From: Thermoleptolyngbya sichuanensis A183 | Lineage (GTDB): Bacteria; Cyanobacteriota; Cyanobacteriia; Elainellales; Elainellaceae | Direction of reading: 5' to 3' | NCBI RefSeq assembly: GCF_013177315.1 | Contig: NZ_CP053661.1 | Span: forward strand, 3,782,001 to 3,846,000 | Length of the DNA: 64,000 bases | In this document: positions 1 to 64,000 of the stretch, piece after piece | Layout: every line of letters begins with the position of its first letter | Position numbering within the stretch: position 1 is the stretch's first letter | The notes under the pieces: model-generated | The model's input: only the letters and a program-made list of their open reading frames with translations | Databases searched by the model: none | What the model was told of the DNA's origin: nothing | Translations under genes and position numbers: made by a program

Positions 1-98
1 GTGAGCGGGTGCGCCAGATCGAGGCGAAGGCGTTGCAAAAGCTGCGTCAGCCCAAGCGTCGCAACCGCGTCCGCGACTATCTGGAAGCGCTGTCGTAG
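1..98 (+). CDS. RNA polymerase sigma-70 factor, C-terminal end (partial)
   Basis: The window opens inside this gene, so only the last 31 codons are visible (reading from base 3, stop TAG at 96-98). They encode the end of sigma region 4.2: RVRQIEAKALQKLRQPKRRN followed by RVRDYLEALS. This is the second helix of the -35-binding helix-turn-helix and its basic tail. The QPKRRNRVRDYLE-type tail looks more like a cyanobacterial group 2 sigma factor (SigB/SigD class) than the essential SigA, but that is inference from a short stretch. A hairpin about 50 bases downstream could end its transcript. Confidence 0.85.
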   Translation, partial: ERVRQIEAKALQKLRQPKRRNRVRDYLEALS

Positions 99-150
99 CG
101 CGATCAGCTAGTTCAACAGCTAGTCCAACCGTCAGTCCAAACCATTGAAC

Positions 151-187
151 AGTGCATCTGACCTAGTTGGATGCACTTTCGCGTTTT
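151..187 (+). terminator. Probable terminator after the sigma factor gene
   Basis: AGTGCATC at 151-158 pairs perfectly with GATGCACT at 170-177, leaving an 11-base loop. TTCGCGTTTT follows. The T-run is interrupted, so this is a moderate Rho-independent terminator candidate. Its position, 53 bases after the stop codon, fits. Confidence 0.5.
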
Positions 188-509
188 ATAGTCCGCATTT
201 TGTAGAGAATGTGACTGGATTTGGAGAAGGTATCTAAAGCGCTTGTCAGTCCGTCTTCTACGGCAGCTTGGGAAATCGCTAGGATTAGACATAGAGCAGG
301 ATATCGGGCAAGACATCGAGCAGGCGCGATGAGGCGCTTCGTAACCCAATTCCATGCCCCTTGCTGTGCCAACTTGTGGCTAACTTGTGTGCCAACTTGT
401 GGCTACTTGTAGCTAACTTGTAAAGCTGCTGTTTGAGGCGGATCTGAGAGGGCAATGGGGCTGGGTCATAGTCTTGAATTGTTGGCTGGATCATTGCAGG
501 AGTTTGAGA
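188..509. other. Non-coding gap with a short direct repeat
   Basis: No convincing gene is visible between the sigma terminator and the GTPase start. Bases 365-423 hold an imperfect direct repeat of about 21-23 bp built on GTGCCAACTTGTGGCTA, present twice, with a shorter third TAGCTAACTTGTAA echo. No promoter could be assigned with confidence. Confidence 0.5.
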
Positions 510-2027
510 TTGGCAGATCGTAAGGACAGGTCAGACCGTTCAGGCAGTCCCCATCCTAGAACCCTTCCTACAAACCCGGCTCAGGACGCTGCCGAGCGAT
601 CGCCCTTTGACCCCGCCCTGGATCAAGAACTGGACGAGGCGATCGCCAGTTTTCGCGAGATCCAGGCAGATCTAACCTACTGTCAGGCGCAGGACGCGCT
701 GCGGGATCTGGTGAATGGGCTAGATCTGACCCCGCGAGAGCGATCGGGTTTGGAAACAGAGCTAACCAGCCTGCAAACCCTGCTGCAAAAGCTCGACCGC
801 ATGGTGGTGCAAATTGCGGTGTTTGGCATGGTGGGGCGGGGCAAGTCGTCGCTGCTGAATGCGCTGCTGGGGCAGTCGGTGTTTGAAACGGGGCCGGTGC
901 ATGGCATCACGCAGGCGGTGCAGGCGGCGAACTGGGAAATTCGGCAGGAGGCGATCGCCGGAAGCGCTCAGGAGGTTCTGCGGGTGTCGCTGCCGGGAAC
1001 GGGCCAGTCGCAGGTAGAGCTGATCGACACACCGGGCATCGACGAAGTAGACGGCGAGGGGCGCGAACAACTGGCACAGCAGATTGCCAAACAGGCGGAT
1101 CTAATCCTGTTCGTTGTATCGGGCGATATTACCCGCGTGGAATATGAGGCGTTGTCGGCGCTGCGGCAGGCGGCTAAGCCGATGCTGCTGGTGTTCAACA
1201 AGGTGGATCAGTATCCCGATGCCGATCGTCAAGCAATTTATCAGACCATCCGCGACCAGCGCGTGCGAGAACTGCTGTCGCCGGACGAAATCGTCATGGC
1301 GGCGGCTTCGCCGATGACGACGACGGCCGTGCGTCAGCCTGATGGCCAGCTTGTGGTGCGCCGAGAAGCCGGAAAGCCCCAGATAGACGACCTGAAGCTG
1401 AAAATTTTGGAGATTTTGCACCGCGAGGGCAAGTCGCTGGTGGCGCTGAATACGATGCTCTATGCCGACGATGTGAGCGATCGCCTGTTGCAGCGCAAGC
1501 TCGAAATCCGCGATCGCAGCGCCGATGACCTGATCTGGCAGGGCGTGATGACCAAGGCCGTGGCGATCGCCCTGAACCCGATTACCGTGCTGGATCTGCT
1601 GGGCGGCGCAGTGATTGAAATTGCCCTGATTGTCACCCTGTCACGGCTCTACGGCATCCCCATGACCCAGCAAAACGCCCTCATGCTGCTGCAAAAAATG
1701 GCAATTGGGCTAGGCGGCGTGACGGCCAGCGACCTGCTGCTGACGCTGGGACTGGGTTCGCTGAAAAGCCTGCTGGGTGCCGCGGCTCCAGCTACTGGGG
1801 GCGCGTCGGTGTTGCCCTATGCCTCCGTGGCGATCGCCCAGGCAGGGGTCGCAGGAGTGTCTACCTACGTCATTGGCCAGCTCACCAAAACCTACCTCGC
1901 CAACGGCGCATCCTGGGGGCCCACCGGGCTAAAAACCGTCGTCAGCGAAATTCTTGACTCTCTTGACGAAGCCTCCATTCTGAGCCGAATTAAGGACGAA
2001 TTGCAGGCTAAGTTGGAGCAGCGATAG
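510..2027 (+). CDS. Era/YcjF-like GTPase with C-terminal DUF697-type membrane domain
   Basis: A P-loop GTPase of about 505 residues. G1 is GMVGRGKSS near residue 106, the G3 motif is DTPGID near 172, and G4 is NKVD near 229, all intact. The C-terminal third is hydrophobic and Ala/Gly/Leu-rich, resembling DUF697/YcjF-type regions that anchor the protein to the membrane. The substrate process is unknown. The reading frame is open from TTG 474, but there is no ATG before the G domain. I favour TTG 510 because CAGGAG lies 7 bases upstream. The N-terminal 40 residues are low-similarity, polar sequence, so the start remains uncertain. The SRPBCC gene follows 14 bases after the stop and may be co-transcribed. 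Confidence 0.85.
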   Translation: MADRKDRSDRSGSPHPRTLPTNPAQDAAERSPFDPALDQELDEAIASFREIQADLTYCQAQDALRDLVNGLDLTPRERSGLETELTSLQTLLQKLDRMVVQIAVFGMVGRGKSSLLNALLGQSVFETGPVHGITQAVQAANWEIRQEAIAGSAQEVLRVSLPGTGQSQVELIDTPGIDEVDGEGREQLAQQIAKQADLILFVVSGDITRVEYEALSALRQAAKPMLLVFNKVDQYPDADRQAIYQTIRDQRVRELLSPDEIVMAAASPMTTTAVRQPDGQLVVRREAGKPQIDDLKLKILEILHREGKSLVALNTMLYADDVSDRLLQRKLEIRDRSADDLIWQGVMTKAVAIALNPITVLDLLGGAVIEIALIVTLSRLYGIPMTQQNALMLLQKMAIGLGGVTASDLLLTLGLGSLKSLLGAAAPATGGASVLPYASVAIAQAGVAGVSTYVIGQLTKTYLANGASWGPTGLKTVVSEILDSLDEASILSRIKDELQAKLEQR

Positions 2028-2041
2028 AAGGGATGGGGAGA

Positions 2042-2515
2042 ATGGCTGATTTTCAGATCTTTGAGCAATCTATTCAGATCAGCGCCAGCGCAACAGCGGT
2101 CGAGCAGTGTCTTATAGACCTGGAGTTGATGCATCGCTGGCTCAATCCGGCGCTGCGCTGTGAGCCTGTGGGTGTTTGGAGTACAGAGCTAGGCAGCAAG
2201 AGCCGATTTCTGATTCAAACGCCGCTGGCGCAACCTGCGCTCTACAGCACGGTGGTCGAGCGGGAGCCAGGGCTGATCGTGTGGGAGTTTAGGGGATTCT
2301 TTCAGGGGCGCGATCGCTGGGAGTGTCAACCGACTTCTACGGGCACGACGCTGATCAATCGCTTTGAGTTTCGCATTCCCAACCCCGTCATCCGCTATGG
2401 GTTTAATACGTTTGCGGCGGAGTGGACTCGGCAGGATATGCAGGCGCAGTTGCGGCGGCTAAAGCGCGTGGCAGAAGCGCTTTACAATAGCTCACAAACC
2501 GCGCCCAAAAAGTGA
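2042..2515 (+). CDS. SRPBCC-family (polyketide cyclase/START-like) protein
   Basis: About 157 residues with the layout of an SRPBCC helix-grip protein. It begins with FEQSIQISASATAVEQCLID, where the first strand leads into the ligand-pocket helix, and has a central strand with EREPGLIVWEFRGFF. The family binds hydrophobic ligands, and the ligand here is unknown. ATG 2042 is preferred over ATG 2033 because GAAGGG lies nine bases before it. It starts 14 bases after the GTPase stop codon, which suggests one transcription unit. Confidence 0.7.
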   Translation: MADFQIFEQSIQISASATAVEQCLIDLELMHRWLNPALRCEPVGVWSTELGSKSRFLIQTPLAQPALYSTVVEREPGLIVWEFRGFFQGRDRWECQPTSTGTTLINRFEFRIPNPVIRYGFNTFAAEWTRQDMQAQLRRLKRVAEALYNSSQTAPKK

Positions 2516-2640
2516 AGAAACGTATGCAAAACTAAACCTTGATTACAGATTCCCAGCCTTCAACGGGGAATTTCCGACCTGGGTGATAGTTTGATGAGTA
2601 TCGAATAACACCATCAAAAACTTTCGCTCGGTTTAGCTCA

Positions 2641-2817
2641 ATGTACGATAAGAACACGAAAAAAGATTGGTTGAGCGCGGTTCTAACTGCGACGCTGGGC
2701 GCAGGAGCCGTGACCACATTTGCCATTAGCCAGGGGCAACATCCGGCGATCGCCCTCAGTATTACAGCCTTTGCAGTTTTGGCTGCCTTAATGATTGATC
2801 ACTACAGCCCGTCCTGA
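2641..2817 (+). CDS. Small conserved-type membrane protein (58 aa)
   Basis: An ATG-started ORF of 58 codons. The protein begins MYDKNTKKDWLSAVLTATLG and contains two hydrophobic segments: LSAVLTATLGAGAVTTFAI at about residues 11-29 and AIALSITAFAVLAALMI at about 36-52. A short QGQHP turn separates them, giving a two-pass hairpin topology. The charged N-terminus and clean membrane pattern look like a real gene rather than chance. It resembles small uncharacterised cyanobacterial proteins, from memory only. No strong Shine-Dalgarno sequence is visible. Function unknown. Confidence 0.6.
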   Translation: MYDKNTKKDWLSAVLTATLGAGAVTTFAISQGQHPAIALSITAFAVLAALMIDHYSPS

Positions 2818-2935
2818 GTTTTAGCTGCAATTTGAGTCTAAATTCAAGCAAAACGGGAAACCAAAACTTGAGCTGACCTGAGCTATTGCTCAATCCCGAC
2901 TATTGCCCAACGAGGTAATTTTCCGGTGCAGTCTC

Positions 2936-3649
<714 letters not shown>

Positions 3650-3705
3650 GAGGGAAAGAGGGAAGAACGAAGAGGGAAGAACGAAGAGAGAAGAGGGCTG
3701 GAAGG
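3650..3705. repeat. Purine-rich short tandem repeat (14-bp unit)
   Basis: The unit GGAAGAACGAAGAG occurs twice in tandem, flanked by degenerate AGAAGAGG and AGGGAAAG pieces. The pyrimidine-strand version recurs at 38766-38810, so it is a dispersed simple repeat. It lies immediately upstream of the trmD start and creates a false N-terminal extension of that reading frame. Confidence 0.75.
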
Positions 3706-3941
3706 GGGGGCGGCTGCTTTGGAGTATTGTTCTTTGGAATAGTTTTCGGAGTGGTTTCTGGAGGCTTTGGGGGGTTGGTGGTCGTAAAAGGCGATAGGTT
3801 TTTGCACCTATGCTCAAGGGGGAATGTAATGAAGCTAGGATAGGGTTCGCACAAAAACTACCGTTAAAGGCTTGAGAGTATGGTTAAATAATTACGCTTA
3901 GACTCTAGACCTACTCCCATTAGATTTGCTGATTTAATCGC

Positions 3942-4079
3942 AATGTGCGACTTTGCCGATCTCCCTCACCCTAAATCCCTCTCCCAGAGAGGGAGAGGGA
4001 CTTCAAGCCTCTCTTGCTCCCCTTCTCCCGACATGGGAGAAGGGGTTGGGGGATGAGGGCAAATTGGAAGTTGCACATC
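3942..4079. repeat. Dispersed 138-bp repeat, family A, copy 1 (MITE-like)
   Basis: Ends in inverted repeats: ATGTGCGACTTTGCC on the left and GGAAGTTGCACAT on the right. The interior contains a palindromic CTCTCCCAGAGAGGGAGAG and the boxes CTTCAAGCCTCTCTTGCTCC and GGGGTTGGGGGATGAGGGCA. Other copies lie at 20302-20440 (same orientation) and 48251-48385 (opposite). It encodes no protein. Size, inverted ends and dispersal fit a non-autonomous mobile element. Confidence 0.8.
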
Positions 4080-4454
4080 CCGTGATTTAACTTGTCGAAT
4101 CTAAATTCTATTCGACTGAACTTTATCAGGATAAAGCAGAGTCGGCGATGTATGCGAGATTGCGCCTGCGAGATTGCGCTTGCGAGATTGCAAGCACCAT
4201 CGCTCGTCTTTTGGCGATTTATCCGAGGGTTCATGCCTTGACCGCTGATTTCGCTGCATACTTGCTGCATATTTACTGCACGGTAGAAGATTTTCCTGCT
4301 GTTTTTCCCTGAGTCCCCACTCGCCAGCAACCTTCACTCTTGAGTAATGAGTAACACTCAACACGGGCTTGGCAAATTATTAGAACGGCTAGTGTCGCGC
4401 CGTCCGCTTTCAGAGCGGATGTTCCAATCTGATCCTACCCTCCAGCGTCAACGG
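4080..4454. other. Intergenic DNA upstream of cyanophycinase
   Basis: No gene is seen. Bases 4150-4190 contain a short direct repeat of GCGAGATTGCGC(C/T)T, present about three times (TGCGAGATTGCGCCTGCGAG and following). The frame of the downstream cyanophycinase is open back to ATG 4347. Confidence 0.4.
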
Positions 4455-5264
4455 ATGCCCCAGTCTACAGAAACAGCGGTTATGGTCATCGGCGGTGCCG
4501 AAGACAAAGTCCACGGTCGTGAAATTCTCCGCACGTTTTTTCATCGATCTCGCGGTGCGGATGCGCGGATTGCCATCATTCCTTCGGCTTCGCGGGAGCC
4601 GGGGGTGATCGGCAGCCGCTACCGCGAGATTTTTGAAGACATGGGCGCAAAGGATATTGCCATTTTCGACATCCAAGATCGGGATCAGGGGAGCCATCCT
4701 GAATGGCAGGCGTTTCTGGAAGACTGTACGGGCGTGTTTATGACCGGGGGCGACCAGTTGCGGCTATGCGGGCTGCTGTCGGATACGCCCATCATGGAAA
4801 AGGTGAGAATTCGCGCTCAACTGGGCGAAATTACGCTGGCGGGCACGAGCGCTGGGGCAGCCGTAATGGGGCAGCACATGATTGCGGGTGGCGGTAGCGG
4901 GGAGCCGCCGAATCGGTCGCTGGTAGATCTAACGACCGGACTCAACATTATTCCTGAAGTGCTGGTGGATCAGCATTTTCACAATCGCAATCGGATGGCG
5001 CGGCTGATGAGTGCGATCGCCGCCTATCCCGAAAAGCTAGGCATTGGCATCGACGAGGATACCTGCGCCATGTTTCAGGGCAATGGCACCTTTGAGGTGA
5101 TTGGCAAAGGCACGGTGACGGTGATCGACCCAGGTCAGATTTCCTTTACCAACCAGCCCGACGCGGGCACGGACGATCCCCTGAGCATCCACAATTTGCG
5201 GGTGCATATCCTTAGTCATGGCGATCGCTTTGATTTCTACAAGCGCGTCGTCTTGAATCGGTAG
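4455..5264 (+). CDS. cphB: Cyanophycinase
   Basis: Cyanophycinase is a cytoplasmic serine exopeptidase of the S51 class that cuts cyanophycin (poly-Asp with Arg side chains) into beta-Asp-Arg dipeptides, releasing stored nitrogen. Visible hallmarks are VIGGAEDKVHGREIL near the N-terminus, TGGDQLRLCGLL, the nucleophile elbow GTSAGAAVMG (Ser near residue 132), and VDQHFHNRNRMARL, which carries the family's catalytic-region His. ATG 4455 gives 269 residues, close to the characterised Synechocystis enzyme. ATG 4347 would add 36 residues with no family counterpart that I recall. The synthetase gene follows about 350 bases downstream, the usual cphB-cphA order. Confidence 0.95.
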   Translation: MPQSTETAVMVIGGAEDKVHGREILRTFFHRSRGADARIAIIPSASREPGVIGSRYREIFEDMGAKDIAIFDIQDRDQGSHPEWQAFLEDCTGVFMTGGDQLRLCGLLSDTPIMEKVRIRAQLGEITLAGTSAGAAVMGQHMIAGGGSGEPPNRSLVDLTTGLNIIPEVLVDQHFHNRNRMARLMSAIAAYPEKLGIGIDEDTCAMFQGNGTFEVIGKGTVTVIDPGQISFTNQPDAGTDDPLSIHNLRVHILSHGDRFDFYKRVVLNR

Positions 5265-5617
5265 GAGATCGGTAGGAAATCGATAGGAGATTGATAGCCA
5301 TCGGTGGCTGATGATTAGCTCATCGGGGTTCCGTTAGTGGCCTATCGGGGGCGATCGCCCGTCCTCAAGATTGCTCCCCGGGTTGATCTCCGGGTCTATC
5401 CCAATGAGTAACCCAATGAGTAATTACTCACAAAAATGTCCTGCGGTTCATTGCGTAGGGGACGAAAATGCGTCAGGATTCAGGCAACGGGGTGATGGCA
5501 GGCAGTTCCAAAACAAACCTAAAACTGTTTCAAACAATACAGTTTGTCATTGTTGTCCCGCTTGACACTAGACTATCGTGCTTCTAAAGCCGCACTCTAT
5601 CCTGGAATCCCAGCGCT
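5265..5617 (+). other. cphB-cphA intergenic region
   Basis: About 350 bases without a gene. Just after cphB there is a short GATCGGTAGGA-type direct repeat (5260-5300). TTGACA at 5562-5567 could be a -35 box, but the downstream TAAAGC-like -10 is poor, so a cphA promoter is only a suggestion. No NtcA site (GTA-N8-TAC) with a good match was recognised. Confidence 0.35.
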
Positions 5618-8350
5618 ATGAAGATTCTCAAGACTCAGACGTTGCGAGGCCCCAACTACTGGAGCATTCGATACCCGAAGCTGGTGATCATCCGGCTCGA
5701 CCTCGAAGACCTGAGCGATCGCCCGTCTAACGAAATCCCTGGATTTTACGACGGGTTGGTATCCCTCCTGCCCAGCTTGGTCGAACACTACTGCTCACCT
5801 GGCTGCCGGGGCGGGTTCCTCAGCCGCGTCCAGGAAGGCACCATGATGGGGCATATCGTGGAACACGTCGCGCTGGAATTGCAAACGCTGGCCGGGATGA
5901 CCGTCGGCTTTGGGCGCACCCGCGAGACCTCGACTCCCGGTGTTTACCAAGTTGTGATTGAGTACAAAAACGAGCAGGCGGGTCGCTACGCAGCGCGGGC
6001 GGCGGTTCGCCTTTGCCAGAGCATCGTAGACACAGGTCGCTATCCCGTTGAAGAACTGGAGCAAGACCTGAACGACCTGCGAGAACTGGCGATGGAAGCG
6101 GCGCTCGGCCCCAGTACCGAGCATATCGTCGCCGCGGCCGAGGCGCGGGGGATTCCCTGGATGCCACTCAGCACGCGATCGCTCATCCAGCTTGGCTACG
6201 GCGAATATCAGAAACGTATCCAGGCCAGCCTCAGCAGCGGCACGGGCATTTTGGGCGTAGAGCTAGCCAGCGACAAGGAAGGGACGAAGCGGCTGCTGGC
6301 CGAAGCGGGTGTTCCGGTTCCTCGTGGCACCACGATTTACTACCTGGATGAACTGGAGCAAGCCATCGAAGACGTGGGCGGGTTCCCCATCGTCATCAAG
6401 CCGCTAGACGGCAACCATGGCCGCGGCATCACCATCGACATTAACTCAATGGCAGAAGCCGAGGAAGCCTACGATGCTGCCCAAGCTGCCTCAAAATCCC
6501 ATGCAGTAATTGTCGAGCGCTTCTATCGCGGGCGCGATCACCGGATCTTGCTCGTCGGTGGCAAAGTGGTGGCAGTGGCAGAGCGCGTCCCTGCTCACGT
6601 CGTTGGCAACGGTCGCTCCACCATTGCTGAACTGGTGGACGAAACCAACCGCGACCCCCGCCGGGGGACAGGACACGACAACGTGTTGACCCAGATCGAG
6701 CTAGATCGCGCTGCCTTTCAAATGCTGGAGCGCCAGGGCTATGACCTGGATACAGTGCTGCCGATGGGGCAAGTGTGCTACTTGAAGGCGACCGCAAACC
6801 TTAGCACAGGCGGCATCGCCATCGATCGCACGGACGACATCCACCCTGAAAACCGCTGGATTGCCGAACGCGCCGCCAAAATCATCGGGCTGGACATTGC
6901 CGGATTGGACGTGGTAACCCCCGACATTTCTAAACCCATGCGCGAGGTGGATGGCGTAATTGTAGAAGTCAACGCCGCGCCGGGCCTGCGGATGCACTTC
7001 TCACCCAGCGAGGGTACGCCGCGCAACGTGGGCGAAGCCATCATCGACATGCTGTTTCCGCCCGGAACGCCCGGCCGTGTGCCCATTGTGGCGGTGACGG
7101 GCACCAATGGTAAAACCACCACCAATCGCCTGACCGCCCATATTTTCAAGCAAACGGGGCAAATCGTCGGCTACACTACCACCGACGGCATCTACATTGG
7201 CGACTATCTAGTGGAAAAGGGCGACACCACAGGGCCCCAAAGCGCCCAGGTGATTTTGCAAGATCCAACGGTGCAAGTCGCGGTGCTGGAAACGGCGCGG
7301 GGCGGGATTTTGCGCTCTGGGCTGGGCTTTAACCAGTGCGATGTGGGCGTGGTGCTGAATGTGGCGGCCGACCATTTGGGTATTGGCGATATCGATACGG
7401 TGGAGCAACTGGCACACCTTAAGAGCGTCGTGGCAGAAAGCGTCGGGGTGGGCGGCTATGCTGTGCTGAATGCGGATGACCCGCTGGTGGCGGCGATGGC
7501 TGGCCGCGTCAAGTCGCAGGTGGCCTACTTTGCCATGAACCCGGACAATCCCACGGTGCAAAACCACGTCGCTCAGGGTGGACTGGCGGCAATTTATGAA
7601 AACGGCTACCTGACGCTGGTGAAAGGCGACTGGGCGCTGCGGCTGATGGAGGCGGCCAGCGTGCCCCTGACGATGGGCGGCCGTGCGCCGTTTATGATTG
7701 CCAATGCGCTGGCGGCTTCGCTGGCGGCCTTTGCCCAGGGCGTTCCGGTCGAGGCCATTCGGCAGGGGCTTGCCACCTTCCAGGCCTCTGCCAGCCAGAC
7801 TCCCGGCCGCATGAATCTGTTTAATCTGGGTGAGTTTCATGTCCTGTTGGACTATGCCCACAATCCCCACAGCTATGAGGCGCTGGGCGGCTTTGTGCGG
7901 AACTGGAACGGGGAGCGGATCGGGGTGATTGGCGGACCGGGCGATCGCCGCGATGAGGACTTCATTACCCTCGGTCGGCTCTCGGCTGCCATTTTCGACC
8001 GGATTTACATCAAAGAAGACAACGACACCCGTGGACGAGCGCGGGGCAGCGCAGCTGCGTTTATCGAAGAAGGTATTCGGCAAATCCAGCCAGATCTGAA
8101 ATATGACGTGATTCTGGACGAAACCGAAGCCATTAATACGGCGCTGGATCAGGCCCCCAAGGATGCGCTAGTGGTGATTCTGCCGGAGAGCGTTAGCCGT
8201 GCCATGAGCCTGATCGATGCCCGCCGACCCATTTCGGAGGCGACCACGCTCCAGCCCACCCCCGAAGCCCCACCAGAGCCGCCAAGGTTGGAAGACAATC
8301 CCTTCGAGACGGGCTTTGAAGAGTTTGTGCCCTCTGTGGCAGAGGGATAG
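5618..8350 (+). CDS. cphA: Cyanophycin synthetase
   Basis: CphA polymerises Asp and Arg into cyanophycin at the cost of ATP. The 910 residues carry the expected three parts. The N-terminal domain runs to about residue 210. The ATP-grasp domain has KPLDGNHGRGITIDI near 260 and VEVNAAPGLRMH near 450, and adds Asp or Arg. The Mur-ligase-like domain has the P-loop VTGTNGKTTTNRL near 494 and LDYAHNPHSYEALGG near 748, and catalyses the second addition. Length and motif order are normal, so the enzyme should be active. The last 30 residues are Pro/Glu-rich. With cphB upstream it forms a nitrogen-storage locus. Confidence 0.97.
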   Translation: MKILKTQTLRGPNYWSIRYPKLVIIRLDLEDLSDRPSNEIPGFYDGLVSLLPSLVEHYCSPGCRGGFLSRVQEGTMMGHIVEHVALELQTLAGMTVGFGRTRETSTPGVYQVVIEYKNEQAGRYAARAAVRLCQSIVDTGRYPVEELEQDLNDLRELAMEAALGPSTEHIVAAAEARGIPWMPLSTRSLIQLGYGEYQKRIQASLSSGTGILGVELASDKEGTKRLLAEAGVPVPRGTTIYYLDELEQAIEDVGGFPIVIKPLDGNHGRGITIDINSMAEAEEAYDAAQAASKSHAVIVERFYRGRDHRILLVGGKVVAVAERVPAHVVGNGRSTIAELVDETNRDPRRGTGHDNVLTQIELDRAAFQMLERQGYDLDTVLPMGQVCYLKATANLSTGGIAIDRTDDIHPENRWIAERAAKIIGLDIAGLDVVTPDISKPMREVDGVIVEVNAAPGLRMHFSPSEGTPRNVGEAIIDMLFPPGTPGRVPIVAVTGTNGKTTTNRLTAHIFKQTGQIVGYTTTDGIYIGDYLVEKGDTTGPQSAQVILQDPTVQVAVLETARGGILRSGLGFNQCDVGVVLNVAADHLGIGDIDTVEQLAHLKSVVAESVGVGGYAVLNADDPLVAAMAGRVKSQVAYFAMNPDNPTVQNHVAQGGLAAIYENGYLTLVKGDWALRLMEAASVPLTMGGRAPFMIANALAASLAAFAQGVPVEAIRQGLATFQASASQTPGRMNLFNLGEFHVLLDYAHNPHSYEALGGFVRNWNGERIGVIGGPGDRRDEDFITLGRLSAAIFDRIYIKEDNDTRGRARGSAAAFIEEGIRQIQPDLKYDVILDETEAINTALDQAPKDALVVILPESVSRAMSLIDARRPISEATTLQPTPEAPPEPPRLEDNPFETGFEEFVPSVAEG

Positions 8351-8357
8351 GCTGGGG

Positions 8358-8543
8358 TTAGGATTCAGCGCTGCTTGAGCCAGTCTGCTTGAGCCAGTCT
8401 TCTTCCCGCTTAAACGTGGTAGACCCCAACAGTTCCCAATTGCGTCGCTGCAATCGCCAGGTTACATTTCTCAGGGTTGCCATGCTCCCTGGTGCCAGTT
8501 TAAGCTGACTAATCGGTTTGACGACGGGATTGGCGATCGTCAT
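8358..8543 (-). pseudogene. Small ORF, possible remnant of a Uma2-type gene
   Basis: A 61-codon ORF with a real-looking start: ATG at 8541-8543 preceded by GGAGGG at 6 bases. It begins MTIANPVVKPISQLKLAPGS, then NVTW. This N-terminal style (a linker ending in a beta strand and TW) recalls N-termini of cyanobacterial Uma2-type proteins. The rest (RLQRRNWELLGSTTFKREED) does not continue as one. I read it as a 5' remnant of a larger gene after a deletion against cphA. It could instead be an unrelated small protein. Confidence 0.35.
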
Positions 8544-8816
8544 TGGGTTTCCCTCCGCCTTCTGAAAGTGCTGCTTAGAAATGCTGCAAAAAATGCCACT
8601 TTAATGCCGCTTAATGCCGCCTTGAAGCTGCTCTTTGGATGAGTATAGGGTTCGAGCCTTTTGAGAATCGTGTTAAGCAGTCAGAGGCAAACTGTGTGAG
8701 GATAGTGCTGGCTCAACTTGCAGGCTGAGATTTGGGTATTTAAGCAATCGTTGGTAGCATTTGGCAATAATTGGCAACATTTAGGTTTCTCTAGGGTTTC
8801 TCATCAGGAAAGAATT

Positions 8817-9449
8817 ATGTTGAAAGCGTCTGAGGTAATGTCCAAAGAAGTAGCGACCATTCGCGGCTCAGCCACGGTCTATGAAGCCGTCAAGCTGATG
8901 AAGGAAAAGGCGACCCGGACGCTGATTGTGGAACTGCGCCACAGCCAGGATGCCTATGGCATTGTGACTGAAACGGACGTGGTGTACAAAGTCGTCGCCT
9001 ACGGCCTCGACCCAGCGCGGGTGCGCGTGTTTGAAATTATGACCAAGCCCTGCATCGTGGTGAATCCTGATCTGGGTGTGGAATATGTTGCGCGGCTATT
9101 TGCCAATACGGGCATTCACAGCGCTCCGGTGATTCAGGGCGGGCTGCTGGGGCTGATTACGCTGAACGACATCCTGACCAAGGGCGACTTTGTGGAACAG
9201 CCCAAGGCCGTGCTGCTGGAAAACCAACTGCAAGAGGCGATCGCCCATGCCCGACAGGTCTGCGCCGCCAAAGGCATCGACTCGCCAGACTGCGCTGCGG
9301 CGTGGGACATTGTGGAAGAATTGCGAGCCGAAGCCGCCCACCAAAAAGCCAATCGCACCTACGGCGATATCACAGGCGGCAAGTCTGCCTTTGAGCAATA
9401 CTGCGAAGAGAACCCCGACGCACCCGAAGCGCGAATGTATGATTCGTAA
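8817..9449 (+). CDS. CBS-CP12 fusion protein
   Basis: 210 residues. Two CBS motifs span about residues 5-125, ending GLITLNDILTKGDF. A CP12 domain follows at about 135-210, with CAAKGIDSPDCAAAWDIVEE containing the CP12 core AWDIVEEL. CP12 is the small disordered redox switch that binds GAPDH and phosphoribulokinase and silences the Calvin cycle in the dark. CBS pairs usually bind adenosine nucleotides, so the fusion may couple energy charge to carbon fixation. The N-terminal Cys pair is intact. In the C-terminal hairpin the first Cys is present (QYCEENP), but the second position is Ala (PEARMYDS instead of a usual ECRxYD). ATG 8817 has AGGAAAGA just upstream; the frame runs further up without support. 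Confidence 0.9.
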   Translation: MLKASEVMSKEVATIRGSATVYEAVKLMKEKATRTLIVELRHSQDAYGIVTETDVVYKVVAYGLDPARVRVFEIMTKPCIVVNPDLGVEYVARLFANTGIHSAPVIQGGLLGLITLNDILTKGDFVEQPKAVLLENQLQEAIAHARQVCAAKGIDSPDCAAAWDIVEELRAEAAHQKANRTYGDITGGKSAFEQYCEENPDAPEARMYDS

Positions 9450-9462
9450 TTGGAATTCGTAC

Positions 9463-9550
9463 GGACTTACGCACTTGCGATAAGTTTGCTGGGTTTTGGA
9501 CGATTTCTCGCGGGCTGTGCCCGCGAGAAATCGTCCAACTGCGTGAGTCC
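9463..9550. repeat. Dispersed hairpin repeat, family B, copy 1
   Basis: Outer inverted ends GGACTTACGCAC and GCGTGAGTCC enclose a long stem: GGACGATTTCTCGCGGGC pairs with GCCCGCGAGAAATCGTCC around a 3-base loop. It sits between two convergent genes (CBS-CP12 and the kinase), so its hairpin could also act as a shared terminator. Other good copies are at 16476, 30872, 46771 and 61554. Confidence 0.85.
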
Positions 9551-9560
9551 TACCAAAATC

Positions 9561-12500
9561 TCAGATCAGCGGGATCCGAATGATAAACGTTGTGCCCTTG
9601 CCCACTTCCGATTCGCATTCCAGACTGCCGCCGTGACGCTGCACGACAATCTGGTAGCTGATGGACAGCCCTAGCCCTGTGCCTTTGCCAACGGGCTTGG
9701 TGGTAAAGAACGGATCAAACAGGCGATCGCGCGTTTCGGCAGAGATGCCCGGGCCGTTGTCGGCAATGCGAATGACAACGCAGCCAGTTGGCTCTGGCGA
9801 CTGAGAGGGTGCGGGTTCGGCGGGCGGTGCGAGGGCGATCGCGGGCTGCGGCACAAACTCGGTCGAGATGGTAATCCGGCGTGGCGGGGGGCACTCTTCT
9901 AGCGCGTCGATCGCGTTCACCAGAATGTTCATAAACACCTGGTTTAACTGACCCGCATAGCATTCCACTTTGGGCAGCGATCCGTATTCTTTTTCAACGT
10001 CAATTCCTGTTCCTTCGGCGTGATTTTTTAGGCGATTTTGCAGGATCAACAGCGTGCTGTCAATGCCTTCGTGAATATCCACGGGCTTTTTCTCTGCTTC
10101 GTCGAGCCGAGAAAAGTTTCGCAGCGACAGCACAATCTGACGAATCCGGTCTGCGCCAATTTTCATCGAGGTCATCAGCTTGGGCAGATCGTCGGCAATA
10201 AAGTCTAGGTCGATCGACTGGAGCGCCTGAGCCACCTCATCCGGCGGATCGGGGATGTGATTTTGATACAGATTCAACAGATGCAGCAGGTCTTTGGTGT
10301 AGTTGTTGGCGTGAACCAAATTGCCATTGATGAAATTCACCGGATTGTTGATTTCGTGGGCAATGCCCGCCACCATCTGCCCCAGGCTGGACATTTTTTC
10401 GGACTGGATCAGGTGCGCCTGGGTCTGCTGGAGGTGCTGCAATGTCTGGCTGAGCTGGGCGGCTTGGGCTTCGGCGGCGATCGCCGCTTCTCGGCTGTGG
10501 GCATACAACTCCGCTTGGTCAATGGCGATCGCCACCTGGTCGGCAACGGCTTGCAGCAGTTCCACCTCGCTGTCTGTCCAGGCGCGGGGGCTGCTGTGGT
10601 AGCAGGCGATCGCCCCCAACTTGTGCGATCGCGTCTCTAGGGGCATCAGCAGATGAGCCACCGCATCGGCCCGGTTCAGCACCTCTAGCAAGCCCGGTTC
10701 CACCGCTCCGGGCCGCCCGTCGGCAATCCGCACCATTTCCAGATTCAGCACCTTTTCACCCAGCACCCGCCCCGGCCCCAGCGGATAGTCGCCCAGCAGG
10801 CTGAGCAGCGCCGGATTGCGGGCTTCGTGAGTAATCTCCAGCCGCGTTGCCTCCAGCGTCGAGCGACACCAGAGAAACTGGCAGCGATCCACTTGGAGCA
10901 GCGACCACACCTCACTCACCGTTGTTTCCAAGATCGCCTCCAGATCCAGCGACGCGCGAATCTGGCTGGCCAGGCGAAACAGCAGCGCCTCCCGCCGACT
11001 CAGCAACTCCTCTCGCGCCAGCGTCCGGTCGATGGCAACGGCGAGACTGTTGGAAATCCAGCCCAGGGTTTTATGCACCGTTTGGGCAAAGGGCAGATGG
11101 CTAAACAGCGCCATGACCCCGATTAAGCGATCCTCTGTGACCAGCGGGTAAGCCGCAAAGCCAACTATGCGCTCTTGCTCCAGCCAGTCTTTGGAGCCGA
11201 TACACATATCATTTAGCACGTTGTCGGTGAGGTAGGGCTGCCGCGTTTGGGCAGCGTAGCCAATCACCGAAATGCCAATGGGAATGCGGTTTTGAAACTC
11301 CTTGGGGCAAGAGTAACCGCCTGTGCTGGCTTGTAGCTCTAGCAGCCGCGTTTCGGGATTAAGCGTCCACACGTAGGCCGAGTGCGCGTCGAGATACTGC
11401 ACGAGTTGGGCCGTGCAGCGCTTCAGGATGTCAATAACAGTGCCGCCCTGGGATAGGGTTACGCCGACGGCCGCGCCCAGTTCCGCCAAGTGCGATCGCG
11501 CTTTGAGTTCCTGCTCTGCTTCTTTGCGCTCCGTGATGTCCGTTCGCAGGGCGATATAACGCTGAGGCTTGCCTGTCTCATCGAGAATCGGCACGATGGT
11601 CGTATCCACCCAGTAGAGGATATTGTTCTTAGCCCGGTTGCAAATTTCGCCGCGCCACACATTGCCAGAGGATATGGTCTGCCACATATCCCGGAAAAAC
11701 TCCCGCGAGTGATAGCCAGAGCTAATCAGCCGATGATCTTGCCCGATTAGCTCCTCGCGAGAATACCAGGAGATTTCGCAGAATTTATCGTTGGCGTAGA
11801 GGATCTTGCCCTGAGGGTCGGTAACGGCGGCGATGGAGTGCTGATTTAGCGCGAAGGCCAGGTCAGAAAGCAAGTCGTACTGCGGCGGTTTGGGATCGAG
11901 CGGCGCATCTGCCGAAACTTCGCTGGCAGTGGCGCACAAGAGCTGGCGGTCTTGCAGCGGCCCAATGCGCCACTGGAGCCGATGATAGCTGCCGTCGCGG
12001 TGGCGGCATCGGTTTTGAAAGGTGACTTTCTTCCCTTTGGCGACGACTTTTTGAATGTGGTTGAGGGTGATTTCCCAGTCGTCGGGATGGATAAATTCTA
12101 GGAACGGCTTGGCCATGAGTTCTGCTGCGGTATAGCCCAGCAGCTTGCGCCAGGCGGGGTTGAGCCGCTTGAGGTAGCCGTCTGCGCCCATCACGCAGGC
12201 CAGATGGGCCGATAGGGAAAACAGCAGCTTTTGCTCGGTTTCGGCGGCGTGGTGCTGGGCAATCGCCTCTGTCAGAGCCGCCGTGCGCCGCCGTAGCTCA
12301 AGTTGAGCAATGACCTGTCGCGCCAGCAGCCGCAAGCCGTCCATCAGCCCTTCCGATGGATTTCCCGGCTCCCAGCCCATCACCGCCAGTACGCCCAGCG
12401 CCGCCCCCGCCGGACTCAGCAGCGGCACGCCAGCATAGAAACGTACCGCAGGCGTACCCACGGTGATCGGCTCAAATACAAACCGCTCATCCTGCTGCAA

Positions 12501-12782
12501 GTCTATCACCAGCAGACCGTCTTCGGCGGCCAGCGTGCTGTCCAGGCACACCAGCGGATGGCAGGGCGTGTTTTCGGGCCAGCCCGTCAGCGCCTTCAGC
12601 CAATAGCGGTCTTCGCCTGCCAGCGCCGAACTGTCGCCTCGCAAAAAGGCGATCAGCCCCACCGACACGCCTCCTAACTGCGCTGCCAACCGCGCCAGCC
12701 CATCAAACCCCTCTTCGGGCGTGCTGTCTAAAATGTTGTACTGACGCAGCACATCGAGCGTAGCAAAGTCGGGAACTGGCAT
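9561..12782 (-). CDS. Multi-sensor histidine kinase (GAF-PAS-PAS-GAF-GAF-HisKA-HATPase)
   Basis: A 1073-residue soluble kinase with no membrane segment. A GAF domain occupies about residues 12-165. PAS domains lie at about 190-290 and 300-415, the second ending [14 protein letters not shown]. Two more GAF domains follow, at about 435-585 and 600-770. The phospho-acceptor region has [20 protein letters not shown] (His near 808). The ATPase has the N box [12 protein letters not shown], the G1 box IADNGPGIS and the G2 box [10 protein letters not shown]. This cyanobacterial HisKA variant is the same type as in the kinase at 59543. No receiver is fused and no regulator gene is adjacent, so the partner is unknown. 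It converges on the CBS-CP12 gene. Confidence 0.92.
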
Positions 12783-12878
12783 AGTTGTGGCACGGAAAGC
12801 AAGAGAAATGAGGGGCGGATAGGCGACGGGCTGCGAACCTGTGAAGCGACGGAAAACTTTTGACTCAGCTCAGTACTA

Positions 12879-12966
12879 GACTCATACACTTGCGATCAGT
12901 TTTCTGGACTTTGGATGGTTTCTTGCGGGCGTGACCCGTAAGAAGTCCTCCCACTGCATAAGTGCC
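12879..12966. repeat. Degenerate copy of hairpin repeat family B
   Basis: GACTCATACACTTGCGATCA, then a decayed stem (GGATGGTTTCTTGCGGGC against GACCCGTAAGAAGTCCTCC) and CTGCATAAGTGCC align with family B over the whole length. Several stem mismatches show it is an old copy. It lies between two minus-strand kinase genes. Confidence 0.6.
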
Positions 12967-13052
12967 CCATATTTTCTAAAATACCAGCGCCAGAAGAGGG
13001 GACAAAGCCCCCAATCGCTCATCTTTCCTAGAGTTCCCTTACCTCTGGAAGA

Positions 13053-16000
13053 CTATACAGTGGATTGGGGGGCTGCCTGGTGGGGCGGAGCAACGGGCAG
13101 CACGACGGTGAAACAGGTTTGTCGGGCGGCACTGGCGACCTGAATGCTGCCACCCAGATGTTCTGTCATTTTTTGCACCAAAGCCAGCCCCAGCCCTGTG
13201 CCCCCTTGTTTCCAGCGGTCGATGCCAGGGACGCGATAGAACTTCTCAAAAATATGGTCTAGCGCCTCGGTGGGGATTTCCACACCAGAGTTGCAGACAC
13301 GCAGCACAAAAAAGCCTGAATTAGACGAGTAAAGAGAGGCGAAATTTTGCGCTGAGGCGAGATTTGGGGCAGCAGCGAAGGGCTTGAGGGCAAACGGGCG
13401 ATCGCCCCCGGTCGCTTTGGCTATCGTTTCAGTCGTCGTTTCAGCCGTCGTTTCAGTCATCACAGCAGTTTCGCAGTCAAACGGGCCGACAGCGCAAGCA
13501 GCCACCCGAATTTTTTCACCGGGCGGTGTGTATTTGCAGGCATTGTTGAGCAGTTCTGTCAAAATGCGCTCCAGGCAGGCTGGGTCGGACGTGATGACGG
13601 GCAGCTTGTCGGAAATTTCAATCTGCAAAGTCTGCTGGCGGTTGCGGATGCGCTCCTGAAACGACTCGACAATGTGCAGCACCCAGTCCTGGAGGGAGAT
13701 GGGTTCCAGCTCAAGGGCCTGTGTCCCGGAGGCGAGGCGCTGTAAATCGAGCAGGTCGTTGATTAAATTAGCCTCACGTTCGCACTCCGCTTCTAAAATC
13801 TTTAGATATTGCTCGCGCCGCTCGTTGTGCTGCGACAGTTTCAGCATATTGATCGCCATTTTAATATTGGTAATCGGGGTTCGCAGTTCGTGAGAGACGG
13901 TGCTGAGAAAATCGTCCTTGAGCAGGTTCAAGTCTTCCAGTGCCTTGAGCTGAATTTGGGCCGCTTCATATAGCCGCGCCTGCCGCAGGGCGATCGCACA
14001 CTGGCTGGCCACCTGCTGCACCAGCCGCACCTCTGGCTCCTCAAAGCATTCGCCCTGCGGCTTAAATAGCCATAGATCCCCCAACACGCCCTGATCGTCC
14101 CAAATTGGATGGGCCAGCACCGTCATCATGCAGGCAGTGGGGCGGACTGGATGGGGCAGCGCGGCGCAAAACTGGCAGGATTCTCCCCGCAGCAGCAAAC
14201 CATGAACCTCAGAAAACTCGTTGGGAATGGCAAAGCTCGTGCCCAGCGCCGACGGCAGGGCAACTGTATATTCGTACTGAATTGTCGAATACTTCTGGTC
14301 GGCACTGTAGAGCGCTGCATCACAACAGAGGAGGTTTAGCTCTTGCCCCAGCGCCTGCACCGCCGTCTGCAAAATCTGTGACTCGTCCAGGCTGTCGCGC
14401 ACGCTGTCGGTAATGCGCCTGACCAATGCTTCGTAGCTCAGCGCCTGCTGAATCGCGCCAAACTGCTGGGTCAGCGTTTTGCCCATCGTTCTAAAGTTTT
14501 TGACCAGAAACGCGAGTTCGGTGATCTGGCTGTCGGGCCAGTCGATGGGCTGCCCAGCCAGCAGCTTGTCGGGTAGATTGGTCGTTACCTGGGCAAGCCG
14601 GGACAGGGGGCGCACCATCCGCTGGCTCACCAGCGCCGACACCAGCAGCGCCAGCAGCGCGATCGCCAGCAGCAGCGCCAAATTTCGAGAGTAGATGCTC
14701 TGGATATTTCGCATATCCGGCTGGGCAGAAGCCATGACTTCCAGCGTCCAGGGCAGGCCTACATCCACAGGCACTTCCTGCACAAAGGAGGAGTTGATCC
14801 AGCGCACCATGATGGGCCGGTGTTTGTCGGGAAATAGCTGGTAGAAATGCTCATCCAGTTGCTCAATGCTGCTATTCTCCGGCAGTTGCAGCAGCGAACC
14901 GGGTGGGCGATCGCCCTGCGTACTTAACACCACTACCTGCCGCCGCCCAATGAGCGTGAGATCCAAATCCTGGTCGCCAGCGCTCTGTCGCAGCAGGGAC
15001 TCGACTCGATCGAGCGTCAGTTCACTGGTGATTAGTCCTTCAACCTGCCCATCCCGTACAATGGGAAAATTCCAGATGACATAGGGCGGCGAACCAGACA
15101 CCACATCCGACAGAATCGGCTGGAGTGTCTGTCGAGCCAGGGCTGCATAGGGGCTTAGTGGGGCGATCGCCGCGTCGAATGCTTTACCAAACGGCTCATC
15201 AAACGCTTCATCAGACCGATTGCTCGATCGCGATCTGTTGTGGCTGGAAACCAGCAGCCGCCCCTCCCGATTCCACACCTGCACTTGGCGCAGATCAGGC
15301 AGCAGCCGTTGGGTCGATTCGAGATGGTGCTGCAAATGCTCCAGATCCGTCTTGTGATACTGCACGACTTGCAGCGCTAGTTCGTTCGCCGACCGCAGAT
15401 TTTCCTGATGCCACGACCGCAGCGCTGCCACGGCATAGCCCGATACCCGACTGAGATCGGCCCGGGCTTCGGCCCGAATATTGTCCACCACATCGCGGCT
15501 GGCAAGCACAATCAGCAGCAGCGTCGGAAAAAAGACAAACGCCACCAGCAGGTTAAACAAGGTTTGCTGAACAGCGAGAGAGTTGATGGCGCTGGGTCGA
15601 TTTAGCCAGCGGTGGATGGGCAAATAGGTCATCAATAGGCTGGCAACCAGCGCATTGAAGATGCCATTCACAGGCTGCTTGAGCAAAATGATTTGCACCT
15701 GGAAGGGGTCGGCCTGCAACACGCCCGCATAGAAAAACCAGCCCAGGGGAACCCCGATCAGCAGCCAGAAGAGTCCATCCAGCAGCACGATGTTTGGACG
15801 GTTTGTGGGGCGATCGCCATAAAACAAAACACCCACAAACAGCGCCTCCAGCGTAAAAACCACGCCCGCGTAGAAATGTCCCCACAGAAAGTAGGTACAA
15901 ACACCACTCAGCGCCCCTGCCAACACGCCCCACCGAACCCCATAAAACCCCACCACCAGCCACACGGCAATGGAGCCAAAAATCAGGTCAATGTTAAAAA

Positions 16001-16121
16001 ACAGGTTCCATCGCGCCAGATTGCCCAGATAGCTAGCGACAAGCAAAATCAACAGACCCAGAAGACTTCTGCGCCGGAGAGGGAAACCAGTGAGTTGCCT
16101 CAGTTGACGCTTTAGCCCCAT
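13053..16121 (-). CDS. Membrane-bound sensor histidine kinase (MASE-like TM region, sensor loop, HAMP, GAF, HisKA, HATPase)
   Basis: About 1022 residues. An N-terminal block of six or so membrane helices (about 15-190) is followed by another helix near 200. A periplasmic sensor region runs from about 220 to 475 and a helix (LALLLAIALLALLVSALVSQ) to about 500. A HAMP-type linker comes next, a GAF-like domain at about 570-735, then HisKA with FLSTVSHELRTPITNIKMAI (His near 742) and an HATPase ending GGTGLGLALVQKM. The ATPase domain carries an unusual low-complexity insert of about 55 residues (Thr/Glu then Ala/Phe) between the N box and G1 box. ATG 16121 is preferred; TTG 16139 is also in frame. 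No receiver is fused. Confidence 0.9.
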   Translation of the reverse strand: MGLKRQLRQLTGFPLRRRSLLGLLILLVASYLGNLARWNLFFNIDLIFGSIAVWLVVGFYGVRWGVLAGALSGVCTYFLWGHFYAGVVFTLEALFVGVLFYGDRPTNRPNIVLLDGLFWLLIGVPLGWFFYAGVLQADPFQVQIILLKQPVNGIFNALVASLLMTYLPIHRWLNRPSAINSLAVQQTLFNLLVAFVFFPTLLLIVLASRDVVDNIRAEARADLSRVSGYAVAALRSWHQENLRSANELALQVVQYHKTDLEHLQHHLESTQRLLPDLRQVQVWNREGRLLVSSHNRSRSSNRSDEAFDEPFGKAFDAAIAPLSPYAALARQTLQPILSDVVSGSPPYVIWNFPIVRDGQVEGLITSELTLDRVESLLRQSAGDQDLDLTLIGRRQVVVLSTQGDRPPGSLLQLPENSSIEQLDEHFYQLFPDKHRPIMVRWINSSFVQEVPVDVGLPWTLEVMASAQPDMRNIQSIYSRNLALLLAIALLALLVSALVSQRMVRPLSRLAQVTTNLPDKLLAGQPIDWPDSQITELAFLVKNFRTMGKTLTQQFGAIQQALSYEALVRRITDSVRDSLDESQILQTAVQALGQELNLLCCDAALYSADQKYSTIQYEYTVALPSALGTSFAIPNEFSEVHGLLLRGESCQFCAALPHPVRPTACMMTVLAHPIWDDQGVLGDLWLFKPQGECFEEPEVRLVQQVASQCAIALRQARLYEAAQIQLKALEDLNLLKDDFLSTVSHELRTPITNIKMAINMLKLSQHNERREQYLKILEAECEREANLINDLLDLQRLASGTQALELEPISLQDWVLHIVESFQERIRNRQQTLQIEISDKLPVITSDPACLERILTELLNNACKYTPPGEKIRVAACAVGPFDCETAVMTETTAETTTETIAKATGGDRPFALKPFAAAPNLASAQNFASLYSSNSGFFVLRVCNSGVEIPTEALDHIFEKFYRVPGIDRWKQGGTGLGLALVQKMTEHLGGSIQVASAARQTCFTVVLPVAPPHQAAPQSTV

Positions 16122-16475
16122 ATCATCTGCCCTGTCCAATAGGCTTTACAGCATCTACCCCCGCCACTCAGCATTTCTTTGCAGTTCGCTCTTTGGGGAA
16201 TGTGCGAGCGCCAGCATAAAGCATCAAAGCCTATGAAATGGTGTGTTACGGCTACGGCCTAACAGCACCCTGCGATGCGCCTATAGTGTGCTTAGAGTGC
16301 GCCTAGAGTGCGATGTATTATCGCCTACGCACTAATCGCCTCAGCACTAATCGCCTACGCAGTGAATCTGCGATCGCACGCTGCTGTTTCTATATAACCC
16401 CAGGTGGCTTGCGGAATCTGCATTTACAAGTGGGTCTGTTTCAAAAGTTGATTTTTAGGCCAGGTTTTTCAATGC
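16122..16475. other. Intergenic DNA with short direct repeats
   Basis: No gene recognised. Bases 16290-16365 contain several near-repeats: AGTGTGCTTAGAGTGCGCCT followed by AGAGTGCGATG, and ATCGCCTACGCACTA alternating with ATCGCCTCAGCACTA. They look like local slippage products. A reading frame running through here into the family B repeat is not credible as a gene. Confidence 0.45.
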
Positions 16476-16568
16476 TAGGACTTACGCAGTTGGACGATTT
16501 CTCACGGGCTGTGCCCGTGAGAAATCGTCCAAAACCTGGAAAATTTCATTTCAAGTGCGTAAGTCCTA
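16476..16568. repeat. Dispersed hairpin repeat, family B, copy 3
   Basis: Perfect outer inverted repeat TAGGACTTACGCA / TGCGTAAGTCCTA. The stem GGACGATTTCTCACGGGC pairs fully with GCCCGTGAGAAATCGTCC. Relative to copy 1, one G-to-A change in the left arm is matched by C-to-T in the right arm. It is inverted relative to copies at 9463, 30872 and 61554. Confidence 0.85.
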
Positions 16569-16713
16569 AATGCATTAATGTAGTCCAGAAACAACCCAGG
16601 ATTCGGAAATCTCTCCTGGGAAATTCGAGCTTTCCATCTGGGCTTGGTATGATCCGCATTATCACAATAAAGGAGTGGATTCGCAGAAATCCCGATTGTT
16701 TAGGGAGACAGCC

Positions 16714-17112
16714 ATGAATCAAAACGGCTATGGGGGGGTGCGGTTTACCCTGTCAGGACTGGGGTTTTGGATAACCTTGCTGGCGATCGCCTGGCTGCTG
16801 GGCATGGTGGGGCTGGGCTGGCTGGTGAAGTCTTTTATCGTGCTGATTGGGCTGCTGATTCTAACGCCCGTGATTGCCTTTTTTGCCTTTCGCTGGTGGC
16901 TCAGCCGCAACCTAGTAGAAGCCCCCTGCCCCGTCTGCGACACTCGCTCCGCAGGCATCAACGGCACCCAACTCCGCTGCCCCAACTGCGGCGAGGCGCT
17001 GCGGGTCGAAAAAGGCGCATTCTATCGCCTCACGCCACCGGGCACGATTGATATACAGGCCGTGGAGATCGAGGCTCGCCCCATTGAAGAAGCAAAGGAT
17101 GAGACGGGCTAG
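16714..17112 (+). CDS. Membrane protein with C-terminal four-cysteine zinc-ribbon-like motif
   Basis: 132 residues. Two adjacent hydrophobic segments lie at about 18-35 and 40-62 (WLLGMVGLGWLVKSFIVLIG and LLILTPVIAFFAFRWW). A compact motif CPVCDT...RCPNCGEAL at about 76-100 has four cysteines in two CxxC pairs, fitting a rubredoxin/zinc-ribbon knuckle. A short acidic tail follows. ATG 16714 has GGGAGA about 7 bases upstream; an in-frame start at 16675 lacks this. No function can be assigned; a membrane-anchored metal knuckle is what the sequence shows. Confidence 0.75.
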   Translation: MNQNGYGGVRFTLSGLGFWITLLAIAWLLGMVGLGWLVKSFIVLIGLLILTPVIAFFAFRWWLSRNLVEAPCPVCDTRSAGINGTQLRCPNCGEALRVEKGAFYRLTPPGTIDIQAVEIEARPIEEAKDETG

Positions 17113-17192
17113 ACGTGCTCGATGGCTGCCGTTTTTGCATGGCTGCCGTTTTTGCAAATTGCAGGAACAGCGCAGCAGCTTGATAAGTTGCT

Positions 17193-17362
17193 AGGCAGTG
17201 TCTTAAGACTTTCTAGGTCGTTGATTGCCCTGAGTCAATCCCCCTAAATCCCCGCGCTTACGCGCCGCTTCGCTAGAAAAAAGGGGGACTTCCGGAGTAG
17301 CTCGGCTCGGTTCCCCGTTAAGGGGGGCTAGAGGGGATCGACGGGTTTTAAAACACGCCCTA
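17193..17362. repeat. Dispersed repeat, family C, copy 1 (about 170 bp)
   Basis: Inverted ends AGGCAGTGTCTTAAGA (left) and TTTTAAAACACGCCCTA (right) enclose the boxes AATCCCCCTAAATCCCC, AAAGGGGGACTTCCGGAGTA, GCTCGGCTCGGTTCCCC and AAGGGGGGCTAGAGGGGATC. The same order of boxes occurs inverted at 25640-25822. It lies between the convergent genes ending at 17112 and 17403. In this copy the sequence CGCGCTTACGCGCCGCTTCGC separates the G-rich arms. Confidence 0.8.
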
Positions 17363-17402
17363 CGCTGCTTAATCCCAAGCGCTAAACCCTAAGCGCTAAA
17401 CC

Positions 17403-18287
17403 CTAAGCGCTGAGATATCGCCGTACAAAAGTTTCCACCGTTTCTAGCTGAATGCCATAGGCAGACTCAAGCTTCTCCACCTCAGCAGGCGTGGTGTAAA
17501 ACTCATTGGCTAGCAGCGTGCGGAAGGTGCCCAGCGATGCTTTTAGCTCTGGATTCACCAGACCAATTGCCGCCCGCAGCCCGTCGATTGCCAGCAGCGG
17601 CGGGTTGATCAAAATCGGCTCCTTTTTGAAGATGCGGGCAAAGATATTGGGAATTTCGCCGCGCTCCAGGATTTCCGGGCCGCCTGCATTGAAAGTCTGC
17701 CTGTGGGCGGCGGGTGTGGTGGCCGAGGCGATCGCCAGTTTGGCCAGATCATCAGTGCTAATAATAGAGGTGCGCGTTTTGGGGTCACCAATCAGCAGAT
17801 ACACGCCGCTCTTGCGAAACTGTTCCGCTAGAGGTAAGAGATTAGACGCAAAGCCAGACGGCCGCAGAATTGTGTAGTTCAGCCCGCTGGCTTGCAGATA
17901 TTTCTCTACTGCTGCCTTTGCTTTGAACACGGGCGCGTCTTCGTAGTTGCGGTCGGCCCCCATGACGGAAATGAAGGTGAAATGCTGCACGCCAGTTGCC
18001 TTCGCCTGGTCGATCAGGTCGATGTTGGCCCGATAGTCGAGCGCCTGGGCCCCGCCACTGGCTTCGTTCGAGCCGTGGGCGCTGATGATATACTGCACAC
18101 CCTGGAGCGCTTTTTGCAGATCGCGTTCCTGGGTCAGATCTCCGATGAAGATTTCTGCGCCGCGCTTTTCCAGTTCACCGTAGCGGGACGTTAGCCGCAC
18201 AAATGCCCGAACGGGTCGCTCTTGCTCGCGCAGTTGCCGAACGATTCGCTTGCCCAGTCCGCCCGTTGCCCCAGTTACCAAAAACAT
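17403..18287 (-). CDS. NmrA/YbjT-like NAD(P)-binding reductase (atypical SDR)
   Basis: 294 residues starting MFLVTGATGGLGKRIVRQLR, an N-terminal Rossmann fold with the TGxxGxxG dinucleotide motif. GAEIFIGDLTQERDLQKAL and the central SVMGADRNYEDAPVFKAKAA follow. The catalytic YxxxK of classical short-chain dehydrogenases is not in its usual form, which is normal for the NmrA-like atypical group. Members include chlorophyll/quinone-related and redox-sensing proteins; the substrate here is unknown. It is alone on the minus strand between two repeat blocks. Confidence 0.85.
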   Translation of the reverse strand: MFLVTGATGGLGKRIVRQLREQERPVRAFVRLTSRYGELEKRGAEIFIGDLTQERDLQKALQGVQYIISAHGSNEASGGAQALDYRANIDLIDQAKATGVQHFTFISVMGADRNYEDAPVFKAKAAVEKYLQASGLNYTILRPSGFASNLLPLAEQFRKSGVYLLIGDPKTRTSIISTDDLAKLAIASATTPAAHRQTFNAGGPEILERGEIPNIFARIFKKEPILINPPLLAIDGLRAAIGLVNPELKASLGTFRTLLANEFYTTPAEVEKLESAYGIQLETVETFVRRYLSA

Positions 18288-18393
18288 ATCGCCTGTCCTG
18301 AATCCTGAACTCTACCTAAACTCTGTACGCTTGCCAGCGCTCTTCCCTGCGCTCTGTGGCTGCTGTGTCCACACAACTTTTCTATGCTTGAGC

Positions 18394-18769
18394 AGCGCTG
18401 CTTTGATCCCCCCTAGCCCCCCTTGAGTAAGGGAGGAACTGAACTCAAGCGGCGCTGCTTTGATCCTCCCTAGCCCCCCCTTGAGTAAGGGGGGGAACCG
18501 AAGGAACCCGAAGCAGGGAGAGATGGATCGGAAGTCCCCCTTGACAAGGGGGATTTAGGGGGATCTTCAAGGGGGATTTAGGGGGATCTTTCAGATCCTT
18601 ACGCAAAAAACCGACGAGATGTGTGTCCACAGCAGGCACTCTCTTGAAGCGTGATCGCACTGAGGTCCCCCTTGACAAGGGGGATTTAGGGGGATCTTTC
18701 AGATCCTTACGCAAAAAATCGACGAGATGTGTGTCCACAGCAGGCACTCTCTTGAAGCGCGATCGCACT
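18394..18769. repeat. Nested tandem duplications built from family C repeat sequence
   Basis: Two tandem levels are visible. Bases 18394-18505 hold a unit of about 57 bp twice (GCGCTGCTTTGATCC, then CCTAGCCCCCCTTGAGTAAG). Bases 18534-18661 and 18665-18769 are direct copies of one unit (105 bp in the second). It runs from GTCCCCCTTGACAAGGGGGA through GATCCTTACGCAAAAAA and CGACGAGATGTGTGTCCAC to CTCTTGAAGCG and GATCGCACT. The first copy has an extra internal 23-bp duplication of CAAGGGGGATTTAGGGGGAT plus CTT. The two copies are nearly identical, so the duplication is recent. Confidence 0.85.
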
Positions 18770-18917
18770 TCTGAAACGATGTCACATTACGTTACACTGA
18801 CTATGATTTCCACAATACCGCAGCAATCAGAGATCGGGCATTGCCCCTGCGTTAGACCTCTGATGCGCCGTCTTTTTAACCTTTTGGTTCTGATTATTTC
18901 TATTTGATTATTTCTAA

Positions 18918-20093
18918 ATGATTACCCCCGGCGGTCTTCTCAGCTTTACTTTGTGGGCAGCAGCCTCCGTTGTGCTGGCCGAACTGGTGCGCGATGGCTA
19001 CCACATTGCGGGACACTATTGGCAACCGCTCCAGCGCAGCCACAACCTGCACCACAAGGCCTATCGCCGCGACCTCAGCATCGTCAGCCTGGAAGCCTAT
19101 AAACAGGCGCAACTTTATAATGATGTACCAGAGGCGATCGCCATGCTGGGGGCAGGGGTAATGCTGTTGGCGCTGACTCGGAACCTAGCGCTGGTGGCGG
19201 GCTGTCTCTACTCGCTGGGTTTTTTGATCACGGCATACGCGCGATCGCGCGGCTGGCTGTTGGCTACCGATCTGACGCACAAACCCGGCGATTTGGACAC
19301 CATCCCCTCGCAGTGGACGGTGAACCGAACGTACCACTGGCGGCATCATTTTGACCAGGGAAACGCTTATTATTGCGGGTACTTTACCATCGTGGATAAA
19401 CTACTGGGCACGGCGCTTTCGCTAAGGGGCAAAACGGTCGCAGTGACGGGCGCATCGGGGACGCTGGGGCGGGCGCTGATTGCCCAGTTGCAAAAGCAGG
19501 GCGCAAAGCCCGTCGCCATCACCACTTGCGAGGGTGCTGACTTTGGCGATCGCGTCGAGGTGCTGTCCTGGTGTGCGGGCCGCGAGTTTGAGTTAGAGGA
19601 ACGGCTGCAAACGGTGGATATTTTGATCATCAACCACGGAATCAACGTGCATGGCGATCGCACGCCCGAAGCCATCCAAAAATCCTTTCAGGTCAACACG
19701 TTTTCAGCGTGGAATCTGGCGGAAATCTTCCTCAGCACCGTGCAAAAGTCAGAACACCGGGCCCTGAAGGAACTCTGGATCAACACCTCCGAAGCAGAGG
19801 TCAGCCCTGCCCTCAGCCCGCTGTATGAACTGTCGAAGCGGACTTTGGGCGACCTGATCACGCTGCGGCGGCTAGATGCACCCTGCGTCGTTCGCAAACT
19901 CATCCTTGGCCCGTTCAAGAGCAACCTCAATCCCATCGGTGTCATGGATGCGAACTGGGTGGCTGGGGCGATCGTGGCGCTGGCCAAGCGCGATTTCCGC
20001 GACATTATCGTGACGATTAACCCGCTGACCTATATCGCGTTTCCGATCAAAGAATTGGGGCGATCGCTCTATTTTCGCCTCTTTTCTCGATAA
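18918..20093 (+). CDS. Sterol desaturase-like / short-chain dehydrogenase fusion protein
   Basis: 391 residues in two halves. Residues 1-165 are a small fatty-acid-hydroxylase/sterol-desaturase-like membrane region with His clusters HNLHHKAYR (near 42) and TYHWRHHFD (near 137), which would hold a di-iron centre. The C-terminal half is a Rossmann domain starting RGKTVAVTGASGTLGRALIA (near 170), with ILIINHGINVHGD and LYELSKRTLGDLI, where the Y(x3)K pair is replaced by YELSK. Such bifunctional proteins are known in cyanobacteria, with lipid or carotenoid-type substrates suggested by the family only. ATG 18918 follows the tandem repeats, and no Shine-Dalgarno sequence is obvious. Confidence 0.85.
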   Translation: MITPGGLLSFTLWAAASVVLAELVRDGYHIAGHYWQPLQRSHNLHHKAYRRDLSIVSLEAYKQAQLYNDVPEAIAMLGAGVMLLALTRNLALVAGCLYSLGFLITAYARSRGWLLATDLTHKPGDLDTIPSQWTVNRTYHWRHHFDQGNAYYCGYFTIVDKLLGTALSLRGKTVAVTGASGTLGRALIAQLQKQGAKPVAITTCEGADFGDRVEVLSWCAGREFELEERLQTVDILIINHGINVHGDRTPEAIQKSFQVNTFSAWNLAEIFLSTVQKSEHRALKELWINTSEAEVSPALSPLYELSKRTLGDLITLRRLDAPCVVRKLILGPFKSNLNPIGVMDANWVAGAIVALAKRDFRDIIVTINPLTYIAFPIKELGRSLYFRLFSR

Positions 20094-20301
20094 GCTCAGC
20101 ACATCCCAAATAGAGATGGCCCCTGAGTAATAGAGATGGCCCCTGAGTAATTAGGAGTCATGAGTGTTTGCCCTCGCCGCAGAAGAGTCTGGATGCGGCC
20201 AGATCTGTCGCGCCTAGCTGGAAATCATCTAAAATACTTTGGAAAAATCAAGTTAGAAAAATCCAGTGATCCAGACTGGTTTTTGACTGGTTTTAAGACG
20301 G

Positions 20302-20440
20302 GATGTGCAACTTTGCCGATCCCCCTCACCCTCAATCCCTCCCCCAGAGCGGGAGAGGGACTTCAAGCCTCTCTCGCTCCCCTTCTCCTGACTTGGGCGA
20401 AGGGGTTGGGGGATGAGGGCAGATTGAAAGTTGCACATTG
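20302..20440. repeat. Dispersed 138-bp repeat, family A, copy 2
   Basis: Left end GATGTGCAACTTTGCCGATC and right end GAAAGTTGCACATTG form the terminal inverted repeat. The interior matches copy 1 (3942-4079) almost base for base, including CTTCAAGCCTCTC and GGGGTTGGGGGATGAGGGCA. It lies between the SDR fusion and the DUF4126 gene. Apart from this element the 440-base gap holds only a TAATAGAGATGGCCCCTGAG direct duplication near 20108-20150. Confidence 0.8.
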
Positions 20441-20536
20441 CGTTTCCAAGATAAGGCTGAAACAATTCGCTTTTTAGAAAAATTAACTTTACTCAACGCT
20501 CTTTAAAAGCTCCCTGGTTCAGGGCTGGAGGACTCT

Positions 20537-21106
20537 TTGGAAACTTTGATTAGCTTGCTAGCAGGCGTTAGCCTTAGCGCGGCCACCGGGTTTCGGCTAT
20601 TTGTCCCATTCTTGGTCATGAGTATTGCCACTGCTACCGGGCACATGACACCCGCTCAGGGCTTTGAGTGGATCGGCTCTCCAGCCGCCATCACGGCCTT
20701 TGCAGTAGCCACTGGGGTAGAGATTGCGGGCTACTACATCCCTTGGGTAGACGAAATTCTGGATCTAATCACCACGCCTGCCGCCCTTGTCGCCGGAGCC
20801 GTGCTGACGGCCTCTACCCTGGTCGATATCAGCCCCTTTCTCCAGTGGACGCTGGCCATTATCGCCGGAGCCGGAGCCGCCGGACTCACCAAGGGCATGA
20901 CCGACGTGGCCCGCCTCACGTCTACTGCCACCACGGGCGGTATCGCCAACCCGGCCCTTTCCACGATGGAGCTATTCACGTCGTCTGTCATTTCAGTGAT
21001 GGCAATCCTGATTCCACTGCTCACCGGAATTGTCATCCTGGGTCTTCTGTGCTTTGCAGCCTATAAAGTGTGGCGTTTCTTTGGTCGTCGCCGCCGCTTC
21101 CGATAG
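20537..21106 (+). CDS. DUF4126-type membrane protein
   Basis: 189 residues, almost wholly hydrophobic, with five or so membrane segments. The signature start SLLAGVSLSAATGFRLFVPF is followed by GYYIPWVDEILDLITTPAAL, then GAGAAGLTKGMTDVARLTST, and a basic C-terminus (RRRRFR). This is the DUF4126 pattern; the function of the family is unknown to me. The start is TTG at 20537, chosen because GGAGG sits 6-7 bases upstream. No ATG is available in frame before the first helix. Confidence 0.8.
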   Translation: METLISLLAGVSLSAATGFRLFVPFLVMSIATATGHMTPAQGFEWIGSPAAITAFAVATGVEIAGYYIPWVDEILDLITTPAALVAGAVLTASTLVDISPFLQWTLAIIAGAGAAGLTKGMTDVARLTSTATTGGIANPALSTMELFTSSVISVMAILIPLLTGIVILGLLCFAAYKVWRFFGRRRRFR

Positions 21107-21359
21107 AGGGCAACACTCTGGCAACATTTAGCGCTCAGTAAAGAAGCAATCAGGAGAGATTGGAAGCCTGATGGCGATTTCGTGACCTATCGCAAGAAGA
21201 CTTTAGGAAGTTTTCTCAATGCAATTTAGGTGGACGTGGCTGGGGCCTCGAAACGTCCATGCTGTAAGGGATTTATCGAGAGGCGATCGCCACCATCAGA
21301 CCGCATCCGTCTTCTTTACAGGGATTTTCAGTCATCTGGGATACACTTTTTCGGGCAAA

Positions 21360-21392
21360 CTTAACCTCTTCTTTACGATGAAACTGTAGAAT
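21360..21392 (+). promoter_or_regulatory. Pho-box-like promoter of the pst operon
   Basis: CTTAACCT at 21360-21367 is a perfect PyTTAAPyPy(T/A) half-site. CTTTACGA at 21371-21378, exactly 11 bases later, matches 6 of 8. TAGAAT at 21387-21392 follows at the spacing expected when a PhoB/SphR-type activator replaces the -35 contact. It lies 43 bases before the pstS ATG. Only two repeats are clear, where cyanobacterial boxes often have three, so the call is good but not certain. Confidence 0.6.
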
Positions 21393-21434
21393 GCCAACGT
21401 TTGACAGAAACAAACCCTACAGGAATCTCTGGAT

Positions 21435-22502
21435 ATGGCATTTAATCTTCGTTCCAAGCGTTCTGCCACTCTGGCCGCTCTGACGGCCGCTTCTTTGGCA
21501 CTCGCAGTTGCCTGTGGCGGCACCACCACAACGGGCGGCGGCACCACCACTGCCGAAAGTCCCGCAGCAGGTGGCGGCACTTCTGATTTGACGGGCAGCG
21601 TGCTGGTTGATGGCTCCAGCACCGTCTTCCCCATCTCCGAAGCGATGGCAGAAGAATTCATGAAAGCAAACCCCGGCGTTCGCGTCACGGTCGGCGTGTC
21701 TGGCACGGGCGGCGGCTTCAAGAAGTTCTGCGCGGGTGAAACTGACATCTCCAACGCTTCCCGCCCGATCAAAGCAGAAGAAATTGAGCTCTGCAAGCAA
21801 AACGGCATCGAATACATCGAAGTGCCCATCGCCTATGACGGTCTCTCGGTGGTGATCAATCCCAGCAACGAGTTCGCTACCTGCTTGACTGTGGACGATC
21901 TAAAGAAAATGTGGGAACCCGCTGCTCAGGGCACCATCCGCAACTGGAACCAGATTCGCCCTGATTTCCCCGATCTTCCTCTTGGTCTTTATGGCCCCGG
22001 CACCGACTCAGGCACCTATGACTACTTCACTGCTGCCATCGTCGGCGAAGAAGGCGAAAGCCGGGGTGACTTCACCGCCAGTGAAGACGACAACGTGATT
22101 GTGCAGGGTGTAGCTTCTGATCCGGGCGGATTAGGCTTCTTTGGCTTTGCCTACTACGAAGAAAACAGGGACAGACTGAAGCTGGTTGAAATTGACAACG
22201 GCAACGGTTGCGTTGCGCCCAGCGCAGAAACCATCGCTGATGGCACCTATACGCCACTGTCTCGTCCTGAGTTCTTCTACATCAAGACCACTTCTCTGGA
22301 CAATCCTGCTGTGGCGGCCTTTGCCCGTTTCCAGATCGACCCGGCCAACGCCAACCTCATTTCTGAAGTAGGCTACGTGCCCCTGCCGGCCGAGATTGAG
22401 GATTTGGCTGAAGCACGGATCGAGCAGCGCAAGACTGGCAGTGTGTTTGGCGGCAGCCCTGCTGTAGGTCTCAAGCTAGTTGACCTACTGAAGAAGGAAT
22501 AG
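21435..22502 (+). CDS. pstS: Phosphate ABC transporter, substrate-binding lipoprotein PstS/SphX type
   Basis: 355 residues. The N-terminus is basic, then hydrophobic, ending LALAVACGG, with a likely lipidated Cys27 and a Thr/Gly linker. The phosphate-binding protein body includes [40 protein letters not shown] and [11 protein letters not shown], the loops that wrap the phosphate oxygens. It would be anchored in the periplasm and deliver phosphate to PstCA. It is the first gene of pstSCAB, directly under the Pho-box-like promoter. A hairpin about 27 bases after its stop could give it a higher transcript level than pstC. Confidence 0.95.
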
Positions 22503-22528
22503 GTCATATTTGCTTGATCTTGTTGGAT

Positions 22529-22563
22529 TGGGGTAGCGCTTAGAGTTCTAAGTAGCTACCCCA
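22529..22563 (+). promoter_or_regulatory. Stem-loop between pstS and pstC
   Basis: TGGGGTAGC (22529-22537) pairs with GCTACCCCA (22555-22563), and inner CTTAG pairs with CTAAG around a 4-base loop, with a small internal loop. No T-run follows, so it is not a standard terminator. In operons where the binding protein comes first, such hairpins often protect or attenuate the transcript; that role is inferred here. The rest of the 400-base gap shows no gene. Confidence 0.6.
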
Positions 22564-22900
22564 GCCATCCGCAGGTTTCTTACCCTGCGACGTAGTTTAG
22601 GGAACCTCGAAAAAGTAAGGGGCCTTATTAGAATATCTCGATATGCAGCATTTCCTGATGTGGTGAGGTACACGTCACTTTGGAAGACAAAGGTTTTGTA
22701 GCTCCCTGCGTGATTTGCCGAATAATGCTGTGTGTAATTGAATTGCGCGACAAAGCAGTTAACCAAGGTACCTTTCGAGGTATTTAGCTTGTAGTTTTGC
22801 ATTAAGCAATTACTTGAGGTGTCCCTGACTATTTATTAGCAGTTGTCGGCGTATCTGTTTTTTGATTGGTGTCCTTTGTTCTCTTTACAGGCTATCTGGC

Positions 22901-23836
22901 ATGAATAGCGGCTTACCCAGCGAACAATCATCCGGGCTTTGGCAGCCAAATCGCCAGCTCAGCAAAAGAACCGAAGGTATTGTGAAGTCTATCTTTGGTG
23001 CTTTTGCGCTGATTTCTGTGGTGACGACTTTTGGTATTGTTCTAACCCTTATTTTTGAAACTTTCGAGTTTTTCCAGGAGGTTCCACTTTGGCGGTTTTT
23101 GACCGATCGCCAATGGACTCCTCTATTTTCTAATGCTCAGTACGGCATTTGGGTGCTGATTAGCGCCACGCTGCTAACGACAGGAATTGCGATCTTGGTA
23201 GCACTGCCCTTGGGGCTGCTGGCGGCGATTTATTTAAGTGAGTATGCCAATCCTAAGATTCGGAAGTGGCTGAAGCCCGCGCTTGAGATTCTAGCGGGTG
23301 TGCCTAGCGTGGTGTTTGGTTATTTTGCGCTGCTCACGGTGACCCCGTTTTTACAACGATTTATTCCCGGGCTACAGGGCTTTAACGCACTCAGTGCAGG
23401 TCTGATTCTGGGCGTTTCGATTATTCCCCTGGTTGCCTCGCTGAGCGAAGACGCGATTTATTCGGTGCCGGATAGCCTGCGTCAGGGGGCCTACGCGATT
23501 GGCGCGACCAAGCGCGAGACGATTACGTCGGTCGTGGTTCCGGCAGCGCTGTCGGGCATTGTGGCATCGTTCATTTTGGCGGTGTCCCGCGCTATTGGTG
23601 AAACGATGATCGTGTCGCTGGCAGCCGGACAAAACCCGACGCTGGGCTTCAACCCACTAGTACCTGTGATGACGATGACGGCGTTTATCGTGCAGGTCAG
23701 TTTGGGAGATACGCCTGCGGGATCGCTGGCTTATAAGTCTATTTTTGCGGTTGGGATGACCTTGTTCCTGATGACCCTAGCGCTCAACATTCTTAGCTTC
23801 TGGGTCGTCCGTCGTTTCCGGGAGAAGTACGAATGA
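22901..23836 (+). CDS. pstC: Phosphate ABC transporter permease PstC
   Basis: 311 residues with six membrane helices and the inner-membrane permease EAA loop (VPDSLRQGAYAIGATKRETI, then VVVPAALSGIVASFILAVSR). It pairs with PstA to form the channel energised by PstB. ATG 22901 gives MNSGLPSEQSSGLWQPNRQL. The frame is open to TTG 22862, but without a ribosome site. The stop overlaps the pstA start by four bases (ATGA), so the two are translationally coupled. Confidence 0.95.
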   Translation: MNSGLPSEQSSGLWQPNRQLSKRTEGIVKSIFGAFALISVVTTFGIVLTLIFETFEFFQEVPLWRFLTDRQWTPLFSNAQYGIWVLISATLLTTGIAILVALPLGLLAAIYLSEYANPKIRKWLKPALEILAGVPSVVFGYFALLTVTPFLQRFIPGLQGFNALSAGLILGVSIIPLVASLSEDAIYSVPDSLRQGAYAIGATKRETITSVVVPAALSGIVASFILAVSRAIGETMIVSLAAGQNPTLGFNPLVPVMTMTAFIVQVSLGDTPAGSLAYKSIFAVGMTLFLMTLALNILSFWVVRRFREKYE

Positions 23837-24753
23837 CAGTTCAAAATCCTCAGATTTCGGGCGACTTTTCGCCAGCGCAAGAGAGCCAGTTCAGGCCCGC
23901 AATGGCACAGCGCTATCGCTGGGACAGGGTCTTTAGGCTTGCGACCTTGATCGCTATCATAATTTCGCTGCTGGTTCTAGCGATTTTGCTGATTGATGTG
24001 CTGACAGATGGTCTGCCCCGCCTGAATTGGCAGTTTCTTACTAGCTTTCCCTCGCGTCGTGCAGAGGAGGCAGGTCTGCTATCGGCGCTGGTGGGGTCGA
24101 TTTACCTGCTGTTTATTGTTGCGCTCTTTTCTTTTCCGATTGGCATCGGTGCAGGCATCTTTTTGGAAGAGTTTGTCTCGGATGGCTGGCTTGCAAACTT
24201 CATCGAGATTAATATCTCCAACCTTGCGGGTGTGCCTTCGATTATTTACGGGCTGTTGGGTCTGGCGGCGTTTGTGCGCTTGATGGAGCCGATTACGGGC
24301 GGACGCAGTTTGTTGTCAGGCGGGCTGACGCTGGCGCTGTTGGTGCTGCCGGTGATCATTGTGTCCACTCGTGAGGCGCTGAGGACGGTGCCCGATAGCC
24401 TCCGGTTGGCGGGCTTTGCGCTGGGGGCGACGCGCTGGCAGGTGGTGCGGGATCAGATTTTGCCTCTGGCGTTTCCGGGGATTTTGACAGGAACAATTTT
24501 GGCGCTATCTCGTGCGATTGGCGAAACGGCAGCGCTAATTACGATTGGGGCGCTGACGTTTATTTCGTTCTTGCCGGAGTCCTGGAAAGATCCGTTTACG
24601 GCGCTGCCGATTCAGATCTACAACTGGGTGTCTCGCCCTCAGAGGCCGTTTCATATCAACGCAGCAGCCGGGATTATCGTGCTGATGGTTCTATTGCTGC
24701 TGATGAACTCTGTTGCGATTTATCTGCGAAATAGGTTCCAGCGCAAGTTTTAG
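23833..24753 (+). CDS. pstA: Phosphate ABC transporter permease PstA
   Basis: 306 residues with six membrane helices. The EAA-type loop is VPDSLRLAGFALGATRWQVV followed by RDQILPLAFPGILTGTILAL. PFHINAAAGIIVLMVLLLLM forms the last helix. It is partner of PstC in the inner membrane. It starts within the pstC stop codon (ATGA overlap) and is followed 88 bases later by pstB. Confidence 0.95.
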   Translation: MTVQNPQISGDFSPAQESQFRPAMAQRYRWDRVFRLATLIAIIISLLVLAILLIDVLTDGLPRLNWQFLTSFPSRRAEEAGLLSALVGSIYLLFIVALFSFPIGIGAGIFLEEFVSDGWLANFIEINISNLAGVPSIIYGLLGLAAFVRLMEPITGGRSLLSGGLTLALLVLPVIIVSTREALRTVPDSLRLAGFALGATRWQVVRDQILPLAFPGILTGTILALSRAIGETAALITIGALTFISFLPESWKDPFTALPIQIYNWVSRPQRPFHINAAAGIIVLMVLLLLMNSVAIYLRNRFQRKF

Positions 24754-24841
24754 GTTCTTGGGATGGGGGCGATCGCCAAGTTGCTATTGCCCCAACGGTC
24801 GTTCTCTAACTGCTGCATTTGTTATTTGAGGTAGGTTATTC

Positions 24842-25642
24842 ATGCAAGTGAGTTCTTCTGTCGATACGGGCACTGCCTTTAGGGTCGAAAAAACGTCCTA
24901 TTTCTACGGCCCTGTGATGGCTGTGAAGGATGTATACATGGACGTTCCTGACCGCAAGATTACGGCGTTTATTGGTCCGTCGGGTTGCGGCAAAAGCACA
25001 GTTTTGCGCTGCTTTAATCGCTTGAATGACCTGATTCCGGGGGCCCACATTGAGGGCAAGATCACCTATCACGGTGTGGATATCTACGACCCCAGCGTTG
25101 ACCCGATTGAACTGCGTCGTCGGATTGGGATGGTGTTCCAGAAGCCCAACCCCTTCCCGAAGTCGATTTACGAAAATATCGCCTTCGGGGCCCGGATCAA
25201 TGGCTACAAAGGGGACATGGATACGCTGGTGGAGCGCTCTCTGCGGTCGGCGGCGCTGTGGGATGAGGTGAAGGACAAGCTGAAGGAAAGCGGCCTGTCG
25301 CTGTCGGGTGGACAGCAGCAGCGGCTTTGCATTGCGCGGGCGATCGCCATCGAGCCAGAAGTGCTGCTGATGGACGAACCCTGTTCGGCGCTGGACCCGA
25401 TTTCGACGCTGCGGGTTGAGGAACTGATGCAAGAATTGAAGCAGGACTACACGATTATCATCGTGACGCACAACATGCAGCAGGCTTCTCGCGTGTCGGA
25501 TATGACGGCCTTCTTTAACGCGCAGGCCACTGAAAAGGGCGGCAAGATGGGCTACCTGGTGGAATATGCACCGACTCAGCAAATCTTCAACAACCCCCAG
25601 CAGGTTGCCACGCAGGACTACGTGAGCGGTCGTTTCGGCTAG
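24842..25642 (+). CDS. pstB: Phosphate ABC transporter ATP-binding protein PstB
   Basis: 266 residues, the ATPase of the Pst importer. Walker A is [20 protein letters not shown] (near residue 40-59). The signature is [20 protein letters not shown], and Walker B with its glutamate is [14 protein letters not shown]. The H loop is [13 protein letters not shown]. The sequence is typical in length and complete. No phoU gene follows; instead a family C repeat begins on the stop codon itself, so the operon ends here. Confidence 0.96.
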
Positions 25643-25822
25643 GGCGCGGGCTTTAAACCCGTTGATTCCCCCTTAGCCCCCCTTAAAGGCGATCCTCCCT
25701 AGCCCCCCTTAAAAAGGGGGGAACCGAGCCGAACCACTCCGGAAGTCCCCCTTAGTAAGGGGGATTTAGGGGGATCGACTCAATGCAATCAACGGCCTAG
25801 AAGATTTTAAGACACTCCCTAG
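25640..25822. repeat. Dispersed repeat, family C, copy 2
   Basis: Inverse orientation of the element at 17193-17362. It runs AGGGCGCGGGCTTTAAACCC, CCCTAGCCCCCCTTAAAAAG, GGAACCGAGCCGAACCACTC, CGGAAGTCCCCCTTAGTAAG, GGGGGATTTAGGGGGATCGA and AGATTTTAAGACACTCCCTA. The TAG stop of pstB is inside its first bases. The internal AAGTCCCCCTTAGTAAGGGG hairpin could serve as terminator for the pst operon. Confidence 0.8.
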
Positions 25823-26152
25823 GTCTTACTGGACGACTTCAGTCCTCACGGTTCGGTTTCGCCGCTGTATTTCTCACGGCATTTCTCACGGCATTTCTCG
25901 GATTTACAGTTCTCAGGTTTGCCTTCAAAGCGCCTCTGGATGCGAACTTTGCACTCAGGGGCATTTTGCATAATTGATTCCAGCAAGATTCACGGCTGCG
26001 TCGAGCTTTCATCCTGTTTGCATCCTGCTAGTGTGCTCCAAAGAGCATTTAGCTTTGGATCGTCTGTGTCATCCGGCATCCTGTTTTGATGACTCGACCT
26101 GGGCGATCGCCCATCTTTTTGCGTCTTTTTACTATTCGTCTAACTGGTCAAA
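25823..26152. other. Gap between the pst operon and the insertion sequence
   Basis: No supported gene. Bases 25875-25912 contain a short triplet of TTTCTCACGGCA. A 64-codon open frame at 25974-26168 has no family features and runs into the IS end, so it was not annotated. Neither strand shows a continuation of the methyltransferase remnant found on the far side of the IS. Confidence 0.4.
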
Positions 26153-26724
26153 CTTTAGTTTGAACTAACTGGCATCACAATAATGCTCAACAGGATGCCA
26201 TAAAGAATCTGCTCAACCGTTCATAACAGTTGAACTTAAGGAATTGGATACAATCCTGCTCGCAGTTAAGCTGCTGTTGCAACCGGACTGTTCAGGGATT
26301 GTTCGGATGTCTTGCGTTTCGAGGCTCGTTTTTTGACCATCGGATAGCAGGGACGAGGAGTTGGCTTGTGCCCCTTGCCTCGTCCTGGCGATTTACCACG
26401 AGGTTTAGGCGCAGGAGCAGGGGTGCCAATCGCTGCCAAAATGCCTGCAAACGCTTGTGCGACCCGACCCGGAGTCAACGTTTCTTGCGGTGCCTGCCAG
26501 GGCAAGGGGTGGTCAGTACAGTCCTTTCGCGCTAACCACAACTGCCAACTGAGCAACGGCATCAGGCTGCTCCACTGTTCGGTTGCCGATACAGAACTGA
26601 ACTGGGGATGTGTCCAATATAGCCTCTGCTTGGCAAAGCGATACCAGTGTTCAATGGCAAAGCGACGGAGGTAGTGCAACCACAGGGTTTCTAACGGAGG
26701 CATCTGCTCACCCAGCCAAACTAA

Positions 26725-28241
26725 CTTTAGTTTGGACTAATGGTGAAGAGGAAGGCAGTCAATGAGAAGCACCGACTGCCGTAAGGTCAATGAAGTACAA
26801 CCAACATTGACCCCATGATTTTCAACGAACTTCAGCAATTTCGCCAAACGTTGTATGCCAGCTTGGGAAACGCCAGAGATGCCCTGTTTGATCTGATGGA
26901 TGCCGTGTTAGTGAGTGCGTGCATCGTGTCGTTTGTGAGGCTATCGCAGAGTCCTGTCTTTCGTCGCCAGTGGTCGAGCACCTATGAAGCGTTGCGCGAT
27001 AGCCGCCTACCCCGATCAAAGGTGCTGAAGCTGTTGGTGCAGCAGATACCGACTCAGCAGCAACCGTTGTTGGCAGGTGATGCGAGTCGGTGGAACCGTC
27101 CTGCTGCCAGGCGTTTGAAAGACCGCACCTTATCAGGCAGAACAGGACATGCCCCGATAGCCGGACAAAACTACAGTACCTTAGCCTGGATTGCTGAAGA
27201 CAGGGGCAGTTGGGCATTACCATTGCGGCATGAGCGCATCACCAGCTTTGAAACACCCGCCAGTAAAGCGGCATTCCAACTCAAACAAGTGACTCGGCAG
27301 TTAGCGGTGCGTCCGTTGGCGATCTACGACCGAGGGTACGGCAATGCCAGTTTTGTCAACCAAACGGCAGGGATTGAGGCAGACTTGCTGCTGCGGGTTA
27401 CATCCAATCGATGTGTCTATGGCGCGCCCCCAGCGTATCGAGGGCGAGGCGCACCTGCCAAGCATGGACATAAGATGAAACTCAATGACCCTGACACTTG
27501 GAGTGTCCCGGTCGAAACCGTTGAAGTCGATGATCCCAACTGGGGACGAGTGCGGGTCAGTCGTTGGAGTGCATACCATTTCCGCAAATCCCCCAAACGG
27601 GCAATGGAAGTGTTGCGCGTGGAGGTGCTGGAGACACAGAGCAGCACGCGACGCTTGGCTCCTTTGTGGTTAGTTTGGCTGGGTGAGCAGATGCCTCCGT
27701 TAGAAACCCTGTGGTTGCACTACCTCCGTCGCTTTGCCATTGAACACTGGTATCGCTTTGCCAAGCAGAGGCTATATTGGACACATCCCCAGTTCAGTTC
27801 TGTATCGGCAACCGAACAGTGGAGCAGCCTGATGCCGTTGCTCAGTTGGCAGTTGTGGTTAGCGCGAAAGGACTGTACTGACCACCCCTTGCCCTGGCAG
27901 GCACCGCAAGAAACGTTGACTCCGGGTCGGGTCGCACAAGCGTTTGCAGGCATTTTGGCAGCGATTGGCACCCCTGCTCCTGCGCCTAAACCTCGTGGTA
28001 AATCGCCAGGACGAGGCAAGGGGCACAAGCCAACTCCTCGTCCCTGCTATCCGATGGTCAAAAAACGAGCCTCGAAACGCAAGACATCCGAACAATCCCT
28101 GAACAGTCCGGTTGCAACAGCAGCTTAACTGCGAGCAGGATTGTATCCAATTCCTTAAGTTCAACTGTTATGAACGGTTGAGCAGATTCTTTATGGCATC
28201 CTGTTGAGCATTATTGTGATGCCAGTTAGTCCAAACTAAAG
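26725..28241 (+). mobile_element. Inner intact IS (1517 bp, IS4-superfamily-like)
   Basis: Perfect 16-bp terminal inverted repeats CTTTAGTTTGGACTAA. It is flanked by AAACTAA on both sides, a 7-bp target duplication inside the transposase gene of the outer copy. It contains one complete transposase ORF and about 90 and 110 bases of terminal sequence. It has everything needed to be active. The family name is inferred from the DDE-type transposase, not from a database comparison. Confidence 0.92.
26815..28128 (+). CDS. Transposase of the inner IS (DDE type)
   Basis: 437 residues starting MIFNELQQFRQTLYASLGNA. A helical N-terminal DNA-binding part is followed by an RNase-H-fold core. The candidate first acidic residue is in LAGDASRWNRPAARRLKDRT and the second in PLAIYDRGYGNASFVNQT. 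The YREK-like region is LRRFAIEHWYRFAKQRLYWT with a Glu. These are the DDE positions of IS4-superfamily enzymes. The C-terminus is Pro/Lys/Arg-rich (KPRGKSPGRGKGHKP). The frame is full-length and uninterrupted. The same protein recurs in cyanobacterial genomes (recalled, not searched). Confidence 0.93.
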   Translation: MIFNELQQFRQTLYASLGNARDALFDLMDAVLVSACIVSFVRLSQSPVFRRQWSSTYEALRDSRLPRSKVLKLLVQQIPTQQQPLLAGDASRWNRPAARRLKDRTLSGRTGHAPIAGQNYSTLAWIAEDRGSWALPLRHERITSFETPASKAAFQLKQVTRQLAVRPLAIYDRGYGNASFVNQTAGIEADLLLRVTSNRCVYGAPPAYRGRGAPAKHGHKMKLNDPDTWSVPVETVEVDDPNWGRVRVSRWSAYHFRKSPKRAMEVLRVEVLETQSSTRRLAPLWLVWLGEQMPPLETLWLHYLRRFAIEHWYRFAKQRLYWTHPQFSSVSATEQWSSLMPLLSWQLWLARKDCTDHPLPWQAPQETLTPGRVAQAFAGILAAIGTPAPAPKPRGKSPGRGKGHKPTPRPCYPMVKKRASKRKTSEQSLNSPVATAA

Positions 28242-29193
28242 AAACTAACCACAAAGGAGCCAAGCGTCGCGTGCTGCTCTGTGTCTCCAGCACCTCCACG
28301 CACAACACTTCCATTGCCCGTTTGGGGGATTTGCGGAAATGGTATGCACTCCAACGACTGACCCGCACTCGTCCCCAGTTGGGATCATCGACTTCAACGG
28401 TTTCGACCGGGACACTCCAAGTGTCAGGGTCATTGAGTTTCATCTTATGTCCATGCTTGGCAGGTGCGCCTCGCCCTCGATACGCTGGGGGCGCGCCATA
28501 GACACATCGATTGGATGTAACCCGCAGCAGCAAGTCTGCCTCAATCCCTGCCGTTTGGTTGACAAAACTGGCATTGCCGTACCCTCGGTCGTAGATCGCC
28601 AACGGACGCACCGCTAACTGCCGAGTCACTTGTTTGAGTTGGAATGCCGCTTTACTGGCGGGTGTTTCAAAGCTGGTGATGCGCTCATGCCGCAATGGTA
28701 ATGCCCAACTGCCCCTGTCTTCAGCAATCCAGGCTAAGGTACTGTAGTTTTGTCCGGCTATCGGGGCATGTCCTGTTCTGCCTGATAAGGTGCGGTCTTT
28801 CAAACGCCTGGCAGCAGGACGGTTCCACCGACTCGCATCACCTGCCAACAACGGTTGCTGCTGAGTCGGTATCTGCTGCACCAACAGCTTCAGCACCTTT
28901 GATCGGGGTAGGCGGCTATCGCGCAACGCTTCATAGGTGCTCGACCACTGGCGACGAAAGACAGGACTCTGCGATAGCCTCACAAACGACACGATGCACG
29001 CACTCACTAACACGGCATCCATCAGATCAAACAGGGCATCTCTGGCGTTTCCCAAGCTGGCATACAACGTTTGGCGAAATTGCTGAAGTTCGTTGAAAAT
29101 CATGGGGTCAATGTTGGTTGTACTTCATTGACCTTACGGCAGTCGGTGCTTCTCATTGACTGCCTTCCTCTTCACCATTAGTCCAAACTAAAG

Positions 29194-29463
29194 TTCCGAC
29201 TCGCTGTTGGATTGGCCGCGCTTCACCTAGCGGCAGCGCATCTGCCAAGTCAACAACAAGGTACTCCGATGTTTTGGATGCAAAAAAGGGAAAATAGGGC
29301 GATCGCCCACCCCCACATCCGCCAACCGCAAATTAGACCCCTCAATTTGGGCCACTGTGCGCTCCAAAAATCGCCGAATGTGGCGAACATTGTGCCAATT
29401 GAAGGCAAAGCAGGTGTTGTAGGGATGAACTCCTAAAATCCAATTTGCGAGAACCTGGCGCAT
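29194..29463 (-). pseudogene. Class I SAM methyltransferase, 5' remnant truncated by the IS
   Basis: From ATG 29461-29463 the frame gives a helical start, then RHIRRFLERTVAQIEGSNLR followed by LADVGVGDRPIFPF, the motif I region of a class I methyltransferase. In the present frame it stops after 78 codons. Adding one T to the six-T run (29282-29287, minus strand) restores FFASKTSEYLVVDLADALPL up to the IS edge at 29193, with the acidic end of motif II (VVVDLADA-like). So it carries both a frameshift in a homopolymer and a truncation by the IS. The missing 3' part is not on the other side of the IS. Confidence 0.65.
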
Positions 29464-29517
29464 GGGGATAGGCTATACAACCTGAGGGAGAGCTTCCAGC
29501 AGCTACGGGCTAAAACG

Positions 29518-30582
29518 TCAGGGATAAAACGTCAACTGTGGCAGCCCCAGCGTTTCTTCCCAGCCCATCATCAGGTTAAGGCACTGGAGCGCCTGACCCG
29601 CCTGTCCTTTCAGCAAGTTGTCGATGGCAGACATGACGATCACGCGGCCCGTGCGCGAATCTAATTCGATGCCGATGTAGCAGAGGTTCGTGCCGCAAGC
29701 CCACTTGGTTTGGGGATAAGTGCCGCTAGGCAGCACGCGCACCCACGGCGCATTGCGATAAAACGCGGAGTAGATTGTGTGCAAGTCGTCGCGCACCAGC
29801 CCCGGATCACGCATCGTGGCATAGATCGTCGCCAAAATACCGCGCACCATCGGCACTAGATGCGGCGTAAACTGCACCAGCACCTCATGCCCAGCCAAGT
29901 CACTACAGACCTGCTCGATTTCGGGCGTGTGGCGATGGCGACCGCCGACGTTGTAGGCGCGGAAGGAACTGTCGGCTTCGGCCAGCAGCATGTCCACCTT
30001 GGGGGGCTGGCGACCGCCGCCGGAGGTGCCCGATTTTGCGTCGATGATGGCCGTTTCGGGAATGATCAGCCCTTGCTTGAGCAGCGGCGCAAGGCCCAGC
30101 AGGCTGGCAGTCGGATAGCAGCCGGGACAGCCGACGAGTTGGGCTTCGGCGATGCGATCACGGTATAGCTCTGGCAGCCCGTACACTGCCCTGGGCGCAA
30201 CCGCAAAATCGTCGCGATCGCCCCCATACCAGGTCTTATAGGTCTGCAAATCGCTGAACCGATAGTCGGCAGACAAGTCCAGCACCTTGCAGCCCTTGTC
30301 CAGCAGGCGCGGAGCCATCTTGTAGGCGAGGCCATTTGGTAAAGAGAGAAAGACAACCTGGCAGCGATCGCCAATCGCCTCTACATCCACCGACTCCACC
30401 GACAGATTCACTCGATGCCCCAGATGGGGATAGAGTTCTGCAAACGGCTTGCCCGCCGTGCTTTCGCCGCCCAGATAGACCAACTCCAGCTTGGGATGAT
30501 CCAGCAACAGCCGGACCAGTTGAATGCCGCCATAGCCCGACGCGCCCACAATGCCGACGGGAATACGTTCTGAATCACCCAT
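29518..30582 (-). CDS. argC: N-acetyl-gamma-glutamyl-phosphate reductase
   Basis: ArgC reduces N-acetylglutamyl phosphate to the semialdehyde with NADPH, the third step of arginine synthesis. This links to cyanophycin, which stores arginine. The 354 residues carry the N-terminal [19 protein letters not shown] Rossmann motif, the catalytic cysteine in [17 protein letters not shown] (near residue 152), [12 protein letters not shown], and the terminal [19 protein letters not shown]. Length is normal for the type 1 enzyme. ATG 30580-30582 is the start. It stands alone on the minus strand. Confidence 0.96.
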
Positions 30583-30871
30583 GATGATTGCCCTTATACA
30601 ACGCTAGCCTCAGCAGTTTTCACTTCAACAGGTTCAGCCTCAACGGCTGCAAAAATCAGGTTTAGCATTCCATCGTTCAGCATTCTGTCATTGATCGACG
30701 GGTGTATACGACGGGTGCCTATATGGATGCATCTGAGAGGCATCTCAAAAGAGAAACCTCCAGATAAACCTCGATATCCTGCATCGCCTGATCGGGTGAT
30801 GCCCAGCCCCAACCCAAAAACGAGAATCATTCAAATCGTTCAATTCAAATCGTTCAACTAGCTGACAAATT
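30583..30871. other. Intergenic DNA upstream of argC
   Basis: No gene on either strand. It should hold the argC promoter on the minus strand, but no clear -35/-10 pair was recognised. Short repeats of GTTCAGC/GTTCAAC and CAAATCGTTCAA occur. Confidence 0.35.
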
Positions 30872-30962
30872 CAGAACTTACGCACTTGCGATAGGCTTTC
30901 TGGATTTTGGATAATTTTTCGCGGGCGCAGCCCGCGAAAAATTATCCAACTGCGTAAGTCCT
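30872..30962. repeat. Dispersed hairpin repeat, family B, copy 4
   Basis: Ends AGAACTTACGCAC / TGCGTAAGTCCT. The stem GGATAATTTTTCGCGGGC pairs perfectly with GCCCGCGAAAAATTATCC. Compared with copy 1 it has three left-arm changes (C to T, G to A, C to T), each matched by the complementary change in the right arm. Confidence 0.85.
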
Positions 30963-31165
30963 AAAATTCATAAATCAGTAGGTTAACCATAAAACACCCT
31001 GCCCTTTTGCGCTATCCAGAAAAACAAAAGATTTTTGGGAAATCGAGCTGCCCCGCAGAGCCAGCCTGCCTTGACCGCACCGGATTCATACTCGCTAGCA
31101 TTTTTTGCCAACTGCTGCAAATAAACCTGCCCGCAGCGCAAACCGCCCCCATCATAGCGCCCCGC

Positions 31166-31196
31166 TTGTCAATGGTTTAGCCGAAAGAGATACAAT
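31166..31196 (+). promoter_or_regulatory. Possible ribBA promoter
   Basis: TTGTCA at 31166-31171 and TACAAT at 31191-31196 are separated by 19 bases, slightly longer than ideal, 120 bases before the ribBA start. No FMN-riboswitch core sequences were recognised in the leader, so the usual bacterial flavin control seems absent. Confidence 0.35.
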
Positions 31197-31315
31197 CGAT
31201 TTAGCCGATCGCTTCAGAGAACTTTACATTTGAGCCTAATTTCAGCCCGACTCCACTGCTGAGACGGCCCTATTTACCAACCTCTATTTTTCTCTCTTCA
31301 ATCAGGAATTTTCTC

Positions 31316-33046
31316 GTGGAACCGCTTACGCCTGCCGCTACACCTGCTCAACCCGCTCCTGCATTCCAATTCGACTCGATCGAGTCTGCCCTGGCCGATC
31401 TCAAGGCGGGTCGAATGATCGTCGTGGTCGATGATGAAAACCGCGAAAACGAAGGCGATCTCGTCTGCGCTGCCCAGTTCGCTACACCCGACATGATCAA
31501 CTTTATGGCCGTGGAAGCGCGGGGGCTGATCTGTCTGGCCATGACCGGCGAACGGCTCGACCAGCTTGACCTGCCGCTGATGGTCAGCAGCTACACTGAC
31601 GAAAGCGAGCAGACCGCCTTTACCGTCAGCATCGACGGCGCAACCCACCTCGGCGTAACCACAGGCATCTCCGCCGAAGACCGCGCCCGCACGATTCAAA
31701 TTGCCCTAAACCCGCTAACCAAGCCAAGCGACCTGCGCCGACCCGGCCACATCTTTCCTCTACGGGCGAAGGAAGGCGGCGTGCTGAAGCGGGCCGGTCA
31801 CACGGAAGCGGGCGTAGACTTGGCGCAACTGGCGGGTCTGTATCCGGCGGGCGTGATCTGCGAAATCCAAAACCCTGATGGGTCAATGGCGCGGCTGCCA
31901 GAGTTGGTGGAATATTCCCGGCGGCACGGGCTAAAGCTGATCAGCATTGCCGACTTAATTAGCTATCGGCTCCAGCATGAGCGGTTTGTGCATCGTGAGG
32001 CAGTGGCGGATTTGCCGACGCAGTTTGGGCACTTCAAAATCTATGCCTATCGAAATCTGCTGGATAATTCCGAGCATGTGGCAATTGTGAAAGGCGATCC
32101 GGAGACATTCAAAGACCGCTCGGTGCTAGTGCGCGTGCATTCAGAATGCCTCACTGGAGATTCGTTGGGGTCGCTGCGGTGCGATTGCCGAATGCAGCTT
32201 CAGGCGGCGCTGAAGATGATTGAGAACGCAGGGGCGGGCGTGGTGGTCTATCTGCGGCAGGAGGGGCGCGGCATTGGGCTGATTAACAAGCTGAAAGCCT
32301 ACTCGCTGCAAGATTTGGGGCTAGACACGGTGGAGGCAAACCAGCGATTGGGGTTCCCGGCCGACCAGCGCAACTATGGCATGGGCGCACAGATTCTCAA
32401 CGACATTGGCGTTCGCCAGTTTTGCCTAATTACCAACAATCCGCGCAAGATTGCTGGCCTCAAGGGCTACGGGCTGGAGATGGTGAGCCGGGTGCCGCTG
32501 CTGATCGAGGCGACTCCGTTTAATGCTGATTATCTGGCGACGAAAGCAGAGAAACTGGGCCATCTGCTGCTGCAAACCTACCTGCTGACGCTGGCGATTC
32601 GCTGGGAAGACGACCCCTCGGTAACGGAGCGCTACGACCGACTGGAGAAACTGCGCTATCTGGCTAAGGCCCACGATCTGCTGGTGCAGGAAGAGGCGCG
32701 GCCGGTGGCGATCGCCCTCTTTAACCAATCATCGCTGATCGTGCATCTGGGTTTTGGACAATCGCAGACCGCTAGCCCCGACTGGTTTCAGCAGCCAGAG
32801 CATCCCGCGAAACGGGCGATCGCCCAAATTCTCGACCAGGTTGCCGCCTGGCCGACTGTGCAGCAGCTAGAGTTTCTGGTGTCTGCGGGTGGCGACCCCA
32901 TGACCAATTTGCAGGTGCAACTGGATCGCCAAATCTTTCGACTGAAGCGGGACGACAGCGCCGAGCCAGTGCGTCCGTCGGAGGTCTTTACAAATCTGGC
33001 GACCCAGCGGATTTATGTGTTTTCCACGCACCCGCCGACGGACTAG
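31316..33046 (+). CDS. ribBA: Bifunctional 3,4-dihydroxy-2-butanone-4-phosphate synthase / GTP cyclohydrolase II
   Basis: RibBA makes both precursors of riboflavin, from ribulose 5-phosphate and GTP. The synthase half (about residues 15-220) has [18 protein letters not shown] and [18 protein letters not shown]. The cyclohydrolase half (about 225-400) has the zinc site [15 protein letters not shown] near 277, then [11 protein letters not shown] and [14 protein letters not shown] further C-terminal region of about 150 residues follows with no motif I know. Cyanobacterial RibBA proteins are commonly this long. GTG 31316 is used, with TCAGGA at about 9 bases. It converges on the next gene with only three bases between stops. 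Confidence 0.96.
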
Positions 33047-33049
33047 CGG

Positions 33050-34333
33050 CTAAATTTCTACATCCACCCATACCAGGCGATGGTCGGAGCTGATAATCGG
33101 ATCGCCATCGCCCACCAATCGGAACAGCGGATCACCCGGAGCGGGCCAGAAAACACCCGCACCGACGACCCGGAGATCCGTCGAGGGCAGCACATAGTCG
33201 AGGCGGAGGCTCTGGCGACCGAAGCTGGCGGTGTGGAAGCGGGTGGGGCCGGTGGCGGTGCTGGCGGCGGCGATTGCCTGTCCGCCTGCGCTACTGGGCG
33301 TGAGGTCAGCGTTGACGCGGGGATGGTCGAGCAGTTGGGCGATCGCCCCCGGCATTCCGTCGCCATCGATGGGGTCGGCGTTCAGGTCGCCCATAATCAC
33401 AAACGAAGCCGTGTCGCTCAGACCGCCCCGCTGTCGCCGGTCGTCATAGAGATAGTCGGCGCGGCCAGGCGTGATGTAATCTGCCCACAGCCGCAGTTCG
33501 TCGTGGTTGCGGCGGCCGTTGCGGTCTTCGGGCCCGTCGAACACGGGCGGCGTGGGGTGGCTGGCAAGGACATGAATCGTGCGACTCCCGCCGGGATCGC
33601 TTCGCGAATCGCCAATCAGAATCGGCACGTCCCAGTGATTTTTAGACGACAGCCGCAACACCGCTAGTTCCTCTGGGGAATACCAGTCACCCGCGTTGGG
33701 AGTCGCCGGATTGCTGGGCAGCAGCGCACCGGGCATATCTTTCCACAAAAACATCTGGAACGTCCGCACCTGCTCTTGAATAATGGGGTATTTCGACAGC
33801 AGCACCATGCCATATTGCCCTGGAAACAGCCCAAACCCAAACGCATCGCCTCCGTAGGCGCGAGTCCCCGGTGTGGTGCTGACCTGCCCGTCATTATCCA
33901 GGTCAAAGCCAGACGGAATGCCCGTGTTGCTGGGCGCGAGATAGACGTAGGGAAAGTGGATGGGCGCAGCGCCGTTGTGTCCCACAGCGAGATAATTTTC
34001 CTGAAAGCGGCGCACGGCTTCACCCGTCGGGTCATAGTCAAACTCCAGCAGCAGCAGCACGTCAGGGTTCACCCGCTGGATGATTTCGGCGACGGCCCGC
34101 ACCTGCGGATTGTCGGGTGTTGCCAAATCCGCCAGCAGTTGTCCCTCTGCTTCGCGGTTGAGATAGGCGTTGAACGAGGCAAAGCGAATCGGCGCTGCCC
34201 CAGCAGAAGATTGCAACACTCCGAGGCTGAAGCAGGCGGCTATTCCCAGCCGTGCTGCCTGGTGAAGCGCACTCACTTTTATGTTTGTTCTAATTATGTT
34301 TGTTCTAACCGTTGAGAGAAGGCGAGAAAGCAT
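33050..34333 (-). CDS. Secreted endonuclease/exonuclease/phosphatase-fold protein
   Basis: 427 residues. The N-terminus has a basic stretch, the hydrophobic core LGIAACFSLGVLQSSAGA, and a likely cut before APIRFASFN, so the protein is exported. The metal-dependent DNase-I-like fold is seen in IRFASFNAYLNREAEG (Asn), LLLLEFDYD (metal-binding Glu), FVIMGDLNADPIDGDG (catalytic Asp/Asn), and the terminal DPIISSDHRLVWVDVEI (Asp-His). All catalytic motifs are present. The substrate, nucleic acid or phosphodiester, is unknown. The N-terminal RTNIIRTNIK comes from a small DNA duplication and may be dispensable. Confidence 0.85.
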   Translation of the reverse strand: MLSRLLSTVRTNIIRTNIKVSALHQAARLGIAACFSLGVLQSSAGAAPIRFASFNAYLNREAEGQLLADLATPDNPQVRAVAEIIQRVNPDVLLLLEFDYDPTGEAVRRFQENYLAVGHNGAAPIHFPYVYLAPSNTGIPSGFDLDNDGQVSTTPGTRAYGGDAFGFGLFPGQYGMVLLSKYPIIQEQVRTFQMFLWKDMPGALLPSNPATPNAGDWYSPEELAVLRLSSKNHWDVPILIGDSRSDPGGSRTIHVLASHPTPPVFDGPEDRNGRRNHDELRLWADYITPGRADYLYDDRRQRGGLSDTASFVIMGDLNADPIDGDGMPGAIAQLLDHPRVNADLTPSSAGGQAIAAASTATGPTRFHTASFGRQSLRLDYVLPSTDLRVVGAGVFWPAPGDPLFRLVGDGDPIISSDHRLVWVDVEI

Positions 34334-34685
34334 GAATGCCTCTAGGTTTCAGGAATTAGTCGCTATCAGATCGCCTCTATTGTCTCCCCCTTTAGAGGGA
34401 AGTTCAATCTGATTTGGCAAGATTTAATCCGTCGCTCTGCTGAGAAAAAAACTGTAAAAACCTGACCGCTTTCGCTCTAGGGATTGATTTGAAACAAGGG
34501 GCATCCAGCGTATAACTAAATGCAGGATAAATGAGTCACTCAATGATTCAAAAATGACAAAAATGATTCAAATGAGTCAAGCGGTGCGTATGAATTAAGT
34601 GGATTTCCAAGTCCAACTATCTAATTCAATTAGCGCAGTTCAATTGAGTCAGGCTTGACGAATTGTAACTCTTGGAGGAACTCCC
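34334..34685. other. Intergenic DNA before the low-temperature-type gene
   Basis: No gene. Bases 34540-34580 contain ATGATTCAAA repeated with variants (ATGATTCAAAAATGAC, AATGATTCAAATGAGTC). TTGACG near 34654 precedes the start closely but has no matching -10. Confidence 0.35.
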
Positions 34686-35042
34686 ATGAAAACTTGGAAC
34701 CAACTAAAGCAGTCGATCTATAAAGTGGCGATCGCCTTTTCGTTTGTCGTCCTGATGCTGTTTACCGCCTCGCCTGCTCTTGCATTTGGCTTTGGCAATC
34801 AGTCTAGCGCACCCAACGAAGGCGTAGAAAAGCTAGATGGAATCTATGAAAAAGCAGAGGAAGCGCTGGATTCGGGTCTGCAAAGCATGGAAGAAGTGCA
34901 GGATCGCGCTCGCAAGGGAATCAATGAAGTTCAGGAAAATGCTGATGTAGATAAGATGAATCGTCCATCCAATTCTCGTCAGGCAGTGACGATTCAAGAA
35001 AAAGCTGAGCGTGCTCTGGAAAAGGCAACTCAAAATCGATAG
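34686..35042 (+). CDS. Low-temperature-induced-type secreted small protein
   Basis: 118 residues with a signal peptide: MKTWNQLKQSIYKVAIAFSF leads to a hydrophobic core ending TASPALAFG. The mature part is charged and helical: EKLDGIYEKAEEALDSGLQS, GINEVQENADVDKMNRPSNS, AEKALE-like end. The pattern IYEKxExAL...GxNEVQ.xADxxKM..P.NS matches proteins annotated in cyanobacteria as low-temperature-induced protein, whose biochemical role is not known. A strong GGAGG lies 7-8 bases before the ATG, and a good terminator follows 54 bases after the stop, so it is a monocistronic unit. Confidence 0.75.
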   Translation: MKTWNQLKQSIYKVAIAFSFVVLMLFTASPALAFGFGNQSSAPNEGVEKLDGIYEKAEEALDSGLQSMEEVQDRARKGINEVQENADVDKMNRPSNSRQAVTIQEKAERALEKATQNR

Positions 35043-35095
35043 TAGACTTGGCGGCGCAAACTCTTAGTCTGCAAATCTAGAGCATAGTTTATACG

Positions 35096-35131
35096 AAAGC
35101 CCCTTGAGTTTCAATGGACTCAGGGGCTTTT
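35096..35131 (+). terminator. Rho-independent terminator
   Basis: AAAGCCCC pairs with GGGGCTTT and, after a one-base bulge, TGAGT pairs with ACTCA around an 8-base loop. The stem's own A/T ends serve as the A- and T-tracts in either direction (GGGGCTTTTG). It lies 54 bases beyond the small secreted protein gene. Confidence 0.85.
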
Positions 35132-35288
35132 GAATTTGACTGTTTGGTTCCAGAACTCATGTCCTTGTGAATGTGAAACATGGTCTGGATGTCGGGTTCT
35201 CAATCCAATCCCTGAGCTTTGGCAACGTAAGTCTATTGTTCAGAGAGGAGCGTAAGAAAAAAAACTGAGCAAAGAACTTGCAAGAAAC

Positions 35289-36311
35289 CTACTCATACGA
35301 ATTGGCTCTAGCAAAATCACCAACGGCGTAGCAAACGTTTCGCAGGCTGGTTAATAGCTGCCGCTCCAAGTCCTTATCCTGAGCAGATTGGGCGATCGCT
35401 AGCCGTTGTTCATAGCATTCGATGGCTTTGGCATAGTCTCCCATTGCGTCATAAATCACGCCAAGGCTTTCTAGCGCCTGGTCTTCATTGCGCCTGTCGC
35501 GGAGGGTGCGGGCGATCGCCAGCCGCAGTTGATGATAGGTAATGGCTTTGTTGCAATCTCCCAGGGAATAGCAGGCGCTCGCCAAATTTTTGAGGATTTG
35601 CCCTTCGGTAGATAGGTCAGACTGCTGTCGAGCAATTTCTAAAAGCTGCTCGTAGCATTCCACCGTTTTCTGACCGTTTTCCAGCGCGTGGTAGGCATTG
35701 CCCAAGTTCCGCAAAACCTGCCCCTCTACCTGCAAATCATGCAGTTCTTTCGCCAGACGCAGGCTTTGTTCGTAATAGGCAATCGCCTGTTCACAATCCC
35801 CCATTGCCTTATACACCATACCGAGGTTGTTGAGCGCCGCCATTTCGCCCCGTCGGTCTTGAATTTCGCGGGCCACGACTAGCGTTTGCCCTTTATATTC
35901 AATGGCCTTTTCAAAGTTGTTCAAATGGCGATAGGCATTGCCCAAATTTCCCAAGGCCTGACGCTCGGTGCGCCGATCCATCGTCTGACGGGCCATTGCC
36001 AGCGCTTGATAGGAATGGGCGATCGCCTCTTGGTATTGACCCAGCGCATAAAATGCTAGACCCATGCCGCTGAGGGTCATGCCTTCGCCCTGCAAATCAT
36101 GCACTTCTCGATAGCCAAAGAGGACATGCCGAAATGTTTTCAGGGCTGATGGATAGTCCCGAATTTGATATTGTTCAATCGCCTTTTCCAGCAGTTGATC
36201 TAGCTCAGCTTTTCGAGTGCTGAAGCTTGCTGCCTTTGAATTGCGAACGTCCGTGGTTCGCTCGGTTTCTGGGACAAAAGTTCCCCGATAGGAATCAAAA
36301 AAATCAGCCAT
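35289..36311 (-). CDS. TPR repeat protein
   Basis: 340 residues made almost wholly of about seven 40-residue kinesin-light-chain-type tetratricopeptide repeats, for example ALGNLGNAYRHLNNFEKAIE, ALNNLGMVYKAMGDCEQAIA and ALESLGVIYDAMGDYAKAIE. TPR superhelices bind protein partners. No catalytic or DNA-binding domain is attached and there is no signal peptide, so it is a cytoplasmic adaptor of unknown partner. ATG 36309-36311 has GGAGG about 11 bases upstream; the frame is also open from TTG 36347. It is divergent from the radical-SAM gene across a 700-base region carrying the 11-bp array. Confidence 0.85.
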   Translation of the reverse strand: MADFFDSYRGTFVPETERTTDVRNSKAASFSTRKAELDQLLEKAIEQYQIRDYPSALKTFRHVLFGYREVHDLQGEGMTLSGMGLAFYALGQYQEAIAHSYQALAMARQTMDRRTERQALGNLGNAYRHLNNFEKAIEYKGQTLVVAREIQDRRGEMAALNNLGMVYKAMGDCEQAIAYYEQSLRLAKELHDLQVEGQVLRNLGNAYHALENGQKTVECYEQLLEIARQQSDLSTEGQILKNLASACYSLGDCNKAITYHQLRLAIARTLRDRRNEDQALESLGVIYDAMGDYAKAIECYEQRLAIAQSAQDKDLERQLLTSLRNVCYAVGDFARANSYE

Positions 36312-36609
36312 GACTGCGATCGCCTCCCGATTCAGTCCATCTTCCAATCCGTCGGATCATTGCAGATGCAAACGTCCATTCAGATGGAATCTTCTTCAAT
36401 GAAATATATCTGTAGTCCTAGCTGCAAGTTACTAGTGACTCGATCACCTCGTAGATCAAAATCTAGCCCCAGACCTCATGAATTAGACCTCATGAATTAT
36501 CTCTGGCTTTTTAACCAGCTTATCTACTCGTTCCACTCTCTCGATTGAGTTTGGAAATCAATCAGCGTTTAACAAATTTGAGTGTAACTTAGCCTTTAAC
36601 CTATTGGGC

Positions 36610-36730
36610 TTTAACTAGAGTTTGATCAGCGTTTAACTGGGGTTTAACTGGGGTTTAACTAAGGTTCAACCGGGGTTTAACTAAGGTTCAACTGGGATTC
36701 AACTGGAGTTCAACTGGGGCTTAATAACTG
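36610..36730 (+). repeat. Eleven-unit tandem array with exact 11-bp period
   Basis: Units start at 36610, 36621, 36632 and every 11 bases to 36720. The consensus is TT(T/C)AACT followed by four mostly-G bases; units include TTTAACTGGGG, TTTAACTAAGG, TTCAACTGGGA and the last CTTAATAACTG. The second unit (TTTGATCAGCG) is the most divergent. No unit has an insertion or deletion. It lies between divergent genes (TPR at 36311 and radical SAM at 37030). A related GTTTAAC and CTTTAACC also occur just upstream, out of phase. The spacing equals that of OmpR/PhoB-type operator repeats. Confidence 0.85.
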
Positions 36731-37029
36731 CTCTTGAGGGCAGCAAAATTCGTCACAAAATTGTCAATGTATGAGAACAGAGCTTTTCGGTATCTTCAGC
36801 TTGCCATGAAGATTGTGCAAACTCCTACGGTAGATGCCCTGAAAAATACCGCCTATAGTTTTCCAATTCCTCAATTGCTCCTGCCGCATCTGCGTACATC
36901 CCCATATTTTTTAGTAGCCAAATATACATGCCTGGAGTCCATTGCTGGTGGCGATCGCTACATTGCCCACATCTTCTGGGCTTTTGCTATAGGCTGAAGG
37001 AGAATGTCTCCTCTCTTGCTTCTGCCTTT

Positions 37030-38649
37030 GTGACTGCTGTTTTCGCCGATGAGCGGCTGCTGTTTACGCCTGCAACGCCGGATGCCGACGCGGTTCCGGT
37101 GATTTTTGCGTTTCCCAATGACTATACCGTTGGCATTACTAGCCTGGGCTATCAGGTGGTCTGGGCGACGCTGGCGACGCGGGCCGATGTGCAGGTCAGC
37201 CGCCTGTTTACCGATCTGCATGAGCCGCTGCCAGCCTGCCCCGAATTGTTGGGGTTCTCCGTATCCTGGGAACTGGACTATGTGAATATTTTGGGGCTGC
37301 TGGAGTCACTGGAGATTCCCTTGCGATCGCCCGACCGCACCGATGCCCACCCGCTCATTTTCGGGGGCGGCCCTGTGCTGACGGCCAATCCCGAACCCTT
37401 TGCCGACTTTTTTGACGTGGTGCTGCTGGGCGACGGTGAACTGCTCCTAGATGCATTCATCACGGCTTACAAAGCAGTGCGGCAGGAGGGGCGATCGCAG
37501 CAGCTTCGACACCTGGCGCAGGTTCCAGGAGTCTATGTTCCGTCGCTATATGACGTGACCTACACTGCACCAGACGGAAAAATCCGGGCGATCGCCCCGC
37601 TGGAAGGCGCACCTGCGGTCGTCGAAAAGCAGACCTATCGTGGCAACGTGCTGTCGGCTTCGACCGTTGTCACCGAGCGGGCCGCCTGGGAAAACATTTA
37701 CATGGTGGAAGTGGTGCGGAGTTGTCCTGAAATGTGCCGCTTTTGCCTGGCCAGCTACCTAACGCTGCCCTTTCGCCCAGCAAGTTTGGAGCAATCGCTG
37801 ATGCCTGCGATCGAGCGGGGGCTGGCGGTGACCAATCGGCTGGGGCTATTGGGCGCATCGGTGACGCAGCATCCAGAGTTTGACGAGTTGCTGGATTATC
37901 TCAACCAGCCGCAGTTCGATGATGTGCGGCTTAGCCTGGCCTCAGTGCGGACGGGCACCGTGACCGAGAAACTGGCGCGATCGCTCGTGCGACACGACAC
38001 CCGCTCCATTACCATTGCAGTCGAAAGTGGGAGCGATCGCCTGCGGCAAATCATCAACAAAAAGCTGGAAACCGAAGAAATTGTCCAGGCTGCCATCAAC
38101 GCCAAAGCGGGCGGCCTCAGCAGCCTCAAGCTCTATGGCATGGTTGGCATTCCGGGCGAACAGCCCAGCGACCTAGATGCGACCGTAGACCTGCTGAAAA
38201 CCCTGAAAAAAGCCGCGCCCGGTCTGCGCCTGACGCTGGGGTGCAGCACCTTTGTCCCCAAAGCTCACACACCCTTTCAGTGGTTTGGCGTGAACCCGCA
38301 GGCAGACAAGCGATTAAAGATTTTGCAAAAGCGGCTGGGGGCACTGGGAGTCGAGTTTCGTCCCGAAAGCTATAATTGGTCGGTAATCCAGGCGCTAATT
38401 TCGCGGGGCGATCGCCGCTTGTCCCATTTACTAGAAAGGGTGCGCCACTACGGCGACACACTGGGCAGCTACCGCCGCGCCTTCAAGGAACTGCGGGGAA
38501 CCCTGCCACCGCTGGAAGCTTACGTTTTCGACCCCTGGCAGGTAGATGACCTGCTGCCCTGGGAGCATCTGCATGGGCCGCTGCCCAAGGCGACCCTGCT
38601 CAAACATCAGGCAAGCGCGATAGCCCTGTTTGCCCCCGCAATGGTCTAA
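37030..38649 (+). CDS. B12-binding-type radical SAM protein
   Basis: 540 residues. The N-terminal part (about 10-170) resembles a cobalamin-binding Rossmann region, with FPNDYTVGITSLGYQVVWAT, GFSVSWELDYVNILGLLE and IFGGGPVLTANPEPFADFFD. The radical-SAM core has EVVRSCPEMCRFCLASYLTL, whose CxxxCxxC cysteines hold the 4Fe-4S cluster, then SLKLYGMVGIPGEQPSDLDA. The product and substrate are unknown. The frame is open from 36928, but that region is non-coding in style. GTG 37030 (VTAVFADERLLFTPATP) begins the conserved part; no Shine-Dalgarno sequence sits at ideal spacing. It is preceded by the 11-bp array. Confidence 0.85.
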   Translation: MTAVFADERLLFTPATPDADAVPVIFAFPNDYTVGITSLGYQVVWATLATRADVQVSRLFTDLHEPLPACPELLGFSVSWELDYVNILGLLESLEIPLRSPDRTDAHPLIFGGGPVLTANPEPFADFFDVVLLGDGELLLDAFITAYKAVRQEGRSQQLRHLAQVPGVYVPSLYDVTYTAPDGKIRAIAPLEGAPAVVEKQTYRGNVLSASTVVTERAAWENIYMVEVVRSCPEMCRFCLASYLTLPFRPASLEQSLMPAIERGLAVTNRLGLLGASVTQHPEFDELLDYLNQPQFDDVRLSLASVRTGTVTEKLARSLVRHDTRSITIAVESGSDRLRQIINKKLETEEIVQAAINAKAGGLSSLKLYGMVGIPGEQPSDLDATVDLLKTLKKAAPGLRLTLGCSTFVPKAHTPFQWFGVNPQADKRLKILQKRLGALGVEFRPESYNWSVIQALISRGDRRLSHLLERVRHYGDTLGSYRRAFKELRGTLPPLEAYVFDPWQVDDLLPWEHLHGPLPKATLLKHQASAIALFAPAMV

Positions 38650-38765
38650 CCCGGCTCTGGCTTACCCGCGAACAATTTGCCCAATTCCACCGTCTGCAAG
38701 TTTATTCCTACGTATCCTTGCGTTGGAACCAGGCACAATCTGGGTAGTCTACGCTAGGGTTTCCC

Positions 38766-38810
38766 TTTTCGTTCTTCGTTCTTCCCCTTTCGTTCTTCCC
38801 TCTTACCAAA
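38766..38810. repeat. Pyrimidine-rich short repeat
   Basis: TTTTCGTTCTTCGTTCTTCC then CCTTTCGTTCTTCCCTCTTA: three to four TTCGTTCTTCC units. It is the reverse complement of the repeat at 3650-3705, upstream of trmD, and lies just before a small hypothetical gene. Confidence 0.7.
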
Positions 38811-38818
38811 CCGTTGTC

Positions 38819-39169
38819 ATGATTGAAAAGTCCAGTGAATGGAACCAGAGAGCAACGCTGCGCCGCGCCGCCCGCTCGCCCCATGCCTACACCGGGTCGC
38901 GGGTCAGGGTGGCTGCTGCCGTTGCGCCCCAGCCAGAAGTGCTGACCACGAAGGGTCTGGATTTTCTATCGCTGGCGGTTTGCTCCTGTGCGCTGACGCT
39001 GCTCTGCCACTCGGCCACCAGTCCGCTCCATAGCGCCAGCCCCAGCAATGCGACTCCCGTGCGCCCGCCAGCCATGAGCCGCACAGCCACCACGCCCTCT
39101 TTTGCGCCTTTTACGCTGGTTTCTCCTTCGCCCGAAGTGAAAGAACAGGACGAAGACCAGGACTTATAA
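38819..39169 (+). CDS. Hypothetical protein, one membrane segment
   Basis: 116 residues from ATG 38819: MIEKSSEWNQRATLRRAARS, then a hydrophobic Cys/Leu stretch GLDFLSLAVCSCALTLLCHS (about 50-69), a Ser/Pro-rich linker and an acidic end (EVKEQDEDQDL). It has no recognised family. The longer frame upstream is translated repeat. There is no good Shine-Dalgarno sequence, so expression is uncertain. The tRNA-Gly gene follows on the other strand. Confidence 0.4.
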   Translation: MIEKSSEWNQRATLRRAARSPHAYTGSRVRVAAAVAPQPEVLTTKGLDFLSLAVCSCALTLLCHSATSPLHSASPSNATPVRPPAMSRTATTPSFAPFTLVSPSPEVKEQDEDQDL

Positions 39170-39268
39170 ACTGCGTGTCCAGCCATTTACCAGCCATCTA
39201 GCAGACCGTTTGGCAAACCGTTTTGATAATTTGATAAATAGTCTGCCAGATTGTTCAAATCTTTCCGA

Positions 39269-39339
39269 AGCGGGCAGCGGGAATCGAACCCGCATCAACA
39301 GTTTGGAAGACTGTAGTTTTACCACTAAACTATGCCCGC
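39269..39339 (-). tRNA. tRNA-Gly (anticodon UCC)
   Basis: Read on the minus strand, the acceptor arm GCGGGCA pairs with TGCCCGC, followed by discriminator T. The D arm is TAGTTTAGTGGTAAAACTA-like. The anticodon loop is CTTCCAA with TCC, and the T arm is GCGGGTTCGATTCCCGC. It is 71 nt, with no encoded CCA. It decodes GGA and GGG glycine codons. Confidence 0.95.
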
Positions 39340-39556
39340 AAGTATTTCCACAACAGCCCGTGTTAAAGGTGTTCGTGAAAGGCGTTGAGAAATTCTCAAG
39401 CTTTACTAGGTTAGCACAATTCTAAAAGTATGCTTCCAAAAGCGGACTGCTCTAAAAGCGGACTGTTAGAAGTGTCACTTCGGTTTTGGCGATCGCCCTC
39501 CCACGTCGCCTTCGATGCGATCGGCCCTAAGTGCTGACTTTATGGCTGGTTTCTGG

Positions 39557-39895
39557 CTAGGGACTGGCGATCGCCACCGCCACCATCGACAGCAGCGCGA
39601 TCGCCCCTAAAACGCCCCCCGTCCACAGCGCCAGCCGCCGCGAGGTAAACCGCGCCCACACCAGCAAGGTCAAAAATGCCGCCAACCCCACCAGCAGCGC
39701 CACTAGCACCAGGGGCAAATCGGGGGGCAAATTGTCGCGAATCATCTCCCGAAAGCGCCCCGGCGCAAACGCAGACAGCAGCAGCGTGAACGAGGTGAGG
39801 GCGATCGCCAGCCCTCCCATAACCACACAGGTGCCTGCAATGCCTTGCAGAAAATACAGCCCGTCTTGGCGCAGACGGTTTCGAGTAATCCGCAT
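39557..39895 (-). CDS. Small membrane protein of unknown function
   Basis: 112 residues from ATG 39893-39895: MRITRNRLRQDGLYFLQGIA, then three hydrophobic segments (VMGGLAIALTSFTLLLSAF, LPLVLVALLVGLAAFLTLLV, LWTGGVLGAIALLSMVAVAI). Charged loops lie between (PGRFREMIRDNLPPD). The frame extends up to 40090, but that part is poor in membrane character and lacks a start signal. It is typical of small uncharacterised cyanobacterial membrane proteins. It is divergent from the GGDEF/EAL gene. Confidence 0.65.
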   Translation of the reverse strand: MRITRNRLRQDGLYFLQGIAGTCVVMGGLAIALTSFTLLLSAFAPGRFREMIRDNLPPDLPLVLVALLVGLAAFLTLLVWARFTSRRLALWTGGVLGAIALLSMVAVAIASP

Positions 39896-40161
39896 AGTAA
39901 CAGGTGAAATAGAAGCGCAATGAAGCAGTTTCGACAAGAAACGTTGACCCAACATTGAGTCACTGTTGTGAGTGTACCGGAAGTTTGAACACTTGCTGGT
40001 AGACGAGCAGCCCAGAGATGAAGTGGGCTTTTGCTTCAAAGCTTGAAAGGTGGCTTGCAGCCCTGAAATTTTGAAGAGAGATGGGTACACTTTTCATCAG
40101 ACAGGCTCCAGACAGAGCGAATCTGGCAGAAGGCGAAAACTTTTAAGTTTGTGTTTTACCT

Positions 40162-43100
40162 ATGGAAAACCACTCCTCCGCCGATTATGAGCAAGTTTCG
40201 CCAGCAGACTGGAACCGCACCCCTGCCTCTGTTAAACGGTGGATAGCAGCCCTTCAGCAGGAATGCGCTAACCGTTTGGAGCGCGAAAGCCGCCTGCTTC
40301 AGTGTCTAGACGCAGCACCCATTGGCATCGCTGCCTACGACGCAACGGGGCAGCTAGTCTACATCAATCCTTCGGGTCGCAGATTGCTAGAGCAGGACAA
40401 TGATACCAACAAGGACACCAACGAGTTAGAAAATTCACCAGCGCCGTTTTTGGAGGCATCTCCGATTTATCGTGCGGGCACCCAGATTCCCTACTCGGTC
40501 GAGCAGTTACCTACGACGCAAGCGCTTAGAGGCGTGGCGGCTGCGGCAGATGATTTGGAGATTCGTTGGGGCGATCGCACGATTTTTCTAGAAGTGCAGG
40601 CCACGCCTATTTTCGACGCGCAGGGCAACGTCACCTATGCGATTGCTACGCTGCAAGATATCGGCCCCCAAAAGCGGCGCAACATCCACGAGCAGCAAAT
40701 CATTGAAAACACGCGGCTGCAAAGTGATCGACAAAGTGATCAACGCTATCGCCAGGTGATTCAGGCGCAGACCGATCTGATTCTACGCTCTACGCCAGAC
40801 ACCCGTATTACTTTTGCCAACGACTCCCTCTGTGCAACGCTGGGTCTGCCGCTGGAGGAGGTTATTGGTCAGCGCTGGAGTAGCTTTGTTCCCGCCGAAG
40901 ATTTGGATGAAATCTATCGAAAAATTGCTGCTCTGACACCTACACATCCAACCTTTGAAAACATTAACCGAGACCAACGACCCAATCATCAGATTGGCTG
41001 GACCCAGTGGGTTAACGTTGGCATTTTCGATGAACAGGGCGTGCTAGTCGAAATTCAATCCGTTGGAAGAGACATCACAGAGCTACAGAAGCAAATTCAG
41101 CGAGAACAGGCGCTGAACCGCGTCTTCCAAGCAATTCGCAACTCCCTTGACCTCGACACTATCTTTGCAACAGCAACGGCAGAAACTGCTCGCCTGCTTC
41201 AGGATTTGGACTGTTACGTCGTGCAGTATCTACCGAAGCAGGGTGTTTGGAAACACGTCGCAGCCTATCGTCACGATGCTGCTCAGCCCTCAACGCTGGG
41301 TTTAGAAATTTCTGATGCAGGCAATCCCTTTGCATCCAGACTGAAACAGTTTCAGGTGGTACAGATCAACGATGCCAGCGCTATAGAAGACACGATTAAT
41401 CGAGATCTGGCCCAAATCGTGCCTGGGGCGTGGCTGCTGATTCCGCTGTCAGTGGACGGTAAGCTGTGGGGTAGCTTTACGATTGTGGCGGATGGGCGAT
41501 CGCTCGTTTGGTCCGAAGACCAAGTGCAACTGGCCCAAGCCGTTGCCCATCAGCTTGAAATTGCCATTCAGCAAGCCAATCTTTACCAACAGGCGCAAAT
41601 AGAACTAACAGAACGCCGCCGCATCGAGACTGCTCTGCGAGAGAGCGAAGCAAGATTTCAAAACATGGCGGCCAATGTGCCGGGCGCTATCTTTCAGTAT
41701 CTCCTTCGTCCTGACGGGTCTGATGCAGTGGTTTACATGAGTCCGGGCTGTCTCAGGTTGTGGGAGGTGGATGCACAAGCAGTTGTTGAAGATGCCACCG
41801 TGCTGTGGCAGATGATTGATCCAGAGGATCTGCCAGCGATGCAGGCTTCGGTGATGGAATCGGCGCGGACGCTGCAACCTTGGTCTTGGGCATGGCGAAT
41901 CACGACTCCTTCTGGACGTAAAAAGTGGCTCGAAGCAGCAGGCAGACCCACGCGCTATGCCAACGGTGACATTATTTGGGACACGCTGATTTTAGACGTG
42001 ACAGAGCGGCAGACAGCGCTGGCGCAACTCCAGCAGTCAGAACTGGCCCTGCGAGACAGCGAAGCCCGCTATCGACTTTTGGCCGAAAACACTAGCGACC
42101 TTGTTTGTCTGCATCAGCCGTCAGGCCATTACAGCTACGTCAGCCCGTCCTGTGAGGGGCTGCTGGGCTATCGCTATGATCAAATGCTGGGTCGTTTACC
42201 GCAGCAGTTTGTGCATCCTGAGGAGGGCGATCGCCTCGCCCAAGCGTTGGAAATCGCTGCCAGCAGCGGCAAGGCTGGACCCGTTACCTATCGGATGCGC
42301 CATCGGGCAGGGCACTACGTTTGGTTTGAAACCTTGCTTAAATCAATCGTTGATGGGACGGGCACGGTCGTGCAACTCCAGACCACCTCCCGCGACGTGA
42401 CCGAGCGCGTGCGGATTCAACGCCAGCTAGAGTATGCGGCGGTTCATGATGCGCTGACGGGGTTGCCCAATCGCAAGCTGCTGATGGAACGGCTAGAAGC
42501 GGCGATCGCCCGTGCCAAATCCGCTGGGAACTATCAGTTTGCGGTGATTTTTCTCGACCTTGATCGGTTTAAAGTGATCAACGACAGCCTGGGGCATCTA
42601 GCGGGGGATCAACTGCTAGTTGCGATCGCCCAAATCCTGCAATCGACCCTAAAACCGTCAGACTTGGCGGCGCGGCTCGGCGGGGATGAGTTCATTATTT
42701 TGCTAGAAGAGATACCCCAAATTCAAGCAGCGATTGATGCCACGGCACGACTTTTCTCGGCGCTGCAAACGCCGCTGCTGTTGGAAGGACGCGAAATCTA
42801 CACAACTGCTAGTGCGGGCATTGTGCTGGGCACTTCTGTCTATGACCAGGCTTCGCATTTGCTGCGGGATGCTGACATTGCAATGTATCGCGCCAAGCAA
42901 AAAGGCAAAGCTTGCTACGAAATTTTTGACATCCAGATGCACGCCCAGGCGCTCCGACGGCTGCATTTGGAAAATGACCTGCGACAGGCGATCGCTGCTG
43001 AAGAATTTGTCCTCCACTATCAGCCCACCGTCGATCTCAACACTAGGGCACTGGTCGGGTTCGAGTCCCTTATCCGCTGGCAGCACCCAACCCAAGGCTT

Positions 43101-43761
43101 GAAGTTTCCTGCCGATTTCATTACTACTGCTGAAGAAATCGGGCTAATTACAGCGATTGATCTGTGGGCGCTGCAAACGGCCTGTCAGCAGTTGGCAAGC
43201 TGGCAACAGGTCTTTCCCCAATGCAGCCAGATGAAAGTTGGGGTAAATCTCTCGGCACAGGACTTGAAGTACGGCGGGTTAGTCAATGAAATTGACCAAG
43301 CACTGGCGCAAAGTGGTCTCAATCCAACCTGTCTGATGTTGGAAATTACCGAGAGTATGCTGGTCGAAGATGCCGAGGCCGCAATTCGCCTGCTAGAACA
43401 AATTAAGGCACGCGGCATTCACATCAGCATTGATGATTTTGGCACAGGCTATTCTTCCCTCAGCTATCTGCATCGGCTACCTGTCGATAGCCTAAAGGTA
43501 GACCGATCCTTCGTCAGCCAAATTGAAGCAGATCCGCGCAACTATCAGATTGTTGAAACCATCGCAGCCCTGAGCCAACAGCTTGGGTTGGGGGCGATCG
43601 CCGAAGGCATTGAAACGCACACTCAGCTTCAGCGACTCCAGCGCCTTGGCTATCAGTTAGGACAAGGCTATCTCTTCTCTCGTGCGCTCACGTCAGAGGC
43701 AGCCGCAGCGCTCCTTGCTCAAGAGGGGAGTCTTCTGGGCAATCAGCCCGGCGATGCTTAG
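40162..43761 (+). CDS. PAS/GAF sensor with GGDEF and EAL domains (cyclic-di-GMP turnover)
   Basis: 1199 residues without membrane helices. A PAS domain lies at about 45-175 and a second at about 190-310. A GAF domain follows at about 315-480 (LNRVFQAIRNSLDLDTIFAT). Two more PAS domains lie at about 490-620 and 630-755, then GGDEF with LAARLGGDEFIILLEEI (near 838). The EAL domain has GFESLIRWQHP near 969 (ExLxR form), EITESMLVED, IDDFGTGYSSLSYLHRLP and GAIAEGIETH. Both active sites look intact, so it may make and degrade cyclic-di-GMP according to its sensory inputs. The GAF domain is clearly similar to the one in the kinase at 51107. Confidence 0.93.
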   Translation: MENHSSADYEQVSPADWNRTPASVKRWIAALQQECANRLERESRLLQCLDAAPIGIAAYDATGQLVYINPSGRRLLEQDNDTNKDTNELENSPAPFLEASPIYRAGTQIPYSVEQLPTTQALRGVAAAADDLEIRWGDRTIFLEVQATPIFDAQGNVTYAIATLQDIGPQKRRNIHEQQIIENTRLQSDRQSDQRYRQVIQAQTDLILRSTPDTRITFANDSLCATLGLPLEEVIGQRWSSFVPAEDLDEIYRKIAALTPTHPTFENINRDQRPNHQIGWTQWVNVGIFDEQGVLVEIQSVGRDITELQKQIQREQALNRVFQAIRNSLDLDTIFATATAETARLLQDLDCYVVQYLPKQGVWKHVAAYRHDAAQPSTLGLEISDAGNPFASRLKQFQVVQINDASAIEDTINRDLAQIVPGAWLLIPLSVDGKLWGSFTIVADGRSLVWSEDQVQLAQAVAHQLEIAIQQANLYQQAQIELTERRRIETALRESEARFQNMAANVPGAIFQYLLRPDGSDAVVYMSPGCLRLWEVDAQAVVEDATVLWQMIDPEDLPAMQASVMESARTLQPWSWAWRITTPSGRKKWLEAAGRPTRYANGDIIWDTLILDVTERQTALAQLQQSELALRDSEARYRLLAENTSDLVCLHQPSGHYSYVSPSCEGLLGYRYDQMLGRLPQQFVHPEEGDRLAQALEIAASSGKAGPVTYRMRHRAGHYVWFETLLKSIVDGTGTVVQLQTTSRDVTERVRIQRQLEYAAVHDALTGLPNRKLLMERLEAAIARAKSAGNYQFAVIFLDLDRFKVINDSLGHLAGDQLLVAIAQILQSTLKPSDLAARLGGDEFIILLEEIPQIQAAIDATARLFSALQTPLLLEGREIYTTASAGIVLGTSVYDQASHLLRDADIAMYRAKQKGKACYEIFDIQMHAQALRRLHLENDLRQAIAAEEFVLHYQPTVDLNTRALVGFESLIRWQHPTQGLKFPADFITTAEEIGLITAIDLWALQTACQQLASWQQVFPQCSQMKVGVNLSAQDLKYGGLVNEIDQALAQSGLNPTCLMLEITESMLVEDAEAAIRLLEQIKARGIHISIDDFGTGYSSLSYLHRLPVDSLKVDRSFVSQIEADPRNYQIVETIAALSQQLGLGAIAEGIETHTQLQRLQRLGYQLGQGYLFSRALTSEAAAALLAQEGSLLGNQPGDA

Positions 43762-43885
43762 GGCAACAGTCCGTGTGGGCACTGGGTCTGCGCTGGGAGG
43801 GATTGCTTCTGAGCCAAGGGCCGACGACTACTCCGGGATGCCGCTTGACCAGGGAATGAGATTTGGGGCGATCGCTCGTCGGGGA

Positions 43886-43909
43886 ATATCGCTAAGCGAT
43901 AAGCGATAT
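43886..43909. repeat. Short palindrome upstream of proS
   Basis: ATATCGCT (43886-43893) and AGCGATAT (43902-43909) are perfect inverted repeats around AAGCGATA, itself another AGCGAT echo. It lies 80 bases before the proS start and could be a hairpin or operator. Nothing else supports a function. Confidence 0.4.
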
Positions 43910-43989
43910 CCGTAAAGCGATGCGAGAGGCAGTGGGTTCGGTAGACTGAGAGAACCAACGCAAATGTTAGTAGGAAGGACGACCCAGCG

Positions 43990-45798
43990 ATGCGCCTGTC
44001 TCAGATGCTATTTGTCACCCTGCGCGAAGATCCGGCAGAGGCAGAGATTCCCAGCCACAAGCTGCTGCTGCGGGCGGGCTATATTCGGCGCATCGGCAGC
44101 GGGGTCTACGCGTATCTGCCGCTGATGTGGCGAGTGCTGCAAAAGGTGTCGCAGATTGTGCGTGAGGAGATGAATGCGACCGGCGCGCAGGAAGTGCTGC
44201 TGCCCGCCATGCAGCCGTCGGAACTGTGGAAAGAGTCGGGCCGCTGGGACACCTACACCCAGGCGGAAGGCATCATGTTCACCCTGACGGATCGGCAAAA
44301 CCGCGAGGTGGCGCTGGGCCCGACCCATGAAGAAGTGATTACGGCGATCGCCCGCGACATGATCCGCTCCTACCGCCAACTCCCGCTGCACCTGTATCAG
44401 ATTCAGACGAAATTCCGCGACGAGATTCGTCCCCGCTTTGGGCTAATGCGTGGACGCGAGTTCATCATGAAGGACGGCTATTCCTTCCATACGAGTGAAG
44501 AAAGCCTGAAGCAGACCTACGCCGACATGGATCGCGCCTATCGCAATATGTTTACCCGCACGGGGCTGAAGTTCCGCCCGGTGGAGGCAGACTCCGGGGC
44601 GATCGGCGGATCGGGATCTCAGGAATTCATGGTGCTGGCAGACGCTGGGGAGGACGAAATCCTTTACACCGAAGATGGCAAATATTCGGCCAATACTGAG
44701 AAAGCCGTGTCGCTGCCGCCCGATGCCGTGCCCTCCACCTTTACGAAATTTGAAAAACTGGACACGCCCAACACGCCCACCATTGAAACACTCGCCCAGT
44801 TTCTCAAATGCTCTCCCACGCAGATTGTCAAAAACGTGCTGTATCAGGCCGTTTACGACAACGGCGTGACGGTGCTGGTGCTGGCTAGCATTCGCGGTGA
44901 CCAAGACGTAAACGAGGTAAAGCTGACGAATGAACTGGTGAAACTGGGCGATCGCTTTGGGGGCAAGACGCTGCTGGCACTGACCGTGCCCGATGCCGAG
45001 GCACAGGCGAAGTGGGCCGCCAAGCCCCTGCCCTTGGGCTACATTTCCCCCGGCTTGGAAGACAGCTACATCGGCAAGCAGGAAAAGCTGCATCCCAAAT
45101 TCTTGCGGCTGGTGGACAAAACGGCCGTGGACTTGCAGAACTTCGTCACCGGGTCGAACGAGTCTGGCTATCACGTCGTCGGGGCAAACTGGGGCAAGCA
45201 GTATCCGCTGCCTGGGGACGTGGTGGACATTCGCAAGGCCCGGCCGGGCGATCGCGCGATGCATGACCCCAGCCAAATCCTGCAAACCGCCCGTGGCATC
45301 GAGGTGGGGCACATTTTCCAGTTGGGCACGAAATATTCCAAAGCAATGGGCGCGACCTACACTAGCGAAACGGGCGAAGAACTGCCGCTGGTGATGGGCT
45401 GCTATGGCGTGGGCGTGTCTCGGCTGGCGCAGGCCGCCGTGGAGCAAAACCACGACAAAGACGGCATTATCTGGCCCGTGGCGATCGCCCCCTATCATGC
45501 CATCGTCGTCATCCCCAACATCACCGATGCCGCTCAAGTAGAAGCTGCTGAGAAACTCTACGCCGACCTCAACGCCGCTGGCGTAGAAACCCTGCTGGAC
45601 GACCGCGACGAGCGAGCCGGCGTGAAGTTCAAAGACTCTGAACTAGTGGGCATTCCCTTCCGCGTAGTGACGGGGCGATCGCTCCAGCAGGGCAAGGTCG
45701 AAGTCGTGCAACGCGCCACCAAGCAATCGCAGGAAATCGCGCTGGATCAGATCGTGTCCACCCTCAAACAGTGGATACAGGAGGCGATCGCTCCCTAG
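43990..45798 (+). CDS. proS: Prolyl-tRNA synthetase
   Basis: ProS charges tRNA-Pro. It is 602 residues, a bacterial-type enzyme. The catalytic core starts [20 protein letters not shown], with [15 protein letters not shown]. Motif 2 is [20 protein letters not shown] with [13 protein letters not shown] YbaK-like editing insert runs at about 230-380, motif 3 is [17 protein letters not shown], and the anticodon-binding domain ends the protein. The editing domain should clear Ala- or Cys-tRNA-Pro. ATG 43990 with GGAAGGACGA upstream is well supported. Confidence 0.97.
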
Positions 45799-45828
45799 CT
45801 CTCTGTCCTTTCATTCCCAGAAACGCCA

Positions 45829-46482
45829 ATGGTTCAACTCACCCCCGCTCAAGTCACCAACGCCTGGGTTCCAGCCTCCTGGGAGGAATTTGTGCGTCTG
45901 ACGGATGATCCCGCTTACGCCAAGGCGAAGGGCTACTATCTCAACCAGCAAATGAGGATTGAAACCGTGGGAGTTGGGCCAGATCACGCCAGAGAAAATA
46001 CACTGCTGATTCTCGTTATCGGTTTGTATTGTGGGCTAAACGGCATTCCGATTGTGGGGTTAACACACTGTAGCTATCGAAAGGCAGGCGTGCAAGAAGC
46101 GCAGCCAGATATCTCCTATTACGTCGGTAGCCGTGCTGCACTGGCTCCTCAGGGGCGGGCGATCGCCAACCTAGACGAGGTTCCTCCCTCAGATTTGGCG
46201 ATCGAAATTGCCGACTCCTCGCTGGCAGACGACCTGGGCACTAAGCGACTGCTGTATGAAGAACTGGATGTGGCGGAATATTGGGTCGTGGATGTGTCCC
46301 AGAGCCAAATCATTGCCTTTCAAATTGCCAACCAAGGCAGCCGCCGCATCCCGGTTTCCCAGGTTTTGCCGGGGCTGGAATTGTCGGTGCTGCAAGCTGC
46401 ACTGGAGCAGTCCAAACAGGCAGAGAATAGCCAGGTGGTGGCGCAGTTGATGGCCCAATTTCAGCGCTCCCGAGAAGCCTGA
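45829..46482 (+). CDS. Uma2-family endonuclease-like protein
   Basis: 217 residues. It has the restriction-endonuclease-like Uma2 fold: SWEEFVRLTDDPAYAKAKGY, EAQPDISYYVGSR (acidic active-site strand), LAIEIADSSLADDLGTKRLL (the ExxxSS-type strand and helix) and YEELDVAEYWVVDVSQSQII. Cyanobacteria hold dozens of such genes and their cellular role is not settled. It lies 30 bases after proS and may be read through from it. The C-terminus (AQLMAQFQRSREA) is the short helix common in this group. Confidence 0.85.
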   Translation: MVQLTPAQVTNAWVPASWEEFVRLTDDPAYAKAKGYYLNQQMRIETVGVGPDHARENTLLILVIGLYCGLNGIPIVGLTHCSYRKAGVQEAQPDISYYVGSRAALAPQGRAIANLDEVPPSDLAIEIADSSLADDLGTKRLLYEELDVAEYWVVDVSQSQIIAFQIANQGSRRIPVSQVLPGLELSVLQAALEQSKQAENSQVVAQLMAQFQRSREA

Positions 46483-46770
46483 TTCGCGCAGAAGCACACC
46501 GACAGAATCGCAGCACGGCGCAGTTTTCAGCGAATCATCCCGGATCAGAGCAAGATTTCTAGAATAAAAGAGATGGGGTGTTGTGCTGGAGCTATTCCAG
46601 GCTGCTCCAGGCTGCTCCAATCTGCCAGCAGCGGAACAAAAATCCAGTCTGTCCGTCTGAAAACCTAGGCCAGAATTGCGTTGCGTTATTAGACTGGGTA
46701 TTTGCATCAAGGCCGCGATCGCAGCAGATGAGGCAATCGCCCCGCCCTTGGACTGATGTCGATTCTCGAT
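46483..46770. other. Intergenic DNA before repeat copy 5
   Basis: No gene recognised. CAGGCTGCTCCAGGCTGCTC at about 46600 is a short tandem duplication. Open frames here on either strand run through the family B repeat and have no family features. Confidence 0.35.
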
Positions 46771-46861
46771 TAGGACTTACGCAGTTGGACAATTTCTCGC
46801 GGGCTGCGCCCGCGAGAAATTGTCCAAAACCCAAAGAATATATCGCAAGTGCGTAAGTTCT
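46771..46861. repeat. Dispersed hairpin repeat, family B, copy 5
   Basis: Ends TAGGACTTACGCAG / AGTGCGTAAGTTCT. The stem GGACAATTTCTCGCGGGC pairs fully with GCCCGCGAGAAATTGTCC around a short loop. One left-arm G-to-A change relative to copy 1 is matched by C-to-T on the right. Same orientation as copy 3. Confidence 0.85.
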
Positions 46862-47023
46862 GTCGATTTTGGATTTGCGATTTTGGGTTGCCCAATCAGC
46901 CTTTGCGGGGCTTTCAGCAACTCTGTTCGCAGCGCCTCTGAGGAAGATTGACATTCCCCTCCACTGGTTTTCCAAACTTTTTTCAAACCCAACCCCTTAC
47001 CCCTATAGCGTGGGGACGCTTCT

Positions 47024-47776
47024 ATGGATAATCACTCGTTTCAAGACCAGCCCCTGCCGTCCAACACGACCGAACAGCCCGGTCTGGCGGAATCGTCTAC
47101 CTCCTCATCCCGGTTGCCTGTGGGCGTAGTTGCCGCGCTGGCAGGCGTTGTGCTGGCGGCGGGCAGCGCCACGGCCTGGTTCACTTGGCAAACGGTCACC
47201 TCCAGAGCGCCCCAGCCGGAGCCAACCGTCGCCGTGTCGCCCTCGCCCCTAGCAGCCCCCATCGAAAATCCACCCATCGCGCAGGAACCCGCAGTGGATG
47301 CGCCCTCCAACGCAGAGCCGACGGGTGAGCCGATCGCTGTGGTGCAACAGCGGACGGTGCAGGTTTACTGGCTGAAGGACGACGGTCAAAAGACGACGCT
47401 GGTTCCGGCTTCGGTGTCTGTTGAGTCGGGCGATCGCCCTGAAGAAATCCTCAAAGCCACCTTCGAGGCACTGCTGCTCGGCCCCAGCGACAACACAGTA
47501 GGATCTACAATTCCCCGCGACACGACCCTCCGCAGTGTCGAGGTAGAAGACGATGGCGTGCATGTCGATTTATCCAACAGCTTTACCCAGGGCGGCGGCA
47601 GCACCTCCATGACTGGACGGCTGGCGCAGGTGGTTTACACCGCAACCACCCTAGACCCCAACGCAAAGGTGTGGATCACCATCGAAGGCAAGCCGCTGGA
47701 GGTGCTGGGCGGCGAGGGAATTCTGGTCAACCAGCCCACCTCGCGGGCGGACATTGCCGAAGATTTCTCGCTGTAG
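47024..47776 (+). CDS. GerMN-domain protein, membrane-anchored
   Basis: 250 residues. After a polar N-terminus there is one membrane segment, VGVVAALAGVVLAAGSATAW (about 33-52), a Pro/Ala-rich linker to about 110, then a GerMN (sporulation/germination-type) domain. This contains VQVYWLKDDGQKTTLVPASV, EALLLGPSDNTVGSTIPRDT, VEDDGVHVDLSNSFTQGGGS and RLAQVVYTATTLDPNAKVWI. In cyanobacteria GerMN proteins are presumably cell-envelope proteins, not sporulation factors. No partner gene is evident. A small conserved-type gene follows 200 bases on. Confidence 0.85.
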   Translation: MDNHSFQDQPLPSNTTEQPGLAESSTSSSRLPVGVVAALAGVVLAAGSATAWFTWQTVTSRAPQPEPTVAVSPSPLAAPIENPPIAQEPAVDAPSNAEPTGEPIAVVQQRTVQVYWLKDDGQKTTLVPASVSVESGDRPEEILKATFEALLLGPSDNTVGSTIPRDTTLRSVEVEDDGVHVDLSNSFTQGGGSTSMTGRLAQVVYTATTLDPNAKVWITIEGKPLEVLGGEGILVNQPTSRADIAEDFSL

Positions 47777-47980
47777 CACCTTGCTGTAGAACTGGAATGG
47801 CCTGATGAGCAGGTGAAGGGCGCTACTGGGAGCCAGTCTGGCCGCTGCGAGGTCCAGAAATTTGCGCTAGGATCGGGGGGCAAGCGGGAATCTGCCCCGG
47901 ATTTGCCGAGGGCGATCGCCACTAGATTGCTGACTCAGGCTAAAATTCTGCCTAGACTAGAATCCGCAGCGGAGAAACCC

Positions 47981-48196
47981 ATGTTTTTGGATGAGCTAAC
48001 GCCTGTCGTTCGAGAAATCACCAGCCACCCGGTCGCCTTTTTGGGGGGCTTTTTCTCAGGATTATTCCGGCTAAATCTCAACGACGACCCCGTGAAAAGC
48101 TGGCTAGATCAGCAAGCAGGCAGCAGTGTTTCTGCTAGTGATGCGCCGCCCAGCAGCAGCAATGGCAGCGGGCCGCAGTCCATCTCGATTGATTAG
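47981..48196 (+). CDS. Small conserved-type cyanobacterial protein (71 aa)
   Basis: From ATG 47981 with GGAG 6-9 bases upstream: MFLDELTPVVREITSHPVAF, LGGFFSGLFRLNLNDDPVKS, WLDQQAG, then a Ser/Gly-rich low-complexity tail. One short hydrophobic stretch lies around GGFFSGLF. The first 47 residues look constrained and resemble small conserved proteins I recall from other cyanobacteria. The function is unknown. The frame upstream to 47813 is non-coding in character. Confidence 0.65.
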   Translation: MFLDELTPVVREITSHPVAFLGGFFSGLFRLNLNDDPVKSWLDQQAGSSVSASDAPPSSSNGSGPQSISID

Positions 48197-48250
48197 CCTT
48201 TGATTATGATTAGCCTGATTAGCCTTTGATTAACGCGATGGATTAACGCG

Positions 48251-48385
48251 ATGTGCAACGTTCAGTTTGCCCTCATCCCCCAACCCCCTCTCCCAGATCA
48301 GGAGAAGGGGAGCAAGAGAGGCTTGAAGTCTCTCCCGCTCTGGGAGAGGCATTCAGAGTGAGGGAGATCGGTAAAGTTGCATATT
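48251..48385. repeat. Dispersed repeat, family A, copy 3 (inverted)
   Basis: Reverse orientation relative to copies 1 and 2. It starts ATGTGCAACGTTCAGTTTGC, then CCTCATCCCCCAACCCC, AGAAGGGGAGCAAGAGAGGC, TTGAAGTCTCTCCCGCTC, and ends GGTAAAGTTGCATATTGCG. It lies between convergent genes ending at 48196 and 48423. Confidence 0.8.
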
Positions 48386-48422
48386 GCGTTTTGATTAACT
48401 TTTAATTAGCCCTTCAAGTTAA

Positions 48423-49091
48423 TTAGCCCTTTGAGTAGCCGTTAGACTCGGTTGCGGGCGAGCCGCTTGCGTGCATGAGGCGTTTGATCACCTGAGCAAC
48501 GGTGTAAAGCTGATTGTCTCGTCGAGTCGTTAGGGTGAACTTGTCTGACAAGTCATACTGGCGCGATCGCCCATCTAGCTTGACAAACAGATAGTCTTCG
48601 CCTGTGGTGATTAGCCCATAGACGGGGCGATCGCTTTGAGGAGCCGCCGATAGGTAAGCAAGGGTCTGCGGGAGTGCCTGCAAGACGCTAAATCCAAACC
48701 GCTTGCTTTCAATCAGCACTAGCCAAAGCTGGTCTTGAACCACCAACACATCAATTAGCCCCTGAAGCCGCCGATCGCCATCTTCAATTTCGATCTGCAC
48801 ATATTTTTCTGCCCGGATTTTGTAGGGCGGATCGCACAGACCCAGCAATTCCAGCAGCGGTGACACTAGAATGACATCGACTGTTCCTTCGGTGATTGAA
48901 CCATCGGCCGCGTAGTATTGATAGCGCTGCTTCAAGCGGTCTAGAGCCGCTGTTTCCGCATGGGTCAGCCCTGGCAACTCCGTGAACCACTCGATGAAGA
49001 AATCTGCACTCTCAGCCAGTTGCAGATTAAAGCGCTCCTGAGCTTCCTTCAGGTTGGTGATGGCTGTTGTGATGGCAGTGGGTTGCGTCAT
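48423..49091 (-). CDS. PD-(D/E)XK restriction-endonuclease-like protein
   Basis: 222 residues. The centre shows RRLQGLIDVLVVQDQLWLVL followed by IESKRFGFSVLQALPQTLAY. The Asp and the E-S-K lie in adjacent strands, as in PD-(D/E)XK nucleases and HsdR N-termini. The upstream EGTVDVILVSPLLELLGLCD resembles HsdR N-terminal segments. There is no methylase, specificity or helicase gene nearby, so it is an orphan. Solitary genes of this sort are frequent in cyanobacteria; whether it cuts DNA is unknown. ATG 49089-49091 is the start. Confidence 0.7.
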   Translation of the reverse strand: MTQPTAITTAITNLKEAQERFNLQLAESADFFIEWFTELPGLTHAETAALDRLKQRYQYYAADGSITEGTVDVILVSPLLELLGLCDPPYKIRAEKYVQIEIEDGDRRLQGLIDVLVVQDQLWLVLIESKRFGFSVLQALPQTLAYLSAAPQSDRPVYGLITTGEDYLFVKLDGRSRQYDLSDKFTLTTRRDNQLYTVAQVIKRLMHASGSPATESNGYSKG

Positions 49092-49142
49092 GCTTCCAGT
49101 TTACTGCTGCTCTGCTGAGGGTCTACGCAAGCCCACTTAGGC

Positions 49143-50777
49143 TTACAAGCCGGACGACAGGCGATCGCGGTACAGGCAAATAATCTTTTCCACGACCGCC
49201 TCGATCGTCAGGTCATCCGTCACCAGTTCGATAGCATCGTCGGCTTTGCGAAGCGGCGAAATTTTGCGGCTGCTGTCCTTTTGGTCGCGTTCAAAGATGG
49301 CTCGTTCCAGGGTTTCCAAAGACACCTCTGGCTGACCCTGCTCCTTCAAGTCAAGCTGGCGGCGGCGGGCCCGCTCCTGCACCGAAGCCGTCAGAAAAAT
49401 CTTGAGTTCGGCATCGGGAAAGACCTGCGTGCCAATGTCGCGCCCGTCCATCACCACGCCGCCGCGCCGACCGTATTCTTTCTGCTGCTTTACCAGCGCT
49501 CTGCGGACTTCGCCCTGGGCGGCGATCGCCGACACCTGCGCCGAGACCTGGGGTGTGCGAATCTCGCGGGTCACATCCTGCCCGTTGATCAAAACCGTCA
49601 GCGGAGCGGGCGTACTGGAGTGAAGGCGTGAAGGCATAAGGGCATGAGGCGCTGTTCCTCCAGCATCAACGTCCCCCTGGACTAGCTCAATCTCGCTCTG
49701 GCTCACCAGTTCGGCGATCGCCGCTTCGTCCGAAATCTCCACGCCTGACTGCTGCACCAGCCAAGTCACCGCACGATACATGGCTCCCGTGTCGAGATAC
49801 AGCAGACCCAGTTCGGCCGCGACGCGGCGGGCAACGGTAGATTTTCCGGCTCCGGCAGGGCCGTCGATGGCAATAATCGGCTTGCGGGCGCTCAGCACGA
49901 TGTTGTCGATCAGGCGCGTGCTGCCCAAATGAGCAGCGATCGCCACTAGCCCGCGCTCCTCCACTTCGGCCAGCGGCACCATCGTTTCTGGATGCACCAG
50001 TTCCACATACTGCGGCCGCACCGCCGCGACGGTTGATAACTCTTCCTTCACAATTGAAATTAGCTCCTGACTCTTGCGAATGCCCTGGTGAAACGCCTGC
50101 TCAGCCCGATGCAGGCTGCGATAAAGGGCAGCAGCGTGCGATCGCTCCTCTGGCGAAAGGTATTGGTTGCGCGAACTCAGGGCCAGCCCGCTAGCTTCGC
50201 GCACCGTAGGACAGGCAACCAGCTCTACGTGCAGGTTCAAATCCGCCACAACCCGCCGCAAAATGGCAAGCTGCTGAGCGTCTTTTTGCCCAAAATAGGC
50301 GCGATCGGGCTGCACGATGTTGAGCAACTTTGCCACCACCGTCGCCACGCCTTCAAAGTGCCCCGGCCGATGCGGCCCACACAGCACCGCCATCATCGCC
50401 TGCGGCGGAATCACCTGCGTCAGTATATCCTTTCTGGAGCCGCTGCGTCCGCCATACAGTTCCTCGGCGCTGGGGGCAAAAATTACATCTACCCCTGCTG
50501 TTTCGCAGAACTGGCTGTCTTGCTCCAGCATTTTGGGATACTTGTGAAAATCTTCTTGCGGGCCAAATTGCAGCGGGTTGACGAAAATGCTGACAGCAAC
50601 CACGGCGTTTTCCTGGCGGGCGCGGCGAATCAGGCTGAGGTGTCCCTCGTGCAGTGCGCCCATCGTGGGCACTAGACCGAGCGATCGCCCGGCCTGCGTG
50701 GTTGCTGCACCGTCTGCCCCCTGACGACACGACGCAAGATAGGAGCGCAGTCCTGCAATGGTCTTAAACAGCCGCAC
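49143..50777 (-). CDS. panC/cmk: Bifunctional pantoate-beta-alanine ligase / cytidylate kinase
   Basis: About 544 residues with two enzymes in one chain. The N-terminal half is PanC, which makes pantothenate: LGLVPTMGALHEGHLSLIRR carries the HIGH-like nucleotide loop, followed by SIFVNPLQFGPQEDFHKYP and YFGQKDAQQLAILRRVVADL. From about 300 the CMP kinase has the P-loop IIAIDGPAGAGKSTVARRVA, LDTGAMYRAVTWLVQQ, VVMDGRDIGTQVFPDAELKI and SVQERARRRQLDLKEQ. This fusion is typical of cyanobacteria. A 24-residue insert between GDVDAGGTAPHALMPSRLHS and VLINGQD is low-complexity. GTG 50777 (VRLFKTIAGL) is preferred over TTG 50792. Confidence 0.95.
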   Translation of the reverse strand: MRLFKTIAGLRSYLASCRQGADGAATTQAGRSLGLVPTMGALHEGHLSLIRRARQENAVVAVSIFVNPLQFGPQEDFHKYPKMLEQDSQFCETAGVDVIFAPSAEELYGGRSGSRKDILTQVIPPQAMMAVLCGPHRPGHFEGVATVVAKLLNIVQPDRAYFGQKDAQQLAILRRVVADLNLHVELVACPTVREASGLALSSRNQYLSPEERSHAAALYRSLHRAEQAFHQGIRKSQELISIVKEELSTVAAVRPQYVELVHPETMVPLAEVEERGLVAIAAHLGSTRLIDNIVLSARKPIIAIDGPAGAGKSTVARRVAAELGLLYLDTGAMYRAVTWLVQQSGVEISDEAAIAELVSQSEIELVQGDVDAGGTAPHALMPSRLHSSTPAPLTVLINGQDVTREIRTPQVSAQVSAIAAQGEVRRALVKQQKEYGRRGGVVMDGRDIGTQVFPDAELKIFLTASVQERARRRQLDLKEQGQPEVSLETLERAIFERDQKDSSRKISPLRKADDAIELVTDDLTIEAVVEKIICLYRDRLSSGL

Positions 50778-51106
50778 TCCGTCCCCCTGCAAGGCTCTTG
50801 CATAGCATGTCTGGTTTCGATGATTCTGTCCTATTCATGGGGAATGTTCCGCAAAATTTAATCCGTGCCTAATAAGTGTTTGGGATAAGTGTTTGGGAGT
50901 TTTTGGGGCGATCGCGCCCGATCCCCACACTCAAGATTCTAATCAGAGTTTCCCGATGGGCAAATCTGGAGGCTGCCAAGTCGCGCCTCGATCCAGCCCC
51001 GATCGAACGATTTCTCGCGAGTACAGCCTGCGAAAAATTCTGCATCGGCGCTGTTTTCAATCCACAGCACGCCAATCACAGCCCTTCCGGGGCTGAATCT
51101 CTGGCT
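50778..51106. other. Intergenic DNA with a possible relic of repeat B
   Basis: No gene. Bases 51008-51047 (CGATTTCTCGCGAGTACAGC then CTGCGAAAAATTCTGC) resemble a worn central hairpin of family B without its ends. AATAAGTGTTTGGGATAAGTGTTTGGGA at 50868-50895 is a 14-bp tandem duplication. Confidence 0.4.
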
Positions 51107-54100
51107 CTAGGGTGCTGAGTCTGCCTCGTATTCGATGAGCGGCTGCGTCAGTTGAGTAATAGACTCGAACTGGAAGTTTGTTGCCCAGTGGGTTAAAGCG
51201 CTAGCCAAGCGGGAATAATCTGGCGGAATTTGCCGCACCAGTTGCAAAACGCGATCGTCAAATCCTTCTGTTGCAGCCTGATGCAATTCGGCGATCCATT
51301 CCACAGGCATGAACGATAGATCGTTGTCTAAATTTTTGTCTAAATTTTCCGCAGATTCATTCGCTTCCGGTTGCCGCGTTTCAGCCATTTCATAGACATA
51401 TTGAACGCCCAAATGTTCAGCAATCTTGGTCAGCAGCAGGCTCTCTTGTACGGGCTTGCGAATAAAATCGTCGCAACCGGCCGCCAGCGCTGTGACCTTG
51501 GTTTCTTCAAACGCATCCGCCGTCAGCGCAATAATTTTAGCGGTCTTAATTGGGGGATAATCTGTGTTGCTTCGCGTTTGAATTTGAGATCTGAGTGTCT
51601 GTTCATCCTGGCGGATTTGTCGAACCGCGTCGAACCCATTCATTCCTGGCATTCGCAAATCCATCAGGATTAGATCGGGTTGCCAGGTAGACCAGCAGGC
51701 GATCGCCTCATAGCCATTGGTTGCTTCCTTTAGCTCAAACCCAATGGACGCAAGCATCTCCACCAAAAACTGCCGATTCTGCCATTGGTCTTCGACAATC
51801 AGAATCCGGCAGGGGCCCTGATCTTGCGCCAGCGTCAGCACGCGGCGAGTTTCGACAGGCAGCAACACAGCCGCAGCGTCTTTCACCTGCACCTGAATTT
51901 CAAAGGCGAAAGTGCTGCCCTGCCCCAAGACGCTTTGAACGCGGATATCGCCACCCATCAAGTTTACAAAGTGACGGCTAATCGTCAGCCCCAACCCTGT
52001 GCCCTCACTGGCTTGTTGACTATGCTTCGCCTGGACAAAGGCATTAAACAAGTCTTCAATTTCCTCCGCCGCAATGCCACAGCCCGTGTCGATGACTTCA
52101 AACTGGAGTCGCTGGGTTTGGGGGGTGTTCGGCTGCGAAGAGTCATTGGGCAAGTGGTCAGGTGCTTCGGCAACCAAAGCCCGCAAAGTCACGCTACCCG
52201 CCTTGGTAAACTTGATGGCATTGCTGAGTAAGTTGAGTAAGATTTGTCGCAGCTTGCCTTCATCCGTCACGATATACTGCGGCAGGTTTGGGGCGCGATC
52301 TAGCACCAGTGAAATACTTTTCTCGGATGCCTTGAAGCGCAACAGTTGCATCAGTCCATCCAGCAGTTGATACAAGTCAAAGCTACTAGTGTTGAGCTTA
52401 ATTCGACCGGCTTCGATCTTCGAGACTTCTAAAATGTCGTTGATCAAACTCAGCAAATGTTCGCCGCTGTGGTTAATAATTTCTAACTGCTCTCGCTGGC
52501 TGTCGTTGAGCAGGGGATCGTAGGCTAGAAGCTGGCTAAATCCAAGGATGGCGTTGAGCGGGGTGCGGAGTTCGTGGCTCATGTTGGCCAGGAATGTACT
52601 CTTGGCAGAATTGGCAGCCTCAGCGGTTTCTTTGGCCTGCTTTAGCTCTAGCTCGGTGCGTTTGCGATCGCTCACATCCCGACAAATACAAAGCTGCACC
52701 GTTTGCCCATCCCAATTGACCGGATTGGCGCTAATTTCAACTTCGTAGATCGAGCCATCTTTGCGGCGATGGCGCGTTTCAAACCGATGGCTCCGGTCTT
52801 TAAACTCGGCCTTGATTTGCACCAGTTCCTCTGCGGTCCACTTCGCTTCCCAATCGGCGACCGTCAGGGACTGGACTTCCTCTAGCGAATAGCCCAGCAT
52901 CCGGGCAAAGCTGGGATTGGCTTCTATCACTCGCCCCTGGGACATCACCACGATGCCATCTACGGATGCCTCAAACAGGGCTTTGCTGCGGGCTAATTCT
53001 CTGGCGAGGGCGGCTTCTGCCTGTTTGCGATCGCTGATATCTCTCATAAAACAGTGATGTCCGGTGAACTGCCCTTCCTGGTTGTAGGCAGCCACCATAA
53101 TGGCCTGCTTATAGAAGATAGAGCCATCCTTGCGGAGTCCCCGCAGTTCTAGCTCGGCCTTGCCATGTTGCAGCATAGACTCATAGCCTGCGATCGCCGT
53201 CGCCAGTTCTTCGGGGTGAACGGTTTGCCGCCAATTCATCCCGATCATGTCTGCTGGCTCATAGCCCATGATCCGAGCGTAGGCTCGGTTGACAGACAGA
53301 TATTGTCCCTGTGGGTCGAGCCGCGCAATGCCCTCGATAGCGTTGCTCATGGCGGCGCTCATTTCCTGAAGCGCCAATTCTGCCTGCCGCCGCTCGGTGA
53401 TGTCTTCGTGGACGGCGACATAGACCATGCCATAGTCGGGATGGTCGAACCGAACGGTGGTAGCTCGGCACCAAAAGGGTGTGCCGTCTTTTTTGCGGTT
53501 GCAGATGGTGTAGGTATATTCGCCGTAGGTATCAAGGTGATAGGTGATGTTGCGATGGACTTCCTGGGCATCCAGTGTGTCGTCTTCGTAGTTCACGACG
53601 GAGGCGTGTTTGCCGTTGAGTCCGCCACTTTCGTAGCCAAACATGGCCTCGAATTTGGGGTTGGCGTAGACGATGATGCCGTCGCTCGCCCGCACCAAGC
53701 ACACGCCTTCGGCCATGTTCTGCACGATCAGGCTGTGCATTTCCAGAGATTTCTCAGTTTTGATGCGGTCGGTGATCTCCCAGCAGAGTCCTTGAATTTC
53801 TACGATTTGCCCGTCAGCGTCAAACACCGGGCTTTTCATGCTTTGGAAGTATTGGCGATCGCCCGTGGCTTCCGACATTTCAACACGGCTGACAGGTTCT
53901 CCGGTTTGCAGGATTTGCTCATCTGCCGCAAGGCAATGCGTGGCCAAATCATGCGGCACAATGTCGGGGGTGGTCTTGCCTAGGCACTCTTCTAGGGTCA
54001 TGCCTAAGAAATTAAGATAGGCGGGGTTGGCGAACGTAATGCGATCGTGCCGATCTTTGCGATAGAGATACAGCGGCAGCACATCAGTCAGAGATTTGTA

Positions 54101-57100
54101 TAGCTTCTGGCTGGCGACCAATTCTTCTTCGGCCTGTTTGCGCCCAGTAATATCGACAGTAATCACGGTCGCAATCCAGCAGTCGGCGATCGCATCTCGG
54201 CGGGCCGTGAGCGTGGCCAGGTGCCAGCGCAGCGATCCGTCTTTGCAGTAGAACCGATATTCGTAGGTGCAGGTGCCCTCCTGAAAAATCACGTCGTAAA
54301 GCGGCAGGATGACGGGTTCTAGGTCATCAGGGTGGACTCGCGACATCCACAGATGCTTGTCGGCCATGAGTTCTTCGGGTTCATAGCCATAGACGGCTCG
54401 GCTCCCTGCGGAATAGTAGTCATACACCCAGTCGTGATCACCAAAGACGCGGAAGCTGCACACGGCGGCGATCGCATTGTTTAGCACGTCCTTCAGGCTG
54501 GCCTCTGACTCTTGCAACCGCTGGTAGAGGGCGGACTGCTGAATGGCGATCGCCAGTTGATCCACCAGCGCATGAATTAAGCTAAATTGCTCCTCAGTCC
54601 AAACAGTCCTTGGATTCTTGGTTACGGCGAGACAGCCCCAAACCCGGCCGTCTATTGCCATTGGGGCGATCAGCCAAGAGCCTGGAAAAAGCTCTGCAAG
54701 TTGGCGATTTACGTCGTCTTCAAGCAGGCTAGCATCATCAATTTTGACAATTTCCATACGCCGGAGCCGGGCCGCGATGAGATTGTCGGCATCCGGAACT
54801 TGCAGCCCTTTCACATCCGGCAAATCGGGGTGGGCGCAGTAGCTCGCTACAATCTGCCAATAGCCGCGCTCGGAGAAAAGCTGTATAACGTTGGTCTGAT
54901 CTGCGCCCAGCAGTTGTGTAATTTCCTGGGTTGCAGTGTTGAAGATCGCATCCAGGTCTAGAGATTGACGAATTGCCTGAATCACTCGGTTAAGTGCCCG
55001 TTCCCGCTGTACCTTCCGCTTGAGGGCAAGTTTTGCCGCTTTGCGATCGCTGATGTCTATCATTACGCCCGTCATGCGGAGGGGCTGTCCGCGCTCGTCA
55101 TAAATCCCCTGGCCCTTGGTCAGCACCCAGTGCTCGGTGCCGTCGGGATGCACCACGCGATACTCGACTTCTAGCAGCGTGTGCTGTTCGAGCGCCTGCT
55201 GAAATGCCTGCTCTACCCGCTCTAGATCTTCTGGATGGACGCGATCGCGCCAGGTATAGTAGTTGCTGGGATACTCTCCCGGCCGCAGCCCCATTAGGCG
55301 GAAGTGGCTCTCGCTCCAGACTGCCTCGCCCGTGGCCACGTCAAACGCCCAACTGCCCGTCTGGCTTAGCTCTAGCGCCTGCCGTCGGTGTTGCTCGCTG
55401 GCTTGCAGCGCGGCTTCGGCTTGCTTGCGGTCAGTAATATCCACACCAACTGTCATCAGATACTCGTAGCCGTCGATTTCATAGCGCTCCGCCGTCATCA
55501 AGACCGTGCGAATCTCGCCATCTTTGCGGCGCAGTTGAAACTCAATGTCCGTCGCGCCGCCCTTGGTTTGCACCTGTTGCAGCAGTTGTTCTCGCTGGGG
55601 CAGATTTACCCACAGGTCAAGTTCGGCGGCAGTGCGTCCGATGACTTCATCACGGGTATAGCCTGTGTATTGCTCGAAGGCGGGATTGACCTCGATATAC
55701 TGCCCCGTCGGCAGGCAGGAGACGACGATCGCCGCTGGGCTACAGCGGAAAAAGGACGCATAGCGCTTCTCTGAGTCTCGCAGGGCGGCTTCGGCCAGGT
55801 CGCGGGCTAGTTCGGCCCGTTTGCGCTCGGTGAAATCTTCTGCAAAGCCCACGAAGCGAATGATGCTGCCTGCCTCATCCCGAACAGGGAAGACATCTGC
55901 CCGCACCCAGCGAATGCTTCCATCGGGGCGAACGATGCGATATTCCCGATGCGCGGCTTCACCCTGATGTTGGTTGGCAATGGAAGCGAGAACCGTGGGG
56001 CGATCGCCCGGATGCACTGCCTCTAGCCAAGACTGGGGATTGCGGTACAAGCTTTCGCAACTGCGGCCCCAGATTCGCTCGTAGGCCGGGCTAACGTAAA
56101 GGGATTCACCCGTTTTGGCATCGCACACCAGAAAAAGCTGGTTGACATGGTTGGCGATTTGCTGGAATCTCTCTTCGCTCTGGCGCAGCGATTCCTCAGC
56201 GGTCCGCCGCTCGGCTTCTAGCTGTTTGCGCTCGGTAATGTCTTCGATAATGCCTGCACAGCGAGTAAATGCGCCCGTTTCGTCTAGGACGGGAAAAAAC
56301 TCGGCCTGCACCCAGCGGAGCGTGCCGTCGGGTCGGAAGATTCGGTATTCGTGATGGATGCGATCGCCCTGAAACTGGCGCTCTACGACTTCTTCTACCT
56401 CTAGACGATCCTCTGGATGCACCGACTCTATCCAAGAGTCACGGTCTTGATACAGGCTTTCGCAACTGCGGCCCCAGATTGCTTCATAGCCCGGACTGGC
56501 ATACAAACACTGCCTCGACTGGGCATCGCGGATTAGGATAAATTGCTTGATGCTGTTGGCAATTTGGTGAAACCGTTCCTCACTCTGGCGCAGGGCTGTC
56601 GCAGTGTTTCGCAGTTCCGCTTCTAGCCGCTTTTGCTCGGTGATGTCTGTATCCACAAAAACAACTCGCCAGCAGTTTTCTGCGGCATCCCAGCGGGGCG
56701 ACAGGTGGCTGGAAATCCACCGCAGATTGCCATCTTTGTGCAGAAATTGGTACTCTCTCCATTGCGATCGCCCAGCCAAAAGCGTGTCCACTTCCTGAGA
56801 AGGCATCGTTTCTCGATCTTCCGGCAGCACCCGCTCCAGCCATGCGCCGTCCATCAGTTCTGCATTTGTAAAGCCAAACACCCGCTCGCAGCCTGCGGAG
56901 CAATAGTCATACTGCCAGCGGCGATCGGGATACAGGCGAATCTGCCCGATCGATGCCGCCGCCTGATCGAGAATCTGGCTGGCAAGGTGCGGAGGCGCGG
57001 GCTGAGAAGATTCGACGGGTTCAGTGGGCTGGGCGATCGCCGTAATCCAGAGGCTCGGCTCGTCGCCAAACGACATAGCACGGGCCGACAGCAGCACCGG

Positions 57101-57427
57101 CCGGCGACTGCCAGCGCGGGTGCAAAAAACATCGGCGATCGCGCTCACTTTCCCCTCTGCCTGGATCTGCTGAACAAGCCGTGTGTAGCTGCCCTTCTCT
57201 GCCCAGATGCCCGTCTTAGCAATCTGCCGTCCCGCCATCTCGCTGGCGCTCCATCCCACCAGTTCACAAAACGCCTCGTTGATTTCCAGAATCCGCCCTT
57301 CGGGAAAAGACAGCAGCAGACTCGCCGCCGGAGTTGCCTGAAAAACCTCGCGGAATACTGACTTACAGCAAGCCTGCATTTCCGCTTGCTGATCCGAAGC
57401 GCGATTTTTGAAAAGATGCATAAACAT
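51107..57427 (-). CDS. Giant hybrid histidine kinase with eleven PAS domains, GAF and receiver
   Basis: About 2106 residues, soluble. I count six PAS domains to about residue 830, one GAF at about 840-1010, then five more PAS domains to about 1590. HisKA follows with KSTFLANMSHELRTPLNAIL (His near 1615), then an HATPase with LLNLLSNAIKFTKAGSVTLR and SEGTGLGLTISRHF. The receiver has RILIVEDQWQNRQFLVEML and the phospho-acceptor in DLILMDLRMPGMNGFD. A C-terminal helical segment of about 70 residues ends the chain. PAS 3 and 4 are near-duplicates (both carry IWGRSCESLY). ATG 57427 or 57421 is likely; TTG 57457 is also in frame. Ligands unknown. Confidence 0.93.
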   Translation of the reverse strand: MFMHLFKNRASDQQAEMQACCKSVFREVFQATPAASLLLSFPEGRILEINEAFCELVGWSASEMAGRQIAKTGIWAEKGSYTRLVQQIQAEGKVSAIADVFCTRAGSRRPVLLSARAMSFGDEPSLWITAIAQPTEPVESSQPAPPHLASQILDQAAASIGQIRLYPDRRWQYDYCSAGCERVFGFTNAELMDGAWLERVLPEDRETMPSQEVDTLLAGRSQWREYQFLHKDGNLRWISSHLSPRWDAAENCWRVVFVDTDITEQKRLEAELRNTATALRQSEERFHQIANSIKQFILIRDAQSRQCLYASPGYEAIWGRSCESLYQDRDSWIESVHPEDRLEVEEVVERQFQGDRIHHEYRIFRPDGTLRWVQAEFFPVLDETGAFTRCAGIIEDITERKQLEAERRTAEESLRQSEERFQQIANHVNQLFLVCDAKTGESLYVSPAYERIWGRSCESLYRNPQSWLEAVHPGDRPTVLASIANQHQGEAAHREYRIVRPDGSIRWVRADVFPVRDEAGSIIRFVGFAEDFTERKRAELARDLAEAALRDSEKRYASFFRCSPAAIVVSCLPTGQYIEVNPAFEQYTGYTRDEVIGRTAAELDLWVNLPQREQLLQQVQTKGGATDIEFQLRRKDGEIRTVLMTAERYEIDGYEYLMTVGVDITDRKQAEAALQASEQHRRQALELSQTGSWAFDVATGEAVWSESHFRLMGLRPGEYPSNYYTWRDRVHPEDLERVEQAFQQALEQHTLLEVEYRVVHPDGTEHWVLTKGQGIYDERGQPLRMTGVMIDISDRKAAKLALKRKVQRERALNRVIQAIRQSLDLDAIFNTATQEITQLLGADQTNVIQLFSERGYWQIVASYCAHPDLPDVKGLQVPDADNLIAARLRRMEIVKIDDASLLEDDVNRQLAELFPGSWLIAPMAIDGRVWGCLAVTKNPRTVWTEEQFSLIHALVDQLAIAIQQSALYQRLQESEASLKDVLNNAIAAVCSFRVFGDHDWVYDYYSAGSRAVYGYEPEELMADKHLWMSRVHPDDLEPVILPLYDVIFQEGTCTYEYRFYCKDGSLRWHLATLTARRDAIADCWIATVITVDITGRKQAEEELVASQKLYKSLTDVLPLYLYRKDRHDRITFANPAYLNFLGMTLEECLGKTTPDIVPHDLATHCLAADEQILQTGEPVSRVEMSEATGDRQYFQSMKSPVFDADGQIVEIQGLCWEITDRIKTEKSLEMHSLIVQNMAEGVCLVRASDGIIVYANPKFEAMFGYESGGLNGKHASVVNYEDDTLDAQEVHRNITYHLDTYGEYTYTICNRKKDGTPFWCRATTVRFDHPDYGMVYVAVHEDITERRQAELALQEMSAAMSNAIEGIARLDPQGQYLSVNRAYARIMGYEPADMIGMNWRQTVHPEELATAIAGYESMLQHGKAELELRGLRKDGSIFYKQAIMVAAYNQEGQFTGHHCFMRDISDRKQAEAALARELARSKALFEASVDGIVVMSQGRVIEANPSFARMLGYSLEEVQSLTVADWEAKWTAEELVQIKAEFKDRSHRFETRHRRKDGSIYEVEISANPVNWDGQTVQLCICRDVSDRKRTELELKQAKETAEAANSAKSTFLANMSHELRTPLNAILGFSQLLAYDPLLNDSQREQLEIINHSGEHLLSLINDILEVSKIEAGRIKLNTSSFDLYQLLDGLMQLLRFKASEKSISLVLDRAPNLPQYIVTDEGKLRQILLNLLSNAIKFTKAGSVTLRALVAEAPDHLPNDSSQPNTPQTQRLQFEVIDTGCGIAAEEIEDLFNAFVQAKHSQQASEGTGLGLTISRHFVNLMGGDIRVQSVLGQGSTFAFEIQVQVKDAAAVLLPVETRRVLTLAQDQGPCRILIVEDQWQNRQFLVEMLASIGFELKEATNGYEAIACWSTWQPDLILMDLRMPGMNGFDAVRQIRQDEQTLRSQIQTRSNTDYPPIKTAKIIALTADAFEETKVTALAAGCDDFIRKPVQESLLLTKIAEHLGVQYVYEMAETRQPEANESAENLDKNLDNDLSFMPVEWIAELHQAATEGFDDRVLQLVRQIPPDYSRLASALTHWATNFQFESITQLTQPLIEYEADSAP

Positions 57428-57627
57428 GAACTGTGGAGCGTTTAGCAGCGAGGGCAACAGGAATTTATTAAGAAATGGTTTTTTGCTTCTAGTGTTCCAG
57501 AATACCCGACAAATCTACGCAAATCTTCATTTCGCTTTTAGCAAAATGAAATCCTTAAGAATTGAAAGATATTGACCTATTCGCCTGACGTAAAACGACT
57601 CAGGCTGATTTGTAATGGAAGGATTTG

Positions 57628-57774
57628 ATGGGGCTGTATCTACGAAAAATCAATGGATGGAGCCGATTCCTATGCGTCCTGAATACAGGGCGATTATTAC
57701 TTGTTTTATCGTTACGTATTTTGGTGATGCTGTGGCTCGGCAACATTGCGATTAGCCATACTTCATCTCATTAA
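57628..57774 (+). CDS. Candidate small hydrophobic protein (48 aa)
   Basis: A plus-strand ORF between two minus-strand signalling genes. ATG 57628 is preceded by GGAAGGA at 5 bases, one of the better ribosome sites in the window. The product starts MGLYLRKINGWSRFLCVLNT, continues with a Leu-rich membrane-like segment (GRLLLVLSLRILVMLWLGNI), and ends AISHTSSH. Basic residues precede the helix, so an N-in topology is likely. I recognise no family. It could be a small membrane protein or chance; the ribosome site and membrane pattern favour the first. Confidence 0.45.
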   Translation: MGLYLRKINGWSRFLCVLNTGRLLLVLSLRILVMLWLGNIAISHTSSH

Positions 57775-57875
57775 ACTTATCGAATGTTCATTGTCGAGAA
57801 TTTTCTATGCCGAATGGCAGTCTTGCTTCAGTAGAGTTGCTGGCGCGAATATCGCTGCACTCTTCCGCAAAGGTT

Positions 57876-59318
57876 TTAAATCCAGCCATTGCGCGTGGCC
57901 TGATAAATCGCCTGATAGCGAGTCTGCACCTGAAGCTTGGACAGGACGTTGTTGAGGTGAAACTTGATCGTGCTTTCGCTGAGGATCAGCCGATCGGCAA
58001 TGTCGCGATCGCGCAATCCCTGCACCAGCAGCCCCAAAATTTCGCGCTCTCGCTCCGATAGCCCCTTCAGTTCTTCGCCCAGCGTCGGCGGCCAGGGCCG
58101 GTCTTGCAGCACGGTTTCAACAGCCTGACGCAACTGCGTTGGGGTAATGTCTAGGTCAATCCGTCCCAAAACGGCGGCTGGCAGCGTGGGCAACGGCTGA
58201 GCCTGGGTTTGCAGCCACAGCACCCGACGGGCTTGGGCTGCGGCGGCTAGGTCGTCAGTGAGGAGCGGCAGATCTGCGCCATCTGCCAGACTTGTAGATG
58301 GAACGACGGAGAGTCCAGCCAGGACAGCCAGTTGCGTCAGGGCAAGCTGCACGATAGCACGGGTGCAAACGACGCGCACGGCGGGCCCTGCTGCTGCCCC
58401 TGCGTCGGGCAGTTGCAACACCACTTGCAGCACGTTCTGCGATAGGTTGGGCAAGAGTTGCAGCGTGCCCCGCAAACAGGCCGCCGCCAGCGGAAACTCG
58501 CCAAACGCTTCTTCACTCCAGTCTTGCAGGCGATGGGCTGCAAAGCTGGGCGGCGCAATCATCGCTTCTAGAATGACCTGGTGCGGCTCGTAGCTGAGGC
58601 GGCAGTAGGTGCAAGACAGCCCGTGCAGCACCTCCGCCAGCCGCAAAAACAGACAGGCGATCGCCGGAGACAGCACCCGCTCTGTCCCCACCAAGCTGAG
58701 GCGCGTCGGCGGCAGCCACTGGGCAATTTGTTCCGAAAGCAGCGGCGTGGGAGAGCCAGAACGCAGAGCGGCGATCGCCCTTTCTTCCTGCCGCTGCCGC
58801 TGCCCCGCATTGATCATCACGGCCAGCGTGGTGCAGAGGCTTTGCAGCACCTCCAAAAACTCTGGCGACAGTGGGCGATGGCTGAAGACCGCCAGCACGC
58901 CAATCACGCGATCGCCAATCGCCAGCGGGTAGCCCGCAAAGCCCGTAATCTGGTTGGCGATCGCCCAGTCGCGATCCTTGACCCAGGCTTCATTGGCGAG
59001 ATTATTGCTCAAAAACGGAATGCGATTTTGGGCAATTTTACCCACCTTAAACGCCCCCAGGGGCACTCGCGCAAAGGAGCCATCCAGCCGGGTATATAAT
59101 CCCGACGAAGCCACCAGCCGCAAAAACTGCCCGTCCGGTTCCATCAGCCAGATGCGGGCAAACGCACAATCAAACGCCTCCACCAGTCCGTCTGTGGCCC
59201 GGCGCACCATTTCTTCTGGCTCTCGACAGTCCCCAAACTGCTGCACCAGCGAACTGACCTGCTGCAAGCCCATCAGCAGGCGCGTTGCATCGACAAAATT
59301 GGCAGACGATTCGGACAC
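57876..59318 (-). CDS. GAF-LuxR transcriptional regulator without receiver domain
   Basis: 480 residues. An N-terminal GAF domain (about 20-190) has RATDGLVEAFDCAFARIWLM, NNLANEAWVKDRDWAIANQI and GYPLAIGDRVIGVLAVFSHR. A middle region of about 200 residues shows no motif I recognise. The C-terminus is a LuxR/GerE helix-turn-helix (about 415-480): GLSEREREILGLLVQGLRDR, DIADRLILSESTIKFHLNNV, LSKLQVQTRYQAI. There is no receiver, so it is probably controlled by a GAF ligand or partner, not by phosphorylation. The start is GTG 59318. It sits between two kinases on the same strand. Confidence 0.9.
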   Translation of the reverse strand: MSESSANFVDATRLLMGLQQVSSLVQQFGDCREPEEMVRRATDGLVEAFDCAFARIWLMEPDGQFLRLVASSGLYTRLDGSFARVPLGAFKVGKIAQNRIPFLSNNLANEAWVKDRDWAIANQITGFAGYPLAIGDRVIGVLAVFSHRPLSPEFLEVLQSLCTTLAVMINAGQRQRQEERAIAALRSGSPTPLLSEQIAQWLPPTRLSLVGTERVLSPAIACLFLRLAEVLHGLSCTYCRLSYEPHQVILEAMIAPPSFAAHRLQDWSEEAFGEFPLAAACLRGTLQLLPNLSQNVLQVVLQLPDAGAAAGPAVRVVCTRAIVQLALTQLAVLAGLSVVPSTSLADGADLPLLTDDLAAAAQARRVLWLQTQAQPLPTLPAAVLGRIDLDITPTQLRQAVETVLQDRPWPPTLGEELKGLSEREREILGLLVQGLRDRDIADRLILSESTIKFHLNNVLSKLQVQTRYQAIYQATRNGWI

Positions 59319-59542
59319 CGACGTTTCGCAATCGCTCCAAAAAAGGGGGGTACGACCTGAACAGGCTGCTCACCTTCTTCCTATATCAATTATCTATATC
59401 ATTAGCAATTCTCTATACCATTGAGCCTGCGATCGCCCCGGATGCTCTGTATCACTGGCTACCGTATCCTACTCCTCACCCAAAGGCTGTCGCGCCCCCG
59501 ATCGAGCCGCCCTTGAACAAAAAAAGAAGGTGGCGATCGCCC

Positions 59543-61516
59543 TTACTGACTCACCGGAATCTGAATCACCGGAATCTGAATCATAAACTCAGTGCCCTGG
59601 CCCACTTCTGAGCAGCAACGTAGCGTACCCTGATGCCGCTCTGTGATGATTTGGTAGCTAATCGAGAGGCCCATGCCCGTCCCCTTGCCGACGGGTTTGG
59701 TGGTAAAGAACGGATCGAATAGGCGCTGTTGGACGGCAGCAGACATGCCGATGCCGTTGTCGACAATGCGAATCGCAATCGAACTGGGGCTAACCTGCTC
59801 AGTCTGGATCGTGATCATCGGCCCACTGGGAGAGTCTATGGGGCGATCGCCCAAGCTTGGCAGCATGTTTGGGTTCCAGCGGCCGAGCGCGTAGGATTCC
59901 TCTAGCGCATCGATGGCATTCGCCAGAATGTTCATAAACACCTGATTCAGTTGACCGGCGTAGCATTCCACCAAAGGTAAGATGCCATAGTGCTTATTGA
60001 CCTGAATTTCTGGGCGATCGCCCTTGGCCTTCAGGCAATTTTGCAGAATCATCAGCGTGCTGTCGATGCCTTCGTGAATATCCACCGCCTTGCACTCTGC
60101 CTCGTCCATGCGGGAAAACGTCCGCAGCGAAGCCACAATCTTCTGAATCCGCTCGGCCCCCACCCGCATCGACGACAGCAGCTTGGGCAAATCTGCGAGT
60201 AAGAAATCTAAATCGACGTGCTGAATCTCTTGCTGAACCGCAGGCACCGGGTTGGGATAGTGTTGCTGATAGAGCCAAACCAAGTTCAGCAAATCCTGTA
60301 TATAGGCGTTGGCATGGGCCAGGTTGCCGTAGATAAAATTCACGGGGTTATTAATCTCATGGGCCACGCCTGCCACCAGTTGCCCCAGGGAAGACATTTT
60401 TTCGCTCTGCACCAGTTGCGATTGGGTCCGCTGTAGCTCTTTCAGCGCTGCTTCTAGCTCCTGGGTTCGCTGTCTCAGTTGGGCTTCCGACTGGCGCAGC
60501 GCGGCTTCTGACTTCCGACGCTCCGTGATGTCATGCATCGCCACCACTGCGCCAATTTTTTGCCCTGCCGCGTCAAACAGCGGATCGCCGCTGGCTAGAA
60601 TGTAGCGGGTTTCCTGACCCTGAGCGGCGATCGCCATGCCCGCCTGCCGCACAGACTCGCCCTGAAACGCCCGCAGCAGCGGAATCCGTTCGGTCGCCAG
60701 CGGCGTAATGCCATCTGCTTCGTACAGGTCATACAGCGTCGCCCACAGTTCCGGCGGCACCTCTCGCGGGTCGCAGCCATGCCACTCGCGGGCCGCTCGG
60801 TTAAACAACTTCAGCCGTCCCTCCGCATCGCAGGCCACCACGCCATCCGATACATTTTCCACGACTACCTGAGTAAATTCCTGCTCTCGCCGGAGTTGCA
60901 GCACCGTCGCCTGAAGTTCCAGTGTGCGTTCCCTGACGACTGATTCCAGCGCAGCTTTTGCCTTCCGCAACTGCACCTCAGACTGTTTGCGATCGCGGAT
61001 ATCCACACTCGTAGAGCGGCTCATCACGTAGTTGCCGTCTGCGTCATAGATTGCAGTGCTATTCAATAGCACAGGTAAGATAGAGCCATCGGCACACACC
61101 AGGTCAAACTCCACATCTTTCGCTTCGCCCCGCTGCTTAAACTCCTCAAACCCCGCCTTAAAATGGGCAATCCCCTCTGGCGTTAGCAACTGGGTGACAT
61201 GCATCTTACCCACAACCTGCTCGCGGCGATAGCCCAGCCACGCCAGTTCTGTGTCGTTGATCTGGATAATCATGCCGTCTGGATCGATCGAGTGATAGCC
61301 GCAGGGCACTTGATTGTACAAATCGGCAATTTCATTGGCGTATTGCTGGAGGGACGCTTCGACCTGCCGATGGCGTACTTCCGCCTGCCTGAGTTGCTCA
61401 ACCTCCTGGATGAGGGCACGATTGGCTTGCGTCAGGTGTTGCAGCTTCTGCTCTAGCTCTTGATTCCGCTGCTGCAAGGTTTCCCACTCCGAGGCTTGAT
61501 AAATTTGTTCAGGCAT
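59543..61516 (-). CDS. PAS-PAS histidine kinase
   Basis: About 657 residues. An N-terminal coiled coil rich in Gln/Glu/Leu (ETLQQRNQELEQKLQHLTQA) precedes a PAS domain at about 60-185 (STSVDIRDRKQSEVQL) and a second at about 215-345 (AMHDITERRKSEAAL). HisKA has [20 protein letters not shown] (His near 386), and the HATPase has [14 protein letters not shown] and [14 protein letters not shown]. The kinase core is closely related to that of the protein at 9561. ATG 61516 is used instead of TTG 61540. No receiver is fused; the adjacent LuxR protein also lacks one. Confidence 0.92.
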   Translation of the reverse strand: MPEQIYQASEWETLQQRNQELEQKLQHLTQANRALIQEVEQLRQAEVRHRQVEASLQQYANEIADLYNQVPCGYHSIDPDGMIIQINDTELAWLGYRREQVVGKMHVTQLLTPEGIAHFKAGFEEFKQRGEAKDVEFDLVCADGSILPVLLNSTAIYDADGNYVMSRSTSVDIRDRKQSEVQLRKAKAALESVVRERTLELQATVLQLRREQEFTQVVVENVSDGVVACDAEGRLKLFNRAAREWHGCDPREVPPELWATLYDLYEADGITPLATERIPLLRAFQGESVRQAGMAIAAQGQETRYILASGDPLFDAAGQKIGAVVAMHDITERRKSEAALRQSEAQLRQRTQELEAALKELQRTQSQLVQSEKMSSLGQLVAGVAHEINNPVNFIYGNLAHANAYIQDLLNLVWLYQQHYPNPVPAVQQEIQHVDLDFLLADLPKLLSSMRVGAERIQKIVASLRTFSRMDEAECKAVDIHEGIDSTLMILQNCLKAKGDRPEIQVNKHYGILPLVECYAGQLNQVFMNILANAIDALEESYALGRWNPNMLPSLGDRPIDSPSGPMITIQTEQVSPSSIAIRIVDNGIGMSAAVQQRLFDPFFTTKPVGKGTGMGLSISYQIITERHQGTLRCCSEVGQGTEFMIQIPVIQIPVSQ

Positions 61517-61553
61517 ATTTACCGGTAGATTCACGATCAACGCTAACCAGAAC

Positions 61554-61644
61554 AGGACTTACGCACTTGCGATGAGTTTTTTGAGTTTTGGACGATTTCT
61601 CATGGGCTGCACCCGCGAGAAATCGTCCAACTACGTAAGTCCTA
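61554..61644. repeat. Dispersed hairpin repeat, family B, copy 6
   Basis: Ends AGGACTTACGCAC / TACGTAAGTCCT. The stem GGACGATTTCTCATGGGC pairs with ACCCGCGAGAAATCGTCC with one A-C mismatch and one wobble, the least tidy of the good copies. It lies 38 bases upstream of the kinase start on that gene's strand. Confidence 0.8.
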
Positions 61645-61699
61645 CAGAAATTGAAATTGGCTTTTAAGTAGATAGACCAGATTAAAAAACAGATCCTGA

Positions 61700-61734
61700 A
61701 CCCTGCGCCGCCCGCTGCGCGGGCGGCGCAGGGT
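61700..61734. repeat. Perfect GC-rich 15-bp inverted repeat
   Basis: ACCCTGCGCCGCCCG pairs with CGGGCGGCGCAGGGT around a CTGCG loop, with no mismatch. It lies in the 570-base gap between the kinase and the Uma2 gene. A T-run exists only some 12 bases beyond the stem on the minus strand, so it is not a standard terminator. The rest of the gap (61735-62089) holds no gene. Confidence 0.75.
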
Positions 61735-62089
61735 CTTTGGGTTTTATATTTATTAATGTCCACCTACTTATGACTGGTTTAAAAATTCCCTATTCGAGGG
61801 AATTCTGAACACTGAGGACAGCCCCGGAGTTGCAATTTATACAATCTAAATTTCTCTATACGCTCTCTATATCTCTATAAGCGTCCTTTACTCAAGTGGC
61901 GTTGTCCTTGCGCAGTCAGAGATTCTCATTCGCTGCTGCTGGGTTGGCAGTGAATCCTTCCGTCGCGCTAAGAGAGGCGGCTAACCCAAGTTGCTTTGCT
62001 AAAATGACCGTAACGTGACTGTAAGATGCTTAAAATGAACGCAAGTTGCGAAGAACCGTAAATTGCAGAGATAGCCTAACCTCTCCAGC

Positions 62090-62758
62090 ATGACGGCGGA
62101 ACGACTCATCAAAATTCCTCCTTTAGAGAGCGGCGATCGCCTGACCCGTGATGAGTTCGAGCGGCGCTATCGGGCCATGCCCAACCTCAAAAAAGCTGAA
62201 CTGATTGAAGGAGTGGTTTACGTGGCATCCCCGTTGCGTGCCGAAGCTCACGGCAAGCCGCACGGCGACATCATGGGCTGGCTGTGGACGTATAAAGCCG
62301 CTACTCCGGGCATTGAGCTTTACGATAATCCCACGGTGCGCCTAGATGCAGACAACGAACCTCAGCCTGATGCGATATTGCGGCTCAAGGAAGGGGGAGG
62401 CTCCTGGATTAATGAAGAGGACTATATCGAAGGTTCCCCCGAATTAGTTGTTGAAGTTGCCGCCAGTAGCGCATCCTACGACTTACACGACAAGCTTCGA
62501 GTCTATCGCCGCAATGGGATTCGAGAGTACATGGTCTGGCGCACCTACAGCCAGCAGATTGATTGGTTCTGCCTGGAGGCTGGAGAATATCGATCGCTCG
62601 CCGCGAATGCGTCGGGTATTCTGTGCAGTCAGGAGTTTCCGGGCCTGTGGTTAGCAAGCGAAGCCCTGCTCTCTGGCGATCTCAGCTTGGTGCTGCAGGT
62701 TCTTCAAGCTGGCATTAGCAGCCCAGAACACCAGGCGTTTTTGAGTGCGCTTCGTTAA
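62090..62758 (+). CDS. Uma2-family endonuclease-like protein
   Basis: 222 residues. It starts MTAERLIKIPPLESGDRLTR, then DEFERRYRAMPNLKKAELIE, VRLDADNEPQPDAILRLKEG (active-site Asp), GSPELVVEVAASSASYDLHD (ExxxSS) and KLRVYRRNGIREYMVWRTYS. These are the Uma2 fold elements in order, but it is only distantly similar to the protein at 45829, so it is not a recent copy. It stands alone; role unknown. Confidence 0.87.
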   Translation: MTAERLIKIPPLESGDRLTRDEFERRYRAMPNLKKAELIEGVVYVASPLRAEAHGKPHGDIMGWLWTYKAATPGIELYDNPTVRLDADNEPQPDAILRLKEGGGSWINEEDYIEGSPELVVEVAASSASYDLHDKLRVYRRNGIREYMVWRTYSQQIDWFCLEAGEYRSLAANASGILCSQEFPGLWLASEALLSGDLSLVLQVLQAGISSPEHQAFLSALR

Positions 62759-62832
62759 CACTCAGAACTGACGCAATTGAACTGACGTGACGCAATTGGC
62801 GGATGGTTTGCGGGCTGCGTTTGCAGGCGGGT

Positions 62833-64000
62833 TTAGCTGCTAGGCAGGTTGACGATCGCCATTGAGACGGCGCGATATTGGCGGGCGATCGCCTCTGGAG
62901 TCACGCCCAGCGTCGGCTGGCCGAAGGCGTAGGGGGCGTAGGACCGCGTTTCGTGCAGCAGTATCAGCAAATCGTTTGGGTCGAGGATATACGACAGGCT
63001 GCGAACGATGTCGCCGTGCAGCGGATAGACCGAATCCTTCAGTTCGCTTTTGAGGGAATCGAGTTGATTAGTGGCGATCGCCTCATCCGACATCGCCAGT
63101 CCCAGCACAAAGGTCGCCTTTAGCCCCGTCGCCAGCCCCTTCACCAGCGCCAGCGCGTCGGCAAACTGGGGCGAGGCAAAGTCTTCCGCCGTCACCACCA
63201 GCAGCACCCGCTTTACCGTGTTCATCGGCTGCATCAGCCGCGTCACCAAGACAGGAATGCCCGCCCGCCGCACCACGTTGTCGATCACGCTGCCAAACAG
63301 GTGGTCGCGGTAGGTGGAAAAGCCCTTCCAGCCGCAGACGATCAGGTTTGCCTCCCGCTCCTGCGCCGTCCGCAAGATGCCCCGATCGATAGAGTCGTCG
63401 ATCCGTCCAATCGGTTCCACCTCTGCGGCGGCGGCGTTGGCCAGGGTTTCGGCCGCGCCCAATAGCATGGCTTGCTGGCTGCGATCTGCCGCTGTCAGCC
63501 AGTCTTGCGAATCGGGCAGGACGTGCAGTGGCAGCAGCGTCCCCTCCGTCGAGCAGACCAAAATCAGCGCCAGTTGCAGCAGGTTTGCTTCGGTATCGGG
63601 ATTTGCCACAGGCACTAGCACTCGGAGCGGCACAGTTTTCAGTTCTTTTTGCGAATCGGCAACCAGCGTCGAGGCGGGTTCGGTCGCGGTGTCGGAGGCA
63701 AGGGGGATGCGATCGCCCCAGCGCGAGGTAATCCACGGCGACGCGATGCAGGTCACCAAAATCATCATGATCGTGCCATTCACGGTCGGCTGATCCACGA
63801 GTTCGATATTGTAGGCAACAGTGATCGCCGCCAGGGTGGAAGCCGCCTGCGCCACCGACAGCCCAAACATGACCATCATGCTGGGGGTGCTGAGGCGAAA
63901 CCACTTGCTCGTCATCCAGGCGGGTAGATACTTTGCCACAATTGCCACGCCCACCATCACCGCCGCCACCGCAATCGACTTGGGTTCCTGAAGCAGAATC
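62833..64000 (-). CDS. Cation/proton antiporter with C-terminal USP domains (partial)
   Basis: The frame stays open to the window edge, so the N-terminus is missing. The visible 388 residues begin in membrane helices: ILLQEPKSIAVAAVMVGVAI, STPSMMVMFGLSVAQAASTL, AAITVAYNIELVDQPTVNGT and IMMILVTCIASPWITSRWGD. This is the end of a CPA2/NhaS-type antiporter. Two universal-stress-protein-like domains follow, about 115-255 (VPLRVLVPVANPDTEANLLQ, LIVCGWKGFSTYRDHLFGSV) and 255-378 (VKRVLLVVTAEDFASPQFAD). They probably bind nucleotide and regulate transport. A candidate GTG at 63967-63969 is internal, not the start. Confidence 0.87.
   Translation of the reverse strand, partial: ILLQEPKSIAVAAVMVGVAIVAKYLPAWMTSKWFRLSTPSMMVMFGLSVAQAASTLAAITVAYNIELVDQPTVNGTIMMILVTCIASPWITSRWGDRIPLASDTATEPASTLVADSQKELKTVPLRVLVPVANPDTEANLLQLALILVCSTEGTLLPLHVLPDSQDWLTAADRSQQAMLLGAAETLANAAAAEVEPIGRIDDSIDRGILRTAQEREANLIVCGWKGFSTYRDHLFGSVIDNVVRRAGIPVLVTRLMQPMNTVKRVLLVVTAEDFASPQFADALALVKGLATGLKATFVLGLAMSDEAIATNQLDSLKSELKDSVYPLHGDIVRSLSYILDPNDLLILLHETRSYAPYAFGQPTLGVTPEAIARQYRAVSMAIVNLPSS

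Follow-up and report, generated by a model that had tools for sequence, protein, structure and literature searches.

A dispersed hairpin repeat of Thermoleptolyngbya sichuanensis as a putative IS701-type MITE with covarying stem arms and a loop found in both orientations

Family B is a short dispersed hairpin repeat which, judged by its ends and target duplications, is a MITE of the IS701 type (NF049921), about 92 bp long. The covariation between the two arms of its stem is real. We think it probable that this is an element moved by an IS701 transposase, the arms of which exchange or template each other and so flip the loop and mimic compensation. Covariation in dispersed hairpins is often taken as a sign of conserved RNA; in family B, exchange between DNA arms may suffice to produce it, since the loop occurs inverted, wobble pairs are not favoured and many stems hold uncompensated changes. 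The analysis started from a window of 64,000 nucleotides (G000:C1:3782001-3846000) in the 5.53-Mb single-contig genome of T. sichuanensis A183, here called G000, and was extended to the whole of that genome and to other genomes.

All of the five dispersed copies that a sequence-only reading had described in the window are present, in both orientations (two on one strand and three on the other). They share one layout, in which TAGGACTTACGCA and a G are followed by a stem of 20 bp closed by a 3-nt loop, then by some 22 nt of linker and by TGCGTAAGTCCTA or its -G variant; the inverted ends are 13 bp long, and each copy carries few substitutions. The copy at 16476-16568 (plus strand, target duplication (TSD) AATGC) has its left terminal inverted repeat (TIR), TAGGACTTACGCA, at 16476-16488, a plus-strand hairpin of 20 bp at 16490-16532 (arms 16490-16509 and 16513-16532, loop TGT), and its right TIR at 16556-16568 on the minus strand, which reads TGCGTAAGTCCTA on the plus strand. 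The stem, given as 18 bp in the first reading, measures 20 bp. Folded as DNA, this copy reaches -38.8 kcal/mol (z -13), and none of 200 shuffles did as well. The other plus-strand copy, at 46771-46862, has the stem TTGGACAATTTCTCGCGGGC, the loop TGC, one compensated pair and the TSD TCGAT. On the minus strand, the copy at 9461-9552 has the stem TTGGACGATTTCTCGCGGGC with all pairs Watson-Crick and the loop ACA, and is the one exception to the exact 5-bp TSD seen in four of the five; the copy at 30872-30963 has the stem TTGGATAATTTTTCGCGGGC, the loop TGC, three compensated pairs and the TSD AAATT; and the copy at 61553-61644 has the loop GCA and the TSD CAGAA. Four of these stems are fully paired, in agreement with the matched arm changes first noticed in four copies, while the single mismatch attributed to the last copy becomes three non-Watson-Crick pairs (two G.T and one C.A), and is one only if G.T is counted as paired. 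All five copies are intergenic, flanked by genes with Pfam matches. A perfect 16-bp hairpin of unrelated sequence lies at 61700-61734, 55 bp past the copy at 61553-61644.

Over the whole of G000 the end motif, with at most one mismatch, has 459 matches and the reversed motif 89, and exact ends are paired 78 times against 0 for the reversed control. The 121 distinct copies gathered with their flanks are about two-thirds of the estimated total, some 60 more being estimated from the end-motif counts; the sample was drawn from the first 100 matches listed for the single-end and for the paired-end pattern, and is biased toward copies in which one end or both are exact. None carries a transposase gene, and the length from outer A to outer A is 90-91 nt in 107 of the 121. 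An exact 5-bp TSD lies one base outside the outer-A core in 71 of the 121 (control mean 0.95); among other TSD lengths and offsets in the same copies, none stands out except the inner parts of this same 5-bp duplication. The copies are products of transposition.

In other genomes, elements of 1.05-1.45 kb that belong to the IS701 family (NF049921) have these same ends, AGGACTTACGCA. In a Dehalococcoidia MAG, an open frame of 335 aa has such an end on either side, exact on one and with one mismatch on the other; its transposase scores 390 bits against NF049921, for which the cut-off is 250, and all seven transposases tested (this one and six more) exceed that 250-bit cut-off, at 363-414 bits. 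Of 22 genomes searched with the protein, 10 have relatives of the Dehalococcoidia transposase, the MAG that it comes from among them. The parent set comprises the 14 transposase-matching elements of 1.05-1.45 kb for which both ends and both flanks were available: the ends AGGACTTACGCA are exact on both sides in ten of them and carry one or two mismatches in the other four, an exact 5-bp TSD is present in seven, and several have broken open frames. A contig end cuts one further element (L375), and another Dehalococcoidia copy (L384) is interrupted. Genome G018, whose cyanobacterial family is that of G000, carries both such an insertion sequence (L376, with TTCCA as its TSD) and, at L064, a related MITE; the nearest two of the insertion sequences, L365 and L376, start with TAGGACTTACGCAGTTGGA, and their first 19 bases match the consensus of the T. 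sichuanensis MITE. The ends YAGGACTTACGCA and the 5-bp TSD are thus common to family B and the NF049921 subgroup of IS701, from which family B differs in being a MITE without a transposase gene and in showing no likeness past the ends, as judged by eye only. Because ends, TSD and transposase family agree, we assign family B to the IS701 group, and the earlier suggestion of an inverted-end transposable element is borne out. An IS701 transposase probably recognises the ends of family B and mobilises it in trans. A transposase with the same ends, which had also been called for, was found in other genomes; in G000 one protein query with the Dehalococcoidia transposase gave 0 matches, and no IS701 element of such kind was found there. 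The assignment gives a very widespread MITE its parent family.

How widespread it is can be seen from the 12-bp ends, which lie 74-104 bp apart in at least 114 stretches in other genomes. Among the loci listed, 87 are from Cyanobacteriota, 14 from Pseudomonadota, 7 from Poribacteria, 4 from Chloroflexota, and one each from Thermodesulfobacteriota and Daviesbacteria, and 79 of the 118 elements within them have an exact 5-bp TSD. Other cyanobacteria with the element include the MAG J069 (L105, L159). Plasmids gave no match to the T. sichuanensis element; the Pseudanabaena element matches one Pseudanabaena plasmid. A 15-base end pattern found 66 stretches in viral contigs, close to the 65 roughly estimated for chance; two elements there have paired ends. 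Several further observations concern these other genomes. Each of G061, G063, G150, G153 and G154 (from Nostoc, Pseudanabaena and Poribacteria, among others) has 214-374 occurrences of the 12-bp end and 0-4 of the reversed motif. The lengths of the elements (L097-L210) fall into classes, with 76 of the 118 at 89-92 bp, 20 at 99-103 and 5 at 93-98, as if set by helical turns, a pattern confounded by relatedness and by the search range of 74-104. A 100-101-bp element on three contigs of a MAG labelled Klebsiella pneumoniae (L113, L130, L151) is much like those of Undibacterium loci, and the label may be wrong. On the viral contigs L313:3401-4822, L317:391-1812 and L353:1379-2793, about 1.42 kb lies between similar ends (one mismatch), with open frames inside in L313.

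For the stem, pair counts use 114 of the 121 copies, the seven with stem indels being dropped. Their 2280 pair cells comprise 2018 of consensus type, 75 other Watson-Crick pairs, 73 G.T, 79 A.C and 35 others. Were the arms independent, 20.35 compensated cells would be expected instead of 75; leaving out pairs 6 and 7, the two most variable, gives 23 against 5.52, and sliding the partner by one to three positions drops the compensated cells to 1-5. The first impression of mostly compensated stem changes therefore extends, as an excess above chance, to the wider sample. The compensated states require at least 47 changes on a tree of ends and linker, a rough figure from a short alignment. Among 15 pairs of T. 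sichuanensis copies that differ at two non-loop sites, three differ at both sides of one stem pair. Other genera keep the geometry of the stem with a changed sequence: relative to the T. sichuanensis consensus, 4-6 pairs differ in the G016 stems (4-5 of these Watson-Crick), eight in G018 (four Watson-Crick), seven in G022 (five) and three in G013 (one). The further claim that the fold itself is kept from copy to copy finds no such support. The stem is a perfect, fully Watson-Crick palindrome in 46 of the 114 copies, and the remaining 68 have at least one non-Watson-Crick position.

The loop occurs in both orientations. The 114 copies have the loops GCA (49), TGC (46), TGT (6), ACA (6) and others (7), each of the four named loops being about as frequent as its reverse complement, and two GCA copies (L407 and L418) equal a TGC copy (L420) at every position outside the loop. 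On trees built from short alignments, loop orientation carries no tree signal: it takes 30 changes against 26.8 +- 2.0 when shuffled on an 84-copy tree with the loop left out, and 30 against 26.0 +- 2.3 on a tree without stem and loop. A linker site does carry signal (14 changes against 27.7 shuffled), a second linker site does not (9 against 8.8), and stem pair 7 does (19 against 25.8), which suggests that templating between arms would proceed more slowly than loop flipping. A pattern that ignores the loop has 127 matches in the congener G001, and the loops of the 70 exact matches among them are TGC 34, GCA 25, TAC 6, TGT 3, GTA 1 and ACA 1; G001 copies picked with a TGC-loop query had suggested no flips, whereas the loop-blind pattern showed them. 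Pseudanabaena, with an unrelated stem, offers a further case in 40 copies scored out of 158 candidates that had been picked with an AAA-loop query: their loops are GAA in 21, TTC in 13 and AAA in 6, and among 82 pairs with no other difference the loops are inverted in 33, the same in 44 and of other kinds in 5. The same 40 copies contain two compensated double changes (L476, L494) against six single-arm changes, where by our own estimate independent mutation at such a rate should produce well below one double. Five stems were read in G016 (two further loci, L063 and L080, lie outside the geometry), and all have the loop in one orientation with no flip, a result that stands against universal flipping.

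Palindromes are difficult for short-read assemblers, and the comparison uses assemblies; the G001 assembly, moreover, is fragmented into about 630 contigs. The flips might accordingly be assembly or library artefacts, in which case what is real would come down to the MITE and its compensated pairs. We regard this as very unlikely, because the same pattern appears in a single-contig genome and in two other assemblies, the arms are short (18-20 bp), and typical reads are longer than the whole hairpin, which measures 43 nt.

If the flips are real, loop inversion means that the arms must exchange strands or be copied from one another. Such a process can also make one arm match the other, so that selection may not be needed for the apparent compensation. 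Arm exchange or gene conversion had been named beforehand as a possible cause, and the loop in both orientations, devoid of tree signal, speaks in its favour. The preferred mechanism would run as follows. An IS701-family DDE transposase would act in trans, recognise the ends YAGGACTTACGCA and duplicate 5 bp of the target. During replication or repair, the arms of the off-centre 20-bp hairpin would exchange strands or template each other, perhaps by template switching at the extruded hairpin; a similar process is template switching at quasipalindromes. Exchange of the arms would invert the 3-nt loop, and a new base in one arm, once copied onto the other, would appear as compensation that owes nothing to selection on RNA. 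Uncompensated changes in many stems would be expected if resident copies were little constrained. Flips between copies could also arise during transposition rather than in place. The copies of family B offer a collection on which template switching at bacterial palindromes can readily be tested.

That the hairpin is instead a functional RNA (regulatory, an mRNA stabiliser or a terminator), selected at its resident sites, was suggested by the sequence-only reading and would agree with the stable fold (z -13) and with the excess of compensated pairs over independence; we consider it highly improbable on several grounds. RNA selection is expected to spare G.U and not A.C, yet G.T is not favoured over A.C (73 against 79; one-sided binomial 0.34), a symmetry that loses force as a test, since flipping converts G.T to A.C. 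There is a small edge to G.T in the fully paired stems, which number 63 of 114 with G.T allowed and 56 of 114 with A.C allowed instead; even so, 51 of the 114 copies are mismatched with G.T allowed. Single-arm changes fall alike on the left (86) and right (99) arms, and roughly half of the copies have the loop inverted. No GC-rich stem followed by a T run was found on either strand of 16300-16750, around the one copy scanned, and Rfam gave no match above the gathering score at the copies, its sole match in the window being a tRNA. The copies at 30872-30963 and 61553-61644 sit between divergently arranged genes, where a terminator role makes little sense. The stem has nearly as many rare variants as the linker (per site, 0.0048 and 0.0071 in the stem and 0.0076 in the linker), being nominally a little lower at three of four cut-offs. 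Stem mismatches rise weakly with other decay (Spearman 0.18, p 0.10), and an exact TSD is equally common with perfect (28/46) and imperfect (41/68) stems, so that these data give no support to the idea that imperfect stems are older.

Selection could act in the mobile lineage rather than at resident sites, if only paired copies transpose well, for example because a DNA hairpin brings the ends together; rare double mutants would then spread, and the flips would be a side effect. This is rather unlikely in our judgement. Selection confined to the mobile lineage would also yield perfect copies, and it would fit the uniform length of 90-91 nt in 107 of the 121 copies as well as the geometry of 13 + 20 + 3 + 20 nt kept with changed stems in G013, G018, G022 and five of seven G016 loci. 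A hairpin is significant (p <=0.02, 60 shuffles) in 13 of 28 interior families tested by one representative each, and in 12 of those 13 its distances to the two ends differ by at least 8 nt, a figure without a chance control for position. On the other hand, 15 of the 28 representatives have no significant hairpin and yet have the same ends and a similar length range, with the proviso that the test used the first member of each family, and that in the largest family (35 members) the first has no hairpin and L119 has a strong one. The two compensated doubles of Pseudanabaena also count against it, since they occur in copies that otherwise equal the common type or nearly so, which would leave mutation and then selection little time to act. 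The same 13 of 28 families, 12 of the 13 off-centre, argue against a purely passive palindrome and lead to a bolder proposal, which we hold to be doubtful: that the hairpin is a working part of IS701 MITEs across phyla, a palindrome repeatedly acquired near one end of a ~90-bp element, with each round of mobility through the extruded hairpin flipping the loop, re-copying an arm and repairing the palindrome.

Single-stranded transposition, which had also been proposed, is out of keeping with the 5-bp TSDs and the DDE-type IS701 ends. It is extremely unlikely that family B is a REPIN or an IS200/IS605-type single-stranded element moved by an HUH or RAYT transposase: REPINs are not known to make target duplications, and exact 5-bp TSDs at a fixed offset contradict this main prediction; the ends in common with DDE-type IS701 elements also count against it. 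REPINs resemble family B as mobile hairpins of high copy number with compensatory changes (PMC3116915), and are unlike it in their RAYT transposase and in the conserved 16-mers at their ends.

Among other known systems, the nearest likeness to the IS701-type MITE described here is with other MITEs of bacterial insertion sequences, such as Nezha, reported from cyanobacteria, and the type II MITEs of Anabaena sp. 90, which are likewise short, non-coding and of high copy number, with TIRs, a TSD and a stem-loop. Family B is unlike them in having a parent assigned to IS701 (NF049921), a 5-bp TSD, a length of about 92 bp and a hairpin interior found in both orientations; for the Anabaena sp. 90 MITEs, no parent insertion sequence is assigned (PMC3542288). 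The flipping of the loop recalls the minute hairpin inversions of chloroplasts, in which the loop between inverted repeats likewise takes both orientations and which are described in PMC2903610, a paper citing Kelchner and Wendel 1996, as highly homoplasious. Those inversions affect single chromosomal sites, whereas family B is mobile, has about a hundred replicate copies and shows co-changes in the stem too. The dispersed repeats SDR4-6 of Nostoc, which Elhai and co-workers are said to have described in 2008, reportedly have compensatory mutations as family B does, and are shorter (21-27 nt) and without insertion-sequence TIRs. In the open-licence literature searched, TAGGACTTACGCA was not found; GGACTTACGCA appears in literature on Vibrio.

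Three other candidate parents were rejected. For IS1634, the DUF4277 domain was not found in G000, and the loci of other genomes are without these ends; for the ISNCY model there were weak matches only, none above its cut-off; and an IS4-like element of G000 (L084) has ends of its own, CCTGACTGCCTGACAC. This last element has six copies in G000 with an open frame of 404 aa, and twice adjoins a family B end (L084/L226 and L262; G000:C1 near 1730450 and 2561190), as if, judged from the adjoining side of the junctions, it had inserted into a family B MITE.
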